Position numbers and translations under genes: made by a program. This document shows, one piece after another, positions 1-45,918 of a DNA stretch of 45,918 nt. Under the pieces are notes generated by a model that worked only from the letters and a program-made list of their open reading frames with translations, searched no databases and had not been told where the DNA came from. The DNA lies in the NCBI GenBank assembly GCA_030826765.1, contig JAUUDM010000021.1, forward strand, positions 1 to 45,918, in the 5' to 3' direction. Source of the DNA: Nautiliales bacterium. GTDB lineage: Bacteria > Campylobacterota > Campylobacteria > Campylobacterales > JAADDX01. Position 1 is the stretch's first letter; each line of letters opens with the position of its first letter.

Positions 1-12
1 GACGAAGGGACC
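1..12 (-). tRNA. 5' end of a probable tRNA-Glu (cut by window edge)
   Basis: Read on the minus strand, the first 12 bases give GGTCCCTTCGTC. This matches the usual 5' acceptor and D-arm start of bacterial tRNA-Glu. It lies about 50 bases downstream of tRNA-Lys in the same orientation, as expected for a tRNA pair transcribed together. Only the first acceptor strand is inside the window, so identity is inferred from resemblance and cannot be verified here. Confidence 0.45.
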
Positions 13-63
13 AACCTGTGTCTTAGGACTATTATATTCATCTTTCGATGTTTCACTACTAAA

Positions 64-139
64 TGGTGACCCGTGTTGGATTCGAACCAACGGCCCATTC
101 CTTAAAAGGGAATTGCTCTACCGACTGAGCTAACGGGTC
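64..139 (-). tRNA. tRNA-Lys (anticodon TTT)
   Basis: A full cloverleaf of 76 nt can be drawn on the minus strand. The 7-bp acceptor stem pairs GACCCGT with ACGGGTC, followed by discriminator A and an encoded CCA. The D-arm contains AGCTCAG...GTAGAGCA. The anticodon loop CTTTTAA gives anticodon TTT (Lys), and the T-arm contains GGTTCGAATCC. It is followed on the same strand by a probable tRNA-Glu and preceded by a strong sigma-70-like promoter. Confidence 0.95.
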
Positions 140-176
140 AAAAACAAAAATTTTCTCTCTGTTTTTGTGGAGTGAA

Positions 177-205
177 ATTTTAGTAGAAAAAACTTATTTT
201 GTCAA
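177..205 (-). promoter_or_regulatory. Sigma-70-type promoter of the tRNA-Lys transcript
   Basis: On the minus strand TTGACA (200-205) is followed after exactly 17 bases by TAAAAT (177-182). Transcription would start near 170, about 30 bases before the tRNA-Lys 5' end at 139. The -35 box lies just beyond the stop codon of the upstream cinA-type gene. Confidence 0.75.
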
Positions 206-211
206 GTCTTT

Positions 212-1240
212 TTATAAAAAATTTGCAAAATTTATAAAAATTCTTATAGCATTCATCATTGTTTTATACTGAACTTCCTCCCTACTCCCACTTAACTGAA
301 GCCTTTCTATAGTAAATTTTCCACTTTTATCACTAACACCTATAAAAACTGTTCCAACCGGTTTTGTAAGTGTACCTCCACTTGGACCTGCAATTCCACT
401 TACCGCAATAGCATAATCACTTTCACTAATTTCCAATATACCAAGAAGCATCTGTTGAACTGTCTCTTCACTAACTGCTCCAAATTTTTCCAAAACCCTT
501 TCATCTACTCCAAGCCATTTAGATTTAATTTCATTAGCATAACTAACTACACTTCCATCAAAAACACTGCTACTTCCAGAAACCTTAGTCAAATAACTTG
601 CAATTAGTCCCCCTGTACAACTTTCAGCAAATGTTATTTTTTTACCATTAAACTCTAATCTTTCTTTAAGATATTCAAAAATATTATTACTAATTATTAT
701 ATGTGGTATAAAACCTTTTAATTGTTTTAATAATATTTCATTTAAATAAGGAACAACTATTTCACACCACCCACCTTCATTTTCATAAATAGTGTAATTT
801 ATATTAAATGATTCAAAAATGGATTTTACAAAAAGTTCGGCAGTATCTGTATCATAATTAAAAATATGTAGTTTATTATATTTAATTTTTTTTAATAAAA
901 TCGCTGGTAAATAATTTGTATATCTTAAAACATTAATAACACTATTATTAATTTCTACTAAAAAACTATCTTTTTCATATAAAATAGTTTTAGATGGAAT
1001 TAATTGATCTTCTTTTACTTCTAAAGAATCATCATTTAATGTAGCTATCATTTTACTTATAGTTGAATATAATTTTTCACTACTAATAAATAATATCTCA
1101 CTATTTTCTTTTATGATCATTTCTATATCAAATTCTAAATTTTCATAAAAATAAATTTTATCTGTTTTATACTCTTTTAAGATATAAGTTTGTAAAAAAT
1201 TTTTATATTTAAATTCTTTACCTATAAAAATCAGTGCCAT
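212..1240 (-). CDS. CinA-family protein with C-terminal nicotinamide nucleotide amidase (PncC-like) domain
   Basis: The 342-residue product ends in a clear CinA C-terminal domain (about residues 185-342). It includes FAESCTGG with the expected catalytic Ser at about 207, VVSYANEIK, and SGIAGPSGG. This family deamidates nicotinamide mononucleotide in pyridine nucleotide recycling. The first ~180 residues sit where the CinA molybdopterin-binding-like domain belongs, but I see none of its usual glycine-rich motifs, so that half looks degenerate. I chose the ATG at 1240, which has AAGGAA just upstream; the open frame continues to 1354 but that part overlaps the divergent ppk2 start. It is divergent from ppk2. 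Competence-related naming of the family is historical. Confidence 0.85.
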   Translation of the reverse strand: MALIFIGKEFKYKNFLQTYILKEYKTDKIYFYENLEFDIEMIIKENSEILFISSEKLYSTISKMIATLNDDSLEVKEDQLIPSKTILYEKDSFLVEINNSVINVLRYTNYLPAILLKKIKYNKLHIFNYDTDTAELFVKSIFESFNINYTIYENEGGWCEIVVPYLNEILLKQLKGFIPHIIISNNIFEYLKERLEFNGKKITFAESCTGGLIASYLTKVSGSSSVFDGSVVSYANEIKSKWLGVDERVLEKFGAVSEETVQQMLLGILEISESDYAIAVSGIAGPSGGTLTKPVGTVFIGVSDKSGKFTIERLQLSGSREEVQYKTMMNAIRIFINFANFL

Positions 1241-1254
1241 TGATATTCCTTTTA

Positions 1255-1263
1255 TGCTATACT
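1255..1263 (+). promoter_or_regulatory. Extended -10 promoter for ppk2
   Basis: TGC followed by TATACT (1258-1263) forms an extended -10 element about 40 bases before the ppk2 start. No good -35 box is visible, which is common in Campylobacterota promoters. Confidence 0.5.
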
Positions 1264-1305
1264 TATGAATATGAATAAAGTATGATATCAAAAAAAGGAT
1301 AAAAA

Positions 1306-2124
1306 ATGAAATATAAAAATCTTGAAGATAAATTACCTGAAAGAAAATTACCAAAAGAAGAAGTATTCAAAAAAAATGGAAAAATGAAAGAAAGTTTTTA
1401 TGAAAAAGAACTTTTAAAATTACAAATTCAACTTGTAAAATTACAAAATCATGTAAAAAAAACAGGAGAAAGAATTTTAATTTTATTTGAAGGAATAGAT
1501 GCGGCAGGAAAAGGTGGCACAATCAAAAGAATTACAGAACATCTAAATCCAAGAGGTGCAAGAGTGGTAGCACTTGATAAACCAAGTGATAAAGAAAAAA
1601 CTGAATGGTATTTTCAAAGATATGTAGAACACTTTCCAGCTGGTGGAGAAATAGTTTTATTTGATAGAAGTTGGTATAACCGTGCTGGAGTAGAGAGAGT
1701 ATTTGGCTTTTGTACTCAAGAAGAATATTTTATATTTATGAGACAATGTCCAAGATTTGAAGAAATGATAGTAGATGATAATATTAAATTTTTTAAATAT
1801 TGGCTTGATATTACAAAAGAAGAGCAAGCAAGAAGATTGAAAGCCAGAGAAACTGACCCACTAAAAATGTGGAAATTAAGTCCAATTGATTTAGAAGGAC
1901 ATAAACATTATGATGATTATCAAAAAGCAAAACAAGATATGTTTTTAGCCACTCATACGGCTTATGCTCCTTGGATTACAGTAGATGCTAATGATAAAAA
2001 AAGAGCAAGATTAAACATAATTAGAGATATTTTATCTCAAATGGAATATGAAGGAAAAGATGAAAATATAATTCCTGATAGTGAAATTGTGTCAATGTAT
2101 CATTTAGGTAATAAAAGAAAATAA
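1306..2124 (+). CDS. ppk2: Polyphosphate kinase 2 family protein
   Basis: PPK2 enzymes transfer phosphate between polyphosphate and nucleoside di- or monophosphates in the cytoplasm. The 272-residue protein carries a Walker A motif GIDAAGKGGT (about 63-72) and a Walker B/lid element FDRSWYNRAGVER (about 119-131). It also carries the family-typical WKLSPID and YAPWITVDANDKKRARLN blocks. Length fits a single-domain class I PPK2 (about 230-300 residues). An AAAGGA ribosome binding site precedes the ATG. It is monocistronic by appearance: divergent from the cinA-type gene, and a 97-base gap separates it from acs. Which nucleotide it prefers cannot be read from these motifs. Confidence 0.93.
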   Translation: MKYKNLEDKLPERKLPKEEVFKKNGKMKESFYEKELLKLQIQLVKLQNHVKKTGERILILFEGIDAAGKGGTIKRITEHLNPRGARVVALDKPSDKEKTEWYFQRYVEHFPAGGEIVLFDRSWYNRAGVERVFGFCTQEEYFIFMRQCPRFEEMIVDDNIKFFKYWLDITKEEQARRLKARETDPLKMWKLSPIDLEGHKHYDDYQKAKQDMFLATHTAYAPWITVDANDKKRARLNIIRDILSQMEYEGKDENIIPDSEIVSMYHLGNKRK

Positions 2125-2221
2125 ATTTGTTACAATTTTACACAAAATAAAATACATTTGTTGTAAATAACCTATATTTTAAAAGAATTTTGATTATTAT
2201 AAAATAAAAAAGGATTTAAAT

Positions 2222-4159
2222 ATGACGAATAATATTTTTTACCCTCACAAAGAAATTTTTAAACATCCAGAATTTAAAAATATGTGTGAATATGAAGATA
2301 AAGTAAAAGAGTTTGAAAAAGATTACGAAGGAACATGGGCAAAGTTAGCAAAAGAAAAATTAACTTGGTTTAAAGATTTTGATAAAACTTTAGATGAAAG
2401 TAATGCTCCATTTTATAAATGGTTTGTAAATGGAAAAATAAATGTAAGTTATCAATGTATTGATAGACATTTAGAAACTAAAAAAAATCAAGCTGCTATC
2501 ATTTGGGAAGGTGATAATGGTGAGAAAAAAGTTTATACTTATTTAGATTTATATAAAGAAACAAATAAATTTGCTAATTTACTAAAAAGTTTCGGTGTTA
2601 CAAAAGGTGACAGAGTTGTACTATATATGCCAATGATTCCAGAAGCCACTTTTGCTATGCTTGCTTGTGCGAGAATTGGTGCTATTCATAGTGTTGTTTT
2701 TGGTGGATTTAGTGCAGAAGCTCTTAAAGACAGAATCTTAGATGCCAAAGCAAAAATAGTAATCACGGCTGATGGTGCATTTAGAAAAGGTAAACCTTAT
2801 ATGCTAAAACCAGTTGTGGATAAAGCACTTGAAGGTGTAGAATGCGTAGAAAAAGTCATCGTAGTTGAAAGAAATAATGAAGATATCAAATGGAATGAAA
2901 GAGATGTTAGTTATAACGAATTAATCCAGTCTCAATCTAGCAAATGTGAAGCCGAAATTATGGATAGTGAAGACCCACTATTTTTACTTTATACTTCAGG
3001 AAGCACAGGAAAACCAAAAGGTGTTCAACACTCAACTGCAGGATATATCCTATGGGCACAACTTACAATGGAATGGGTATTTGACTTAAAACCAAATGAT
3101 ACTTACTGGTGTACTGCTGATATCGGATGGATTACGGGACACACTTATATAGTTTATGGTCCACTTGCAGCTGGTGGAACAACACTTATGTTTGAAGGTG
3201 TTTTAACTTATCCAGATAGTGGAAGAGCTTGGAAAATGATAGAAGAACATAGAGTAAATCAATTCTACACAGCTCCAACTGCAATTAGATTACTTCATAA
3301 AATGGGAGCAAATGAACCTAAAAAATATGATTTAAGTTCACTTAGAATACTTGGAACGGTTGGAGAACCAATCGATCCACCAGCATGGAAATGGTATTAT
3401 GAAGAAGTTGGACAAAACAGATGTTCAATCGTAGATACTTGGTGGCAGACAGAAACAGGTGGACATATGATTACTCCTCTACCAAGTGCAACCCCTATCA
3501 AACCAGGTTGTGCGACATTCCCTCTTCCAGGAATTTTTGCTGAAATTATTGATGAAAATGGAAATAAAATGGAGTCAGATGAAAAAGGTCTTCTTTGTAT
3601 CACAAAACCTTGGCCAAGTATGATAAGAACTATTTGGGGAGATAGCGAAAGATTTGTAAATAGTTATTTTGGTACTGCTAAAAAAGATGGAAAACCTGTA
3701 TATTTCAGTGGTGATGGTGCTATTTATGATGAAGATGGATATATCTGGATTACAGGAAGAGTTGATGATGTTATAAATGTATCAGGTCATAGAATGGGTA
3801 CAGCTGAAATCGAAGCATCTATTCAAAAACATCCAGATGTTGCAGAAGTTGCAGTAGTTGGAAAACCAGATGAAATAACAGGTGAAGCTATTTTTGCTTA
3901 TATTGTCTTAAAAAATAGTGAAAACTTAGGTGAAGAAGTTGAACTAATCAAAGCTTTAAATAATATCGTAAAAAGAGATATAGGAAATATTGCTAAAATT
4001 AGTGATGTTGTGTTTGTCCCAGGGCTTCCAAAAACAAGAAGTGGTAAAGTTATGAGAAGAATCCTAAGAGCTATCGCAAAAGGTGAAGAAATAAAACAAG
4101 ATACTTCTACTCTTGAAGACCCAAGTGTTGTTGAAGCTATTATAAATGCAGTTAAATAA
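2222..4159 (+). CDS. acs: Acetyl-CoA synthetase (AMP-forming)
   Basis: Converts acetate, ATP and CoA into acetyl-CoA, AMP and PPi, the high-affinity acetate assimilation route. The 645-residue length is standard. Visible motifs are the P-loop [11 protein letters not shown] (about 258-268), the acetate-pocket region [10 protein letters not shown], and [11 protein letters not shown]. The hinge YFSGDGA and the C-terminal [11 protein letters not shown] follow; the Lys of the latter is the conserved adenylation residue regulated by acetylation in other bacteria. AAAAGGAT lies before the ATG. A weak hairpin follows the stop. It stands alone between ppk2 and an ABC-F gene. No neighbouring Pat-type acetyltransferase is visible. 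Confidence 0.97.
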
Positions 4160-4184
4160 AGTTATAGAGATTTTCTCTTTAACT
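4160..4184 (+). terminator. Possible weak terminator hairpin after acs
   Basis: AGTTA-T-AGAG pairs with CTCT-T-TAACT around an ATTTT loop directly after the acs stop, with one T-T mismatch. The following T-run is short and interrupted, so termination may be inefficient. Confidence 0.4.
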
Positions 4185-4224
4185 TTCTAAATTCAAAACT
4201 TAATTTTATTAAACTCTCTTTTTA

Positions 4225-4233
4225 TGCTACAAT
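4225..4233 (+). promoter_or_regulatory. Extended -10 promoter for the uup-like operon
   Basis: TGC-TACAAT (TACAAT at 4228-4233) lies about 20 bases before the TTG start at 4254. It is the only promoter-like element seen ahead of the overlapping gene run that extends to 10559. Confidence 0.5.
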
Positions 4234-4253
4234 TTCATTAAAAAAGGCTTATT

Positions 4254-6185
4254 TTGGCACTAATAAATATGCATGAAATTTCAAAACAATATGAAGCTCA
4301 AAAAATTTTATGTAATGTTGATTTTCATTTAGAAAACTCTGAAAGAGTTGCTATTGTGGGACAAAATGGAAGTGGAAAATCTACACTTTTAAAATTAATT
4401 GATGAAACAATTGAGCCAGATGATGGAGAAATAATTCGTCAAAATGGTATAAAAATCAAAAGATTAAAACAGATGCCCGTATTTGAAAAAGATATGAGTG
4501 TAAAAGAAGCAATTGAAAATGAACTGACAGAATTTAGAGAAGCTCATAAAGAGTATGATAGATTAATTAAACAACTTGAAAATGACTTTGAAAACAAAAC
4601 TCTCCAAGAAGAACTTCATAAAATTACTACATTTTTAGATTTACATAATGCTTGGAATTTAGATGATAGAATTGAAAGAATTATGCAGGAATTTGACCTT
4701 AAAAAATATGAAAATAGAGATGTTAATTTTTTAAGTGGTGGAGAGCAAAGAAGAGTTGCTTTAGCAAGCTTGCTTCTACAAAAACCAGATGTTTTACTTT
4801 TAGATGAGCCTACAAACCATTTAGATGTTTATATGGTGGAATTTTTAGAAGAGATTTTACTAAAAGAAAAATATACATTCGTTGTAATTTCTCACGATAG
4901 ATATTTTATAGATAGACTTGCTACAAGAGTTGTAGAAATAGAACAATGTAAACTCAGAAGTTTTAACGGTGGATACGAAAGCTATTTAGAACAAAAACAA
5001 CAAATGCTTTATAATATGCAAAAAGAACACGAACATTTAATTAAACTTCTCAAAAAAGAGGAAGAATGGCTTCGTCAGGGAGTAAAAGCAAGACTTAAAA
5101 GAAATGAAGGAAGAAAAGCAAGAGTTTTACAAATGAGAGAACAGGCGAAAAAAAATCCTTCAATCATCAGAAAAATGTCTCTTGAACTTCAAAGAGAAAT
5201 GATGAAAGCAGAAAATCAAAAAATCAATAAACAAAAACTACTTTTTGAACTTGAAAATGTATCTAAAACATTAGGAAACAAAGTTTTAATCAAAAATTTT
5301 AGCACAAGAATTTTACAAAAAGATAAAATAGCAATAGTTGGTAAAAATGGAGCTGGTAAATCTACACTTCTAAAAATTATGATTGGTGAGATGGATATTG
5401 ATGCTGGAAAAATTAAAAAAGGTGATATAAAAATCGGATATTTTGACCAAAATAGAAAAATGCTTGATGATGATAAAAATTTAATCGAAACTTTTTGCCC
5501 AATGGGTGGAGATAGAATTGAAGTTCGTGGTAGAAATATGCACGTTTATGGATATTTGAAACAATTTTTATTTCCAAAAGAATTTTTAGATAAAAAAATT
5601 GGAATTTTAAGTGGTGGTGAAAAAAGTAGAGTTGCCCTTGCTTTGATGTTTACAAAAGATTATGATGTTATGATTTTGGACGAACCTACAAATGATTTGG
5701 ATATTCCAACTATCAACATTTTAGAAGAGTATTTAATGGATTTCAAAGGTGCTGTGATTTTTGTAAGTCACGACAGATATTTTGTAGATAAATTAGCTCA
5801 AAAACTTTTTATTTTTAAAGGAAATGGAGTTATTGAAGAAAGCTATATGCAATATAGTGAATATTTAGAAATTGAAAAAACTATAAAAGAGATTCAAGAT
5901 TTCGAAAAAGAAGTCGAAGTTAAAAAAGATGAGCCTAAAAAAGAGAAAAAACAGACAAAATTATCTTATAAAGAAAAAAGAGAATATGAAACTTTACCTG
6001 ATGAAATTGATAAACTTGAAGTTAAAATAAGTGAGTTAAATGAGTGTCTTGCAAATCCTGAATGTTATGAAGAAAAAGGAATTGTTAAAACAAGTGAAGA
6101 GCTTGAAAAAGTAAAAAATTTACTTGAAGAGAAGATTGAAAGATATTTAGAACTTGAAGAAAAGGTTGAAAACTTTGATAAATAA
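4254..6185 (+). CDS. uup: ABC-F family ATPase, Uup-like
   Basis: A 643-residue soluble protein with two ABC ATPase modules and no membrane segment. Module 1 has GQNGSGKST, LSGGEQRR and LLLDEPTNHLD. Module 2 has GKNGAGKST, LSGGEKSR and MILDEPTNDLD. A charged linker separates them, and residues ~560-643 form a Lys/Glu-rich coiled coil typical of the Uup C-terminal domain. ABC-F proteins act at the ribosome, and Uup has also been linked to branched DNA and precise transposon excision. Translation apparently starts at TTG 4254 after AAAAAAGG; ATG 4269 is a possible alternative. The gene overlaps the following yihY-type gene, indicating an operon. Confidence 0.9.
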   Translation: MALINMHEISKQYEAQKILCNVDFHLENSERVAIVGQNGSGKSTLLKLIDETIEPDDGEIIRQNGIKIKRLKQMPVFEKDMSVKEAIENELTEFREAHKEYDRLIKQLENDFENKTLQEELHKITTFLDLHNAWNLDDRIERIMQEFDLKKYENRDVNFLSGGEQRRVALASLLLQKPDVLLLDEPTNHLDVYMVEFLEEILLKEKYTFVVISHDRYFIDRLATRVVEIEQCKLRSFNGGYESYLEQKQQMLYNMQKEHEHLIKLLKKEEEWLRQGVKARLKRNEGRKARVLQMREQAKKNPSIIRKMSLELQREMMKAENQKINKQKLLFELENVSKTLGNKVLIKNFSTRILQKDKIAIVGKNGAGKSTLLKIMIGEMDIDAGKIKKGDIKIGYFDQNRKMLDDDKNLIETFCPMGGDRIEVRGRNMHVYGYLKQFLFPKEFLDKKIGILSGGEKSRVALALMFTKDYDVMILDEPTNDLDIPTINILEEYLMDFKGAVIFVSHDRYFVDKLAQKLFIFKGNGVIEESYMQYSEYLEIEKTIKEIQDFEKEVEVKKDEPKKEKKQTKLSYKEKREYETLPDEIDKLEVKISELNECLANPECYEEKGIVKTSEELEKVKNLLEEKIERYLELEEKVENFDK

Positions 6186-7002
6186 TAAACTAAAAAATAT
6201 AATTGAAAAATTACAAAACAAATCTCCATATTTAATAGAAGAAATAACAATACAGGCAAGTAGTTTGAGTTTTTATACAATATTTTCCATAGTTCCAATT
6301 TTACTAATAATTTTATCTTTACTTGCGTCAAATCCTATGTTTAGTGAATATTATCAAAAAATAGAAACTTTTATCCTCTCAAATATACTTCCAACCAATC
6401 AAGAAACAATAAAAGTTTATATCACTTCATTTGTCCAAAATTCTAAATCTATGGGGATTACAGGAGGAATTTATGTTTTTGTCACAAGTATTCTATTTTT
6501 TCAAAACTTTGAAACTATTATGACAAAAATTTTCAATTCACATAAAAGAAATTTATGGGATAAAATAACAACATATTGGACAACAATGACACTATTTCCT
6601 ATTTTATTTTCATTTAGTATCTATATTTCTATAAAAATTCAATCTCTTTTAAACCAATCAACTTATACTGAAAATATAAATATATTAGCACTTATTCCAT
6701 TTTTTACTATTTTTGTAATGTTCTGGCTTGCTTATAATTTGGGTGCTAATAAAGAACTAAACATAAAAGCAATAGCTATATCTTCATTTATAAGTACAAC
6801 TATATTTTCTATAGCAAAAAGTTTGTTTGTTTATTATGTTATTTACAATAAAAATTATACTTCTTTGTATGGTTCATTTAGTATTGTTTTATTTGTTTTT
6901 GTATGGATTTATGTAAGTTGGATTATTTTTATAAGTGGTGCTCATTTATGTGAATTTTTGGATGAATATTTTAGGGAAAAAGATGAAAAATCTATTAGCT
7001 AA
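6175..7002 (+). CDS. YihY/BrkB family inner membrane protein
   Basis: About 275 residues with roughly six hydrophobic segments. The N-terminal block EITIQASSLSFYTIFSIVP is characteristic of the YihY/UPF0761 family, once misnamed RNase BN. The C-terminal part contains the family-typical YGSFSIVLFVFVWIYVSW segment. The role is unproven; family members are integral inner-membrane proteins. I prefer the TTG at 6175, nine bases after AAAGG (6161-6165), rather than the TTG at 6154. The gene then overlaps uup by 11 bases and ycaO by 20 bases, so the three are probably co-translated. Confidence 0.85.
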   Translation: MINNKLKNIIEKLQNKSPYLIEEITIQASSLSFYTIFSIVPILLIILSLLASNPMFSEYYQKIETFILSNILPTNQETIKVYITSFVQNSKSMGITGGIYVFVTSILFFQNFETIMTKIFNSHKRNLWDKITTYWTTMTLFPILFSFSIYISIKIQSLLNQSTYTENINILALIPFFTIFVMFWLAYNLGANKELNIKAIAISSFISTTIFSIAKSLFVYYVIYNKNYTSLYGSFSIVLFVFVWIYVSWIIFISGAHLCEFLDEYFREKDEKSIS

Positions 7003-8224
7003 ATTTCATATAGAACCTAAAATAGTAAATGAATATCTTTTTAATAATGTCTATTCTATAACTTTACAAGCTAAAGATTTACCTTTTTTTAGTAATGGAA
7101 AAGGCTGGAGTAAGGAAGAAGCCCTGCTTGGTGCTTATGGAGAAATGTGTGAAAGACTTCTAACTAAAAACTATTTTGAAGACTATTTTTTAGATAATAT
7201 TTATCCTGATGCTAAAAATTGCGAATTTTTAAATGATGACTTAAAACAATTTTATAAAATTGATAAATTAGATAAAGAAGATTTAATCGATTTTTTTTCT
7301 TCAAGTGAAGATATTTTATCAATTCCTTTTAAAAAACTTAATTCAGATGAAATAATCTACTTCCCAATTAATTTAATTCAAAATCTTTATGCGAGTAATG
7401 GAATGGCTTTTTATCCTGATAAAAAAATAGCTTTTGAAAATGCTTTGAGTGAAATTATTGAAAGATTTGTGAAATTTGAAGTTATAAAAAATGGATACTC
7501 TTTACCTAAAATTAAACATAAACTAAATTCAGAAAATATTCAAATTTATGATGCTTCTTTAAATTCAAAATATCCAGTAATAGCAGCTAGTTTCATAAAA
7601 GATAATAATATCCTTTTAACTTTTGGATGTGATAAAATTCAAGAAAAAGCAATCGAAAAAGCCTATTTTGAACTAATGCAAGGAAGAGAAGATTTTAAAG
7701 ATATTGGAGAGTTTAGTAATGATTTAGATGAAGTTAGTGATACTTTTAATTTAGAAACTCATTTTATTTCATCAAATGGATTAATTCATACTAATTTTTT
7801 AGAAAACTCAAACTTTAAAGCCAAAAAATGGGAATTCAAAAACTATTTTGTTTTTGATAAAGAGATATTTTATAGAGAATATAAAGTTGATAATTTTTAT
7901 GCTTATCAAGTTATAATCCCTTCTATTTCTGAAATTTATCCAATTGAAGATTTAATTTATAACAACAAAAATCAAGGTAAATTTTATAGAGATTTAGTTT
8001 TGAATTATAAAAATTATGATAAAAAAGAAATAATAGAATATTTTGAAGATTTAAATCCTTATATGGATTTAGGAAAGTTTATAGGAGTTATTTTTAAAAA
8101 TCCTATGAGTATAAGTGAATTTATATATAATTTAGAAAATAACACTTTAGATTTAAAATTTGATAACATACACAAAAAAATAGAAAAGGTAAATTTTGAA
8201 ATTAATAGTATCTGCGTTTTATAA
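6983..8224 (+). CDS. YcaO-domain protein
   Basis: A 413-residue cytosolic protein with the three ATP-binding signatures of the YcaO family in order: GEMCERL (about 53-59), SNGM plus SEIIERF (about 138-162), and FELMQGR (about 229-235). YcaO enzymes use ATP to phosphorylate amide oxygens, for example for azoline or thioamide formation. The E. coli YcaO type is linked to beta-methylthiolation of ribosomal protein S12. I see no partner dehydrogenase, precursor peptide or TfuA. The product ends in ICVL rather than the PxPxP tail of azoline-forming YcaOs. ATG 6983 follows AGGGAAAAAG; an earlier ATG at 6962 lacks a ribosome site. It overlaps both neighbours. Confidence 0.88.
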   Translation: MKNLLAKFHIEPKIVNEYLFNNVYSITLQAKDLPFFSNGKGWSKEEALLGAYGEMCERLLTKNYFEDYFLDNIYPDAKNCEFLNDDLKQFYKIDKLDKEDLIDFFSSSEDILSIPFKKLNSDEIIYFPINLIQNLYASNGMAFYPDKKIAFENALSEIIERFVKFEVIKNGYSLPKIKHKLNSENIQIYDASLNSKYPVIAASFIKDNNILLTFGCDKIQEKAIEKAYFELMQGREDFKDIGEFSNDLDEVSDTFNLETHFISSNGLIHTNFLENSNFKAKKWEFKNYFVFDKEIFYREYKVDNFYAYQVIIPSISEIYPIEDLIYNNKNQGKFYRDLVLNYKNYDKKEIIEYFEDLNPYMDLGKFIGVIFKNPMSISEFIYNLENNTLDLKFDNIHKKIEKVNFEINSICVL

Positions 8225-8945
8225 AGAAGTTAGTTTTTTAATAAAACATTATAATCTAAAAAAAGAGAATGCTCCTTTTGAATTATTTAAAAATGATGAA
8301 TTAATTGTAATAATTTCTGGAACAACTAAAATAAATTCAGCAATAGCAACTACATACGCCCTAACTAAATATCCGGTAAAATTCGCTATAAATTTTGGTC
8401 TTGCTGGAGGTAAAATACATAAAAGAGATGTAGGAGATATATTTTTAATCAATAAAATAGATAGATGTTTATATCCTGATATTTTGATAAAACATCCATT
8501 TCAAGAATCTGCCATAACTTGTTCTGAGCACGTTGTAACAAGTGGAGAATTTGACTTAGTTGATATGGAAAGTGAAGGATTTTTTAAAAGTGCTACTAAA
8601 TTTTTACCACTTGAAAATATTTTTCTTATAAAAGTAGTTAGTGATAATTTTGTTTGCTTTCTTCCTGATGATAAATTTTTAAATATTCTTTTTGAACCTC
8701 ACATTGAAAATATAGTTAGTTTTATAGATTCTCTTCAAAATGAAGAAAAAAAACTTTTTGATGAAAACTATTTAAATAATTTAGTAAAAAAATATAATCT
8801 TTCATTCTCTCAAAAAGAGATTTTAAAAAATAGAATCATCTATTACAATTTAAATAATTTTAAACTACCTAATATTAATTTTGAACCTAAAAATAGAAAA
8901 TATAATTTTAATAAAATTTTAGAATATTTTGAAATAAAGGAATAA
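8196..8945 (+). CDS. MTA/SAH nucleosidase-like protein (nucleoside phosphorylase superfamily)
   Basis: The 249-residue product resembles 5'-methylthioadenosine/S-adenosylhomocysteine nucleosidase. The N-terminal SAFYKEVSFL holds the equivalent of the catalytic-base Glu (about 11). INFGLAGG and DVGDI mark the core, DMESEGFF the ribose-binding Glu (about 125), and KVVSDNF the catalytic Asp (about 150). The span between DVGDI and DMES is clearly shorter than in MTAN, and a ~70-residue charged C-terminal extension follows, so this is a divergent member. TTG 8196 follows AAAAGG and lies inside ycaO (29-base overlap). The next gene encodes a radical SAM protein, which produces 5'-deoxyadenosine, a known MTAN substrate. 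That link is inference. Confidence 0.78.
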   Translation: MKLIVSAFYKEVSFLIKHYNLKKENAPFELFKNDELIVIISGTTKINSAIATTYALTKYPVKFAINFGLAGGKIHKRDVGDIFLINKIDRCLYPDILIKHPFQESAITCSEHVVTSGEFDLVDMESEGFFKSATKFLPLENIFLIKVVSDNFVCFLPDDKFLNILFEPHIENIVSFIDSLQNEEKKLFDENYLNNLVKKYNLSFSQKEILKNRIIYYNLNNFKLPNINFEPKNRKYNFNKILEYFEIKE

Positions 8946-8947
8946 CT

Positions 8948-9916
8948 TTGCAATATTTAAACGATTTTAGCCATATTTATGTAGAAGAAGATATAAAAAA
9001 CAATCCATTTACAAAAGAGATTTTATCTAAATTTCCAAAAGCAGAAATTATAGAAATAGAGCATTACAAAGATAAATTTAACCCCTATTCACAAAATTTT
9101 CGCGCACAAAAAAATTCTCAAAAACTAATTTTAGCCCAAAAAGAACCACCATTTTTATACGAAGCAAGTGATTTAATTCAAAAACAAGATAAAAATTTTT
9201 TATATACAACTCCTATGCTTAATTGCATTTATGATTGTCATTATTGTTTCTTACAAGGAATGTATCCAAGCAGTAATGTAGTTTTATTTGTTAATTTAGA
9301 AGATTTTTTTGATGAAGTAGAAAAATATCTAAAAACACATAATAATTTATTTTTATCAATTTCATACGATACTGATATTTTAGCAGTTGAAAACATATTT
9401 GGAATTGCAAAAAAATGGATAGAATTTGCAAAAGATAAACCTCTTAAAATAGAAATTAGAACAAAAGCAGTAAATGTTGAAAAACTACCTTTAAATGAAA
9501 ATGTTATTTTATCTTTTTCACTCTCTCCTGATGAAGTAGTTTCAAAATATGAACTAAAAACCCCAAATTTAAATCAAAGAATCAAGGCTATAAAAAAAGT
9601 TATTGCAAAAGGTTACAAACCATCTATTGCTATAGACCCTATAATAAAAATTCCTAACTACAAAAAAATTTATAAAGAAATGATTGATAAAATTTTCACT
9701 GAAATAAATCCAAAAGATATAGAAAGTATAATTTTTGGAACTTTTAGAATGAATTCGACTCAATTTAAAACTATTAAAAAATCATTGGTTAGTGACTTAA
9801 TGTATTATCCTTATAAAATAGAAAATAAAAAAGTTCTTTATGAAGATGATAAAGAAATAATTGAATATTTTAAAGAGATTTTAAGTAATTATAAGGAGAA
9901 ATTATTCTATGTATAG
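8948..9916 (+). CDS. Spore photoproduct lyase-like radical SAM protein
   Basis: The 322-residue protein has a radical SAM cluster motif C-x3-C-x2-C (Cys 93, 97, 100, within LNCIYDCHYCFLQG) in the setting typical of the SPL family. RTKAVNVEKL and the SPDEVVSKYE and RIKAIKKVIAKGY regions also fit. SPL repairs the thymine spore photoproduct, but this organism type does not sporulate. The second-shell Cys that donates hydrogen in Bacillus SPL (Cys141) appears replaced: the matching stretch reads SYDTDILAVE and the protein has no further cysteine. The substrate is therefore open. TTG 8948 follows AAAGGA; the stop overlaps the next gene by 8 bases. Confidence 0.82.
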   Translation: MQYLNDFSHIYVEEDIKNNPFTKEILSKFPKAEIIEIEHYKDKFNPYSQNFRAQKNSQKLILAQKEPPFLYEASDLIQKQDKNFLYTTPMLNCIYDCHYCFLQGMYPSSNVVLFVNLEDFFDEVEKYLKTHNNLFLSISYDTDILAVENIFGIAKKWIEFAKDKPLKIEIRTKAVNVEKLPLNENVILSFSLSPDEVVSKYELKTPNLNQRIKAIKKVIAKGYKPSIAIDPIIKIPNYKKIYKEMIDKIFTEINPKDIESIIFGTFRMNSTQFKTIKKSLVSDLMYYPYKIENKKVLYEDDKEIIEYFKEILSNYKEKLFYV

Positions 9917-10559
9917 TGCAGTCGTTACTGGTGCTAGCAGTGGAATTGGTAAAGCAATAGCTGATTATTTAGAAAAAGAATATAAAGTTTATAGAGTTTC
10001 AAAAAGTGATGGAATTGATTTAAGTGATATTAAAAGTTTAGAAAAATTAGAATTTATAAAAGATAAAAATATTAAAATCCTTGTAAATGCTGCAGGAATT
10101 GGCATCTTTAAACCACACGAAGAGATAAAAGTTGAAGAAATTACAAATTTAATAAATATAAATTTAACTGCACCAATTATTTTAAGCAAACTTTTACTTA
10201 GAACCCTTAAAAAAAATCAAGGATATATTTTTAATATAACTTCTATTGAAGCATTAAGATTTTCAAAATTTTCTGCACTCTACACTGCTACAAAAGCTGG
10301 ACTTAGAAGTTTTAGTATGAGTTTGTTTGAAGAAGTGAGAAAAGATGTAAAGGTAATCTCAATAAATCCAGATATTACAAAAACAAATTTTTTTGACAAA
10401 CTTTCATTTAGTTATGATAATGACGAACTTGCTTATATCGAGCCTGAATGTATAGTAGATGTAATAAAACATTGTTTAAATACAAGAGAAGGGACGATAA
10501 TTGAAGATATTACAATTCGCCCTAAACTCATAAAAATTAAAAAAATAAAAAGAAAGTAA
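9909..10559 (+). CDS. Short-chain dehydrogenase/reductase
   Basis: A classical SDR of 216 residues, slightly short for the family. The dinucleotide-binding motif TGASSGIG is at 7-14 and NAAG at about 60-63. The catalytic Ser (about 112) and YxxxK (Tyr 125, Lys 129) are present, followed by PDITKT, the variant of the usual PGxxxT. The cytosolic NAD(P)-dependent substrate is unknown. AAGGAG precedes the ATG at 9909, which lies in the end of the radical SAM gene. It closes the uup-to-SDR run and converges on the LPP20 gene with a 5-base gap. Confidence 0.9.
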   Translation: MYSAVVTGASSGIGKAIADYLEKEYKVYRVSKSDGIDLSDIKSLEKLEFIKDKNIKILVNAAGIGIFKPHEEIKVEEITNLININLTAPIILSKLLLRTLKKNQGYIFNITSIEALRFSKFSALYTATKAGLRSFSMSLFEEVRKDVKVISINPDITKTNFFDKLSFSYDNDELAYIEPECIVDVIKHCLNTREGTIIEDITIRPKLIKIKKIKRK

Positions 10560-10564
10560 AATAA

Positions 10565-11503
10565 TTACTTCAAATTTAAAAATTTCTCAAGAGATAACTT
10601 TTTAATATCATTAAATAAATATCCATTTACACTTGAATGTGGCGTAGTAACAACTTTAAAAAAGTTACTTCCTATCGTATTATTTTTATACTTTACATTC
10701 ATATAAATTTGATATATAACCAAGTTCATATATGAAGAAGAATTCTTTTTATTTACATTTATTTCTAATCTAATATCACTTCTTCCTATTTTAATACCTT
10801 TATTTGTCAGATATTTTTTAATATCTTCAGCAAATATATAATTATTTGATTTTATTTGTATATGAATACTGTTTTTTAAACTATCTAATCTATTTTGAAC
10901 TTTATTTATAAAAGATAAATAAGATTTTTCATTAAAACTATTATTCATTACTTTTAATATAGAAATATAATTTTTTTCTTTTTGTATTTTTTTTAATAAT
11001 TTTTGTAAATCAACAAATTGATTTAATAAATTTTCATTAGAAATAATATGATACTCATTTTGATACTCTTTAAATCTATTATCAAGTTGATTTTTTACAT
11101 TTTCATATAATTTATTAATATCAACTCTTACTAATACAAAAAATTTATCAAAACTTTGTTTCTGAACTTTTATTAAATCATAATTTGATACTTCAAATTT
11201 TTTAACAGTTGCTTTTATATTATTTACACTATTTTTATTATACAAACCACCACCAAAAGACTCACTTTTAGTTTCAAAATTTGAAGAAATAGTAACACTA
11301 TATCTTGATATAAAATTATTTAAAGCATTTAAAACCGCTTCTTTTTTATCTACTCCACTACCTGTAACATATACAAATTGTTGAGTACTTTTAGGGGGAT
11401 TTAAATACCAATTAGGAATAGGTTTTGGCTTTGAAACATAAACATTATGATTTCCACATCCTACTAATAAAAACAAAAAGAAAAAGGGAAGAAATCTTTT
11501 CAT
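10565..11503 (-). CDS. LPP20-family lipoprotein
   Basis: 312 residues with a short hydrophobic signal ending in the lipobox LVGC (Cys about 16), so a likely outer-membrane or periplasmic lipoprotein. The segment PNWYLNPP...FVYVTGSGVDKKEAVLNAL is typical of the LPP20 domain named after the Helicobacter pylori antigen. The remaining two thirds is Lys/Asn-rich without other motifs I recognise. It starts one base after the CsgG-like lipoprotein gene ends, so the two form an operon and probably work together in the envelope; the precise role is not known. Confidence 0.78.
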   Translation of the reverse strand: MKRFLPFFFLFLLVGCGNHNVYVSKPKPIPNWYLNPPKSTQQFVYVTGSGVDKKEAVLNALNNFISRYSVTISSNFETKSESFGGGLYNKNSVNNIKATVKKFEVSNYDLIKVQKQSFDKFFVLVRVDINKLYENVKNQLDNRFKEYQNEYHIISNENLLNQFVDLQKLLKKIQKEKNYISILKVMNNSFNEKSYLSFINKVQNRLDSLKNSIHIQIKSNNYIFAEDIKKYLTNKGIKIGRSDIRLEINVNKKNSSSYMNLVIYQIYMNVKYKNNTIGSNFFKVVTTPHSSVNGYLFNDIKKLSLEKFLNLK

Positions 11504-11504
11504 T

Positions 11505-12536
11505 TTAAATTTGTCCTTTTAATTTTTGTCTTTTCTCAATCATTTTTTTAATTCTTTTAATTGCATGATCTACTAATTCACTTGGCTCTGCACCAGTATC
11601 AGTAATAATTTTATCAGCTAAATTATATGCCGCTTGTGCTTCTTTTAATTTACCTAAAGCTTCTTCTACTAAACCTAAATCATATGCAACTTCATAAGAT
11701 TGTTCATTTGTTTGTTCATTTAATTTTTTTAAAATATGTTCTGCTTTTTTTATTCTTCCATGTTCAATATAAGTTAAAGCATTGTTAAACATTTTTTCTT
11801 GTCTATCATTCAAATCAACACTTTTCACTTTATCCATTAGTTCTACTCTCATAATTACATAATGAGGAGCTACTCTATTTACATATTCAGTTGAAGCTTC
11901 ATCTGCTAAATCATTAAGAGCTTCATTTGACGTTTTAATCTTTCCAATTCCAAAGAATCCTCCATCTTTACAACTATCAGCTTGATAATTTTTTGTAATA
12001 TCAACTGCATCTACTACTTGTCCACTATTTACATCAATCGCATTAATTGAAGCATTAAATGTAGCACTCGCTGTTTGACAAGTTACATAAACTGTTTTAT
12101 AATATGCACATCCATGTTTAGTATAACTTGCACATCTTTCTTCTGGTTTTTTATAACTTCCATCTTTTTTACTTGTTTTAACATTACCTGTAATAAGCAC
12201 TTGTGCCCCTGCTAATTTACCTAATTTAGCTGCTTTATTCCCAACTAAATCACTTGATTGAAATCTTAATTCTTTTAAAACACTACCTATTCTGTCTCTA
12301 TTAACAACTTTAAAATAAGGTTTATTGTTAACTCTTACATTTGCTAGTTTTGTCTCTAATCTACCACTAAAATTAACATTGTCATTTTTAAATGGAAGAA
12401 CTGCTAAATCTCTCTTTTTTGTTAATGTATCAATCTCAGCTGGAAGTTGTGCTTTTATAGTAACTTTTTTGGCACTACATCCTAAAAATGAAATTCCTAT
12501 AATACCTGTTAATGCAATTAAAGCATATTTTTTCAT
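11505..12536 (-). CDS. CsgG-like lipoprotein with TPR-like C-terminus
   Basis: The 343-residue protein has a signal peptide with lipobox FLGC (Cys about 20). Residues ~40-220 resemble the CsgG/LpoB-type fold: RDLAVLPFKNDN, a VVNRDRIGSVLKEL block and AKLGKLAGAQVLITGNV. The C-terminal ~90 residues look like two TPR helices (NALTYIEHGRIKKAEHIL, AYDLGLVEEALGKLKEA). Several cysteines cluster at about 135-155 and 190, possibly disulphide bonded. CsgG forms the curli secretion pore and LpoB activates a penicillin-binding protein; no curli genes are nearby, so a pore role is not supported. A strong AAGGAG precedes the ATG. Confidence 0.72.
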   Translation of the reverse strand: MKKYALIALTGIIGISFLGCSAKKVTIKAQLPAEIDTLTKKRDLAVLPFKNDNVNFSGRLETKLANVRVNNKPYFKVVNRDRIGSVLKELRFQSSDLVGNKAAKLGKLAGAQVLITGNVKTSKKDGSYKKPEERCASYTKHGCAYYKTVYVTCQTASATFNASINAIDVNSGQVVDAVDITKNYQADSCKDGGFFGIGKIKTSNEALNDLADEASTEYVNRVAPHYVIMRVELMDKVKSVDLNDRQEKMFNNALTYIEHGRIKKAEHILKKLNEQTNEQSYEVAYDLGLVEEALGKLKEAQAAYNLADKIITDTGAEPSELVDHAIKRIKKMIEKRQKLKGQI

Positions 12537-12601
12537 ACTTTCTCCTTTTTTATTTTTTAAACCTAATTTTACTTATTTTTATTAAAAAAATCAATAAAAT
12601 T

Positions 12602-12802
12602 TTAATTATTAAAGAAATTAAAAATAAAACTCAAAACTATACTTATTAAAATCATAGAAATTATAGGAAAATAAAAAGAAAAATTCTCTTTTTGTATTAT
12701 TATATCACCAGGTAAATGAAATAAAGGAAAATTTTTAAAAAATATCAAAAAAAGTCCAATCAAAATAAACGCTATTCCTAAAAATATAAATATTTTACCC
12801 AT
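12602..12802 (-). CDS. DUF2905 family small membrane protein
   Basis: A 66-residue protein of two hydrophobic helices separated by FPLFHLPGDIIIQKENFSFYFPI. The LPGDI and FYFPI signatures are those of the DUF2905 family of two-helix membrane proteins of unknown function. Its ATG overlaps the nspC stop by one base, implying translational coupling. The CsgG-like gene downstream has its own likely promoter in the 65-base gap. Confidence 0.85.
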   Translation of the reverse strand: MGKIFIFLGIAFILIGLFLIFFKNFPLFHLPGDIIIQKENFSFYFPIISMILISIVLSFIFNFFNN

Positions 12803-13905
12803 TATGAAAGCCTATTTTTATAATCTTCAAAATGAAATTCTCTAACTATCCATAATTTTCCGTTTTTTCTTTTATATCCAATTGAAGGCATTCTAACTCC
12901 ATTAAAGTGAGTGTTTTTTACCATTGTATAATGAATCATATCTTCAAAAATAATTTTATCCCCTATTTTTAACTCTTCATCAAAGCTATAATCTCCAATA
13001 ATATCACCACTCAAACAAGTATTTCCACCAAGTCTGTAAGTATATTTTTTTTCATTTGGCTTACCTGCACCTCTAACTTCTGCTCGATACGGCATCGCAA
13101 GGACATCAGGCATATGAGCTTCGGCACTTGTATCAAGAATAGCTATTTTCATACCATTATCTACAATATCAAGCACACTTGCAACTAAATATCCAGTTTG
13201 CCACCCTACAGCTTCTCCTGGTTCGAGTATCACTTCAACATCATATTTTTCTTTGAATCTTTTAATTATTTCAATTAATTCATCTACATCATAATCCACT
13301 CTTGTAATATGATGACCTCCTCCGAAATTTACCCATTTCATTTGATAAAGATATTTACCAAATTTCTCTTCAACCCCTTCTAAAACTTTAATCAAAGGTT
13401 TCGTGTCTTGCTCACAAAGAGTATGAAAATGAAGACCATCTACTCCATCTAATAAATCTTCTCTGAAATTTTTTATAGTTACTCCCATTCTACTAAATGG
13501 AGCACAAGGGTCATAAAGCGCTACAGGAGATGAGCTAACTTCAGGATTAATTCTAATTCCAATTTCAGCTTTTCCTAAAACTCTATTTTTAAATCTAACT
13601 AATTGATTAAATGAATTAAAAATTACTTTATCGCTAATCTCGGCTATTTCATCAATTTCATCATCTTTATATGCTGGAGAATAAGTATCTACTTCCCAAT
13701 CTTTCATATTAGCGAGTTTTGCTTCCCAAAGCCCACTACAAGTAGCACCACTTAGATATTTTTCAAGCAAATCAAAAGTTGACCACATTGCAAAACCTTT
13801 GAGTGCTACTAAAATTTTACAACCAGCCTCTTTTTGAACTCTATCTAAAATTTTTAAATTTTTTTCTAATAATTCTTCTTCACAGATATAAATAGGAGTT
13901 TTCAT
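12802..13905 (-). CDS. nspC: Carboxynorspermidine decarboxylase
   Basis: PLP enzyme of 367 residues that decarboxylates carboxyspermidine or carboxynorspermidine, the last step of the alternative spermidine pathway common in Campylobacterota. The N-terminal ALKGFAMW carries the PLP-binding Lys, HFHTLCEQ and NFGGGHHITR form the barrel, and EPGEAVGW is the phosphate/PLP region. The C-terminal CLSGDIIGDY contributes the family's active-site Cys-Asp region. Length is normal. It overlaps the upstream glycosylase-like gene by 4 bases. The partner carboxynorspermidine dehydrogenase is not in this window. Confidence 0.93.
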   Translation of the reverse strand: MKTPIYICEEELLEKNLKILDRVQKEAGCKILVALKGFAMWSTFDLLEKYLSGATCSGLWEAKLANMKDWEVDTYSPAYKDDEIDEIAEISDKVIFNSFNQLVRFKNRVLGKAEIGIRINPEVSSSPVALYDPCAPFSRMGVTIKNFREDLLDGVDGLHFHTLCEQDTKPLIKVLEGVEEKFGKYLYQMKWVNFGGGHHITRVDYDVDELIEIIKRFKEKYDVEVILEPGEAVGWQTGYLVASVLDIVDNGMKIAILDTSAEAHMPDVLAMPYRAEVRGAGKPNEKKYTYRLGGNTCLSGDIIGDYSFDEELKIGDKIIFEDMIHYTMVKNTHFNGVRMPSIGYKRKNGKLWIVREFHFEDYKNRLS

Positions 13906-14396
13906 AAATTTCCTTTATTGATATTTGATGTAATTATACTAAAATACTCTTTTAGTTTATCTTCATATTTCATTTTTGCATAGGCTGGCGAAGGACTTGG
14001 AAGATAAGCAGTTGGAAACTTTATATTTAATTTTTTAAATAACTTTTCAGCAGTTTTAGATGTAAAAGCAATCAATTTAATATTTGGATATTTTTTCAAA
14101 AGTGAGGCAATATCATTTAATTCTATATCTTTAAGAGATGAATCAAGTGAATTTTTTCTATTTGCACCTTTTACCACATCCCAAAGAGCAATTTTATGTT
14201 TTTTTAGTAAATTTATTTTTTCGTCAATCGTTTTTGGTCTTTTTTCTTTAAAGGTATCTGCTAAAAGAGGGAAAAATTGATTTCTTGGATGTGAATAATA
14301 AAAGTTATTTTCAAATGATTTAATAGAAGGAAAAGTCCCTAATATTAAAATTTCACTATTTTTATCAATTAATGGTTTGAAAGGATGATACTCCAT
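13902..14396 (-). CDS. Hypoxanthine-DNA glycosylase-like protein (uracil-DNA glycosylase superfamily, family 6)
   Basis: About 164 residues. The N-terminal ILILGTFPSIKSFENNFYYSHPRNQFFPLLA is the signature of the family 6 branch of the UDG superfamily, members of which excise deaminated adenine (hypoxanthine) from DNA. A C-terminal LPSPSPAYA matches the second superfamily motif. I chose the ATG at 14396 (AAGG upstream) over the in-frame ATG at 14426. It overlaps nspC by 4 bases and shares a divergent promoter region with moaC. Activity on hypoxanthine rather than uracil is inferred from the family. Confidence 0.8.
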   Translation of the reverse strand: MEYHPFKPLIDKNSEILILGTFPSIKSFENNFYYSHPRNQFFPLLADTFKEKRPKTIDEKINLLKKHKIALWDVVKGANRKNSLDSSLKDIELNDIASLLKKYPNIKLIAFTSKTAEKLFKKLNIKFPTAYLPSPSPAYAKMKYEDKLKEYFSIITSNINKGNL

Positions 14397-14409
14397 AACG
14401 AGCCTTTTT

Positions 14410-14425
14410 TGATATAATTTTATCA
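14410..14425. promoter_or_regulatory. Overlapping divergent -10 elements (moaC / glycosylase-like gene)
   Basis: On the + strand TGA-TATAAT (TATAAT 14413-14418) faces moaC. On the - strand TGA-TAAAAT (TAAAAT 14417-14422) faces the glycosylase-like gene. The two -10 boxes share two bases, so one RNA polymerase should exclude the other. Confidence 0.6.
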
Positions 14426-14454
14426 AATTTGTTTAAAATAAAAAAAGGGAAAAA

Positions 14455-14919
14455 ATGCTAACACATATAAATGAAAACAACAATCCAAAAATGGTAAATG
14501 TAGGAGATAAAGATATCACAAAAAGAGTTGCCAAAGTAAGTGGCAAAATTTTTATGAAACAAGAAACAAAAACAAGAATTTTAAATGATAATCTAAAAAA
14601 AGGTGCAGTTTTACAAACAGCTATAATTGCGGCTATTATGGGAAGTAAAAAAACAAGCGAACTTATTCCAATGTGTCATAACATTTTAATAGATGGTGTT
14701 GATGTTGATATAGAAGAGATAGAAAACGGATTTGAACTATTTGTAACAGCGTCAACTACTGCAAAAACTGGAATTGAAATGGAAGCGATAGTTGCTTGCT
14801 CTATTGGACTTGCTACAATTTATGATATGGCAAAAGCAATCGATAGAGAAATGGTAATAAGTGATATTAAACTACTTCATAAAAGTGGTGGAAAAAGTGG
14901 GACTTTTGAAAGAAAATAA
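14455..14919 (+). CDS. moaC: Cyclic pyranopterin monophosphate synthase MoaC
   Basis: Converts the GTP-derived 3',8-cyclo intermediate into cyclic pyranopterin monophosphate in molybdenum cofactor synthesis. The 154-residue product has the expected MVNVGDKDITKRVA, IPMCHNI, GIEMEA and DMAKA blocks and the KSGGKSG tail. Length matches the family. The AAAGGG site precedes the ATG. It overlaps mobA and so begins a short Mo-cofactor operon; the radical SAM partner MoaA is not in this window. Confidence 0.97.
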   Translation: MLTHINENNNPKMVNVGDKDITKRVAKVSGKIFMKQETKTRILNDNLKKGAVLQTAIIAAIMGSKKTSELIPMCHNILIDGVDVDIEEIENGFELFVTASTTAKTGIEMEAIVACSIGLATIYDMAKAIDREMVISDIKLLHKSGGKSGTFERK

Positions 14920-15427
14920 GATAGTTTGTGTAATTTTAGCTGGAGGTAAAAGCAGCCGTTTTAAAAGTGATAAATCTCGCTTGAAAATTGGCTCAAAAAC
15001 TCTAACTCATTATCAATATAAAAAATATTCTAAAATATTTAAAAAAGTCTATATCTCTTCTAAAAAAGATAAATGGGGGCTAAAAAATATAGTTTATGAT
15101 AAATATAAACTTTATACCCCTATTTTCGCACTTATAAAACTAATTCAAAAATTTAATTATATATTTGTAATTCCAGTAGATGTGCCACTTTTAAGCCAAA
15201 ACTCAATAAAAAAACTTTTAAAAACAGAAACTATTTCTTGTAACTCTCCTTTCATTGGAGTTTATTCAAGAAAAGATTTAAAATTTTTAAAAAATAATAT
15301 AAAAAAAGGAAACCTTTCTCCTCGTTTTGGTAAAAAATGTATAGAAATTAATGAAAAAGAACTAATTAATTTAAATTATAAAAATGAGTATAATAAATAT
15401 AGATTTGAAATAAAAAAGCTTAAATAA
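14906..15427 (+). CDS. mobA: Molybdenum cofactor guanylyltransferase MobA (start uncertain)
   Basis: Adds GMP to molybdopterin to give the guanine dinucleotide cofactor. The protein (about 173 residues) has CVILAGGKSSRF at the N-terminus, the nucleotide-binding loop, and VIPVDVPLL, where the Asp binds metal. It is somewhat shorter and more Lys-rich than E. coli MobA. The start is ambiguous: the frame opens at GTG 14861 with further GTG/TTG codons at 14885, 14888, 14897 and 14906. I chose TTG 14906, which sits just before the conserved core. The gene overlaps moaC in every case, so the two are co-expressed. Confidence 0.82.
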   Translation: MKENKIVCVILAGGKSSRFKSDKSRLKIGSKTLTHYQYKKYSKIFKKVYISSKKDKWGLKNIVYDKYKLYTPIFALIKLIQKFNYIFVIPVDVPLLSQNSIKKLLKTETISCNSPFIGVYSRKDLKFLKNNIKKGNLSPRFGKKCIEINEKELINLNYKNEYNKYRFEIKKLK

Positions 15428-15448
15428 AAGCCAAAAAGGCTTTAAGCT
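15417..15448 (-). terminator. Terminator hairpin between feoB and mobA
   Basis: AAAGCC (15427-15432) and GGCTTT (15438-15443) form a 6-bp stem around AAAAA, with outer AGCTTA/TAAGCT pairing. On the minus strand it is followed by T-rich sequence, including a T6 run, suiting termination of the feo operon. The + strand side has no T-run, so use by mobA is less likely. Confidence 0.6.
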
Positions 15449-17448
15449 AAGATATGATAAGCGATAAATGCCATTATCCAAGCAAAAACATTCGGATAAA
15501 TTGTATAGAATGTTCTCCACGCCCACTGAGGAACTTCTGCATAAAATGTCCCCATAGCAGCTAAACAAGGAGAATAGAACATCACAATTATTATCATCGC
15601 TACTGCTGTTGCGAATGAAACTTGTTTTTTTATTGTAGTGCTAAGTTTTTCATCATCAGAATGATATAAAACTGCCATAGTTGAAACTACTGTCTCTTTT
15701 GCAGCAAATCCTGAAAGTAATGCAACTGTCTCTTTCCATCCCATTCCAATAGGTTTAAAAATTGGCTCAATTGTTTTACCAATATCAGCTAAATAACTAT
15801 GTTCTAAAATATAACTTTGTTGATTTTCTGGTGCTATTTTTTCTAACTCTTTTTGATTAACTGGATAACTACTTAAAAACCATATAGTAAATGCAGCAAC
15901 GGCAATAAATGTTCCCGCTTTTTTAAGATACATTTTTGTTTTAATCCATAAATCAAATAAAATTCCTTTAATTGAAGGGAATCTATATTTTGGCATTTCC
16001 ATTACAAATGGTTCAGGCTCACCCTTAAAAAGTGTCATTCTTAAAACTTTTGCAACAATAAGTCCCATTAAAGCACCACCAACATAAATAGCAAACATTA
16101 CATTTCCTTGCACTTCTGGTGCAAAAAATGCTCCAACTAAAAGCACATAAATAGGAAGTCTTGCTCCACAACTCATAAATCCTAAAACTAACATAGTTAT
16201 TAGTCTATCTTTTGGATTTTTAAGAGTTCTTGCTGCCATATAAGCGGGAACTGTACATCCAAATCCACTAACTAACGGCACGAAACTTTTTCCTTGAAGT
16301 CCAAAATGTTTCAAAACTCCATCCATAACATAACTTGCTCTTGCCATATAACCAGTTTGTTCAAGTAAATTAATTCCTAAAAATAGAATTAAGATATTTG
16401 GTAAAAACATAACAACTGCGTCAATTGCTGGAATAACACCTTCAACTAAGGCATTTTTTACAAATCCTTCTGGAAGTAATCCACCTACCCAGTCACCAAA
16501 TGCTCCAAATCCAGCGTCAATATAATCCATAGGAATATTTCCTAAAACAAATGTTGTTTGAAAAACAACCCACATAAAAAACAAAAATATAGGAAATCCT
16601 AAAATTGGATGAATTAAAATATTATCAATTTTTTCTGTTAAAGTCTCTTTTTTTGCTGTTTTTGATACCTGTTTTGATACACCTTTTGCAAGAGCATATC
16701 TCTCATCTGCAAAAACTGTTTTTGTATCATCTTCATTTGCTTCAATTTTCAGATTATTTTTTATCTCTTTTAATTTTGGCATAAGTTCCACATACCAAGG
16801 CTTTTCGTGAACAATTTTATAAATATCTTCATCTTCTTCAAGTAATCTAATTGCTACAAATCTTTTATCAAATTTTTCACATTTTATGAATTCAATCAAA
16901 TCTACTATCGCTTCTTCTACAAATTCACTATATTGAATATTTGGCAGTTTTTTATTTTCATAAGTATCAATTACTGCATTAAAAAGTTCTTCTAAACCAA
17001 ATTTTTCTTTTGCAGATACATTTACTGCATTTATATTTGTTAAAATTGAAAATTTTTTAGCATCTATTTCACCACCATTTTTACTAACCTCATCATACAT
17101 ATTAAATGCGCATACCATTGGTTTATTCATATCAGCCACACTAAAACTAAAAGCTAAACCTCTCTCAAGTTGATTTGCATCTAATACATTTAAAATAACA
17201 TCATACTCTTCTTCAAGTAGATATTTTTTAGATACTTCTTCTTCTGGTGTATAAGTATTAAATGAATAAAATCCTGGTAAATCTATGATTTTAAGGTGAT
17301 AATCCCCTCTTTTAAATTCAACCTCTTTTTTATCTACAGTAACTCCAGAAAAGTTACCCACGTGTAAAGTCGCGCCTGAAATTGAATTAATTAAATGACT
17401 TTTCCCAACGTTTGGTTGACCAACTAAGGCTATTTTTATCTCTTTCAT
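15442..17448 (-). CDS. feoB: Ferrous iron transporter FeoB
   Basis: GTP-dependent Fe(II) transporter of the inner membrane, 668 residues (shorter than the ~770 of E. coli FeoB). The N-terminal G domain has GQPNVGKS, VTVDKKE, DLPGFYSF and NMYDE. A helical linker (~170-270) leads to a polytopic membrane core with two Gate regions. The conserved Cys of GFGCTVPAYMAARTL and the SCGARLPIYV and PCLAAMGTF motifs are present. Its ATG overlaps the upstream FeoA-fusion gene by 4 bases, so expression is coupled to it. A terminator hairpin overlaps the stop. Confidence 0.96.
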   Translation of the reverse strand: MKEIKIALVGQPNVGKSHLINSISGATLHVGNFSGVTVDKKEVEFKRGDYHLKIIDLPGFYSFNTYTPEEEVSKKYLLEEEYDVILNVLDANQLERGLAFSFSVADMNKPMVCAFNMYDEVSKNGGEIDAKKFSILTNINAVNVSAKEKFGLEELFNAVIDTYENKKLPNIQYSEFVEEAIVDLIEFIKCEKFDKRFVAIRLLEEDEDIYKIVHEKPWYVELMPKLKEIKNNLKIEANEDDTKTVFADERYALAKGVSKQVSKTAKKETLTEKIDNILIHPILGFPIFLFFMWVVFQTTFVLGNIPMDYIDAGFGAFGDWVGGLLPEGFVKNALVEGVIPAIDAVVMFLPNILILFLGINLLEQTGYMARASYVMDGVLKHFGLQGKSFVPLVSGFGCTVPAYMAARTLKNPKDRLITMLVLGFMSCGARLPIYVLLVGAFFAPEVQGNVMFAIYVGGALMGLIVAKVLRMTLFKGEPEPFVMEMPKYRFPSIKGILFDLWIKTKMYLKKAGTFIAVAAFTIWFLSSYPVNQKELEKIAPENQQSYILEHSYLADIGKTIEPIFKPIGMGWKETVALLSGFAAKETVVSTMAVLYHSDDEKLSTTIKKQVSFATAVAMIIIVMFYSPCLAAMGTFYAEVPQWAWRTFYTIYPNVFAWIMAFIAYHILA

Positions 17449-18200
17449 TGTTTTACCTCCACTAATATCATTTTTGCTTCATCTTCTCTCAGTGCTATTC
17501 TACTTTTATTTACTTCCACTTCAAAAGTATTTTTTGCTATTGTATGTTTTAAAAGTTTTATCTTCTCACCCTTTACAATTCCAAGAGAATAAAGTCTACT
17601 TTTTAAAGGCTCGGTAGCAATTATTTTTTTTATAACTCCCTCTTGTCCTATCTTCATCTCGCTTACATTCATTTTTACTCCTTTTGTAAAAAGTAATCTT
17701 TCTACTTTTTTACCATTTTTTATTTCAATAAGCTCTACACTTACATCAATTCTTTCTAAATCTTGTAATGATGGTAATATTACCTTTTTTTTCAAGTCAT
17801 AATATCTATCATATTTATCTACAATCCCAAGTTTTCTTTTTAACTCTTGGGGAGTTATTTCAAATGGTAAATTTTGAAATAACTCATAAAATTGCGGACT
17901 ATAATGATGTTTTAATCTTGATATTCTCACAATACCACTATTTGGCTTAAATTTTTCTACCAAAATTTCTTTTACAAATCTATTTATTCCAACTTCAATA
18001 ATTTCATCATCAAATTTTGCCCAATTAATCCAATGCGTTTTTATATTTTGTGTTGTTATTATCTTAGTTAAAAGCTCATTAACACCATTTTTTTCACTAA
18101 TCGGTAAATTGTAGCTTTTTGCTTCTGGTTCTTTTTGGACTAAATAAGCAAGCTTTGATAATAAAAATATATTTTCTTGTATATTCAATACTTCTTTCAT
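17445..18200 (-). CDS. Fusion of a Rep_3 (RepB)-like winged-helix region with a C-terminal FeoA domain
   Basis: 251 residues in two parts. Residues ~176-249 are a FeoA (SH3-like) domain: MKIGQEGVIKKI, RLYSLGIVKGEKI and a closing IALREDEAKMILVE. Residues ~40-175 resemble plasmid replication initiators of the Rep_3 family. HWINWAKFDDEIIEVGINRFV fits the end of the first winged helix. SPQFYELFQN...EITPQELKRKLGI...YYDLKKKVILPSLQDLERI and KNGKKVERLLF fit the second. Standard FeoA is only ~75-85 residues. The neighbouring feoB (4-base overlap) confirms an iron role; the winged-helix part suggests DNA binding, probably to the three inverted repeats upstream. The regulatory role is inference. The ribosome site AAAAAGG lies inside the nearest repeat. 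Confidence 0.75.
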   Translation of the reverse strand: MKEVLNIQENIFLLSKLAYLVQKEPEAKSYNLPISEKNGVNELLTKIITTQNIKTHWINWAKFDDEIIEVGINRFVKEILVEKFKPNSGIVRISRLKHHYSPQFYELFQNLPFEITPQELKRKLGIVDKYDRYYDLKKKVILPSLQDLERIDVSVELIEIKNGKKVERLLFTKGVKMNVSEMKIGQEGVIKKIIATEPLKSRLYSLGIVKGEKIKLLKHTIAKNTFEVEVNKSRIALREDEAKMILVEVKQ

Positions 18201-18202
18201 TT

Positions 18203-18224
18203 ACGACCTTTTTATTTAAGTCGT
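18203..18224. promoter_or_regulatory. Inverted repeat 1, ACGAC-N12-GTCGT (start and RBS region of the feo operon)
   Basis: Perfect 5-base arms (18203-18207 and 18220-18224) with a 12-base A/T spacer. It begins three bases before the start codon at 18200, contains the AAAGG ribosome site and reaches the predicted transcription start. A protein bound here would block initiation; the RNA could also fold. Part of a set of three with the same arm sequence and spacer length. Confidence 0.7.
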
Positions 18225-18226
18225 TA

Positions 18227-18235
18227 ATTATAACA
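18227..18235 (-). promoter_or_regulatory. Extended -10 promoter of the feo operon
   Basis: On the minus strand TGT-TATAAT (TATAAT at 18227-18232) gives a predicted start near 18220, inside inverted repeat 1, and a leader of only about 20 bases. Confidence 0.6.
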
Positions 18236-18282
18236 CAAAAAAATATAAAATTAAAGCTATTCAAAAGAAGTTAAATATTTTG

Positions 18283-18304
18283 ACGACTTATATTCTTTTG
18301 TCGT
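18283..18304. promoter_or_regulatory. Inverted repeat 2, ACGAC-N12-GTCGT
   Basis: Second copy with identical arms (18283-18287, 18300-18304) and the same 12-base spacer length, centred 80 bases from copy 1 and upstream of the predicted feo promoter. Confidence 0.7.
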
Positions 18305-18344
18305 TGAATTTTAACCAAAAAAAATAGAATTGTCAATAGAAGTG

Positions 18345-18366
18345 ACGACTTTTTTATGCTTGTCGT
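18345..18366. promoter_or_regulatory. Inverted repeat 3, ACGAC-N12-GTCGT
   Basis: Third copy (arms 18345-18349 and 18362-18366, 12-base spacer), centred 62 bases from copy 2. All three copies lie in the 212-base gap between the feo operon and the Pal-like gene; the rest of the gap is A/T-rich without an open frame. Confidence 0.7.
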
Positions 18367-18377
18367 TAAATACTACC

Positions 18378-18419
18378 AAAAAAAAAAAAAGAAAATAAGA
18401 GAATAAAAACTCTTATTTT
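18378..18419 (-). terminator. Rho-independent terminator of the Pal-like gene
   Basis: On the minus strand a 10-bp stem AAAATAAGAG/CTCTTATTTT (18410-18419 with 18392-18401) around an 8-base loop is followed by C and thirteen T. The stem overlaps the stop codon of the lipoprotein gene. Confidence 0.85.
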
Positions 18420-19123
18420 ACTATACAATCTATATTATTATTTTCTAAATATTGACTTTTATCAATCACCACAACCCTTCTATTAAGTCTTCTACCATCT
18501 TCTGTTTTATTTGAGGCTATAGGATAATCTTTTCCATATCCTGCTATAGTAATTCTTTTTGAATTTATGTTAAATTTATGAACTAATATATCTTTCAATG
18601 CATTTGCTCTTTTTAAAGATAATTTTTTATTATAATCATAACTACCTATATTATCCGTAAATCCTTCTATTTTTATTTTTATTTTTTTATTTTTTTTCAA
18701 TAATTTAGCAAGTTTTTCTATTTTAGGATAATATTTTTTATCTATTTTATAGCTATTAAATTTAAAGTTAAATCTAAATATTTGTAAAATAGGACAACCT
18801 TTAAAATCAACTTTCATACCTTTTGGAGTGTTTGGACATTTATCAAATAAATCAATTATTTTATCTCCATCGCTATCTATGGCACATCCATTTTTATCTA
18901 CTTTCGCTCCTTTTGGAGTAGCTGGACATTTATCTTTGTAATCAGCAACACCATCTTTATCACTATCTTTTTTATAATTAATCCACCCTACAACTTTTTC
19001 ATCACCCATCATCTGAGCTACTGAACTTGGCTGCTCTGGAAAAGCATTATAACTATCTTCTGCACATCCTGCTAAAAATAAACTCATTCCTATACCTATA
19101 ATTATTATCATATTTTTTTTCAT
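18413..19123 (-). CDS. OmpA/Pal-like lipoprotein with thrombospondin type 3 repeats
   Basis: About 236 residues. The signal peptide ends in lipobox LAGC. Residues ~50-110 hold two Asp-rich, calcium-binding-type repeats (DSDKDGVADYKDKCP and DSDGDKIIDLFDKCP, each followed by a TPKG...V...GC block). The C-terminal ~110 residues are an OmpA-family peptidoglycan-binding domain with EGFTDNIGSYDYN, LSLKRANALKDIL and GYGKDYPIASN...RRLNRRV. Such proteins anchor the outer membrane to peptidoglycan. The ATG at 19123 with GGAG upstream is preferred to an upstream in-frame ATG at 19195 that lies inside ftsK. It may be co-transcribed with ftsK and ends in a strong terminator. Confidence 0.88.
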   Translation of the reverse strand: MKKNMIIIIGIGMSLFLAGCAEDSYNAFPEQPSSVAQMMGDEKVVGWINYKKDSDKDGVADYKDKCPATPKGAKVDKNGCAIDSDGDKIIDLFDKCPNTPKGMKVDFKGCPILQIFRFNFKFNSYKIDKKYYPKIEKLAKLLKKNKKIKIKIEGFTDNIGSYDYNKKLSLKRANALKDILVHKFNINSKRITIAGYGKDYPIASNKTEDGRRLNRRVVVIDKSQYLENNNIDCIVK

Positions 19124-19139
19124 ACTATACTCCAAAATT

Positions 19140-21413
19140 TTAATTTTGTAAAATTTCTCTTTGACCTTTCGCATTTGGTGAAGATAAAAATCCACTTGCT
19201 TCCAATTGTTCTATAATATTTGCTGCTCTATTATATCCAATTTGTAATCTTCTTTGCAAATAACTTATAGATGTTTTATTCTCATTAAGTATAATTTGCT
19301 TTGCTTCTTCATACAATTCATCTTTATTTTTTATCTCTTCACTTACTCCACTATCTACTGATTCAGCTAAAAAATGCTCATCATAATTTACACTTCTTTG
19401 AGCTTTTAAAAATTCAACTATTTTTTCTATCTCTTCTTCTGTAGTAAAAGGTGCATGGAGTCTTACTAATGTAGAACTTCCAGGAGGAGTAAATAACATA
19501 TCTCCTCTTCCAAGAAGACTTTCTGCACCAAATGTATCAAGTATAACTTTACTATCTATTTTTTGACCAACTTTATAACTAATTCTACTTGGTAAATTCG
19601 CTTTTATAAGTCCTGTGACTACATCAACACTTGGTCTTTGAGTCGCCACAATTAAATGAATTCCACTTGCTCTTGCCATTTGAGCAAGTCTTGCAATAGA
19701 ATATTCTACATCTTTACCACCAGTCATCATCAAATCAGCTAGCTCATCAATAATTACAACAATATATGGGATTTTATTTTCTGTAAATTTTGCATTATAA
19801 TTTTCTATATTTTTTACTTTTCCATCACTCATAAGCTTATATCTTCTCTCCATCTCTTTTACCATATTACTAAGGCCTGCAATAGCTTTTTTAGGCTCAG
19901 TAATTACTGGAGTTAATAAATGAGGAATATCATTATAAATAGAAAATTCAAGCATTTTAGGGTCAATCATCATAAGTTTTAAATCATCTGGAGAATTTCT
20001 ATATAAAAGAGATAAAATCATAGCATTAATCCCTACACTTTTTCCACTACCAGTAGTACCAGCAATCAAAAGATGAGGAAGTTTTGCCAAATCTGTAACA
20101 AATGGTTTACCTACTATATCTTTACCAAGAGCTATTAAAAGAGGTGCTTTTGAGTTTTTAAATAAATCAGTTTCAAGTATTTCTCTAAGATAAATAGTTT
20201 CTATTTCATCATTTGGTATTTCTATTCCAACTACATCTTTACCAGGAACTGGGGCTTGTATTCTAATAGTACTAGCTTTTAAAGCCATTGCCAAATCATC
20301 TTGAAGATTTAAAATTTTACTTACTTTAATATGTGCAAGTGGTTTAAATTCAAAAGTTGTAACAACAGGACCTGTATAAGTTCGAACGACATCACCTTCA
20401 ATTTTAAAATTTCTAAGTTTATTAAGTAAAAGATTTACTTTTTTGTCTATTTCTTCTTCATTTATATGAGTTTCTCTTTTAGGTGGAACTTTAAGAAAAT
20501 TTAAGTTAGGAAGTTTAAAATCTTTAGGTTTTGCAATTTTTCCTTTTTCTATATCTTTTAATAACTCTTTGTTTTCATCTAATTCAGAAACTATTTCAAC
20601 TTTTTTATCTGTTTTTTGACTTTCTTCTATTTCATTTTTTGTTTCATTTATTTCTTTTTCATCTTTTTTTACAATTTCAATTTCTTTAGGCTCTTCATCT
20701 TCAAGCTTATTTTCTATCTCATCTATGTTTTTAATTTCTTTAACTTCTTGTTCTATATATTCATCATATTCACCAGAAGCTAATTCCTTATTATTACTCT
20801 CATTTACATTATTTTCTTCTAAATCACTGTTTGTTTCTATATTATGAATAGTTTCTAAACTATTTTTGATATATTCTTCAATATTTTGTTCTTTTTCTTC
20901 ATTTTTTATCTCTTTATTATCATTGTCATTTTCTATTATTTTTTCTACTTCTATTTTTTTATTTTGTTTTTTATCGTTATTTAATAATTTATTTTTTTTA
21001 GATAATTTTATATTTGGCATATCTAATTTCAAAATTAAAACAGAAATAGCAAATAAAAATAATATTATTAAAATAACTCCAATTGTTCCAATAAAAGGTT
21101 TCATTGCATTTACAAAAAGATTTCCAAAAGCACCCTTTGATAAAAGTAGCGATTGTACAATAGAAAAAGAGATAAAAAGTATAAAAACAGCAAAAATTCT
21201 TTCAAAAACTTCTACTTTTAAATTTTTATAAAAAGCGTATAAAATCCACATTATATAAAAAGGAGTTAAATAACTTAAATAACCAAATAATAATATATTA
21301 CTACTTCCTAAAAATTTTCCATAACTACCAACATAACTATTTTCTGGGAAAAGTGTTGCTATAAAAATAAATATAGAAAAAATAAACCCCGATAAATAAA
21401 TAACTCTTTTTAT
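19140..21413 (-). CDS. ftsK: DNA translocase FtsK (apparent non-standard start codon)
   Basis: Septal DNA pump for chromosome dimer resolution. Membrane helices at the N-terminus are followed by a long Glu/Lys/Asn-rich linker. The motor domain has AGTTGSGKSVG (Walker A), VIIDELADLMM (Walker B) and VATQRPSVDVVTG. A C-terminal gamma winged helix (SYLQRRLQIGYNRAANIIEQLE) recognises KOPS-type sites. The first ATG is at 21251, but in-frame sequence upstream encodes a good first helix and the epsilon-type segment IATLFPENSYVGSYGKFLG. It continues back to the flgL stop with no ATG, GTG or TTG. I placed the start at an ATA (21411-21413) six bases after AAAAAAGGA; a -1 frameshift is the alternative. 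The ATG at 21251 would remove the first membrane helix. Confidence 0.85.
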   Translation of the reverse strand: MKRVIYLSGFIFSIFIFIATLFPENSYVGSYGKFLGSSNILLFGYLSYLTPFYIMWILYAFYKNLKVEVFERIFAVFILFISFSIVQSLLLSKGAFGNLFVNAMKPFIGTIGVILIILFLFAISVLILKLDMPNIKLSKKNKLLNNDKKQNKKIEVEKIIENDNDNKEIKNEEKEQNIEEYIKNSLETIHNIETNSDLEENNVNESNNKELASGEYDEYIEQEVKEIKNIDEIENKLEDEEPKEIEIVKKDEKEINETKNEIEESQKTDKKVEIVSELDENKELLKDIEKGKIAKPKDFKLPNLNFLKVPPKRETHINEEEIDKKVNLLLNKLRNFKIEGDVVRTYTGPVVTTFEFKPLAHIKVSKILNLQDDLAMALKASTIRIQAPVPGKDVVGIEIPNDEIETIYLREILETDLFKNSKAPLLIALGKDIVGKPFVTDLAKLPHLLIAGTTGSGKSVGINAMILSLLYRNSPDDLKLMMIDPKMLEFSIYNDIPHLLTPVITEPKKAIAGLSNMVKEMERRYKLMSDGKVKNIENYNAKFTENKIPYIVVIIDELADLMMTGGKDVEYSIARLAQMARASGIHLIVATQRPSVDVVTGLIKANLPSRISYKVGQKIDSKVILDTFGAESLLGRGDMLFTPPGSSTLVRLHAPFTTEEEIEKIVEFLKAQRSVNYDEHFLAESVDSGVSEEIKNKDELYEEAKQIILNENKTSISYLQRRLQIGYNRAANIIEQLEASGFLSSPNAKGQREILQN

Positions 21414-21449
21414 AATAAATCCTTTTTTAAATAGAATTTTACCATAATT

Positions 21450-23978
21450 TTATCTCATATAACTAACCAACGATAGTCCATTAACTTTAGAAATAGTTGC
21501 AAGCATTGCTTGATAATTTAATTGTAATTTTTGAAGTTTCATACTCGCTTCAGCCATATCTACATCTATCACATCACTTTTTAATGTCTCAACATGTGTC
21601 ACTAATGTCTCATTTCTTTGTTGTGTATGTTCTAATGATTTTGAAATAGCTCCAATTTTTGTATGATTTTTATTGATATGATCTAAAATATGATCAATTA
21701 ATTCAATACCATTTTCAATTCCTATATTTCTAGGATCAGATGAATCTCCATCTGATCTCATTTTACCATCTCGTACACTTTGAATAATATCATCTAGTTG
21801 ATGAAAAATATCAACTTTTGGCTCATCTACTGTAAGTGCATTATTTGAATTAAATGTAAAAACTGGACTACTTCCATCATAACTATCTGTATCATTATCA
21901 TGCATTTCAAATTTCATTTTTGTAACTGAATTATTTTTATCTTCTATAAAAAGTTTCCCATCTTGAAGTCCAACATTTACATCTTTTTTAGAATCAGATA
22001 CTGCATTTTTATAATCTGTAAAATCATTATTTGCAGGTAGGTTACCACTCATTAGCATACCTATTACATCGCTAAGTTGTTTATAACTCATTCCTTTTGT
22101 TATATGCTCTTTATTACACAATTTACAAGTTTTAGGGTCAAGTTCTTGAGTAATAGTAGTTTTATCGTGAATAGGAGTTTTATCTCCTTTATTATCAAGA
22201 ATATCATAAGTATGACCATCTACTGTAAATGTCGATAAATGTCCATTACTATCTGCTGTATCTCTTAAAGTAATAGTGGCTTGTTTAATATTTCCATTTT
22301 TATCAGTGTAATTTAATTCTAACTTTTTACCATCAATATCATCTTTTCCACTTACATCAATAAGTTCTGTATCTTCTGTAGCTGGTAATTGAGTCTTTTT
22401 ATCTATTTGAGCTACATTTGAAATAAGATTTCTTCCATCTACTTTAAAATTTGTTTTATCTTCTGTAAGTCCATCTTTTCTAGCAAATACATTTATAGAA
22501 TTATCATTATTATCTTTTGCATCATCCATTTTAAATTCTAAATTAGACTTTTCATCTTTATCTATTGTATTATCTTTTATAAATAATTTTCCATTATCTA
22601 AACTAACATCTACATCACCAAAATTATCTTTAATATTATCAATTAAATCTTGCATAGTGGTTGTACCATCAATATCAAGCGTTTCATCTACATCATTTCC
22701 ATTTGTATCTTTTCCACTTAAATGTAAAGATGAAATATTTTGATTTAAAACATTACGAAGTTTATCACTTGGTTTAGCAAATTCTTCTTTATCAATAGTT
22801 CTAAATTCTGAATCCAATGAAAAAATTCTATTATCAAAATTTTTATTATGCGCAGAAACTTCCGATAAATTTCTAAGTGAAGAAAAATTACTTTTTGTAA
22901 AACTAACCGCGTAATCACCATTTGTTACAACATCATCCAAATTATTTTCATCCTTATCACTTGCTACCATAGAAAAATCTGTAACCATTTTACCAGTTGT
23001 TGCATCTTTAATTGAAATTTGTCCAAATTGATTCATACTTACATCTACTGCTTTTGTAACAGCATTATTCCCAAAAGCCTTACCTATTTTATTAAGTAAG
23101 TCATCTATTTTAGCACTATTAGTAAGAGAAAATTTTTCACTAAAAGTCTCTCCTGTTGGTTTTCTTCCTTTAATATAAAAATAACTTGTTCCATCTGTGT
23201 AACTATCTGTAGCCGAATCATAAATATCACTTACGCCTGTTAGTTGCCTAATCTCAGAGTCAGTTGAAAGTGAAACTTGTTTTGGATAATCATCTGTTAC
23301 TGCTGTTTGATTATCAGCTTTTATATTTTTATCTATGTAATATTTTCCATTCTTTAAAACAACAAATTCTGGATGTTCTTTTAATGCATCAAAATGTTTT
23401 ACATTTGTCTCTATATGTTTTGAATAATCTTTATCAATTCCTTGAAACAGAGTTGCTCCATCAATATTATACTCTTGCTCTACAAGTGATCCTAGTTTTG
23501 CTTTGATATGCTTATCATTTCCGTGATAATTTCCAGCATCATCTATTGGCTTTGTATCAAATGCTGTTCCTGCAAAAAGAAATTTACCATCAATTGAAGT
23601 ATTTGCTAATTGTTGTAAATGTTTTTTAAGTCCATCTAATTCATCTGCTAACGCTGAACTTGAAGTATTATTATTTACTGCACTTGCAGCTTGAAGTAAT
23701 GTAGTTTTAAAAGAAGTAAGAGTTGTCATCATATCATTCATAGTAGTATCTGTATTATTTGCAAATGTTTGAGCTGTTTTTGATGTATTAACTACTTGTG
23801 TTAAAGTATTACTTTCATTATCAAGTCTTAATGTATCTGTAAAAATTTTTGGATCATCATTCATTTTAGAAATTTTCATTCCAGTTGAAATTTGATCAGT
23901 TACTTTATTCAAATTACTATATGTTGTTTGCTGATCATAAATAAATTTTGAATATAAACTATTTGTAGTAACTCTCAT
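21450..23978 (-). CDS. flgL: Flagellar hook-filament junction protein FlgL (HAP3)
   Basis: 842 residues, against ~300 in enteric bacteria; long FlgL proteins occur in Campylobacterota. Conserved ends: the N-terminal MRVTTNSLYSKFIYDQQTTYSNLNK... with ISTGMKISKMNDDP, and the C-terminal VETLKSDVIDVDMAEASMKLQKLQLNYQAML...LSLVSYMR. Both are coiled-coil D0/D1 regions. The large middle is Asp/Asn/Lys-rich, repetitive surface domain sequence. Unusually it contains a CKLC motif near residues 617-620; cysteine is rare in flagellar axial proteins. The ribosome site AAGGAT precedes the ATG. A sigma-54-like element lies upstream, consistent with middle/late flagellar expression. It is secreted by the flagellar export apparatus. 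Confidence 0.9.
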   Translation of the reverse strand: MRVTTNSLYSKFIYDQQTTYSNLNKVTDQISTGMKISKMNDDPKIFTDTLRLDNESNTLTQVVNTSKTAQTFANNTDTTMNDMMTTLTSFKTTLLQAASAVNNNTSSSALADELDGLKKHLQQLANTSIDGKFLFAGTAFDTKPIDDAGNYHGNDKHIKAKLGSLVEQEYNIDGATLFQGIDKDYSKHIETNVKHFDALKEHPEFVVLKNGKYYIDKNIKADNQTAVTDDYPKQVSLSTDSEIRQLTGVSDIYDSATDSYTDGTSYFYIKGRKPTGETFSEKFSLTNSAKIDDLLNKIGKAFGNNAVTKAVDVSMNQFGQISIKDATTGKMVTDFSMVASDKDENNLDDVVTNGDYAVSFTKSNFSSLRNLSEVSAHNKNFDNRIFSLDSEFRTIDKEEFAKPSDKLRNVLNQNISSLHLSGKDTNGNDVDETLDIDGTTTMQDLIDNIKDNFGDVDVSLDNGKLFIKDNTIDKDEKSNLEFKMDDAKDNNDNSINVFARKDGLTEDKTNFKVDGRNLISNVAQIDKKTQLPATEDTELIDVSGKDDIDGKKLELNYTDKNGNIKQATITLRDTADSNGHLSTFTVDGHTYDILDNKGDKTPIHDKTTITQELDPKTCKLCNKEHITKGMSYKQLSDVIGMLMSGNLPANNDFTDYKNAVSDSKKDVNVGLQDGKLFIEDKNNSVTKMKFEMHDNDTDSYDGSSPVFTFNSNNALTVDEPKVDIFHQLDDIIQSVRDGKMRSDGDSSDPRNIGIENGIELIDHILDHINKNHTKIGAISKSLEHTQQRNETLVTHVETLKSDVIDVDMAEASMKLQKLQLNYQAMLATISKVNGLSLVSYMR

Positions 23979-24010
23979 CTCAAATCCTTCTTTTTATAAT
24001 AAAAATTATA

Positions 24011-24027
24011 AGCAAATTATATTCCAA
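24011..24027 (-). promoter_or_regulatory. Sigma-54-like (-24/-12) promoter for flgL
   Basis: The minus strand reads TTGGAATATAATTTGCT, with GG and GC separated by ten bases as in the RpoN consensus. Predicted start is about 20-25 bases before the flgL ATG. A TATAAT-like sequence nearby leaves a sigma-70 start possible. Confidence 0.5.
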
Positions 24028-24103
24028 TTAGTAAATATACTTCTATTTGCCTAAATAATCGGTTTTTCTATATAAAAATATTGTTTTTTTTCAAAAAAAA
24101 AGA

Positions 24104-24109
24104 TAAAAT
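24104..24109 (+). promoter_or_regulatory. Possible -10 element for the HU gene
   Basis: GA-TAAAAT lies about 32 bases before the HU start, after a run of T and A tracts. No -35 box is evident, so support is modest. Confidence 0.4.
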
Positions 24110-24140
24110 ATTAAAAATTCACACAATTAAGGAGAATGAT

Positions 24141-24416
24141 ATGAAAAAAGCAGAATTAATCGAAGCAGTTTCATCAAAAACTGGTCTTAGTAAAACTGAT
24201 GTAGATGCTGTAATTAAAGCAACAATTGAAACTATAACTGAAGCTGTAGCAAAAGATGATAAAGTATCTTTTATAGGATTTGGTAGCTTTGAAAGAACAA
24301 CAAGAGCTGGAAGAAAAGCAAAAATCCCTGGAACTGATAAAATTGTAGATATTCCAGAAAGTAAAAGTGTAAAATTTAAAGTTGGTAAACAATTTAAAGA
24401 ATTAGTAAATAAATAA
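24141..24416 (+). CDS. HU-family DNA-binding protein
   Basis: A 91-residue histone-like protein that bends and compacts DNA. The start MKKAELIEAVSSKTGLSK, the central FIGFGSFERTTRAGRKAKIPGT with the DNA-intercalating arm, and FKVGKQFKELV match the HU/IHF family at full length. The strong AAGGAG (24129-24134) marks ATG 24141 as the start; the upstream in-frame ATG at 24081 is not supported. It stands alone between divergent flgL and tRNA-Leu. Confidence 0.95.
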   Translation: MKKAELIEAVSSKTGLSKTDVDAVIKATIETITEAVAKDDKVSFIGFGSFERTTRAGRKAKIPGTDKIVDIPESKSVKFKVGKQFKELVNK

Positions 24417-24444
24417 TCTACTTGATTTTATATCATTTATTTAT

Positions 24445-24450
24445 TATAAT
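24445..24450 (+). promoter_or_regulatory. -10 element for tRNA-Leu
   Basis: TATAAT about 42 bases before the mature tRNA 5' end gives a leader of about 35 bases that contains a perfect hairpin. Confidence 0.5.
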
Positions 24451-24467
24451 TCTATCCCCCAAATTTT

Positions 24468-24488
24468 AGAGATTGATTTTCAATCTCT
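24468..24488 (+). other. Hairpin immediately upstream of tRNA-Leu
   Basis: AGAGATTG (24468-24475) and CAATCTCT (24481-24488) form a perfect 8-bp stem with an ATTTT loop, ending three bases before the mature tRNA. It could terminate HU transcription (only a short T-run follows) or be a structured leader next to the RNase P cleavage site. Confidence 0.5.
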
Positions 24489-24491
24489 TTT

Positions 24492-24576
24492 GCCGAAGTG
24501 GTGAAATGGTAGACACGACGGATTCAAAATCCGTTGAGCTTTGCTCATGAGGGTTCGAGTCCCTCCTTCGGTACCA
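24492..24576 (+). tRNA. tRNA-Leu (anticodon CAA)
   Basis: An 85-nt class II tRNA with acceptor GCCGAAG/CTTCGGT (one G-T pair), an encoded CCA, and anticodon stem ACGGA/TCCGT. The loop TTCAAAA gives anticodon CAA for TTG codons. A short variable arm (GAGCTTTGCTC) and the T-arm GGGTTCGAGTCCC complete the fold. Confidence 0.96.
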
Positions 24577-24611
24577 CTTTCTAAAGATTATCCAATAAAA
24601 AATATATTATT

Positions 24612-25115
24612 TTATTTGTATTGTAAAAACTTTTCTACTTTAGGAGATATAACATACTGACAATAAGGTTGATATGGATTTTTAGCAAAATAATTTTGAT
24701 GATACTCTTCTGCTTCATAAAATTTATCTAATTTTTTTATTTCAGTTACAACATTTATACTATTTTTCTTGAGTTCTTCTATCTTTTTTGTAGCAATCTC
24801 TTTTTGTTTTTCATCTAAATAAAAAATAATTGAACGATATTGCGTTCCAACATCATTACCTTGTCTATTAAGTTCAGTAGGATTATGTACTTCAAAAAAC
24901 ACATCAAGTATTTTATCAAAACTAATTTTTGTTTCATCAAAATCTATCATTACAACTTCAGCATGACCTGTAACACCAGTACAAACTTGCTCATAATTAG
25001 GATTAGCTCTTCTTCCACCTGCATATCCACATATTACATCTTTTACACCATCAACTTTTCTAAAAATAGCATCCAAACACCAAAAACATCCACCACCTAA
25101 TACTGCTTTAGCCAT
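24612..25115 (-). CDS. msrA: Peptide methionine sulfoxide reductase MsrA
   Basis: Reduces the S-epimer of methionine sulfoxide in oxidised proteins. The 167-residue protein has the active-site GCFWC (Cys 10 catalytic), GYAGGRRANPNYEQVCTGVTGHAEVV, and EEYHQNYFAKNP. The length is that of a single MsrA domain with no MsrB fusion, and there is no signal peptide, so it is cytosolic. It is the last gene of the long ctpA-to-msrA run; its ATG overlaps the plsC-type stop by one base. Confidence 0.96.
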   Translation of the reverse strand: MAKAVLGGGCFWCLDAIFRKVDGVKDVICGYAGGRRANPNYEQVCTGVTGHAEVVMIDFDETKISFDKILDVFFEVHNPTELNRQGNDVGTQYRSIIFYLDEKQKEIATKKIEELKKNSINVVTEIKKLDKFYEAEEYHQNYFAKNPYQPYCQYVISPKVEKFLQYK

Positions 25116-25804
25116 TATTTTCCTTTATAATACTCATCCACAGCTTTTTGCATCTCTTCTTCTAACTTTTTATACCAATCACTATTTTTTTCAGCAATTC
25201 TTACAGGAAGTGCTATTACTGTTAATTTTCCTTTTTTCACTTTTAAAGGCTCAAATGTTACAATTTCATCTATACCAAGTAACAAAAGTGGTTGAACTCT
25301 AAAATTATATTTTTCAGCAAGTATTTTGGCACCTGCTTTAAAAGGTAATAACTTTTTAGGGTTTTTATTTCTTGTACCTTCTGGAAAAATAATAAGATGT
25401 TGACCTTTTTTTATTCTATCATCTGCCTTTTTTATAAGTTCTACTAATGATTTTTTATTTTCTCTCTCAATCAAAATAGCATCACTTTTTGTAAGTAAAT
25501 TACCAAATAAAAACAGATCTCCAAGTTCTTTTTTTGCAACCCAACATAAATTTACATTTGGCAATAAATATTCAATAATAGGAATATCTACCATATTTTG
25601 ATGATTTGCTACAAAAAGCTCAGCACTTTCATCAATATTACCTTTAATTTCTACTTCACTTATAAAAGTTGTAATAGAAACTCTTGAAGCCCACTTTCTA
25701 AATTTAACATGATATTTAGGAAATAATTTCATTAAAAATGCCGTAATAGCATAAATAAAAAAATTTTTTAAAAAAATCCAATACATTTTAATTTTACCTA
25801 TCAT
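25115..25804 (-). CDS. plsC: 1-acyl-sn-glycerol-3-phosphate acyltransferase (PlsC type)
   Basis: A membrane-associated acyltransferase of phospholipid synthesis, converting lysophosphatidic to phosphatidic acid. The 229-residue protein has an N-terminal hydrophobic segment, the catalytic NHQNMVD (His 68, Asp 73 of HX4D), and FPEGTR at 141-146 for substrate binding. Length is typical. Start at 25804 overlaps the preceding gene by 11 bases; an internal ATG at 25786 is possible. It lies among envelope genes of the same transcript. Confidence 0.92.
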   Translation of the reverse strand: MIGKIKMYWIFLKNFFIYAITAFLMKLFPKYHVKFRKWASRVSITTFISEVEIKGNIDESAELFVANHQNMVDIPIIEYLLPNVNLCWVAKKELGDLFLFGNLLTKSDAILIERENKKSLVELIKKADDRIKKGQHLIIFPEGTRNKNPKKLLPFKAGAKILAEKYNFRVQPLLLLGIDEIVTFEPLKVKKGKLTVIALPVRIAEKNSDWYKKLEEEMQKAVDEYYKGK

Positions 25805-26783
25805 CTTTTACCCATCCTATTTTATTATTAAATAATATTTCTTTATATCCATTTTTTTTATTGATCACTTTTACTTTAGTAGGAGTTGTTAAGACCATAA
25901 ATACAGTCGAGTTTCTAAAAGGTAAAATATGAACCTTTTCTCCTTTTTCTAAAATAATTTCTTGTTTTGGCCAATTTAAAAATATTATAGGAATTATAGC
26001 TAATATTATCAAAATAATATAAATAATTTTTCTCTTATAGTAATAAAGTAATAACCATAATAAAATTAAAGTTCCTAATATTATATTTATAATATATATT
26101 CTTGTCTTATTTACAGGATTTAAATCCACTTGTGTAGAAACTTTTTCATCATTTAGTTTTACATTGATAGGTATATTTTCATATCGATTTTTTAATATAT
26201 TAAAATAAGTTATAACAAAACTATTTTTATTATTAGGTACTATTGCTGAATATGAATATATTGAATTGCTACCATTTTTATCTTTTAAAGTAAAATCAAT
26301 TTTTGTATTAAAAGTAAAATCATTTATATTAGCATCTTTAAAAGAAATATCAAAATATAAAATATTTTTACTACTATTATAATCAGATAAAATTGGATTT
26401 GTAACATTAATTTCTTTTGCTAAAACACCACAAAAGTTTTGTGGTGGGGTTAAATTTCTAATTTCAGGATTTAAATTTAAATTTATTTGATCCAATTTAA
26501 TTCCATTATTTTCTAAAGATACATTAAATTCAGGAGAAGTATTATTTAATTCAAATGAAATATTACTTAAATATGTAATATTATCATCTGTTGAAGTATG
26601 AACTACAATTGGATAATCACTTGAAACAACTATGTCACCATTTTTTGCAGAAATAGTTTTTAGTTTAAGATTAACTATTTGATGATTATAATAAAATTTT
26701 TGTAAATCTTGGAATTTAGATAGGATTAAATGTTCATCAGCAAAAGTAAAAATAAAAAAAAATAAAAAAATTATTTTTTTCAT
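25794..26783 (-). CDS. Hypothetical exported membrane protein with C-terminal SH3-like region
   Basis: I do not recognise a named family. The 329-residue protein has a signal peptide (KKIIFLFFFIFTFA), then about 210 residues of extracytoplasmic, Asn/Ile-rich, probably beta-sheet sequence. Two adjacent membrane helices follow (around 228-270). A final ~55 residues (ILEKGEKVHILPFRNSTVFMVL...GYKEILFNNKIGWVKDD) read like a bacterial SH3-type domain. A topology with both soluble parts in the periplasm fits two helices. It overlaps the M23 peptidase gene by 4 bases, so a role in cell wall modification beside that enzyme is a reasonable inference. Confidence 0.7.
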   Translation of the reverse strand: MKKIIFLFFFIFTFADEHLILSKFQDLQKFYYNHQIVNLKLKTISAKNGDIVVSSDYPIVVHTSTDDNITYLSNISFELNNTSPEFNVSLENNGIKLDQINLNLNPEIRNLTPPQNFCGVLAKEINVTNPILSDYNSSKNILYFDISFKDANINDFTFNTKIDFTLKDKNGSNSIYSYSAIVPNNKNSFVITYFNILKNRYENIPINVKLNDEKVSTQVDLNPVNKTRIYIINIILGTLILLWLLLYYYKRKIIYIILIILAIIPIIFLNWPKQEIILEKGEKVHILPFRNSTVFMVLTTPTKVKVINKKNGYKEILFNNKIGWVKDDR

Positions 26784-27877
26784 TTACTTGCTAATCTTTC
26801 TTTCATTTGAATTTGTAAATTTTGTGCATAAGCAAAGAAATTTTTTCTTCTTTTACCATATAAAATAATTTTTGCAGATTTTCTAATTTTTACTGGATTT
26901 ATCCATTTACCATTATGCATAACTCCAAAATGTAAATGTGGACCTGTACTCATACCAGTATTTCCAAGATAACCTATTATTTTACCTTGTCTTATCCATT
27001 GTCCTCTTTTTATATGTCCAAAACCTTTAAGATGCCCATATAAAGTCATATAACCATTTCTATGTTTTATTTTTACAGCATTTCCATACCCTCTAATCCA
27101 ACCTTTATATATAACTTTTCCATCTGCAACTGTATGGATTGGAGTTCCTACTCTATTTACAAAATCAATTCCATCATGCATTCTCCATTTATGTAAGATT
27201 GGATGAAATCTTCTACCAAAAGGAGATGAAATTCTCGTATATCTCAAAGGTGCAGATAAGAACATACCTTTTAAACTTTTTGCAAATTGATCATAATATC
27301 TACCATCAGTCCATTTGTAAGCTTCAATTTCATAATGTCTATTTTTGATTTTAGAATATAAAACATCAATATTTACCAATTTTCCAAAACGACTTTTAGT
27401 TTTATAATAAACTTCTATAGCTGTATTTTTAGGTAAAGTTCTAAAATTAATTCTATCTGAAAATATATTTACAATATGCTTGGATAAATAAGGATTTTTT
27501 GTAGCATTATAAATATCATAAGAAAGAAAATGATTTACTAAAACTTTAGCACTATGTTCTTCTATTGTATAATGAATAGGAATAACTTTTGTAATCCATT
27601 TTTTATTTTCATTGACTATTTGAAGTTGTTTTTTGTTATTTAATGGAATTAACGCTTGTTTAACTCTATTCCCATCTTTTAAAAGATAAATATCATCACC
27701 TACAGAAATATGTTTTAAATCATTTTTAATATTTTTATCTAAAGAGTTATAAATACTAAATGGTATTTGATTTTGTTTAAAAAATCCCCATACTGTATCA
27801 CTTTTATGCCATGTTTTTATATCAACTCTATAAGCAAAAATAAAAAATGGAATAAGTAAAAGAAAGAGTTTCTTCAT
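26780..27877 (-). CDS. M23 family metallopeptidase, Csd3-like
   Basis: 365 residues with a signal peptide (about 1-16). Two N-terminal domains (~20-205) resemble those of Helicobacter Csd3/HdpA. The LytM catalytic domain contains RFHPILHKWRMHDGIDF (zinc ligands His 234, Asp 238), GYGNAVKIKHRNGYMTLYGHL and GPHLHFG (His 314, His 316). Csd3-type enzymes trim peptidoglycan cross-links and stem peptides and shape helical cells. All zinc ligands are present, so it should be active. It starts directly after purQ and overlaps the next exported-protein gene by 4 bases. Confidence 0.88.
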   Translation of the reverse strand: MKKLFLLLIPFFIFAYRVDIKTWHKSDTVWGFFKQNQIPFSIYNSLDKNIKNDLKHISVGDDIYLLKDGNRVKQALIPLNNKKQLQIVNENKKWITKVIPIHYTIEEHSAKVLVNHFLSYDIYNATKNPYLSKHIVNIFSDRINFRTLPKNTAIEVYYKTKSRFGKLVNIDVLYSKIKNRHYEIEAYKWTDGRYYDQFAKSLKGMFLSAPLRYTRISSPFGRRFHPILHKWRMHDGIDFVNRVGTPIHTVADGKVIYKGWIRGYGNAVKIKHRNGYMTLYGHLKGFGHIKRGQWIRQGKIIGYLGNTGMSTGPHLHFGVMHNGKWINPVKIRKSAKIILYGKRRKNFFAYAQNLQIQMKERLASK

Positions 27878-28552
27878 TTACTTATCCAAAAATGAACTAA
27901 TCATTTTTATACCATCCGCACTACCTAAAATTGATTGCATAGCTCTTTCTGGATGAGGCATCAATCCAAAAACATTTTTTGTCTCATTACAAATTCCAGC
28001 TATACTATCAGCACTCCCATTTGGATTAGTAATATTACCTTTTTCATCTACATATTGAAGTAAAACTTGTCCATTATCCCATAATTTTTTTAAATCTTCT
28101 ATACTTTTTGGAGTATAATTACCTTCTGCATGAGCTATTGGAATATTTACAATTTCTCCAACTTCAAGATTTCTTAAAAATTTATTATCATTATTTACAA
28201 CTTTTAAATGATGATGTTTAGAAATAAAATGTAAGTTTTCATTTCTTTTCATAGCACCTGGTAAAAGATGACTTTCAAGTAAAATTTGAAAGCCATTACA
28301 AATACCTAAAACATATCCACCTTTGTTTGCAAATTTAACTACTTCTTGCATAATAGGTGAAAATCTTGCAATTGCACCACTTCTAAGATAATCTCCATAA
28401 CTAAATCCTCCTGGTAAAACTACTAAATCAGGATTTTTCAAATCAGTTTCATTATGCCAAACAAATTCAACATTTGCACCAATTTCTTCAAATGCCCATT
28501 TAGTATCCCTATCACAATTTGTTCCAGGAAAAACTACAACAGAAACTCTCAT
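27878..28552 (-). CDS. purQ: Phosphoribosylformylglycinamidine synthase, glutaminase subunit PurQ
   Basis: Glutamine amidotransferase subunit of the FGAM synthase complex in purine synthesis. The 224-residue class I glutaminase has VVVFPGTNCDRD, VLPGGFSYGDYLR, GICNGFQIL (nucleophilic Cys) and the C-terminal LMPHPERA (His and Glu of the triad). It works with PurS, encoded just upstream with a 4-base overlap, and a separate PurL that is not in the window. The split PurS-PurQ-PurL form is that of Bacillus and Campylobacterota. Confidence 0.97.
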   Translation of the reverse strand: MRVSVVVFPGTNCDRDTKWAFEEIGANVEFVWHNETDLKNPDLVVLPGGFSYGDYLRSGAIARFSPIMQEVVKFANKGGYVLGICNGFQILLESHLLPGAMKRNENLHFISKHHHLKVVNNDNKFLRNLEVGEIVNIPIAHAEGNYTPKSIEDLKKLWDNGQVLLQYVDEKGNITNPNGSADSIAGICNETKNVFGLMPHPERAMQSILGSADGIKMISSFLDK

Positions 28553-28791
28553 TTTTTTATTTCCACTTCATAATTTTCAATTACAGTATTTGCAAGAAGT
28601 TTTTCACACATTTCTTCAACTTCTTTAATTGCTTTTGCTTCATCTTCTATGTCAAGATCAATTACAATTTGTTTACCAACTCTAACATCTTTAACATTCT
28701 CAAATCCTAGTGCATCAAGTCCATGATGAACTGCTTTTCCTTGAGGGTCTAAAACTCCATTTTTTAAAAATATATTTGCAACTACTCTCAT
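28549..28791 (-). CDS. purS: Phosphoribosylformylglycinamidine synthase subunit PurS
   Basis: The 80-residue small subunit bridges PurQ and PurL. VFLKNG-type start ([21 protein letters not shown]), [19 protein letters not shown] and ENYEVEIK match the family at full length. It overlaps both purC and purQ by 4 bases, consistent with coupled translation. Confidence 0.96.
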
Positions 28792-29495
28792 TTTTCTATC
28801 CTTTTTAAAACTTCTTGATATGCTGATTTTAAATCACCTAAATCTTGTCTAAAAATATCTTTATCCATTTTTTTACCAGTCTCTTTATCCCATAATCTAC
28901 AGCTATCTGGTGTTATTTCATCGGCTAAAATAATATTTCCTTTATCATCTTTTCCAAATTCTACTTTAAAATCAACTAAAGTCATTCCGCCTTTACCAAA
29001 AAACTCTACTAAAAAGTCGTTGATTTTTCTTCCATATTCTCTTAATATATCAAGCTCACTTCTATCATCAACTAAACCTAAAATCATTGCATGGTCATCA
29101 TTGATTAACGGGTCGTTAAGTTCATCTTTTTTATAATAAAATTCAACTATTGTAAAAGGTAGTTTTTCACCTTCATTTAGTCCAAGTCTTTTAGCTAAAC
29201 TTCCTGCTGCTATATTTCTTACTACAACTTCAATTAAAATAATATCTACTTTTTTTACAAGTTGTTCTGTATCGCTTAATTTTTTTATTAAATGAGTAGG
29301 AATTCCTGCTTTTTCTAACTCTTCAAAAATTAGTGTTGTAATTGCTAAATTTAAAGCACCTTTTCCTTCTTCACTTGAAGCTTTTTCACCATTAAATGCA
29401 GTTAAACTATCTTTATATTCGCAAATAACCTCATCACTTTTATCTGTTGTATATATTCTTTTCGCTTTTCCTTCATATAACAATTCTTTTTTCAC
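28788..29495 (-). CDS. purC: SAICAR synthetase PurC
   Basis: Joins aspartate to CAIR to make SAICAR in purine synthesis. The 235-residue protein begins [11 protein letters not shown] and has [10 protein letters not shown], the substrate-binding [21 protein letters not shown] and [13 protein letters not shown]. These motifs and the length are standard. It starts one base upstream of the ctpA stop boundary with no gap, so purine genes here are read from the protease gene's promoter unless an internal promoter exists. Confidence 0.97.
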
Positions 29496-30749
29496 TTATT
29501 CTCCTTGTTTTAATATTATCATAGCTTTTAATGCTGATACTGCTATTTGAAGTTGATTATCTTTATCTACTTCTTTTTCTTTTATTTTTTTCTTGTTTGA
29601 GATCTGTTTTTTTTGTTTATTTTTTAATTCAGCTTTTAAATGATCTTTTAATTCACTCTCTTTAATATTAATTCCAATATCTTTGATAGGAACTATTTTA
29701 GCTGGTTTTACAATAATATCTGGTGTTACTCCAACAGCTTGAATTGTTCTACCACTTGGAAGATAATATTTTGCAATTGTAAGTCTAACTGCTTCTTCTT
29801 TATTTATAGGGATAATTGCTTGAACACTTCCTTTTCCAAATGTTTTTTCACCTACAATTACAGCTCTTTTTCTATCTTGCATACCACCACTTACTATTTC
29901 ACTTGCACTTGCACTTCCACCATTTACTAAAATAACTATAGGAATATTTTTATATGTACTAGCCCTATGAGCATACCACACTCTATCATTTTTCCTATTT
30001 CTACCTTTTTCGCTTAAAAGTTTTCCTTCATCTATAAACATATCTAAAACTCCAAGCGCTTGATTTAACAATCCTCCTGGATTATTTCTAAGATCAATTA
30101 CAATACCTTTTTTATTTCTCATTTTATTCATAATAATTTTTAATGAATTTACTACATTTTTATCAAATGATGAAATTCTTATATATTCAATATCAGGATA
30201 ACCTTTTAAAGCATACTCTTTTACAGACTTTATTTTTATAATTGCTCTAGTCAAGTTAACTTTAATCTTTTTTCCATTTCTTAGTATTGTTAAACTAATC
30301 TTAGTACCGGGTTTCCCTCTCATAAGTTTAACATCCTCATCTAATGTCATATCAAGAGTTGACTTATTATTTATTTTTATAATAACATCTCCAGCTTTTA
30401 TTCCAGCTCTATATGCAGGTGTATCATCAATTGGAGAAATAACTGTTAACACTCCTTTTTTCATACTAATTACAATACCAAGTCCGCCAAATTCACCATT
30501 CGTCATAACTTGTAAAGATTTATAAGCTTTTTTATCTTCAAAAGATGAATGTGGATCAAGTGCTGAAACTCCACCTTTTAACAATTTTTCTATAATTTGA
30601 TCCAATGTTAACGGTTCAACATAATAGTTTTCAATAATATTAACCACTTTCATAAATTTCATATAATCAGTAATTCTTGCATTTTGATTTACATCTTTTG
30701 CATTTATAAATGATATTATCAACAAAAGCGACAATAATACTCTCTTCAT
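29496..30749 (-). CDS. ctpA: C-terminal processing peptidase (S41 family, CtpA)
   Basis: Periplasmic serine protease of 417 residues with an N-terminal signal (about 1-17) and a PDZ domain around 80-165 (GEFGGLGIVISM...AGIKAGDVIIKIN). The S41 catalytic core has VIDLRNNPGG, GGSASASE (catalytic Ser) and GEKTFGKGSVQ (catalytic Lys about 306). A Lys-rich tail follows. Such proteases mature or degrade periplasmic proteins, including wall hydrolases, which fits the downstream M23 peptidase. It has a clear extended -10 promoter and heads an eight-gene run ending at msrA. Confidence 0.95.
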   Translation of the reverse strand: MKRVLLSLLLIISFINAKDVNQNARITDYMKFMKVVNIIENYYVEPLTLDQIIEKLLKGGVSALDPHSSFEDKKAYKSLQVMTNGEFGGLGIVISMKKGVLTVISPIDDTPAYRAGIKAGDVIIKINNKSTLDMTLDEDVKLMRGKPGTKISLTILRNGKKIKVNLTRAIIKIKSVKEYALKGYPDIEYIRISSFDKNVVNSLKIIMNKMRNKKGIVIDLRNNPGGLLNQALGVLDMFIDEGKLLSEKGRNRKNDRVWYAHRASTYKNIPIVILVNGGSASASEIVSGGMQDRKRAVIVGEKTFGKGSVQAIIPINKEEAVRLTIAKYYLPSGRTIQAVGVTPDIIVKPAKIVPIKDIGINIKESELKDHLKAELKNKQKKQISNKKKIKEKEVDKDNQLQIAVSALKAMIILKQGE

Positions 30750-30769
30750 TTTTTTCCTTTTTTTTCGTA

Positions 30770-30778
30770 ATTATACCA
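30770..30778 (-). promoter_or_regulatory. Extended -10 promoter of the ctpA-to-msrA operon
   Basis: Minus strand TGG-TATAAT (TATAAT at 30770-30775), about 21 bases before the ctpA ATG. It is the only promoter-like site I see before eight gap-free genes. Confidence 0.6.
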
Positions 30779-30797
30779 AACTTATATTAATAACTAC

Positions 30798-30829
30798 AAA
30801 AAAATTAGTTTCTAATAAATAGAACTAAT
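30798..30829 (-). terminator. Rho-independent terminator after the periplasmic-protein gene
   Basis: Minus strand stem ATTAGTT-CTA/TAG-A-AACTAAT with a short A/T loop is followed by seven T. It overlaps the TAG stop and separates the metY-led genes from ctpA. Confidence 0.75.
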
Positions 30830-31904
30830 TTATCTCTATAAAACCATTATCCAATAATCTATATAATTTAGTTTTATAATTTATTTGATTATTAAAAATA
30901 TAAAGATTAAAATCGTTTAGAAAATATGGATATTCACCCAATTCATTAATATATAGTTTATTTAACAATACACTAGTAGTATAATTTAACCAATTAAATT
31001 TTAAATCACTACCTAAATTCATATTAATATCTAACAATTTTAAATCTGGTAAAGATAGAGAGTTTGCAACAATCAATTTTTTAGTATCTTCTGGATTTGT
31101 TAGAGAAAAAAGTAAAGGATTATAATTAATTTGTGTGGATAATATAAGTTTTGGTTTAATTCTATAATATGTAAAATTTGATAAAATTTGGGCTGTATGG
31201 ACAACTTTTGTATTTGCAAAAATATAAGAATTATTTAAATCTTTTAATTCTCGTTTATAATTAATTGGATATGTTAATATATATTTGGGCTTTGTAATAT
31301 TTTTTTCAATATTTGTGATTAAATTTGAAAGAATACTATTTTCTTTTATAATATAATTTTTATCTATTACAAAATTATTTAATTTTTTTATTTGTTTATA
31401 AAAATCTAATCCTCCAAAATATATATTTTGAATATCTTCAGAAGAAGAATTATAATCTAATTGATTTTTATTAAGTATAGGTAAAAAAAAGTTGTTATCC
31501 GGATATATTAAAAGTTTATTTACTATTATTGGATCAATTGAATATATAAAAATATTATTATATTTTTGCGTAATTTTATTTAAAGAAGTTAAATTATTAT
31601 CCATATCAAATACTTTTAGATTAAAATTTATATCTTTATTTAATAAATAAGCATCTATAGAGTTTATTAAACTTGGTAAATATTTAAAAAATTTATTTTC
31701 ATTAATAAGAATAGCTATATTTAACTTTGAATTATTATAATTTACTACATCAGTATTTGTTACATTTTCTTCATCCATTTCTTCTGGTAATGTTATTGTT
31801 ATATTATTATCACTATTTAATGAAGTATTCTCATCTGATGTAATATTTGTTTCATCAGCCACAACTAAATTAAATAACAATATTATAAGCAAAAATATCC
31901 TCAT
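30825..31904 (-). CDS. Hypothetical periplasmic protein, possibly periplasmic-binding-fold
   Basis: 359 residues with a signal peptide (about 1-16), then an acidic, low-complexity Asn/Thr/Asp/Glu stretch to about 60. From LNIAILINENKFFKYLPSLINSIDAYLL onward the pattern of strands and helices recalls type 1 periplasmic binding proteins of the LppC/LpoA kind, but I find no decisive motif. There is no lipobox Cys. Codon use is very A/T-rich like its neighbours. It overlaps the uracil-DNA glycosylase gene by 4 bases and ends at a terminator. Function unknown. Confidence 0.65.
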   Translation of the reverse strand: MRIFLLIILLFNLVVADETNITSDENTSLNSDNNITITLPEEMDEENVTNTDVVNYNNSKLNIAILINENKFFKYLPSLINSIDAYLLNKDINFNLKVFDMDNNLTSLNKITQKYNNIFIYSIDPIIVNKLLIYPDNNFFLPILNKNQLDYNSSSEDIQNIYFGGLDFYKQIKKLNNFVIDKNYIIKENSILSNLITNIEKNITKPKYILTYPINYKRELKDLNNSYIFANTKVVHTAQILSNFTYYRIKPKLILSTQINYNPLLFSLTNPEDTKKLIVANSLSLPDLKLLDINMNLGSDLKFNWLNYTTSVLLNKLYINELGEYPYFLNDFNLYIFNNQINYKTKLYRLLDNGFIEIN

Positions 31905-32548
31905 AAAAACTCCTTAATAAATTTTAAATCAATAAAAGCTTCTTTTTTTTTCGAAGGATTTCTAAGTAGAAAACTGGGATGAAATGTTGGTATAACTTTA
32001 ATTCCTTTAAAACTATATAAAGTACCTCTAGCCTTTGTAATAGGAGTATCATTATTTAATAAATATTTAAAAGCAATTCTGCCAAGAGTTACTATTATTT
32101 TAGGATTAATTATTTCTATTTGTTTAAGTAAATAAGGTTTGCAACTTTCCACTTCTTCAATTTCAGGGTCTCTATTTTGAGGTGGGCGGCATTTTACTAT
32201 ATTTGTAATATAAATTTCTTCTCTTTTTATGCCTAATACATTTTCTATCATTTTAGTTAGAAGCTCGCCACTTCTTCCTACAAAAGGTTTAGCTTGTATA
32301 TCTTCTTCCCTTCCTGGAGCTTCACCAATAAACATAATTTTAGCATGTGGATTACCATCTCCAAAAACAGAATTTTTTCTACTTTTAGAAAGATTACATA
32401 AATGACAATTTAACACCATATTTTCCAGTTCTTTAAGTTCATTTGGCATATTATAGTCTATATTATCTCTTGTATTAAATCCTTCAAAATAAGAATCTCC
32501 ACTTAAAGATAAATTATATAGATGTTTTAGTTTAAGTAGTTTGTTCAT
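31901..32548 (-). CDS. Uracil-DNA glycosylase, family 4 (Fe-S type)
   Basis: Removes uracil from DNA after cytosine deamination. The 215-residue protein has the four Fe-S ligands (Cys 48, 51, 120, 136) of family 4. Motif 1 is GEAPGREED with KPFVGRSGELL, and motif 2 is HPSFLLRNPS. NIVKCRPPQNRDP is also family-typical. The first ~35 residues form an N-terminal extension that includes the overlap with mscS (17 bases). Together with the family 6-like protein near 14 kb, it gives the window two deamination-repair enzymes. Confidence 0.92.
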   Translation of the reverse strand: MNKLLKLKHLYNLSLSGDSYFEGFNTRDNIDYNMPNELKELENMVLNCHLCNLSKSRKNSVFGDGNPHAKIMFIGEAPGREEDIQAKPFVGRSGELLTKMIENVLGIKREEIYITNIVKCRPPQNRDPEIEEVESCKPYLLKQIEIINPKIIVTLGRIAFKYLLNNDTPITKARGTLYSFKGIKVIPTFHPSFLLRNPSKKKEAFIDLKFIKEFL

Positions 32549-34079
32549 TATTGTTTTCTTTTTTTATTATATTTAATGTATTATATGTAACTTTAATATC
32601 ATCTTCTTGCATAAAAGCTTCTAAAATATCTGTTGCAATTTTACTTCTTAAAGCTAAAGGAGAATAACTATTTAAATACCAACAACTAACAACTATTCCA
32701 TATTCTCCTACAAAAGTATATATTCTTGGTTCTACATTTGTGTTTCTAATATTATAACTACTTCTTAGTTTATTTAACTGAATTCTAGTCATATCAGTAT
32801 AACCTTTTGCATACTTTTTAACAACTTCTTTGGCTATATATTCAGCTTTTCTAAAATTTGAATCAAAAGTAATTACAATATCAATACCATCCCATATTGT
32901 TTTTAAACCAGAATGTGTATAATTAAATATGGGATTTGTAAAAACAACATTATTAGGTACAAAAACAATTCTTCCAGCTCTTCTATTTTTAGTATAAGTT
33001 GTTAAGGTTACATCTTCATGTATAATAATTTGTGAAATAGTTATATCAATTACATCTCCTATAATCTCTATATTCCCATTTTGTAATGTAACTTTTATCC
33101 TATCACCTACTTTAAAATCTCCTGTTATCATAATTACAAACCATCCAAAAATATTCATAAACCAATCTTTCATAGCAATAGCTATACCAGCTGAAGCAAA
33201 TCCTAATATTGTTATTAAATATGTTGCATTTTCAATATAAAAAAACATTATAATTAAAAGTGCTACTGTAAAATTTAATATATTTAGAATTTTATTAATA
33301 AGATAAATATTTTCAATATTTTTGGGATATTTTTTAAAAGCAAACTTAAGTATAGTAAAAAATAAAACAGAAATAAAAATAGTAATAAGGAGTGTTATTA
33401 ATTTTTTTATTTGATAATTTTCTTCTTCGCTCATTTTTTGGGTATACAAAAGTGCCTGTGTTTTTATTTGTTCAAGTTTTGATCTATAAATATCTTTAAT
33501 AAGATAAAAATCTTCTATAATTTTATTAACATTTTTAGTATCTTCATTTAATGATGCTAAAATATTCTTTTTTTTATTTAATAAAGAGATAATAGTATCT
33601 ATTTGTTCATATTCTTCTTCATATTTTTTTATCATATTTTTAATCTCTTTTTTATAATTAATTACACTAACTATTTCAAAAGGGTTAGTAATATGGAAAG
33701 GTTTTGGAAGAGATTTTACAGAAATAATAGCATCAAATAAATTATTTTTACCTATTCCCATTATTTCAATTTGTTGTTCATAAGCTGTCTTTTTTAATTC
33801 TAAAGAAGATATTTCACTTTTTTTATTTCGTCTATATCTTTTTAAATATTTTAATTTTTTTTCTATATTTTTTAATTTAGTTTTTAATTCTTCTAATTTT
33901 TGATATTGTTTATATTTAATAAAAAAATCAATTTTATTTAACTCTTTATCTATATTTTTAATCTCTTTTTTATATAAAACACTACTTTTATTTATATCTA
34001 CTATTGGAGTAATATTATTATCTTTTACTCCAGCAGCATATAAATAAAAAGAAATTATAAAAATAAGAACTTTTTTCAA
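32532..34079 (-). CDS. MscS-family mechanosensitive channel with periplasmic coiled-coil domain
   Basis: 515 residues. A signal peptide precedes about 210 residues of charged, coiled-coil sequence likely in the periplasm. Three membrane helices follow, and the MscS pore helix ITILGFASAGIAIAMKDWFMNIFGWFVI (around 290-317). The beta domain (GDFKVGDRIKV...GDVIDIT) and C-terminal alpha/beta vestibule complete it. These channels release solutes on hypo-osmotic shock. The long N-terminal domain places it among larger MscS relatives rather than the 286-residue E. coli form. It starts 8 bases after the cache-protein gene, suggesting co-expression. Confidence 0.9.
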   Translation of the reverse strand: MKKVLIFIISFYLYAAGVKDNNITPIVDINKSSVLYKKEIKNIDKELNKIDFFIKYKQYQKLEELKTKLKNIEKKLKYLKRYRRNKKSEISSLELKKTAYEQQIEIMGIGKNNLFDAIISVKSLPKPFHITNPFEIVSVINYKKEIKNMIKKYEEEYEQIDTIISLLNKKKNILASLNEDTKNVNKIIEDFYLIKDIYRSKLEQIKTQALLYTQKMSEEENYQIKKLITLLITIFISVLFFTILKFAFKKYPKNIENIYLINKILNILNFTVALLIIMFFYIENATYLITILGFASAGIAIAMKDWFMNIFGWFVIMITGDFKVGDRIKVTLQNGNIEIIGDVIDITISQIIIHEDVTLTTYTKNRRAGRIVFVPNNVVFTNPIFNYTHSGLKTIWDGIDIVITFDSNFRKAEYIAKEVVKKYAKGYTDMTRIQLNKLRSSYNIRNTNVEPRIYTFVGEYGIVVSCWYLNSYSPLALRSKIATDILEAFMQEDDIKVTYNTLNIIKKENNNEQTT

Positions 34080-34087
34080 AATTTTAC

Positions 34088-35941
34088 CTATTTTTCAATT
34101 GCAACAATTGTAAATAAATCTTTGTTTTGATATTCTCTATAATTATCAAAATGTGATACTGCTATTTTATAAGTTACATCATCTATTTCTATATCTTTAA
34201 TAACACCATCTTTTAATTCTATATCTGATAATTTTTCTATTATATCGTTAGATGTAGTAGAAGATATTACTTCTCTTTTTGTATTTACAATTAAAGTAAA
34301 TCCATTTATATTAAAAAGAGTATTTAACATATCATCAAACTCTTTTATTTCAAAAACAACCCCAAGTCCACCTATTACTTTATCATCTTTTTTAATTGGA
34401 TTATAACAAATAAAAGTTGGCTTATTACCATAAAATTTAGAAGGTTTATATTCAGATATGTGATAATCATCACTTTTTGATAATACTGCTTTATCTTCTA
34501 TTTCCAATCCATCTCCTGATTTAGATGCCACAACAACTTTTCCATTTCTATCATATATAAACATATTAGAATAGTTTAGATAAATATTATCTATTTTTAC
34601 TAATTCATATTTCATTCTTTCTATATTAGGTTCTTTTGAGCTTAATTCATCTATAAAAACTTTATCAAAACTCCACCATCTAACATCATTTATCATTTCA
34701 TACATACTTTTCATTACACTAAACATAGTAAATTTTGAAATACTTGTTATATCATTAATAAAAGAATCATTAATTACTTTTTGAAGAGATGAAATTGAAA
34801 CTTCTATTAGTTTAACTACTCTAAAACTAACTTCTCTTAGATTATCAAGAATTGGTATTAAAATATATTGTTTACTTTTAGCAGCAATAAGTTCTCCATT
34901 GATAATAACATCTGATAAATCTTCTAAAATAGAATAAGCCTCATCTGTTAATTTTTTTAATTCTTCATTCTTTACATTAAGCTCAATTAATTGTTTAATA
35001 TTATTGTTATTCTCAGAATCTAATAATATATTAACATCCTCTTCTTTTTTCAAAGACAATATACCATACCAATCAATAGAATAATTTTTATAATCTTTAG
35101 CTCTTGTCTTAAAATTAAATCTATTATTTAAGATAATAGCTGTATTATCTTTATTTATACTTTTTAAAAATTTAGTATCAATACCAGAATCACTAGAAGC
35201 AATAACATTAGAAAATTTATCAACTACAGAGAATACTTCATTTGGTTCAAGTATTTTTTCAAAAATATTTTTTATTTCACTATCTAAATCAAATGATAAA
35301 ACAACTGCTCCTAATATATGGCCATTCTCATCAACAACTCTTTTAGCAAAAAATAGAGCTCTTTTTTTGAAAATAAACATATCTGTTTTTTTATATGCTT
35401 GAATATATGTATTACTTTTGAATACTTCATCAATAATATCATCTCTTGTTCTGAATGCTTTATTTTTAGAACTCATACTGATTCTTATTTGTTTATTAGG
35501 AGAAATTATTAAAAGGTCATCAAAAATAGAATATTTATTTTTAAATTCATCTAATAAAGTTTTTATCTCTTTTTTAGATATATTAGCTTTTAAAAAATCA
35601 ATAATATATTCATTTTGACTTAATAACTCAATATTTTTAGCTGTTTCATATAAATTTTTAACTAAAATAGTTAAAATTGACTCAACCTTTAGTTTAGCTT
35701 TTATCTCAATTGATTTTTTATTTTCTTCAAGTAAATTTTCTATCAATTTTTTTTGCAAAATAGCAAATGTATCAGCTGTTTTTTCTGTAAAATCAAAAAG
35801 ATTTTCAGCTATTTCAAGAGCATTTATTTTACCCGTCAATACTATTTTATTAAGCATAGAGTTTTGATACTCAAAAGCTTGCGTTATAGTTTTTATAGCT
35901 GGAAAAATTTCAAAAAACCCATCATCATTAATTTGTATCAT
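34088..35941 (-). CDS. Soluble tandem Cache-like sensory protein without an output domain
   Basis: 617 residues with two Cache/PAS-like sensing regions, about 100-300 (FDDLLIISPNKQIRISM... ILGAVVLSFDLDSEIKNIFEKI) and about 450-610 (NYSNMFIYDRNGKVVVASKSGDG... VIGGLGVVFEIKEFDDML). A helical segment containing MYEMINDVRWWSF lies between them. I see no signal peptide, no membrane helix, and no kinase, GGDEF or MCP signalling domain, so it appears cytoplasmic. Cache domains are normally extracytoplasmic, which makes the arrangement odd. Possible roles are a chemotaxis or signalling accessory protein. It is located between metX and the MscS gene, with its own AAAGGGG ribosome site. Confidence 0.7.
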   Translation of the reverse strand: MIQINDDGFFEIFPAIKTITQAFEYQNSMLNKIVLTGKINALEIAENLFDFTEKTADTFAILQKKLIENLLEENKKSIEIKAKLKVESILTILVKNLYETAKNIELLSQNEYIIDFLKANISKKEIKTLLDEFKNKYSIFDDLLIISPNKQIRISMSSKNKAFRTRDDIIDEVFKSNTYIQAYKKTDMFIFKKRALFFAKRVVDENGHILGAVVLSFDLDSEIKNIFEKILEPNEVFSVVDKFSNVIASSDSGIDTKFLKSINKDNTAIILNNRFNFKTRAKDYKNYSIDWYGILSLKKEEDVNILLDSENNNNIKQLIELNVKNEELKKLTDEAYSILEDLSDVIINGELIAAKSKQYILIPILDNLREVSFRVVKLIEVSISSLQKVINDSFINDITSISKFTMFSVMKSMYEMINDVRWWSFDKVFIDELSSKEPNIERMKYELVKIDNIYLNYSNMFIYDRNGKVVVASKSGDGLEIEDKAVLSKSDDYHISEYKPSKFYGNKPTFICYNPIKKDDKVIGGLGVVFEIKEFDDMLNTLFNINGFTLIVNTKREVISSTTSNDIIEKLSDIELKDGVIKDIEIDDVTYKIAVSHFDNYREYQNKDLFTIVAIEK

Positions 35942-35978
35942 ATAAACCCCTTTAAACTAATTATTTATAATTTTACTA

Positions 35979-37082
35979 TTATTTTTTCAAAATATCTACT
36001 ATAATATCATCAAATTTGTCAACTTCTACTAAAAATGAATCATGTCCATAATTACTATCTATTTCAAAATAGTTACAAAACTTACCTAACTTATCCATAG
36101 TTTTTTTTATTTCCAACATCTCTTCTGGAAAAAAAAGTGTATCACCTTTAAAACTAATTAAATGTAAATTATCTTTTATATTTGATAAAGCTTCACTTAA
36201 ATTCATATAACCTCTTGATATATCAAACAAAGAAATTGCTTTTAAAATATAAATATAACTGAGTGGATCAAACCATTTAGGAAAATTTGCACCATTATAT
36301 TCCAAATAACTCTCAACCTGAAATCTCCCAAAAAGTTCAAACATACCATCAGTTTTTACATATTCTCTACCAAACTTTTTATCAAATGTTTTTGGATTAA
36401 GGTAACCTAAAAATCCCATCATTCTAGCAATTTCTAAACCTTTTAAACCATTTTTAGTAACTTCCAGTGGATCATAATTACCATTTTTAAATTCAGGATC
36501 AGCTAAAATAGCATCTTTCATAATTGTATTAACTGCAATAACTCCGGCCCTCGTTTGATAAGTAGTAGCTAAAGGTATTATGTCTTTTGCAAAACCTGGA
36601 TATTCTACCGCAAATCTAAGTGCCTGCATTCCGCCCATACTTCCACCAATAATTGCTCTCAATTTTACAATTCCCAAAGAATCAAGTAAAATTTTTTGAG
36701 CTTTTACCATATCTTTAATGGTAATGACTGGAAATTTAAGTCTATATTTTTCTTCACTACCAGGAGTTATTGGATGAAGTGGAGAAGTTGAGCCAAAACA
36801 ACTACCAATTACATTTGTAGAAATTACAAAAAATTTAGTTGTATCAACAGCTTTACCATCTCCTATCAAATCATCCCACCATCCTGGTTTTTTATCTTCA
36901 TCTGAATATTTTCCGGCTGCGTGATGACTTCCACTAAGAGCATGTGTAATTAAAATTACATTGCTTTTATCTTCATTTAATTCACCGTAAGTCTCATATA
37001 CGATCTCCCACGGCTCAAGTAGTCTCCCACTTTCTAAATATAAAGGTTGTCTAAATTTTGCTTTTTTTGTCTCAATTTTCAA
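35979..37082 (-). CDS. metX: Homoserine O-acetyltransferase MetX
   Basis: Acetylates homoserine in methionine synthesis. The 367-residue alpha/beta hydrolase has LITHALSGSHHAAG, PGWWDDLIG and SPLHPITPG. The nucleophile elbow is GGSMGGMQALRFA (catalytic Ser), with GDTLFFPEEM (Asp) and NYGHDSFLVE (His). All match MetX. It overlaps metY by 4 bases, so the two enzymes that act in sequence are co-translated. Acetyl rather than succinyl donor is inferred from the family and the metY pairing. Confidence 0.95.
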   Translation of the reverse strand: MKIETKKAKFRQPLYLESGRLLEPWEIVYETYGELNEDKSNVILITHALSGSHHAAGKYSDEDKKPGWWDDLIGDGKAVDTTKFFVISTNVIGSCFGSTSPLHPITPGSEEKYRLKFPVITIKDMVKAQKILLDSLGIVKLRAIIGGSMGGMQALRFAVEYPGFAKDIIPLATTYQTRAGVIAVNTIMKDAILADPEFKNGNYDPLEVTKNGLKGLEIARMMGFLGYLNPKTFDKKFGREYVKTDGMFELFGRFQVESYLEYNGANFPKWFDPLSYIYILKAISLFDISRGYMNLSEALSNIKDNLHLISFKGDTLFFPEEMLEIKKTMDKLGKFCNYFEIDSNYGHDSFLVEVDKFDDIIVDILKK

Positions 37083-38335
37083 TTTTTACCTTTTGCCTTC
37101 TTTATAGCTTGTTTTAAATCATTTATTAAATCTTTTGGATGTTCAAGTCCAATACTAAGTCTAATAAGTCCTTCAGGAACTCCTGCTTTTTTAAGTTCAC
37201 TTTTGCTTAATTGTTGATGAGTTGTGCTTGCAGGGTGAGTTACAATTGATTTGGAATCTCCAATATTTGTAACTAAACTAAATAATTTTAAATGTTTTAC
37301 AACTTCTTTTGCTTCTTTAAAACTATCCATTTCAAAACTCACAATTCCACCTGCATATTTTAGATATTTTTTTGCATATTTATAATTTTCATCACTTTCT
37401 AAAAATGGATAATTTACTTTATAATGTTTAGCCAAAAATTTTGCTACTTTTTTTGCACTTTTTGAGTGTTGTTTTATTCTAAGTGCTAACGTTTCAAGTC
37501 CTTGAATTAAAAGCCACGAATTAAACGGAGAAATTACCGCTCCAAAATCTCTAAGAAGTGCAAGTCTTGCTCTTGCAATAAATGGGCTTTCAAATTTATC
37601 TAAATAGACTAAGCCATGATAACTTTCATCAGGTTTTGAAAAATAATCATTATTTTTAAGCTTAGTTTTAGCTTTTTTACCTTCAACAATTACCCCAGCA
37701 ATTGCACTTCCATTTCCTACAATATATTTACTTGCACTATGAACTACAATATCAACTCCAAGTTTTATAGGAACACATCCATATGGAGTTGCAATTGTAT
37801 TATCACAAATTGTAATTACATTTTTTTTATCGGCAATTTTTGTAATAGTTTCAAAATCAGGTACACTTAAAGCGGGATTTGCAACACTTTCAAAAATAAT
37901 AGCCTTTGTATTTTTATCTATTAAATTTTCTAAATTATCTGCCAAATGAACATCAAAATATCTTACTTCAATTCCAAAAGGTTTAAGTGTTTGAGTAAGA
38001 AGAGTAATAGTCCCACCATAAAGTTTAGTAGAAGCTATTACATTATCACCACTTTTTACTAAATTTATAATACTATAAAAAACAGCAGCCATTCCACTTG
38101 AAAGTGCCAATGCAGACACTCCATCCTCAAGTTTTGCTATTCTTTTTTCAAAAATTTCTGTTGTTGGATTACCAATTCTTGTATAAATATTCCCTTCTTC
38201 TTCAAGATTAAAAAGTCTTGCTGCACTTTCAATAGATTCATATTCATAAGCAGTTGTTTGATATATTGGGACATTCATAGCTCTCTGGGTGTCTTTTTCA
38301 TACCCATAATTTATAGAAATTGTCTCTTTTTTCAT
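37079..38335 (-). CDS. metY: O-acetylhomoserine sulfhydrylase MetY
   Basis: PLP enzyme that makes homocysteine from O-acetylhomoserine and sulfide. The 418-residue protein has YTRIGNPTTEIFEKRIAKLE, ALSSGMAA, and SASKYIVGNGSAIAGVIVEG with the PLP Lys. THPASTTHQQL and GLIRLSIGLE follow in the C-terminal part. The long form and the GNGS context suit MetY rather than cystathionine gamma-synthase. Direct sulfhydrylation suits an organism with ample sulfide. It heads the metY-metX transcript from a promoter whose -10 overlaps that of the divergent cmoA. Confidence 0.95.
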   Translation of the reverse strand: MKKETISINYGYEKDTQRAMNVPIYQTTAYEYESIESAARLFNLEEEGNIYTRIGNPTTEIFEKRIAKLEDGVSALALSSGMAAVFYSIINLVKSGDNVIASTKLYGGTITLLTQTLKPFGIEVRYFDVHLADNLENLIDKNTKAIIFESVANPALSVPDFETITKIADKKNVITICDNTIATPYGCVPIKLGVDIVVHSASKYIVGNGSAIAGVIVEGKKAKTKLKNNDYFSKPDESYHGLVYLDKFESPFIARARLALLRDFGAVISPFNSWLLIQGLETLALRIKQHSKSAKKVAKFLAKHYKVNYPFLESDENYKYAKKYLKYAGGIVSFEMDSFKEAKEVVKHLKLFSLVTNIGDSKSIVTHPASTTHQQLSKSELKKAGVPEGLIRLSIGLEHPKDLINDLKQAIKKAKGKN

Positions 38336-38369
38336 TTAATCCCTTTAATATTTTTCTTTATTTTCTTTT

Positions 38370-38385
38370 TGATATAATTATAGCA
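38370..38385. promoter_or_regulatory. Overlapping divergent -10 elements (cmoA / metY)
   Basis: The + strand TGA-TATAAT (TATAAT 38373-38378) faces cmoA. The - strand TGC-TATAAT (TATAAT 38377-38382) faces metY. The -10 boxes share two bases, the same geometry as at 14410-14425. Confidence 0.65.
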
Positions 38386-38402
38386 AAAAAAAGGTCTCTA
38401 AA

Positions 38403-39113
38403 TTGAATACAACAGATAAAGTTTTTACAAAAGAGATAGAAAAACAATTTGAATTTGATAATGAAGTTGCAAATGTATTTGATGATATGATAGATAGGTC
38501 AGTTCCTTTTTATAAAGAAAATTTATCTTTGAGTATAAATATTGTAAAAAATTATCTAAAAAATAGTGATAAAGTTTTGGATTTAGGAAGTTCAACTGGA
38601 ACATTTTTAATAAATTTAGCCAAAAGTAATCCTACTTTAAAATTAACAGGAATTGACAATTCATCTGCTATGATTGAAAAATCAACTAATAAAGCAAAAG
38701 CTTTTGGGGTAAATATTAACTTTAATAATGCTGATTTTATAGATTATGATTTTAAAAAAAACAAACTGATTTCAGCAAACTATACAATCCAATTTATCAG
38801 ACCAATCAAAAGAGAAAAATTGATTTCTAAAATTTATAATTCACTTGAAGATAATGGACTGTTTTTAATGAGTGAAAAGCTGGTTTCAGAAGATAAAAAA
38901 CTAAATAAAATTTTAATAGATGAGTATTATAATTATAAAAAGAAAAAAGGATACAGTGAATATGAAATCTCTAAAAAAAGAGAAGCCTTAGAAAATGTCC
39001 TTATTCCTTATACAGAAGAAGAAAACAAAGAAATGCTTAAAAATGCAGGATTTAAACATATAGAAACTATTTTTAGATGGTGTAATTTTGCTACTTTTTT
39101 AGCTTTTAAGTAA
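38403..39113 (+). CDS. cmoA: Carboxy-S-adenosyl-L-methionine synthase CmoA
   Basis: Makes carboxy-SAM from SAM and prephenate for the wobble-uridine cmo5U tRNA modification completed by CmoB. The 236-residue methyltransferase-fold protein begins [18 protein letters not shown], characteristic of CmoA. It has the SAM loop [16 protein letters not shown], then [12 protein letters not shown], and [14 protein letters not shown]. It starts with TTG at 38403 after AAAAGG. cmoB is not in the window. It converges on flhA with a 4-base gap in which a short CTTTTAA/TTAAAAG hairpin may end transcription. Confidence 0.93.
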
Positions 39114-39117
39114 TATT

Positions 39118-41301
39118 TTAAAAGTTAATGCTTACACTACCCAACACCTCAAATTTAGCATTCGAATCAATTTCTGAATGTGCTAATACAACCACATCAA
39201 GTCCAAATCTTTCAAAAATTTCCGCAAGTGATTTTCTAATCATAGGATCAACTATCAAAATAACAGGTGCAACACCTTGAGAAATCACCTGTTGTGCAGC
39301 TTTACTAACTTCATCTACAAGTTTATTCATATCATTTACACTTAGCATAAATTGCCTGTTCTCACCCTGTTGTTGAAGTTTATCAAGTAAATACTGCTCT
39401 GTTTGAGTATCAAATGTAAGGAGTTTTATAACTCCATTTTCATCTTTATATAAATTTGTAATAACTCTACTCAATCTACTTCGAACTTGTTCCACAATTA
39501 TATCAATATTTTTTGTAATTTCAGCAGTATCTGTAATAGTTTCTAAAATAGTTATCATATCTTTTATTGGTATTTTTTCGTGAAGTAACGCTTTTAAAAC
39601 TCTTTGAATAAGCCCAATAGAAGCAACTTTCAAGCAATCATCTACAATTGCAGGATAATCTTTTTTTACTCTATCAAGCAATTCTTGAACATCTTGACGA
39701 GTTAAAAGCTCTTCTGCATATTTTTTCACTAATTCACTCATATGAGTTACAATTATTGTAGATGGGTCAATTACAGTATAACCTGCCATTAAAGCATCTT
39801 CTTTTTTATCAGCATCTATCCAAATAGCTTCTATTCCAAAAGCTGGCTCTTTTGTTGGAATACCTTCTATCTCTTCTGTTACCATAGGAGAACTCATTGC
39901 CATAAATTTATCTGGATAAATTTCACCTTGACCAATAGGAATACCTTTTAACAAGATTTGATATTCATTTGGTTTTAGTTGTAAATTATCTCTAATTCTC
40001 ACTTGTGGCATCAAAAATCCAAAATCACTTGCAATTTTTCTTCTCATAGTTTTGATTCTATCAAGTAAATCTCCTCCTTGATTTGGATCAGCTAATTTAA
40101 TAAGTTGATATCCAATTGCAAGTTCTAATATTTCTATTTTCAATACATCATCAATAATTTTTTCTTCTTTTGCCGCTTTTTCTTCTGGAGACTCTTCTTT
40201 TTGTACTTCTTGTGCTTGAGCTTTTGTTTCTTGAGGTTTACTTTGTAAAGGAGATGTTTTTTGAGACGATTTTTTTCTAAATTTATTAAATAGTTCTAAT
40301 ATAGGATTAATTCCATCACTTGTTACTTTCATCATATAACCACTTACAAAAAATATAAGTCCTACAAAAATCAAACTAAGTGTTGGAAATCCCGGAGTAA
40401 AAGAGAATAAAAATAACACAAATCCAACTATCATCAAAACTTTATAATCATTTGCAAGCTGACCTATTACACCTTCTGCAAAATTACTTTCATCTTTACT
40501 TGCTCTTGTAATCATAATACCAGTTGCAGTTGATACCATAAGTGCAGGAATTTGCCCTACCAATCCATCACCAACTGTCAAAATAGTATAAGTACTAGCA
40601 GCTGTTGCTAAATCCATATCGTGTTGAAACACTCCTATTAAAAAACCAGCAATTATATTTACAAGCGTAATAATAATACCAGCAGTCGCATCACCTTTGA
40701 CAAACTTACTAGACCCGTCCATTGCCCCATAAAAGTTAGCTTCTGAAATAAGCTCTTGTCTTCTTGCTTTTGCTTCATCTTCTCCAATAAGTCCAGCATT
40801 CAAATCAGCATCAATAGCCATCTGCTTACCAGGCATCGCATCAAGTGTAAATCTTGCTGCAACTTCTGCAACTCTTGTAGAACCTTGAGTAACAACCATA
40901 AAGTTAATAACTACCAAAATAATAAATACAATTACACCTATAACATAATTTCCACCAACAACAAATTTACCAAAAGCAGTAATAAGTTCACTAACATTTT
41001 CTGGACCTTCTTGGGCTTTACTTAAAATCATTCTTGTTGTAGCTATATTTAATGAAAGTCTATAAAGAGTTACAATTAATATTAAAGTTGGAAAAGTCGA
41101 AAGGTCTGTAGGTTTTGGAATATATAAAGAAATAAGCAAAATCAAAACAGAAACTGCTATAGAAATAGTAAGAAAAAAATCTAAAATTCCACTTGGAAGA
41201 GGAATAATAATAATTAAAAGAATTGCAAAAACAAAAAATACAACTCCTAAATCAGAAATCCCTCCAAGTTTTTCTTTTAAACTAGCAAGTTTTTTTAGCA
41301 G
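39118..41301 (-). CDS. flhA: Flagellar export apparatus protein FlhA (apparent CTG start)
   Basis: Main membrane component of the flagellar type III export gate. From the proposed start it is about 727 residues. A short cytosolic lead precedes about eight helices ([24 protein letters not shown] and the FHIPEP-like loop with [32 protein letters not shown]). A charged linker and the large cytosolic domain follow. The first usual start in frame is TTG 41143, but that would drop the first helix, encoded upstream as [24 protein letters not shown]. Upstream to the in-frame stop at 41323 no ATG, GTG or TTG exists. CTG at 41299-41301, 7 bases after AAGGA, is the best candidate. It overlaps rrf2 by 7 bases. 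Confidence 0.9.
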
Positions 41302-41708
41302 TTTCTCATCCTTAAAACATCTTCAAGAGTAAATTTTTCTAAATATTTAGAAATATCATCTTCAAGTAAATTCAAAAATGGCCAAATAGAACAAACACTT
41401 GCCCTATTTTGTGGACAATCCGTTTTTTCATTGGCACATTCATAAACTAAAAACTCTCTATCTTCTACAGATTTAAAAACATCAATAATTTTAATTTCAT
41501 TTGGTTGTTTATTTAAAATAAATCCACCTTTTACACCCTTAAAAGATTTAACTATACCTTTTTTAGATAAATTTTGTAAAAGTTTAGCCAAAAAATATTT
41601 ACTCACACATATCCTTTCAGACAAGTGAGCAGTATCAATTGCTACATTTAATATTGCAAGTTCGCTTAAAGCTAAAAGAGCATATCCAGTTGAACGAGTA
41701 AAAACCAT
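41295..41708 (-). CDS. Rrf2-family transcriptional regulator with Fe-S ligand cysteines
   Basis: The 137-residue protein has an N-terminal winged helix ([46 protein letters not shown]). A C-terminal cysteine cluster C-x6-C-x7-C (Cys 91, 98, 106) sits where IscR-type members bind an Fe-S cluster. It therefore probably senses Fe-S status, iron or redox. The ORF ends inside the proposed flhA start, so flhA is transcribed with it. The ribosome site GGGAG and the extended -10 TGA-TAAAAT at 41738-41746 lie upstream. Confidence 0.9.
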
Positions 41709-41737
41709 AAAATCTCCCTATTTTTTAAATAAGAGTA

Positions 41738-41746
41738 ATTTTATCA
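41738..41746 (-). promoter_or_regulatory. Extended -10 promoter for rrf2-flhA
   Basis: Minus strand TGA-TAAAAT about 30 bases before the regulator's start codon, with a TTGAT-containing sequence further upstream. Confidence 0.5.
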
Positions 41747-41770
41747 TAAATCAAGTCATAATACAATTTT

Positions 41771-41799
41771 TTGACATTATTTATAATTTAAGTTATAAT
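41771..41799 (+). promoter_or_regulatory. Consensus sigma-70 promoter of rpsO
   Basis: TTGACA (41771-41776), a 17-base spacer, and TATAAT (41794-41799): both boxes match the consensus exactly, the strongest promoter in the window. Predicted start is about 41806. Confidence 0.85.
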
Positions 41800-41804
41800 T
41801 TCAA

Positions 41805-41820
41805 TTCACAAAATTGTGAA
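41805..41820 (+). promoter_or_regulatory. Palindrome in the rpsO leader
   Basis: TTCACAA-AA-TTGTGAA, a perfect 7-base inverted repeat right at the predicted start of the rpsO transcript and about 27 bases before the start codon. It could be a protein operator or an RNA hairpin (TTCACA/TGTGAA with loop AAAT) for S15 autoregulation. Confidence 0.5.
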
Positions 41821-41847
41821 AATTCAAATACCAATCAGGAGGCAATT

Positions 41848-42123
41848 ATGGCTTTAGATACGGCGAAAAAACAAGAAATTATTTCTAAATTTGCTAAAGA
41901 CGAAAAAGATACAGGTTCACCAGCAGTGCAAATCGCACTTTTAACTGAAAGAATTAATTATCTTACAGACCATTTAAAAGAACACAAAAAAGATCACTCT
42001 TCAAGACTTGGACTTTTAAAATTAGTAGGTCAAAGAAGAAGACTTATGAGATACCTTAGAAAAAAAGATTTTGCAACTTACAGCAAAACAATTTCTACAC
42101 TTGGATTAAGAGACAGAGTTTAA
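41848..42123 (+). CDS. rpsO: Small ribosomal subunit protein uS15
   Basis: A 91-residue ribosomal protein that binds 16S rRNA early in 30S assembly. [54 protein letters not shown] is the canonical core. A strong AGGAGG precedes the ATG. It stands alone, divergent from rrf2 and convergent with the hisD-linked gene. No pnp follows, unlike in E. coli. Confidence 0.98.
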
Positions 42124-42139
42124 TCTCTTCTCTTAATTT

Positions 42140-42541
42140 TTAATTTAAAGCTTTCTTTTCGATAGCTTCTAACTCATTTTTAAAATTCAAATTTTTAGGT
42201 TTTACTTTATTATGAAAATATTGAAAAATATTTTTACTTTTATTTGGATGAGTTAAAGCTCTACTTAAAAACAAAAAACATTTTTTATTATTATCTTCAT
42301 CAATACTGAAATTTTCATTAAAATAAATTAAAGCATCCAACACCCCACTACTTGAAGTATTTGGATTTTTAACTATATTCATCAAATCATCTAAATCAAA
42401 TTCATCATTTTTTGTTTCTGTTTTTTTAGATATTTGTTTGCTTGGTGCGTTTTTTGAGGATTTTTTCAAAGCAAAAATCAAACCAATAATCGCTAATACA
42501 AATCCTAAAATTACGATAGACAAGATTAAAATAGAATTCAT
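42140..42541 (-). CDS. Hypothetical small membrane-anchored protein
   Basis: 133 residues with one N-terminal membrane helix (ILILSIVILGFVLAIIGLIFAL). A Lys/Ser/Thr-rich linker follows, then a helical cytosolic part with FDLDDLMNIVKNPNTSSSGVLDALIYFNENF and KCFLFLSRALTHPNKSKNIFQYFHNKV. I do not recognise a named function. It overlaps the hisD stop by 4 bases and so shares its transcript. Confidence 0.7.
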   Translation of the reverse strand: MNSILILSIVILGFVLAIIGLIFALKKSSKNAPSKQISKKTETKNDEFDLDDLMNIVKNPNTSSSGVLDALIYFNENFSIDEDNNKKCFLFLSRALTHPNKSKNIFQYFHNKVKPKNLNFKNELEAIEKKALN

Positions 42542-43827
42542 TTTAATCTCTCTAATACTGATTTTTGATGAGCTGTAAGCATTTCAGTTTTTGCTAAAAG
42601 TGCACATTTTTCACCCATTGCTTCAATTGCTTCTTTACTAAAACTAATAATTGAAGATTTTTTCATAAATACTTCTACATTCAAAGGCGAATAAAATTTA
42701 GCACTTCCACCTGTTGGTAAAGTATGATTTGGTCCAGCAATATAATCTCCAATAGGCTCTGGTGTATTTTCACCTAAGAAAATTGCCCCTGCATTTTTGA
42801 TTTTTGGTAAAAGTGCAAACGGATTAGTTGTAACCACTTCTAAATGTTCAGGAGCAATTTTATTCATTAAATTAATTGCTTCATCTAAATTTTCGGCAAT
42901 AATAATTGCTCCTCTTTCCTCTATAGATTTAGTTGCTATCTCTTTTCTCTCTAAACTCTCTAAAAATTTATAAACCTCTTTTTCAGTCTCTTTTGCTAAA
43001 CTTTCAGAAGTTGTAATCATAATAGAACTTGCCATTTCATCGTGTTCTGCTTGTGAAAGTAAATCAATAGCCATATAATTTGGCTTAGCACTCTCATCTG
43101 CAATAATTCCAATTTCACTCGGACCTGCTATCATATCGATATTTACTTCCCCATAAACCATTTTTTTAGCAGTTGCTACGAAAATATTTCCAGGTCCAGT
43201 AATTACATCAACTTTTTCAATACTCTCTGTTCCATAAGCCATAGCCGCAATAGCACTTGCTCCTCCCACTTTATAAACTTTATCAATTCCACATAAATGA
43301 CAAGCTGCAAGTAAAAGCTCATTAGCTTTATTTTCAATTACCGGAGTTGTAACAATAATATCTTTTACTCCTGCTACAAGTGCTGGAATTACATTCATTA
43401 AAAGTGAAGAAGGATAAAAAGCTTTTCCACCTGGTACATAAACTCCCGCTTTTTCAACTGCTGTTACTTTTTGACCAAGAATTGTTCCATTATCTTCAAA
43501 ATCAAGCCACGATTTTGGAAGTTGTTTTTCGTGATAAGATTTAATTCTATCAAAAGCTAATTGAAGTGCTTCTTTTAATTCAAAATCAATATTGTCATAC
43601 GCTTTTTTCATTTCGTCAGTTGAAATTTTTAAATCATCTCCACTTTTTGGAGACCATTTATCAAATTTAGAAATATGTCTAATTAAAGCGATATCTCCTT
43701 CATTTTTAACTTCGTCTAAAATTCCTTTTACGATAGGTTCAACTTTATCAATATCCATTGCACCTCTACTTAGGATTTCATTAAATTCAGTTTCAAAATT
43801 ATTATCAATTGTTTGCAATATTTTCAT
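42538..43827 (-). CDS. hisD: Histidinol dehydrogenase HisD
   Basis: Zinc enzyme that oxidises histidinol to histidine in two NAD-dependent steps. The 429-residue length is normal. Signatures are EKAGVYVPGGKAFYPSSLLMNVIPA, DVITGPGNIFVATAKK and DMIAGPSEIGIIAD. LLSQAEHDEMASS, with zinc and catalytic residues, and the C-terminal ISFSKEA are also present. It stands apart from other his genes and is followed by a small membrane-protein gene. The promoter is TGA-TATAAT upstream. Confidence 0.96.
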   Translation of the reverse strand: MKILQTIDNNFETEFNEILSRGAMDIDKVEPIVKGILDEVKNEGDIALIRHISKFDKWSPKSGDDLKISTDEMKKAYDNIDFELKEALQLAFDRIKSYHEKQLPKSWLDFEDNGTILGQKVTAVEKAGVYVPGGKAFYPSSLLMNVIPALVAGVKDIIVTTPVIENKANELLLAACHLCGIDKVYKVGGASAIAAMAYGTESIEKVDVITGPGNIFVATAKKMVYGEVNIDMIAGPSEIGIIADESAKPNYMAIDLLSQAEHDEMASSIMITTSESLAKETEKEVYKFLESLERKEIATKSIEERGAIIIAENLDEAINLMNKIAPEHLEVVTTNPFALLPKIKNAGAIFLGENTPEPIGDYIAGPNHTLPTGGSAKFYSPLNVEVFMKKSSIISFSKEAIEAMGEKCALLAKTEMLTAHQKSVLERLK

Positions 43828-43848
43828 AAAAAAACCTTTTTTATTGAA

Positions 43849-43857
43849 ATTATATCA
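43849..43857 (-). promoter_or_regulatory. Extended -10 promoter for hisD
   Basis: Minus strand TGA-TATAAT (TATAAT at 43849-43854), about 22 bases before the start codon. Confidence 0.6.
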
Positions 43858-43894
43858 AAATCACTTAAATAGTGGAATTATAGTGAGATATTTT

Positions 43895-43903
43895 TGATAT
43901 AAT
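43895..43903 (+). promoter_or_regulatory. Extended -10 promoter for the sensor kinase gene
   Basis: TGA-TATAAT preceded by a T5 run (TATAAT at 43898-43903), 36 bases before the proposed ATG at 43939. Back to back with the hisD promoter, 46 bases apart. Confidence 0.6.
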
Positions 43904-43938
43904 TCGTTCGAATGAAATTCAATTAAGGATAATGAAAA

Positions 43939-45918
43939 ATGAAAAATATCTATAAATTTTTACTACTATTTTTAATAATTAGTAATCTTAATGCTGCAAA
44001 TAAAATAAACAATAATGATTCTTTACAATTAACAGATAGTGAAAAAGAGTGGTTAAAAAAACATCCTGTTCAAAAATTAGCACTAATGACTTATTGGCCT
44101 AAAAATGAAAATGGAGAAACTACTCATAGTAATTTAATAAAACTTATAAACAAATACGGTAAATTAAATATAAAACCTATTTTTTTCGATACTTGGGAAA
44201 AAGCTTATAATGAAGCTATAAAAGGCGATGATATTTATGGAATCATGAATTTAAGTTATAGTAAAAAAAGAACCAAATACTTTTATTACTCACCCGCTTA
44301 TGTTTCTTATCCTGTATATTTAGTCACTAAAAATAGTAATACTAATATCAACAATATAAATGATTTAGAAAATAAAACTATAATTATAAAAAGCAAGTCA
44401 ATTTTAAATGATTTTGCAAAAAGAAAATTATCTAAAGTTCATATAGAAAAAGAAAATGATGATTCTATCGTATATCAAAGATTATCAACTGATAAAAATA
44501 TTGCAGCTTCTTTATCTTATTTTATATCTAAAAATATATTATCAAAATATAAATTAAAAATAGTGAAAACTTATTATCCTAAAGAGAGTGAAAGCTATAT
44601 TGGAATAAACCATAGATATAAAAAGTTTGCATCTATAGTCAATAAAGCTTTTAAAATGATACCACCAATAGAACTTTATAAATTGTATAATAAAAAATAT
44701 AATTATGATATTTCAATGAATACATTATCAAAAAAAGAGAAAGAGTGGATAAATAAAAAAATACCCGTTACTTATGTTTATGACCCTGATTGGGCTCCTT
44801 TTGAATGGAAAAATGGATTAAATCAACATACTGGAATTATTGCAGATATATTAAAACTTTTATCAAAAAAAACTGGAATTATATTTAAAGCTATTCCTAC
44901 TAAAAGTTGGTCTAAATCCTTAGAATTAATCAAATTAAATAAAGTGGATATGGTAAGTGCCATCACTTTGAGTAAGGAAAGAACAAAATATTTAAATTTT
45001 TCAAAAAATAATATTTTTGAGTATCCGGCAGTTTTTGTAACAAAAAAAAATTCTACTATTGATTGTAATAATCCAATGAATCTTATAAATAAAAAAATTG
45101 GTGCGATAAAAAACAGTGCATTAACAAAAAAAATACAACAAATTTATACTAAAAGTAACTTTATTTATATCAAATCAACTACAGATGGATTTGAAAAATT
45201 AAAAAAAGGTAAGATTGAATTATTACTAATTAATGCAGCTACTGCTAACTATTATATTTCACATAAAAATTATCAAGATATGAAAATTGCAAAAACTCTT
45301 GATTATATTTTTCCACTTAAAATTGCAGTCAATAAAAACACTCCTCCTGAACTATTATCTATAATTAATAAAGGTTTATTTAATATAAAACCTAAAGAAA
45401 TTCAAAATATTTATGAGAAATGGGTTTATGTTAAAACAAAAAAAGAGATAGATTGGTCTTTGTTATTAAAAATATTCAGTGCCATTGCTATTATATTACT
45501 GTTTTTTGTATATCATAACAGAAAATTAAAAAGATTATTAGGTGAATTACAAATCGCCAAACAAAAAGCTGAAAGTGCTGATAAAAGTAAATCAGAATTT
45601 TTAGCAAATATGTCTCATGAAATTAGAACACCATTAAATGCAATTACAGGATTTATTGATATTTTAAAAGAAAATCTTAAAGATAAAAAAAATATAGAAT
45701 ATTTAAGAATAATAAAAAGTTCAAGTGAAAGTCTATTACAAATCATCAATGATATTCTTGACTTTTCCAAAATAGAGAGTGGTAAATTTGAAATAGAAAA
45801 ACATCCTTTTGACACCAAAGAAGAATTTCAAACGATTACAAATCTTTTTGATGCAAGGGCTTCTAAAAAAAATATAACTTTAGTTTTAGATATAGATAAA
45901 AATATGCCAGATGTTTTA
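43939..45918 (+). CDS. Sensor histidine kinase with tandem periplasmic SBP3 domains (EvgS/BvgS type), 3' end outside window
   Basis: The frame is open for 660 codons to the window edge. A signal peptide (about 1-20) precedes two solute-binding-protein family 3 modules in the periplasm. The first (about 30-250) begins [24 protein letters not shown]. The second (about 255-500) begins [28 protein letters not shown]. One membrane helix (about 507-526) and a short coiled coil follow. The HisKA domain has [16 protein letters not shown] with phospho-acceptor His about 560, and [15 protein letters not shown]. The ATPase domain and any receiver domains lie beyond the edge. Start chosen at ATG 43939, nine bases after AAGGA; an earlier ATG at 43932 is out of frame and ends after seven codons. 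Divergent from hisD. The ligand is unknown. Confidence 0.88.

Follow-up and report, generated by a model that had tools for sequence, protein, structure and literature searches.

A Rep3 Initiator Fragment Fused to FeoA Is Probably a Home-Made Regulator of Iron Uptake in Bacteria That Have Lost Fur

The window analyzed here, a stretch of 45,918 nt from a Nautiliales bacterium (GCA_030826765.1, contig JAUUDM010000021.1), contains a gene whose product joins a fragment of a Rep3-type plasmid replication initiator to a FeoA domain and that is followed by feoB. A second fusion of the same kind was found in a Campylobacterota bacterium belonging to the same family but to another genus (MAG contig JAADDX010000028.1). 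Judging from the sequences and a structural model, we consider it reasonably probable that the Rep3 fragment was co-opted as a one-component, DNA-binding autoregulator of feo, with the FeoA domain coupling it to the state of iron or of FeoB. The fusion is thus probably a home-made regulator of iron uptake in bacteria that have lost Fur. The features of the coding region are as follows.

17445..18200, minus strand: Rep3-FeoA fusion gene, 251 aa (Pfam, structural model and second genome)
17871..18095, minus strand: shortened WH1 (Rep3_N-like), about residues 36-110 (sub-threshold Pfam match, profile-profile comparison and model)
17679..17870, minus strand: WH2 (Rep3_C), a DNA-binding winged helix, about residues 111-174 (Pfam and model)
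17457..17672, minus strand: FeoA domain, residues 177-248 (Pfam and Foldseek)
15442..17448, minus strand: feoB, 668 aa (its ortholog also lies 3' of the second fusion)

A preliminary description of this DNA, made from the sequence alone, had proposed a 251-residue protein with a C-terminal FeoA domain, overlapping feoB by four bases. Both statements were borne out: Pfam placed a complete FeoA domain at residues 177-248 (E=6e-18), and the shared bases are ATGA. A TAA codon lies in frame immediately 5' of the fusion ATG, which indicates that the short N-terminus is real. The same gene order was found in the second genome, and in each of the two genomes the FeoA domain of the fusion was the only FeoA match. 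The complete FeoA domain followed by feoB is what is found in FeoAB systems; however, ordinary FeoA proteins are smaller than 10 kDa and have no DNA-binding domain (PMC8749426), while the fusion has one. One Feo survey mentions a FeoA with an additional domain, and a limited literature search found no described fusion of FeoA and a replication initiator. FeoC, another small Feo protein with a supposed part in regulating uptake, is encoded downstream of feoAB (PMC8749426); the Pfam scan of the fusion protein gave no match to FeoC.

The residues preceding the FeoA domain had been likened by eye to the Rep_3 initiators. The similarity proved real, although the family named at the time, PF01051, stayed under its cut-off. 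Rep3_C (PF21205, the WH2 domain) matched residues 119-172 with E=2.8e-10 and 40.7 bits (cut-off 21.1), whereas Rep3_N (PF01051, the WH1 domain) matched residues 37-108 only when the N-terminal part was searched in isolation, with E=0.0014 and 19.5 bits (cut-off 22.4). The latter match spans just the second half of the profile, and alignments with Rep proteins lack the N-terminal part of WH1; a complete WH1 was not found, and this shortening explains the sub-threshold score. The fusion also matched the PHROG replication-initiation family phrog_4402 (E=3.7e-9), and a profile of the two fusions matched a plasmid Rep profile over residues 35-172 with 98.1% probability (E=1.2e-13). When solved structures were searched with the sequence of the Rep part, no significant match came up.

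The structure was predicted with AlphaFold2 from an alignment of 14 sequences, the two fusions and twelve Rep proteins from viral contigs. The latter came from a scan of the viral contigs with a Rep alignment, which detected 14 Rep loci (12 were used); scanning the same contigs with single Rep proteins had detected nothing. An earlier model built from only the sequences of two proteins had low confidence in its Rep part, with a mean pLDDT of 59.5. The final model had a mean pLDDT of 85.6 but a pTM of 0.58, so that the individual domain folds can be trusted, but not how the domains are arranged with respect to one another. It consists of a reduced WH1, a complete WH2 and a FeoA barrel. Within WH2, helices were predicted at residues 117-124 and 133-149 and wing strands at 155-173, with pLDDT of about 87-95. 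WH1 is the dimerization domain in Rep proteins, and its shortening makes dimer formation by the fusion uncertain. Foldseek matched the model to the FeoA structures 7r7b/3e19 (TM 0.91 by target length) and, as the preliminary description would have it, to RepE, including dimeric RepE on its operator (2z9o). With Rep3_C significant and the predicted fold matching RepE on operator DNA, the reading of the domains stood. The fusion thus shares WH2, by sequence and by predicted fold, with Rep3 initiators such as RepE of F, RepA of pPS10 and pi of R6K.

DtxR-type regulators were listed by Foldseek as well, but whole-chain superposition was poor (TM about 0.3) and these matches were read as shared domain types only. 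The architecture is nonetheless alike: DtxR, IdeR and MntR have an N-terminal DNA-binding winged helix, a C-terminal FeoA/SH3-like domain and a role in metal transport, and PgMntR is an MntR with twin FeoA domains (PMC4805248). In contrast, the DNA-binding domain of the fusion is of the Rep3 type, unrelated to the DtxR helix-turn-helix, and neither the DtxR DNA-binding domain nor the DtxR metal-binding and dimerization domain was detected in it. Membership in the DtxR family was rejected, as Pfam gave only Rep3_C and FeoA.

The 212-bp region upstream of the fusion gene contains three perfect 22-bp palindromes of the form ACGAC-N12-GTCGT, which had not been noticed in the preliminary description; no such palindrome occurred in 100 shuffles of the window. 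They and the neighboring promoter-like elements are listed below.

18203..18224, no strand: operator 1, ACGAC-N12-GTCGT, against the start codon, starting 2 nt after TATAAT
18227..18235, minus strand: extended -10 TGTTATAAT just before operator 1, read from the sequence
18283..18304, no strand: operator 2, ACGAC-N12-GTCGT, starting 3 nt after TAAAAT
18308..18336, minus strand: sigma-70-like promoter TTGACA-17-TAAAAT between operators 3 and 2, 11/12 matches
18345..18366, no strand: operator 3, ACGAC-N12-GTCGT, starting 3 nt after TAGTAT
18370..18375, minus strand: -10-like TAGTAT before operator 3, read from the sequence

Promoter-like matches overall were no commoner here than in shuffles, and the promoters are for this reason putative. 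If they are used, palindromes that start, on the coding strand, 2-3 nt past -10-like hexamers would occupy the position of a repressor, where initiation would be blocked. Operator-like sites are therefore present in the fusion's own promoter, as an autoregulator would have them. This is also the arrangement of known initiators: RepE autoregulates by binding, as a dimer, to inverted repeats that lie between its promoter and its open reading frame (PMC13028717), and RepA of pPS10 binds an operator inverted repeat, regulating its own gene (PMC4857107). The earlier proposal that the protein could act on the feo promoter gained independent support from these three perfect palindromes, one of which is conserved in place in the other fusion genome.

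In the mechanism that we propose, a plasmid Rep3-type initiator would have been joined to the organism's only detected FeoA with its WH1 trimmed and its WH2 retained, keeping operator-binding autoregulation and losing its role in replication. The fusion would bind ACGAC-N12/13-GTCGT over the transcription start and repress its own feoA-feoB operon. Its FeoA domain would continue to serve FeoB and most likely make DNA binding depend on iron, whether through direct binding of Fe(II) or because the fusion would be held at the membrane by FeoB. FeoA and FeoB interact in studied species (PMC8749426).

The three sites can also be aligned as 46-nt direct repeats, Rep3 proteins bind iterons, and a separate small contig of the same genome carries an ordinary Rep3 initiator; the region could on these grounds be an iteron-bearing plasmid origin that has become integrated and that is, or until recently was, able to replicate. 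We regard this as very improbable. The palindromes are spaced 80 and 62 bp apart, which is not iteron-like, and each is a palindrome in itself; an iteron-like array was not found, nor was a DnaA box of the form tried near the fusion. WH1 is trimmed, the neighboring genes are chromosomal, and in the second genome the fusion gene, its operator and feoB have stayed together amid other surrounding genes. An integrated origin was rejected on the basis of the spacing, the palindromes and the neighbors. The protein itself is unlikely to function in the initiation of replication, because WH1 is shortened, no iteron-like array accompanies it and the gene is in a chromosomal operon with feoB. These differences from the Rep3 initiators are completed by the C-terminal FeoA domain.

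The second fusion protein is 68% identical to the first over residues 2-248 and is likewise followed by feoB. An assembly or frame artefact was rejected, since the same fusion was found in another genus. In the second genome, ACGAC-N13-GTCGT takes the place of operator 1: it follows TACAAT by 3 nt and abuts the start codon of the fusion gene. The WH2 domains of the two fusions are 72% identical, and dN was 0.25 against a saturated dS, which indicates by sequence comparison that the Rep part is under purifying selection. Synonymous divergence differed along the operon: dS was 1.7-2.7 in the Rep part and about 1 in FeoA and FeoB, despite their being in one operon.

The fusion is the putative binder of the palindromes, but the genome encodes other regulators, such as a PerR-like protein and CRP-type proteins. 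Another regulator might then bind the sites and the Rep part might be a remnant or a structural tail of FeoA, a reading to which we give only a small chance. The sites and the fusion co-occur in both genomes, and the motif was missing from 27 of the 28 feoA loci of relatives without the fusion; the remaining locus (L022) has two matches, and the one that was read is inside feoB. The intact WH2, which is under purifying selection, speaks against another binder too, as does the promoter, which gave no match to the forms of Fur-like and PerR-like boxes that were tried.

The fusion has a narrow distribution. Its family is represented by exactly two genomes among those examined, and both have it. 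When the Rep part was used to survey 398 Campylobacterota genomes, no other close match appeared, and the three weak matches did not look like fusions; searching genome contigs and viral contigs with it turned up no additional fusion either. Beyond Campylobacterota the search was a pattern scan, which finds only close relatives. A probable plasmid contig of the window's genome (C2; L035, 7058 bp) encodes an ordinary Rep3 initiator and is closest to Nitratiruptor and Nitrosophilus plasmids.

Scanning the 1.51-Mb genome of the window for perfect arms with spacers of 10-18 nt gave four sites, the three in the promoter and a fourth, ACGAC-N13-GTCGT, at C22:38696-38718 (L034:1501-1523); with 12- or 13-nt spacers, no site with exactly one mismatch was found in this genome. 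The fourth site begins 4 nt after TATACT and is about 90 bp upstream of a gene for a 273-aa protein (L034:589-1410). This protein is only weakly rubrerythrin/ferritin in Pfam, but its family profile matches the Bacterioferritin structure 9viw over nearly its full length (E=1.4e-18); the family was present in 26 of 60 relatives. A regulon link to this bacterioferritin-like gene is suggestive only, because there is a single site, chance could yield about one perfect site in this genome over these spacers, and no palindrome accompanies the ortholog of the second genome. Thirteen further sites were checked against reading frames, 12 with 1-2 mismatches and a perfect N12 site of the second genome (C26:2590). 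The latter falls inside an open reading frame; in all, 10 of the 13 were in frames longer than 100 aa, one was in a frame of 81 aa, and two were intergenic with no link to iron.

Fur has the job that we propose for the fusion, iron control of feo, but it is an unrelated protein that binds an unrelated site. In H. pylori, feoB carries Fur boxes, and a feo operon under Fur/NikR control has been inferred to be ancestral in Campylobacterota (PMC10353542). Fur-family proteins were present in all 60 surveyed genomes of relatives, the window's own included. A tree of 40 Fur-family proteins from this survey resolved two clades, one of Fur and one PerR-like, and the sole protein from each fusion genome was placed in the latter; the one in the window's genome is encoded next to a gene that by sequence is peroxiredoxin-like (L167:1636-2820). 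Both fusion genomes thus appear to lack canonical Fur. The window's genome is 99.7% complete and the second 90%, so that the absence is firm in the former and likely in the latter. Of the three relatives in group f15, two (G015 and G047) are likewise devoid of a Fur-clade protein; they have a separate FeoA and no fusion, so that the loss of Fur may have come first. Matches to the DtxR profile were weak in the group: the ones that were read at G015, G001 and G047 lie in proteins of CRP-type appearance, and the strongest in the window's genome lies in a 438-aa protein that does not look DtxR-like.

Regulation might alternatively be confined to the gene itself, the Rep3 part being an autorepressor that senses no iron and holds the protein level constant, in the manner of initiator autoregulation, while FeoA does only its normal job with FeoB. 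Rep3 initiators are autorepressors by ancestry (PMC13028717), the operators are in the gene's own promoter, and the fusion protein contains no cysteine and no visible metal-binding site or cluster. The site upstream of the bacterioferritin-like gene and the missing canonical Fur, however, point to a wider role in iron, and we consider a non-sensing autorepressor unlikely, though less so than another binder. The lack of cysteine and of an obvious metal site does count against the iron-coupled autoregulator that we favor, as do the shortened WH1, the occurrence of the fusion in just two genomes, the siteless bacterioferritin-like ortholog of the second genome, and G015 and G047, which manage with neither a Fur-clade protein nor the fusion. 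It would also be unusual for one repressor to act alike on uptake and storage genes. More tentatively, at clearly less than even chances, the domesticated Rep3-FeoA may have taken over from Fur as an iron regulator of the lineage. It would then control feo as well as, in the organism of the window, an iron-storage-like protein, and its FeoA domain would read iron directly or through FeoB.

If this reading is correct, a winged helix and a FeoA-type domain have been joined into a metal regulator at least twice, once in DtxR and once from a plasmid initiator. DNA binding by the fusion would then report the state of its FeoA domain, giving a direct handle on what FeoA senses. It would also mean that a lineage can lose Fur and re-wire its iron control with a part derived from a plasmid.
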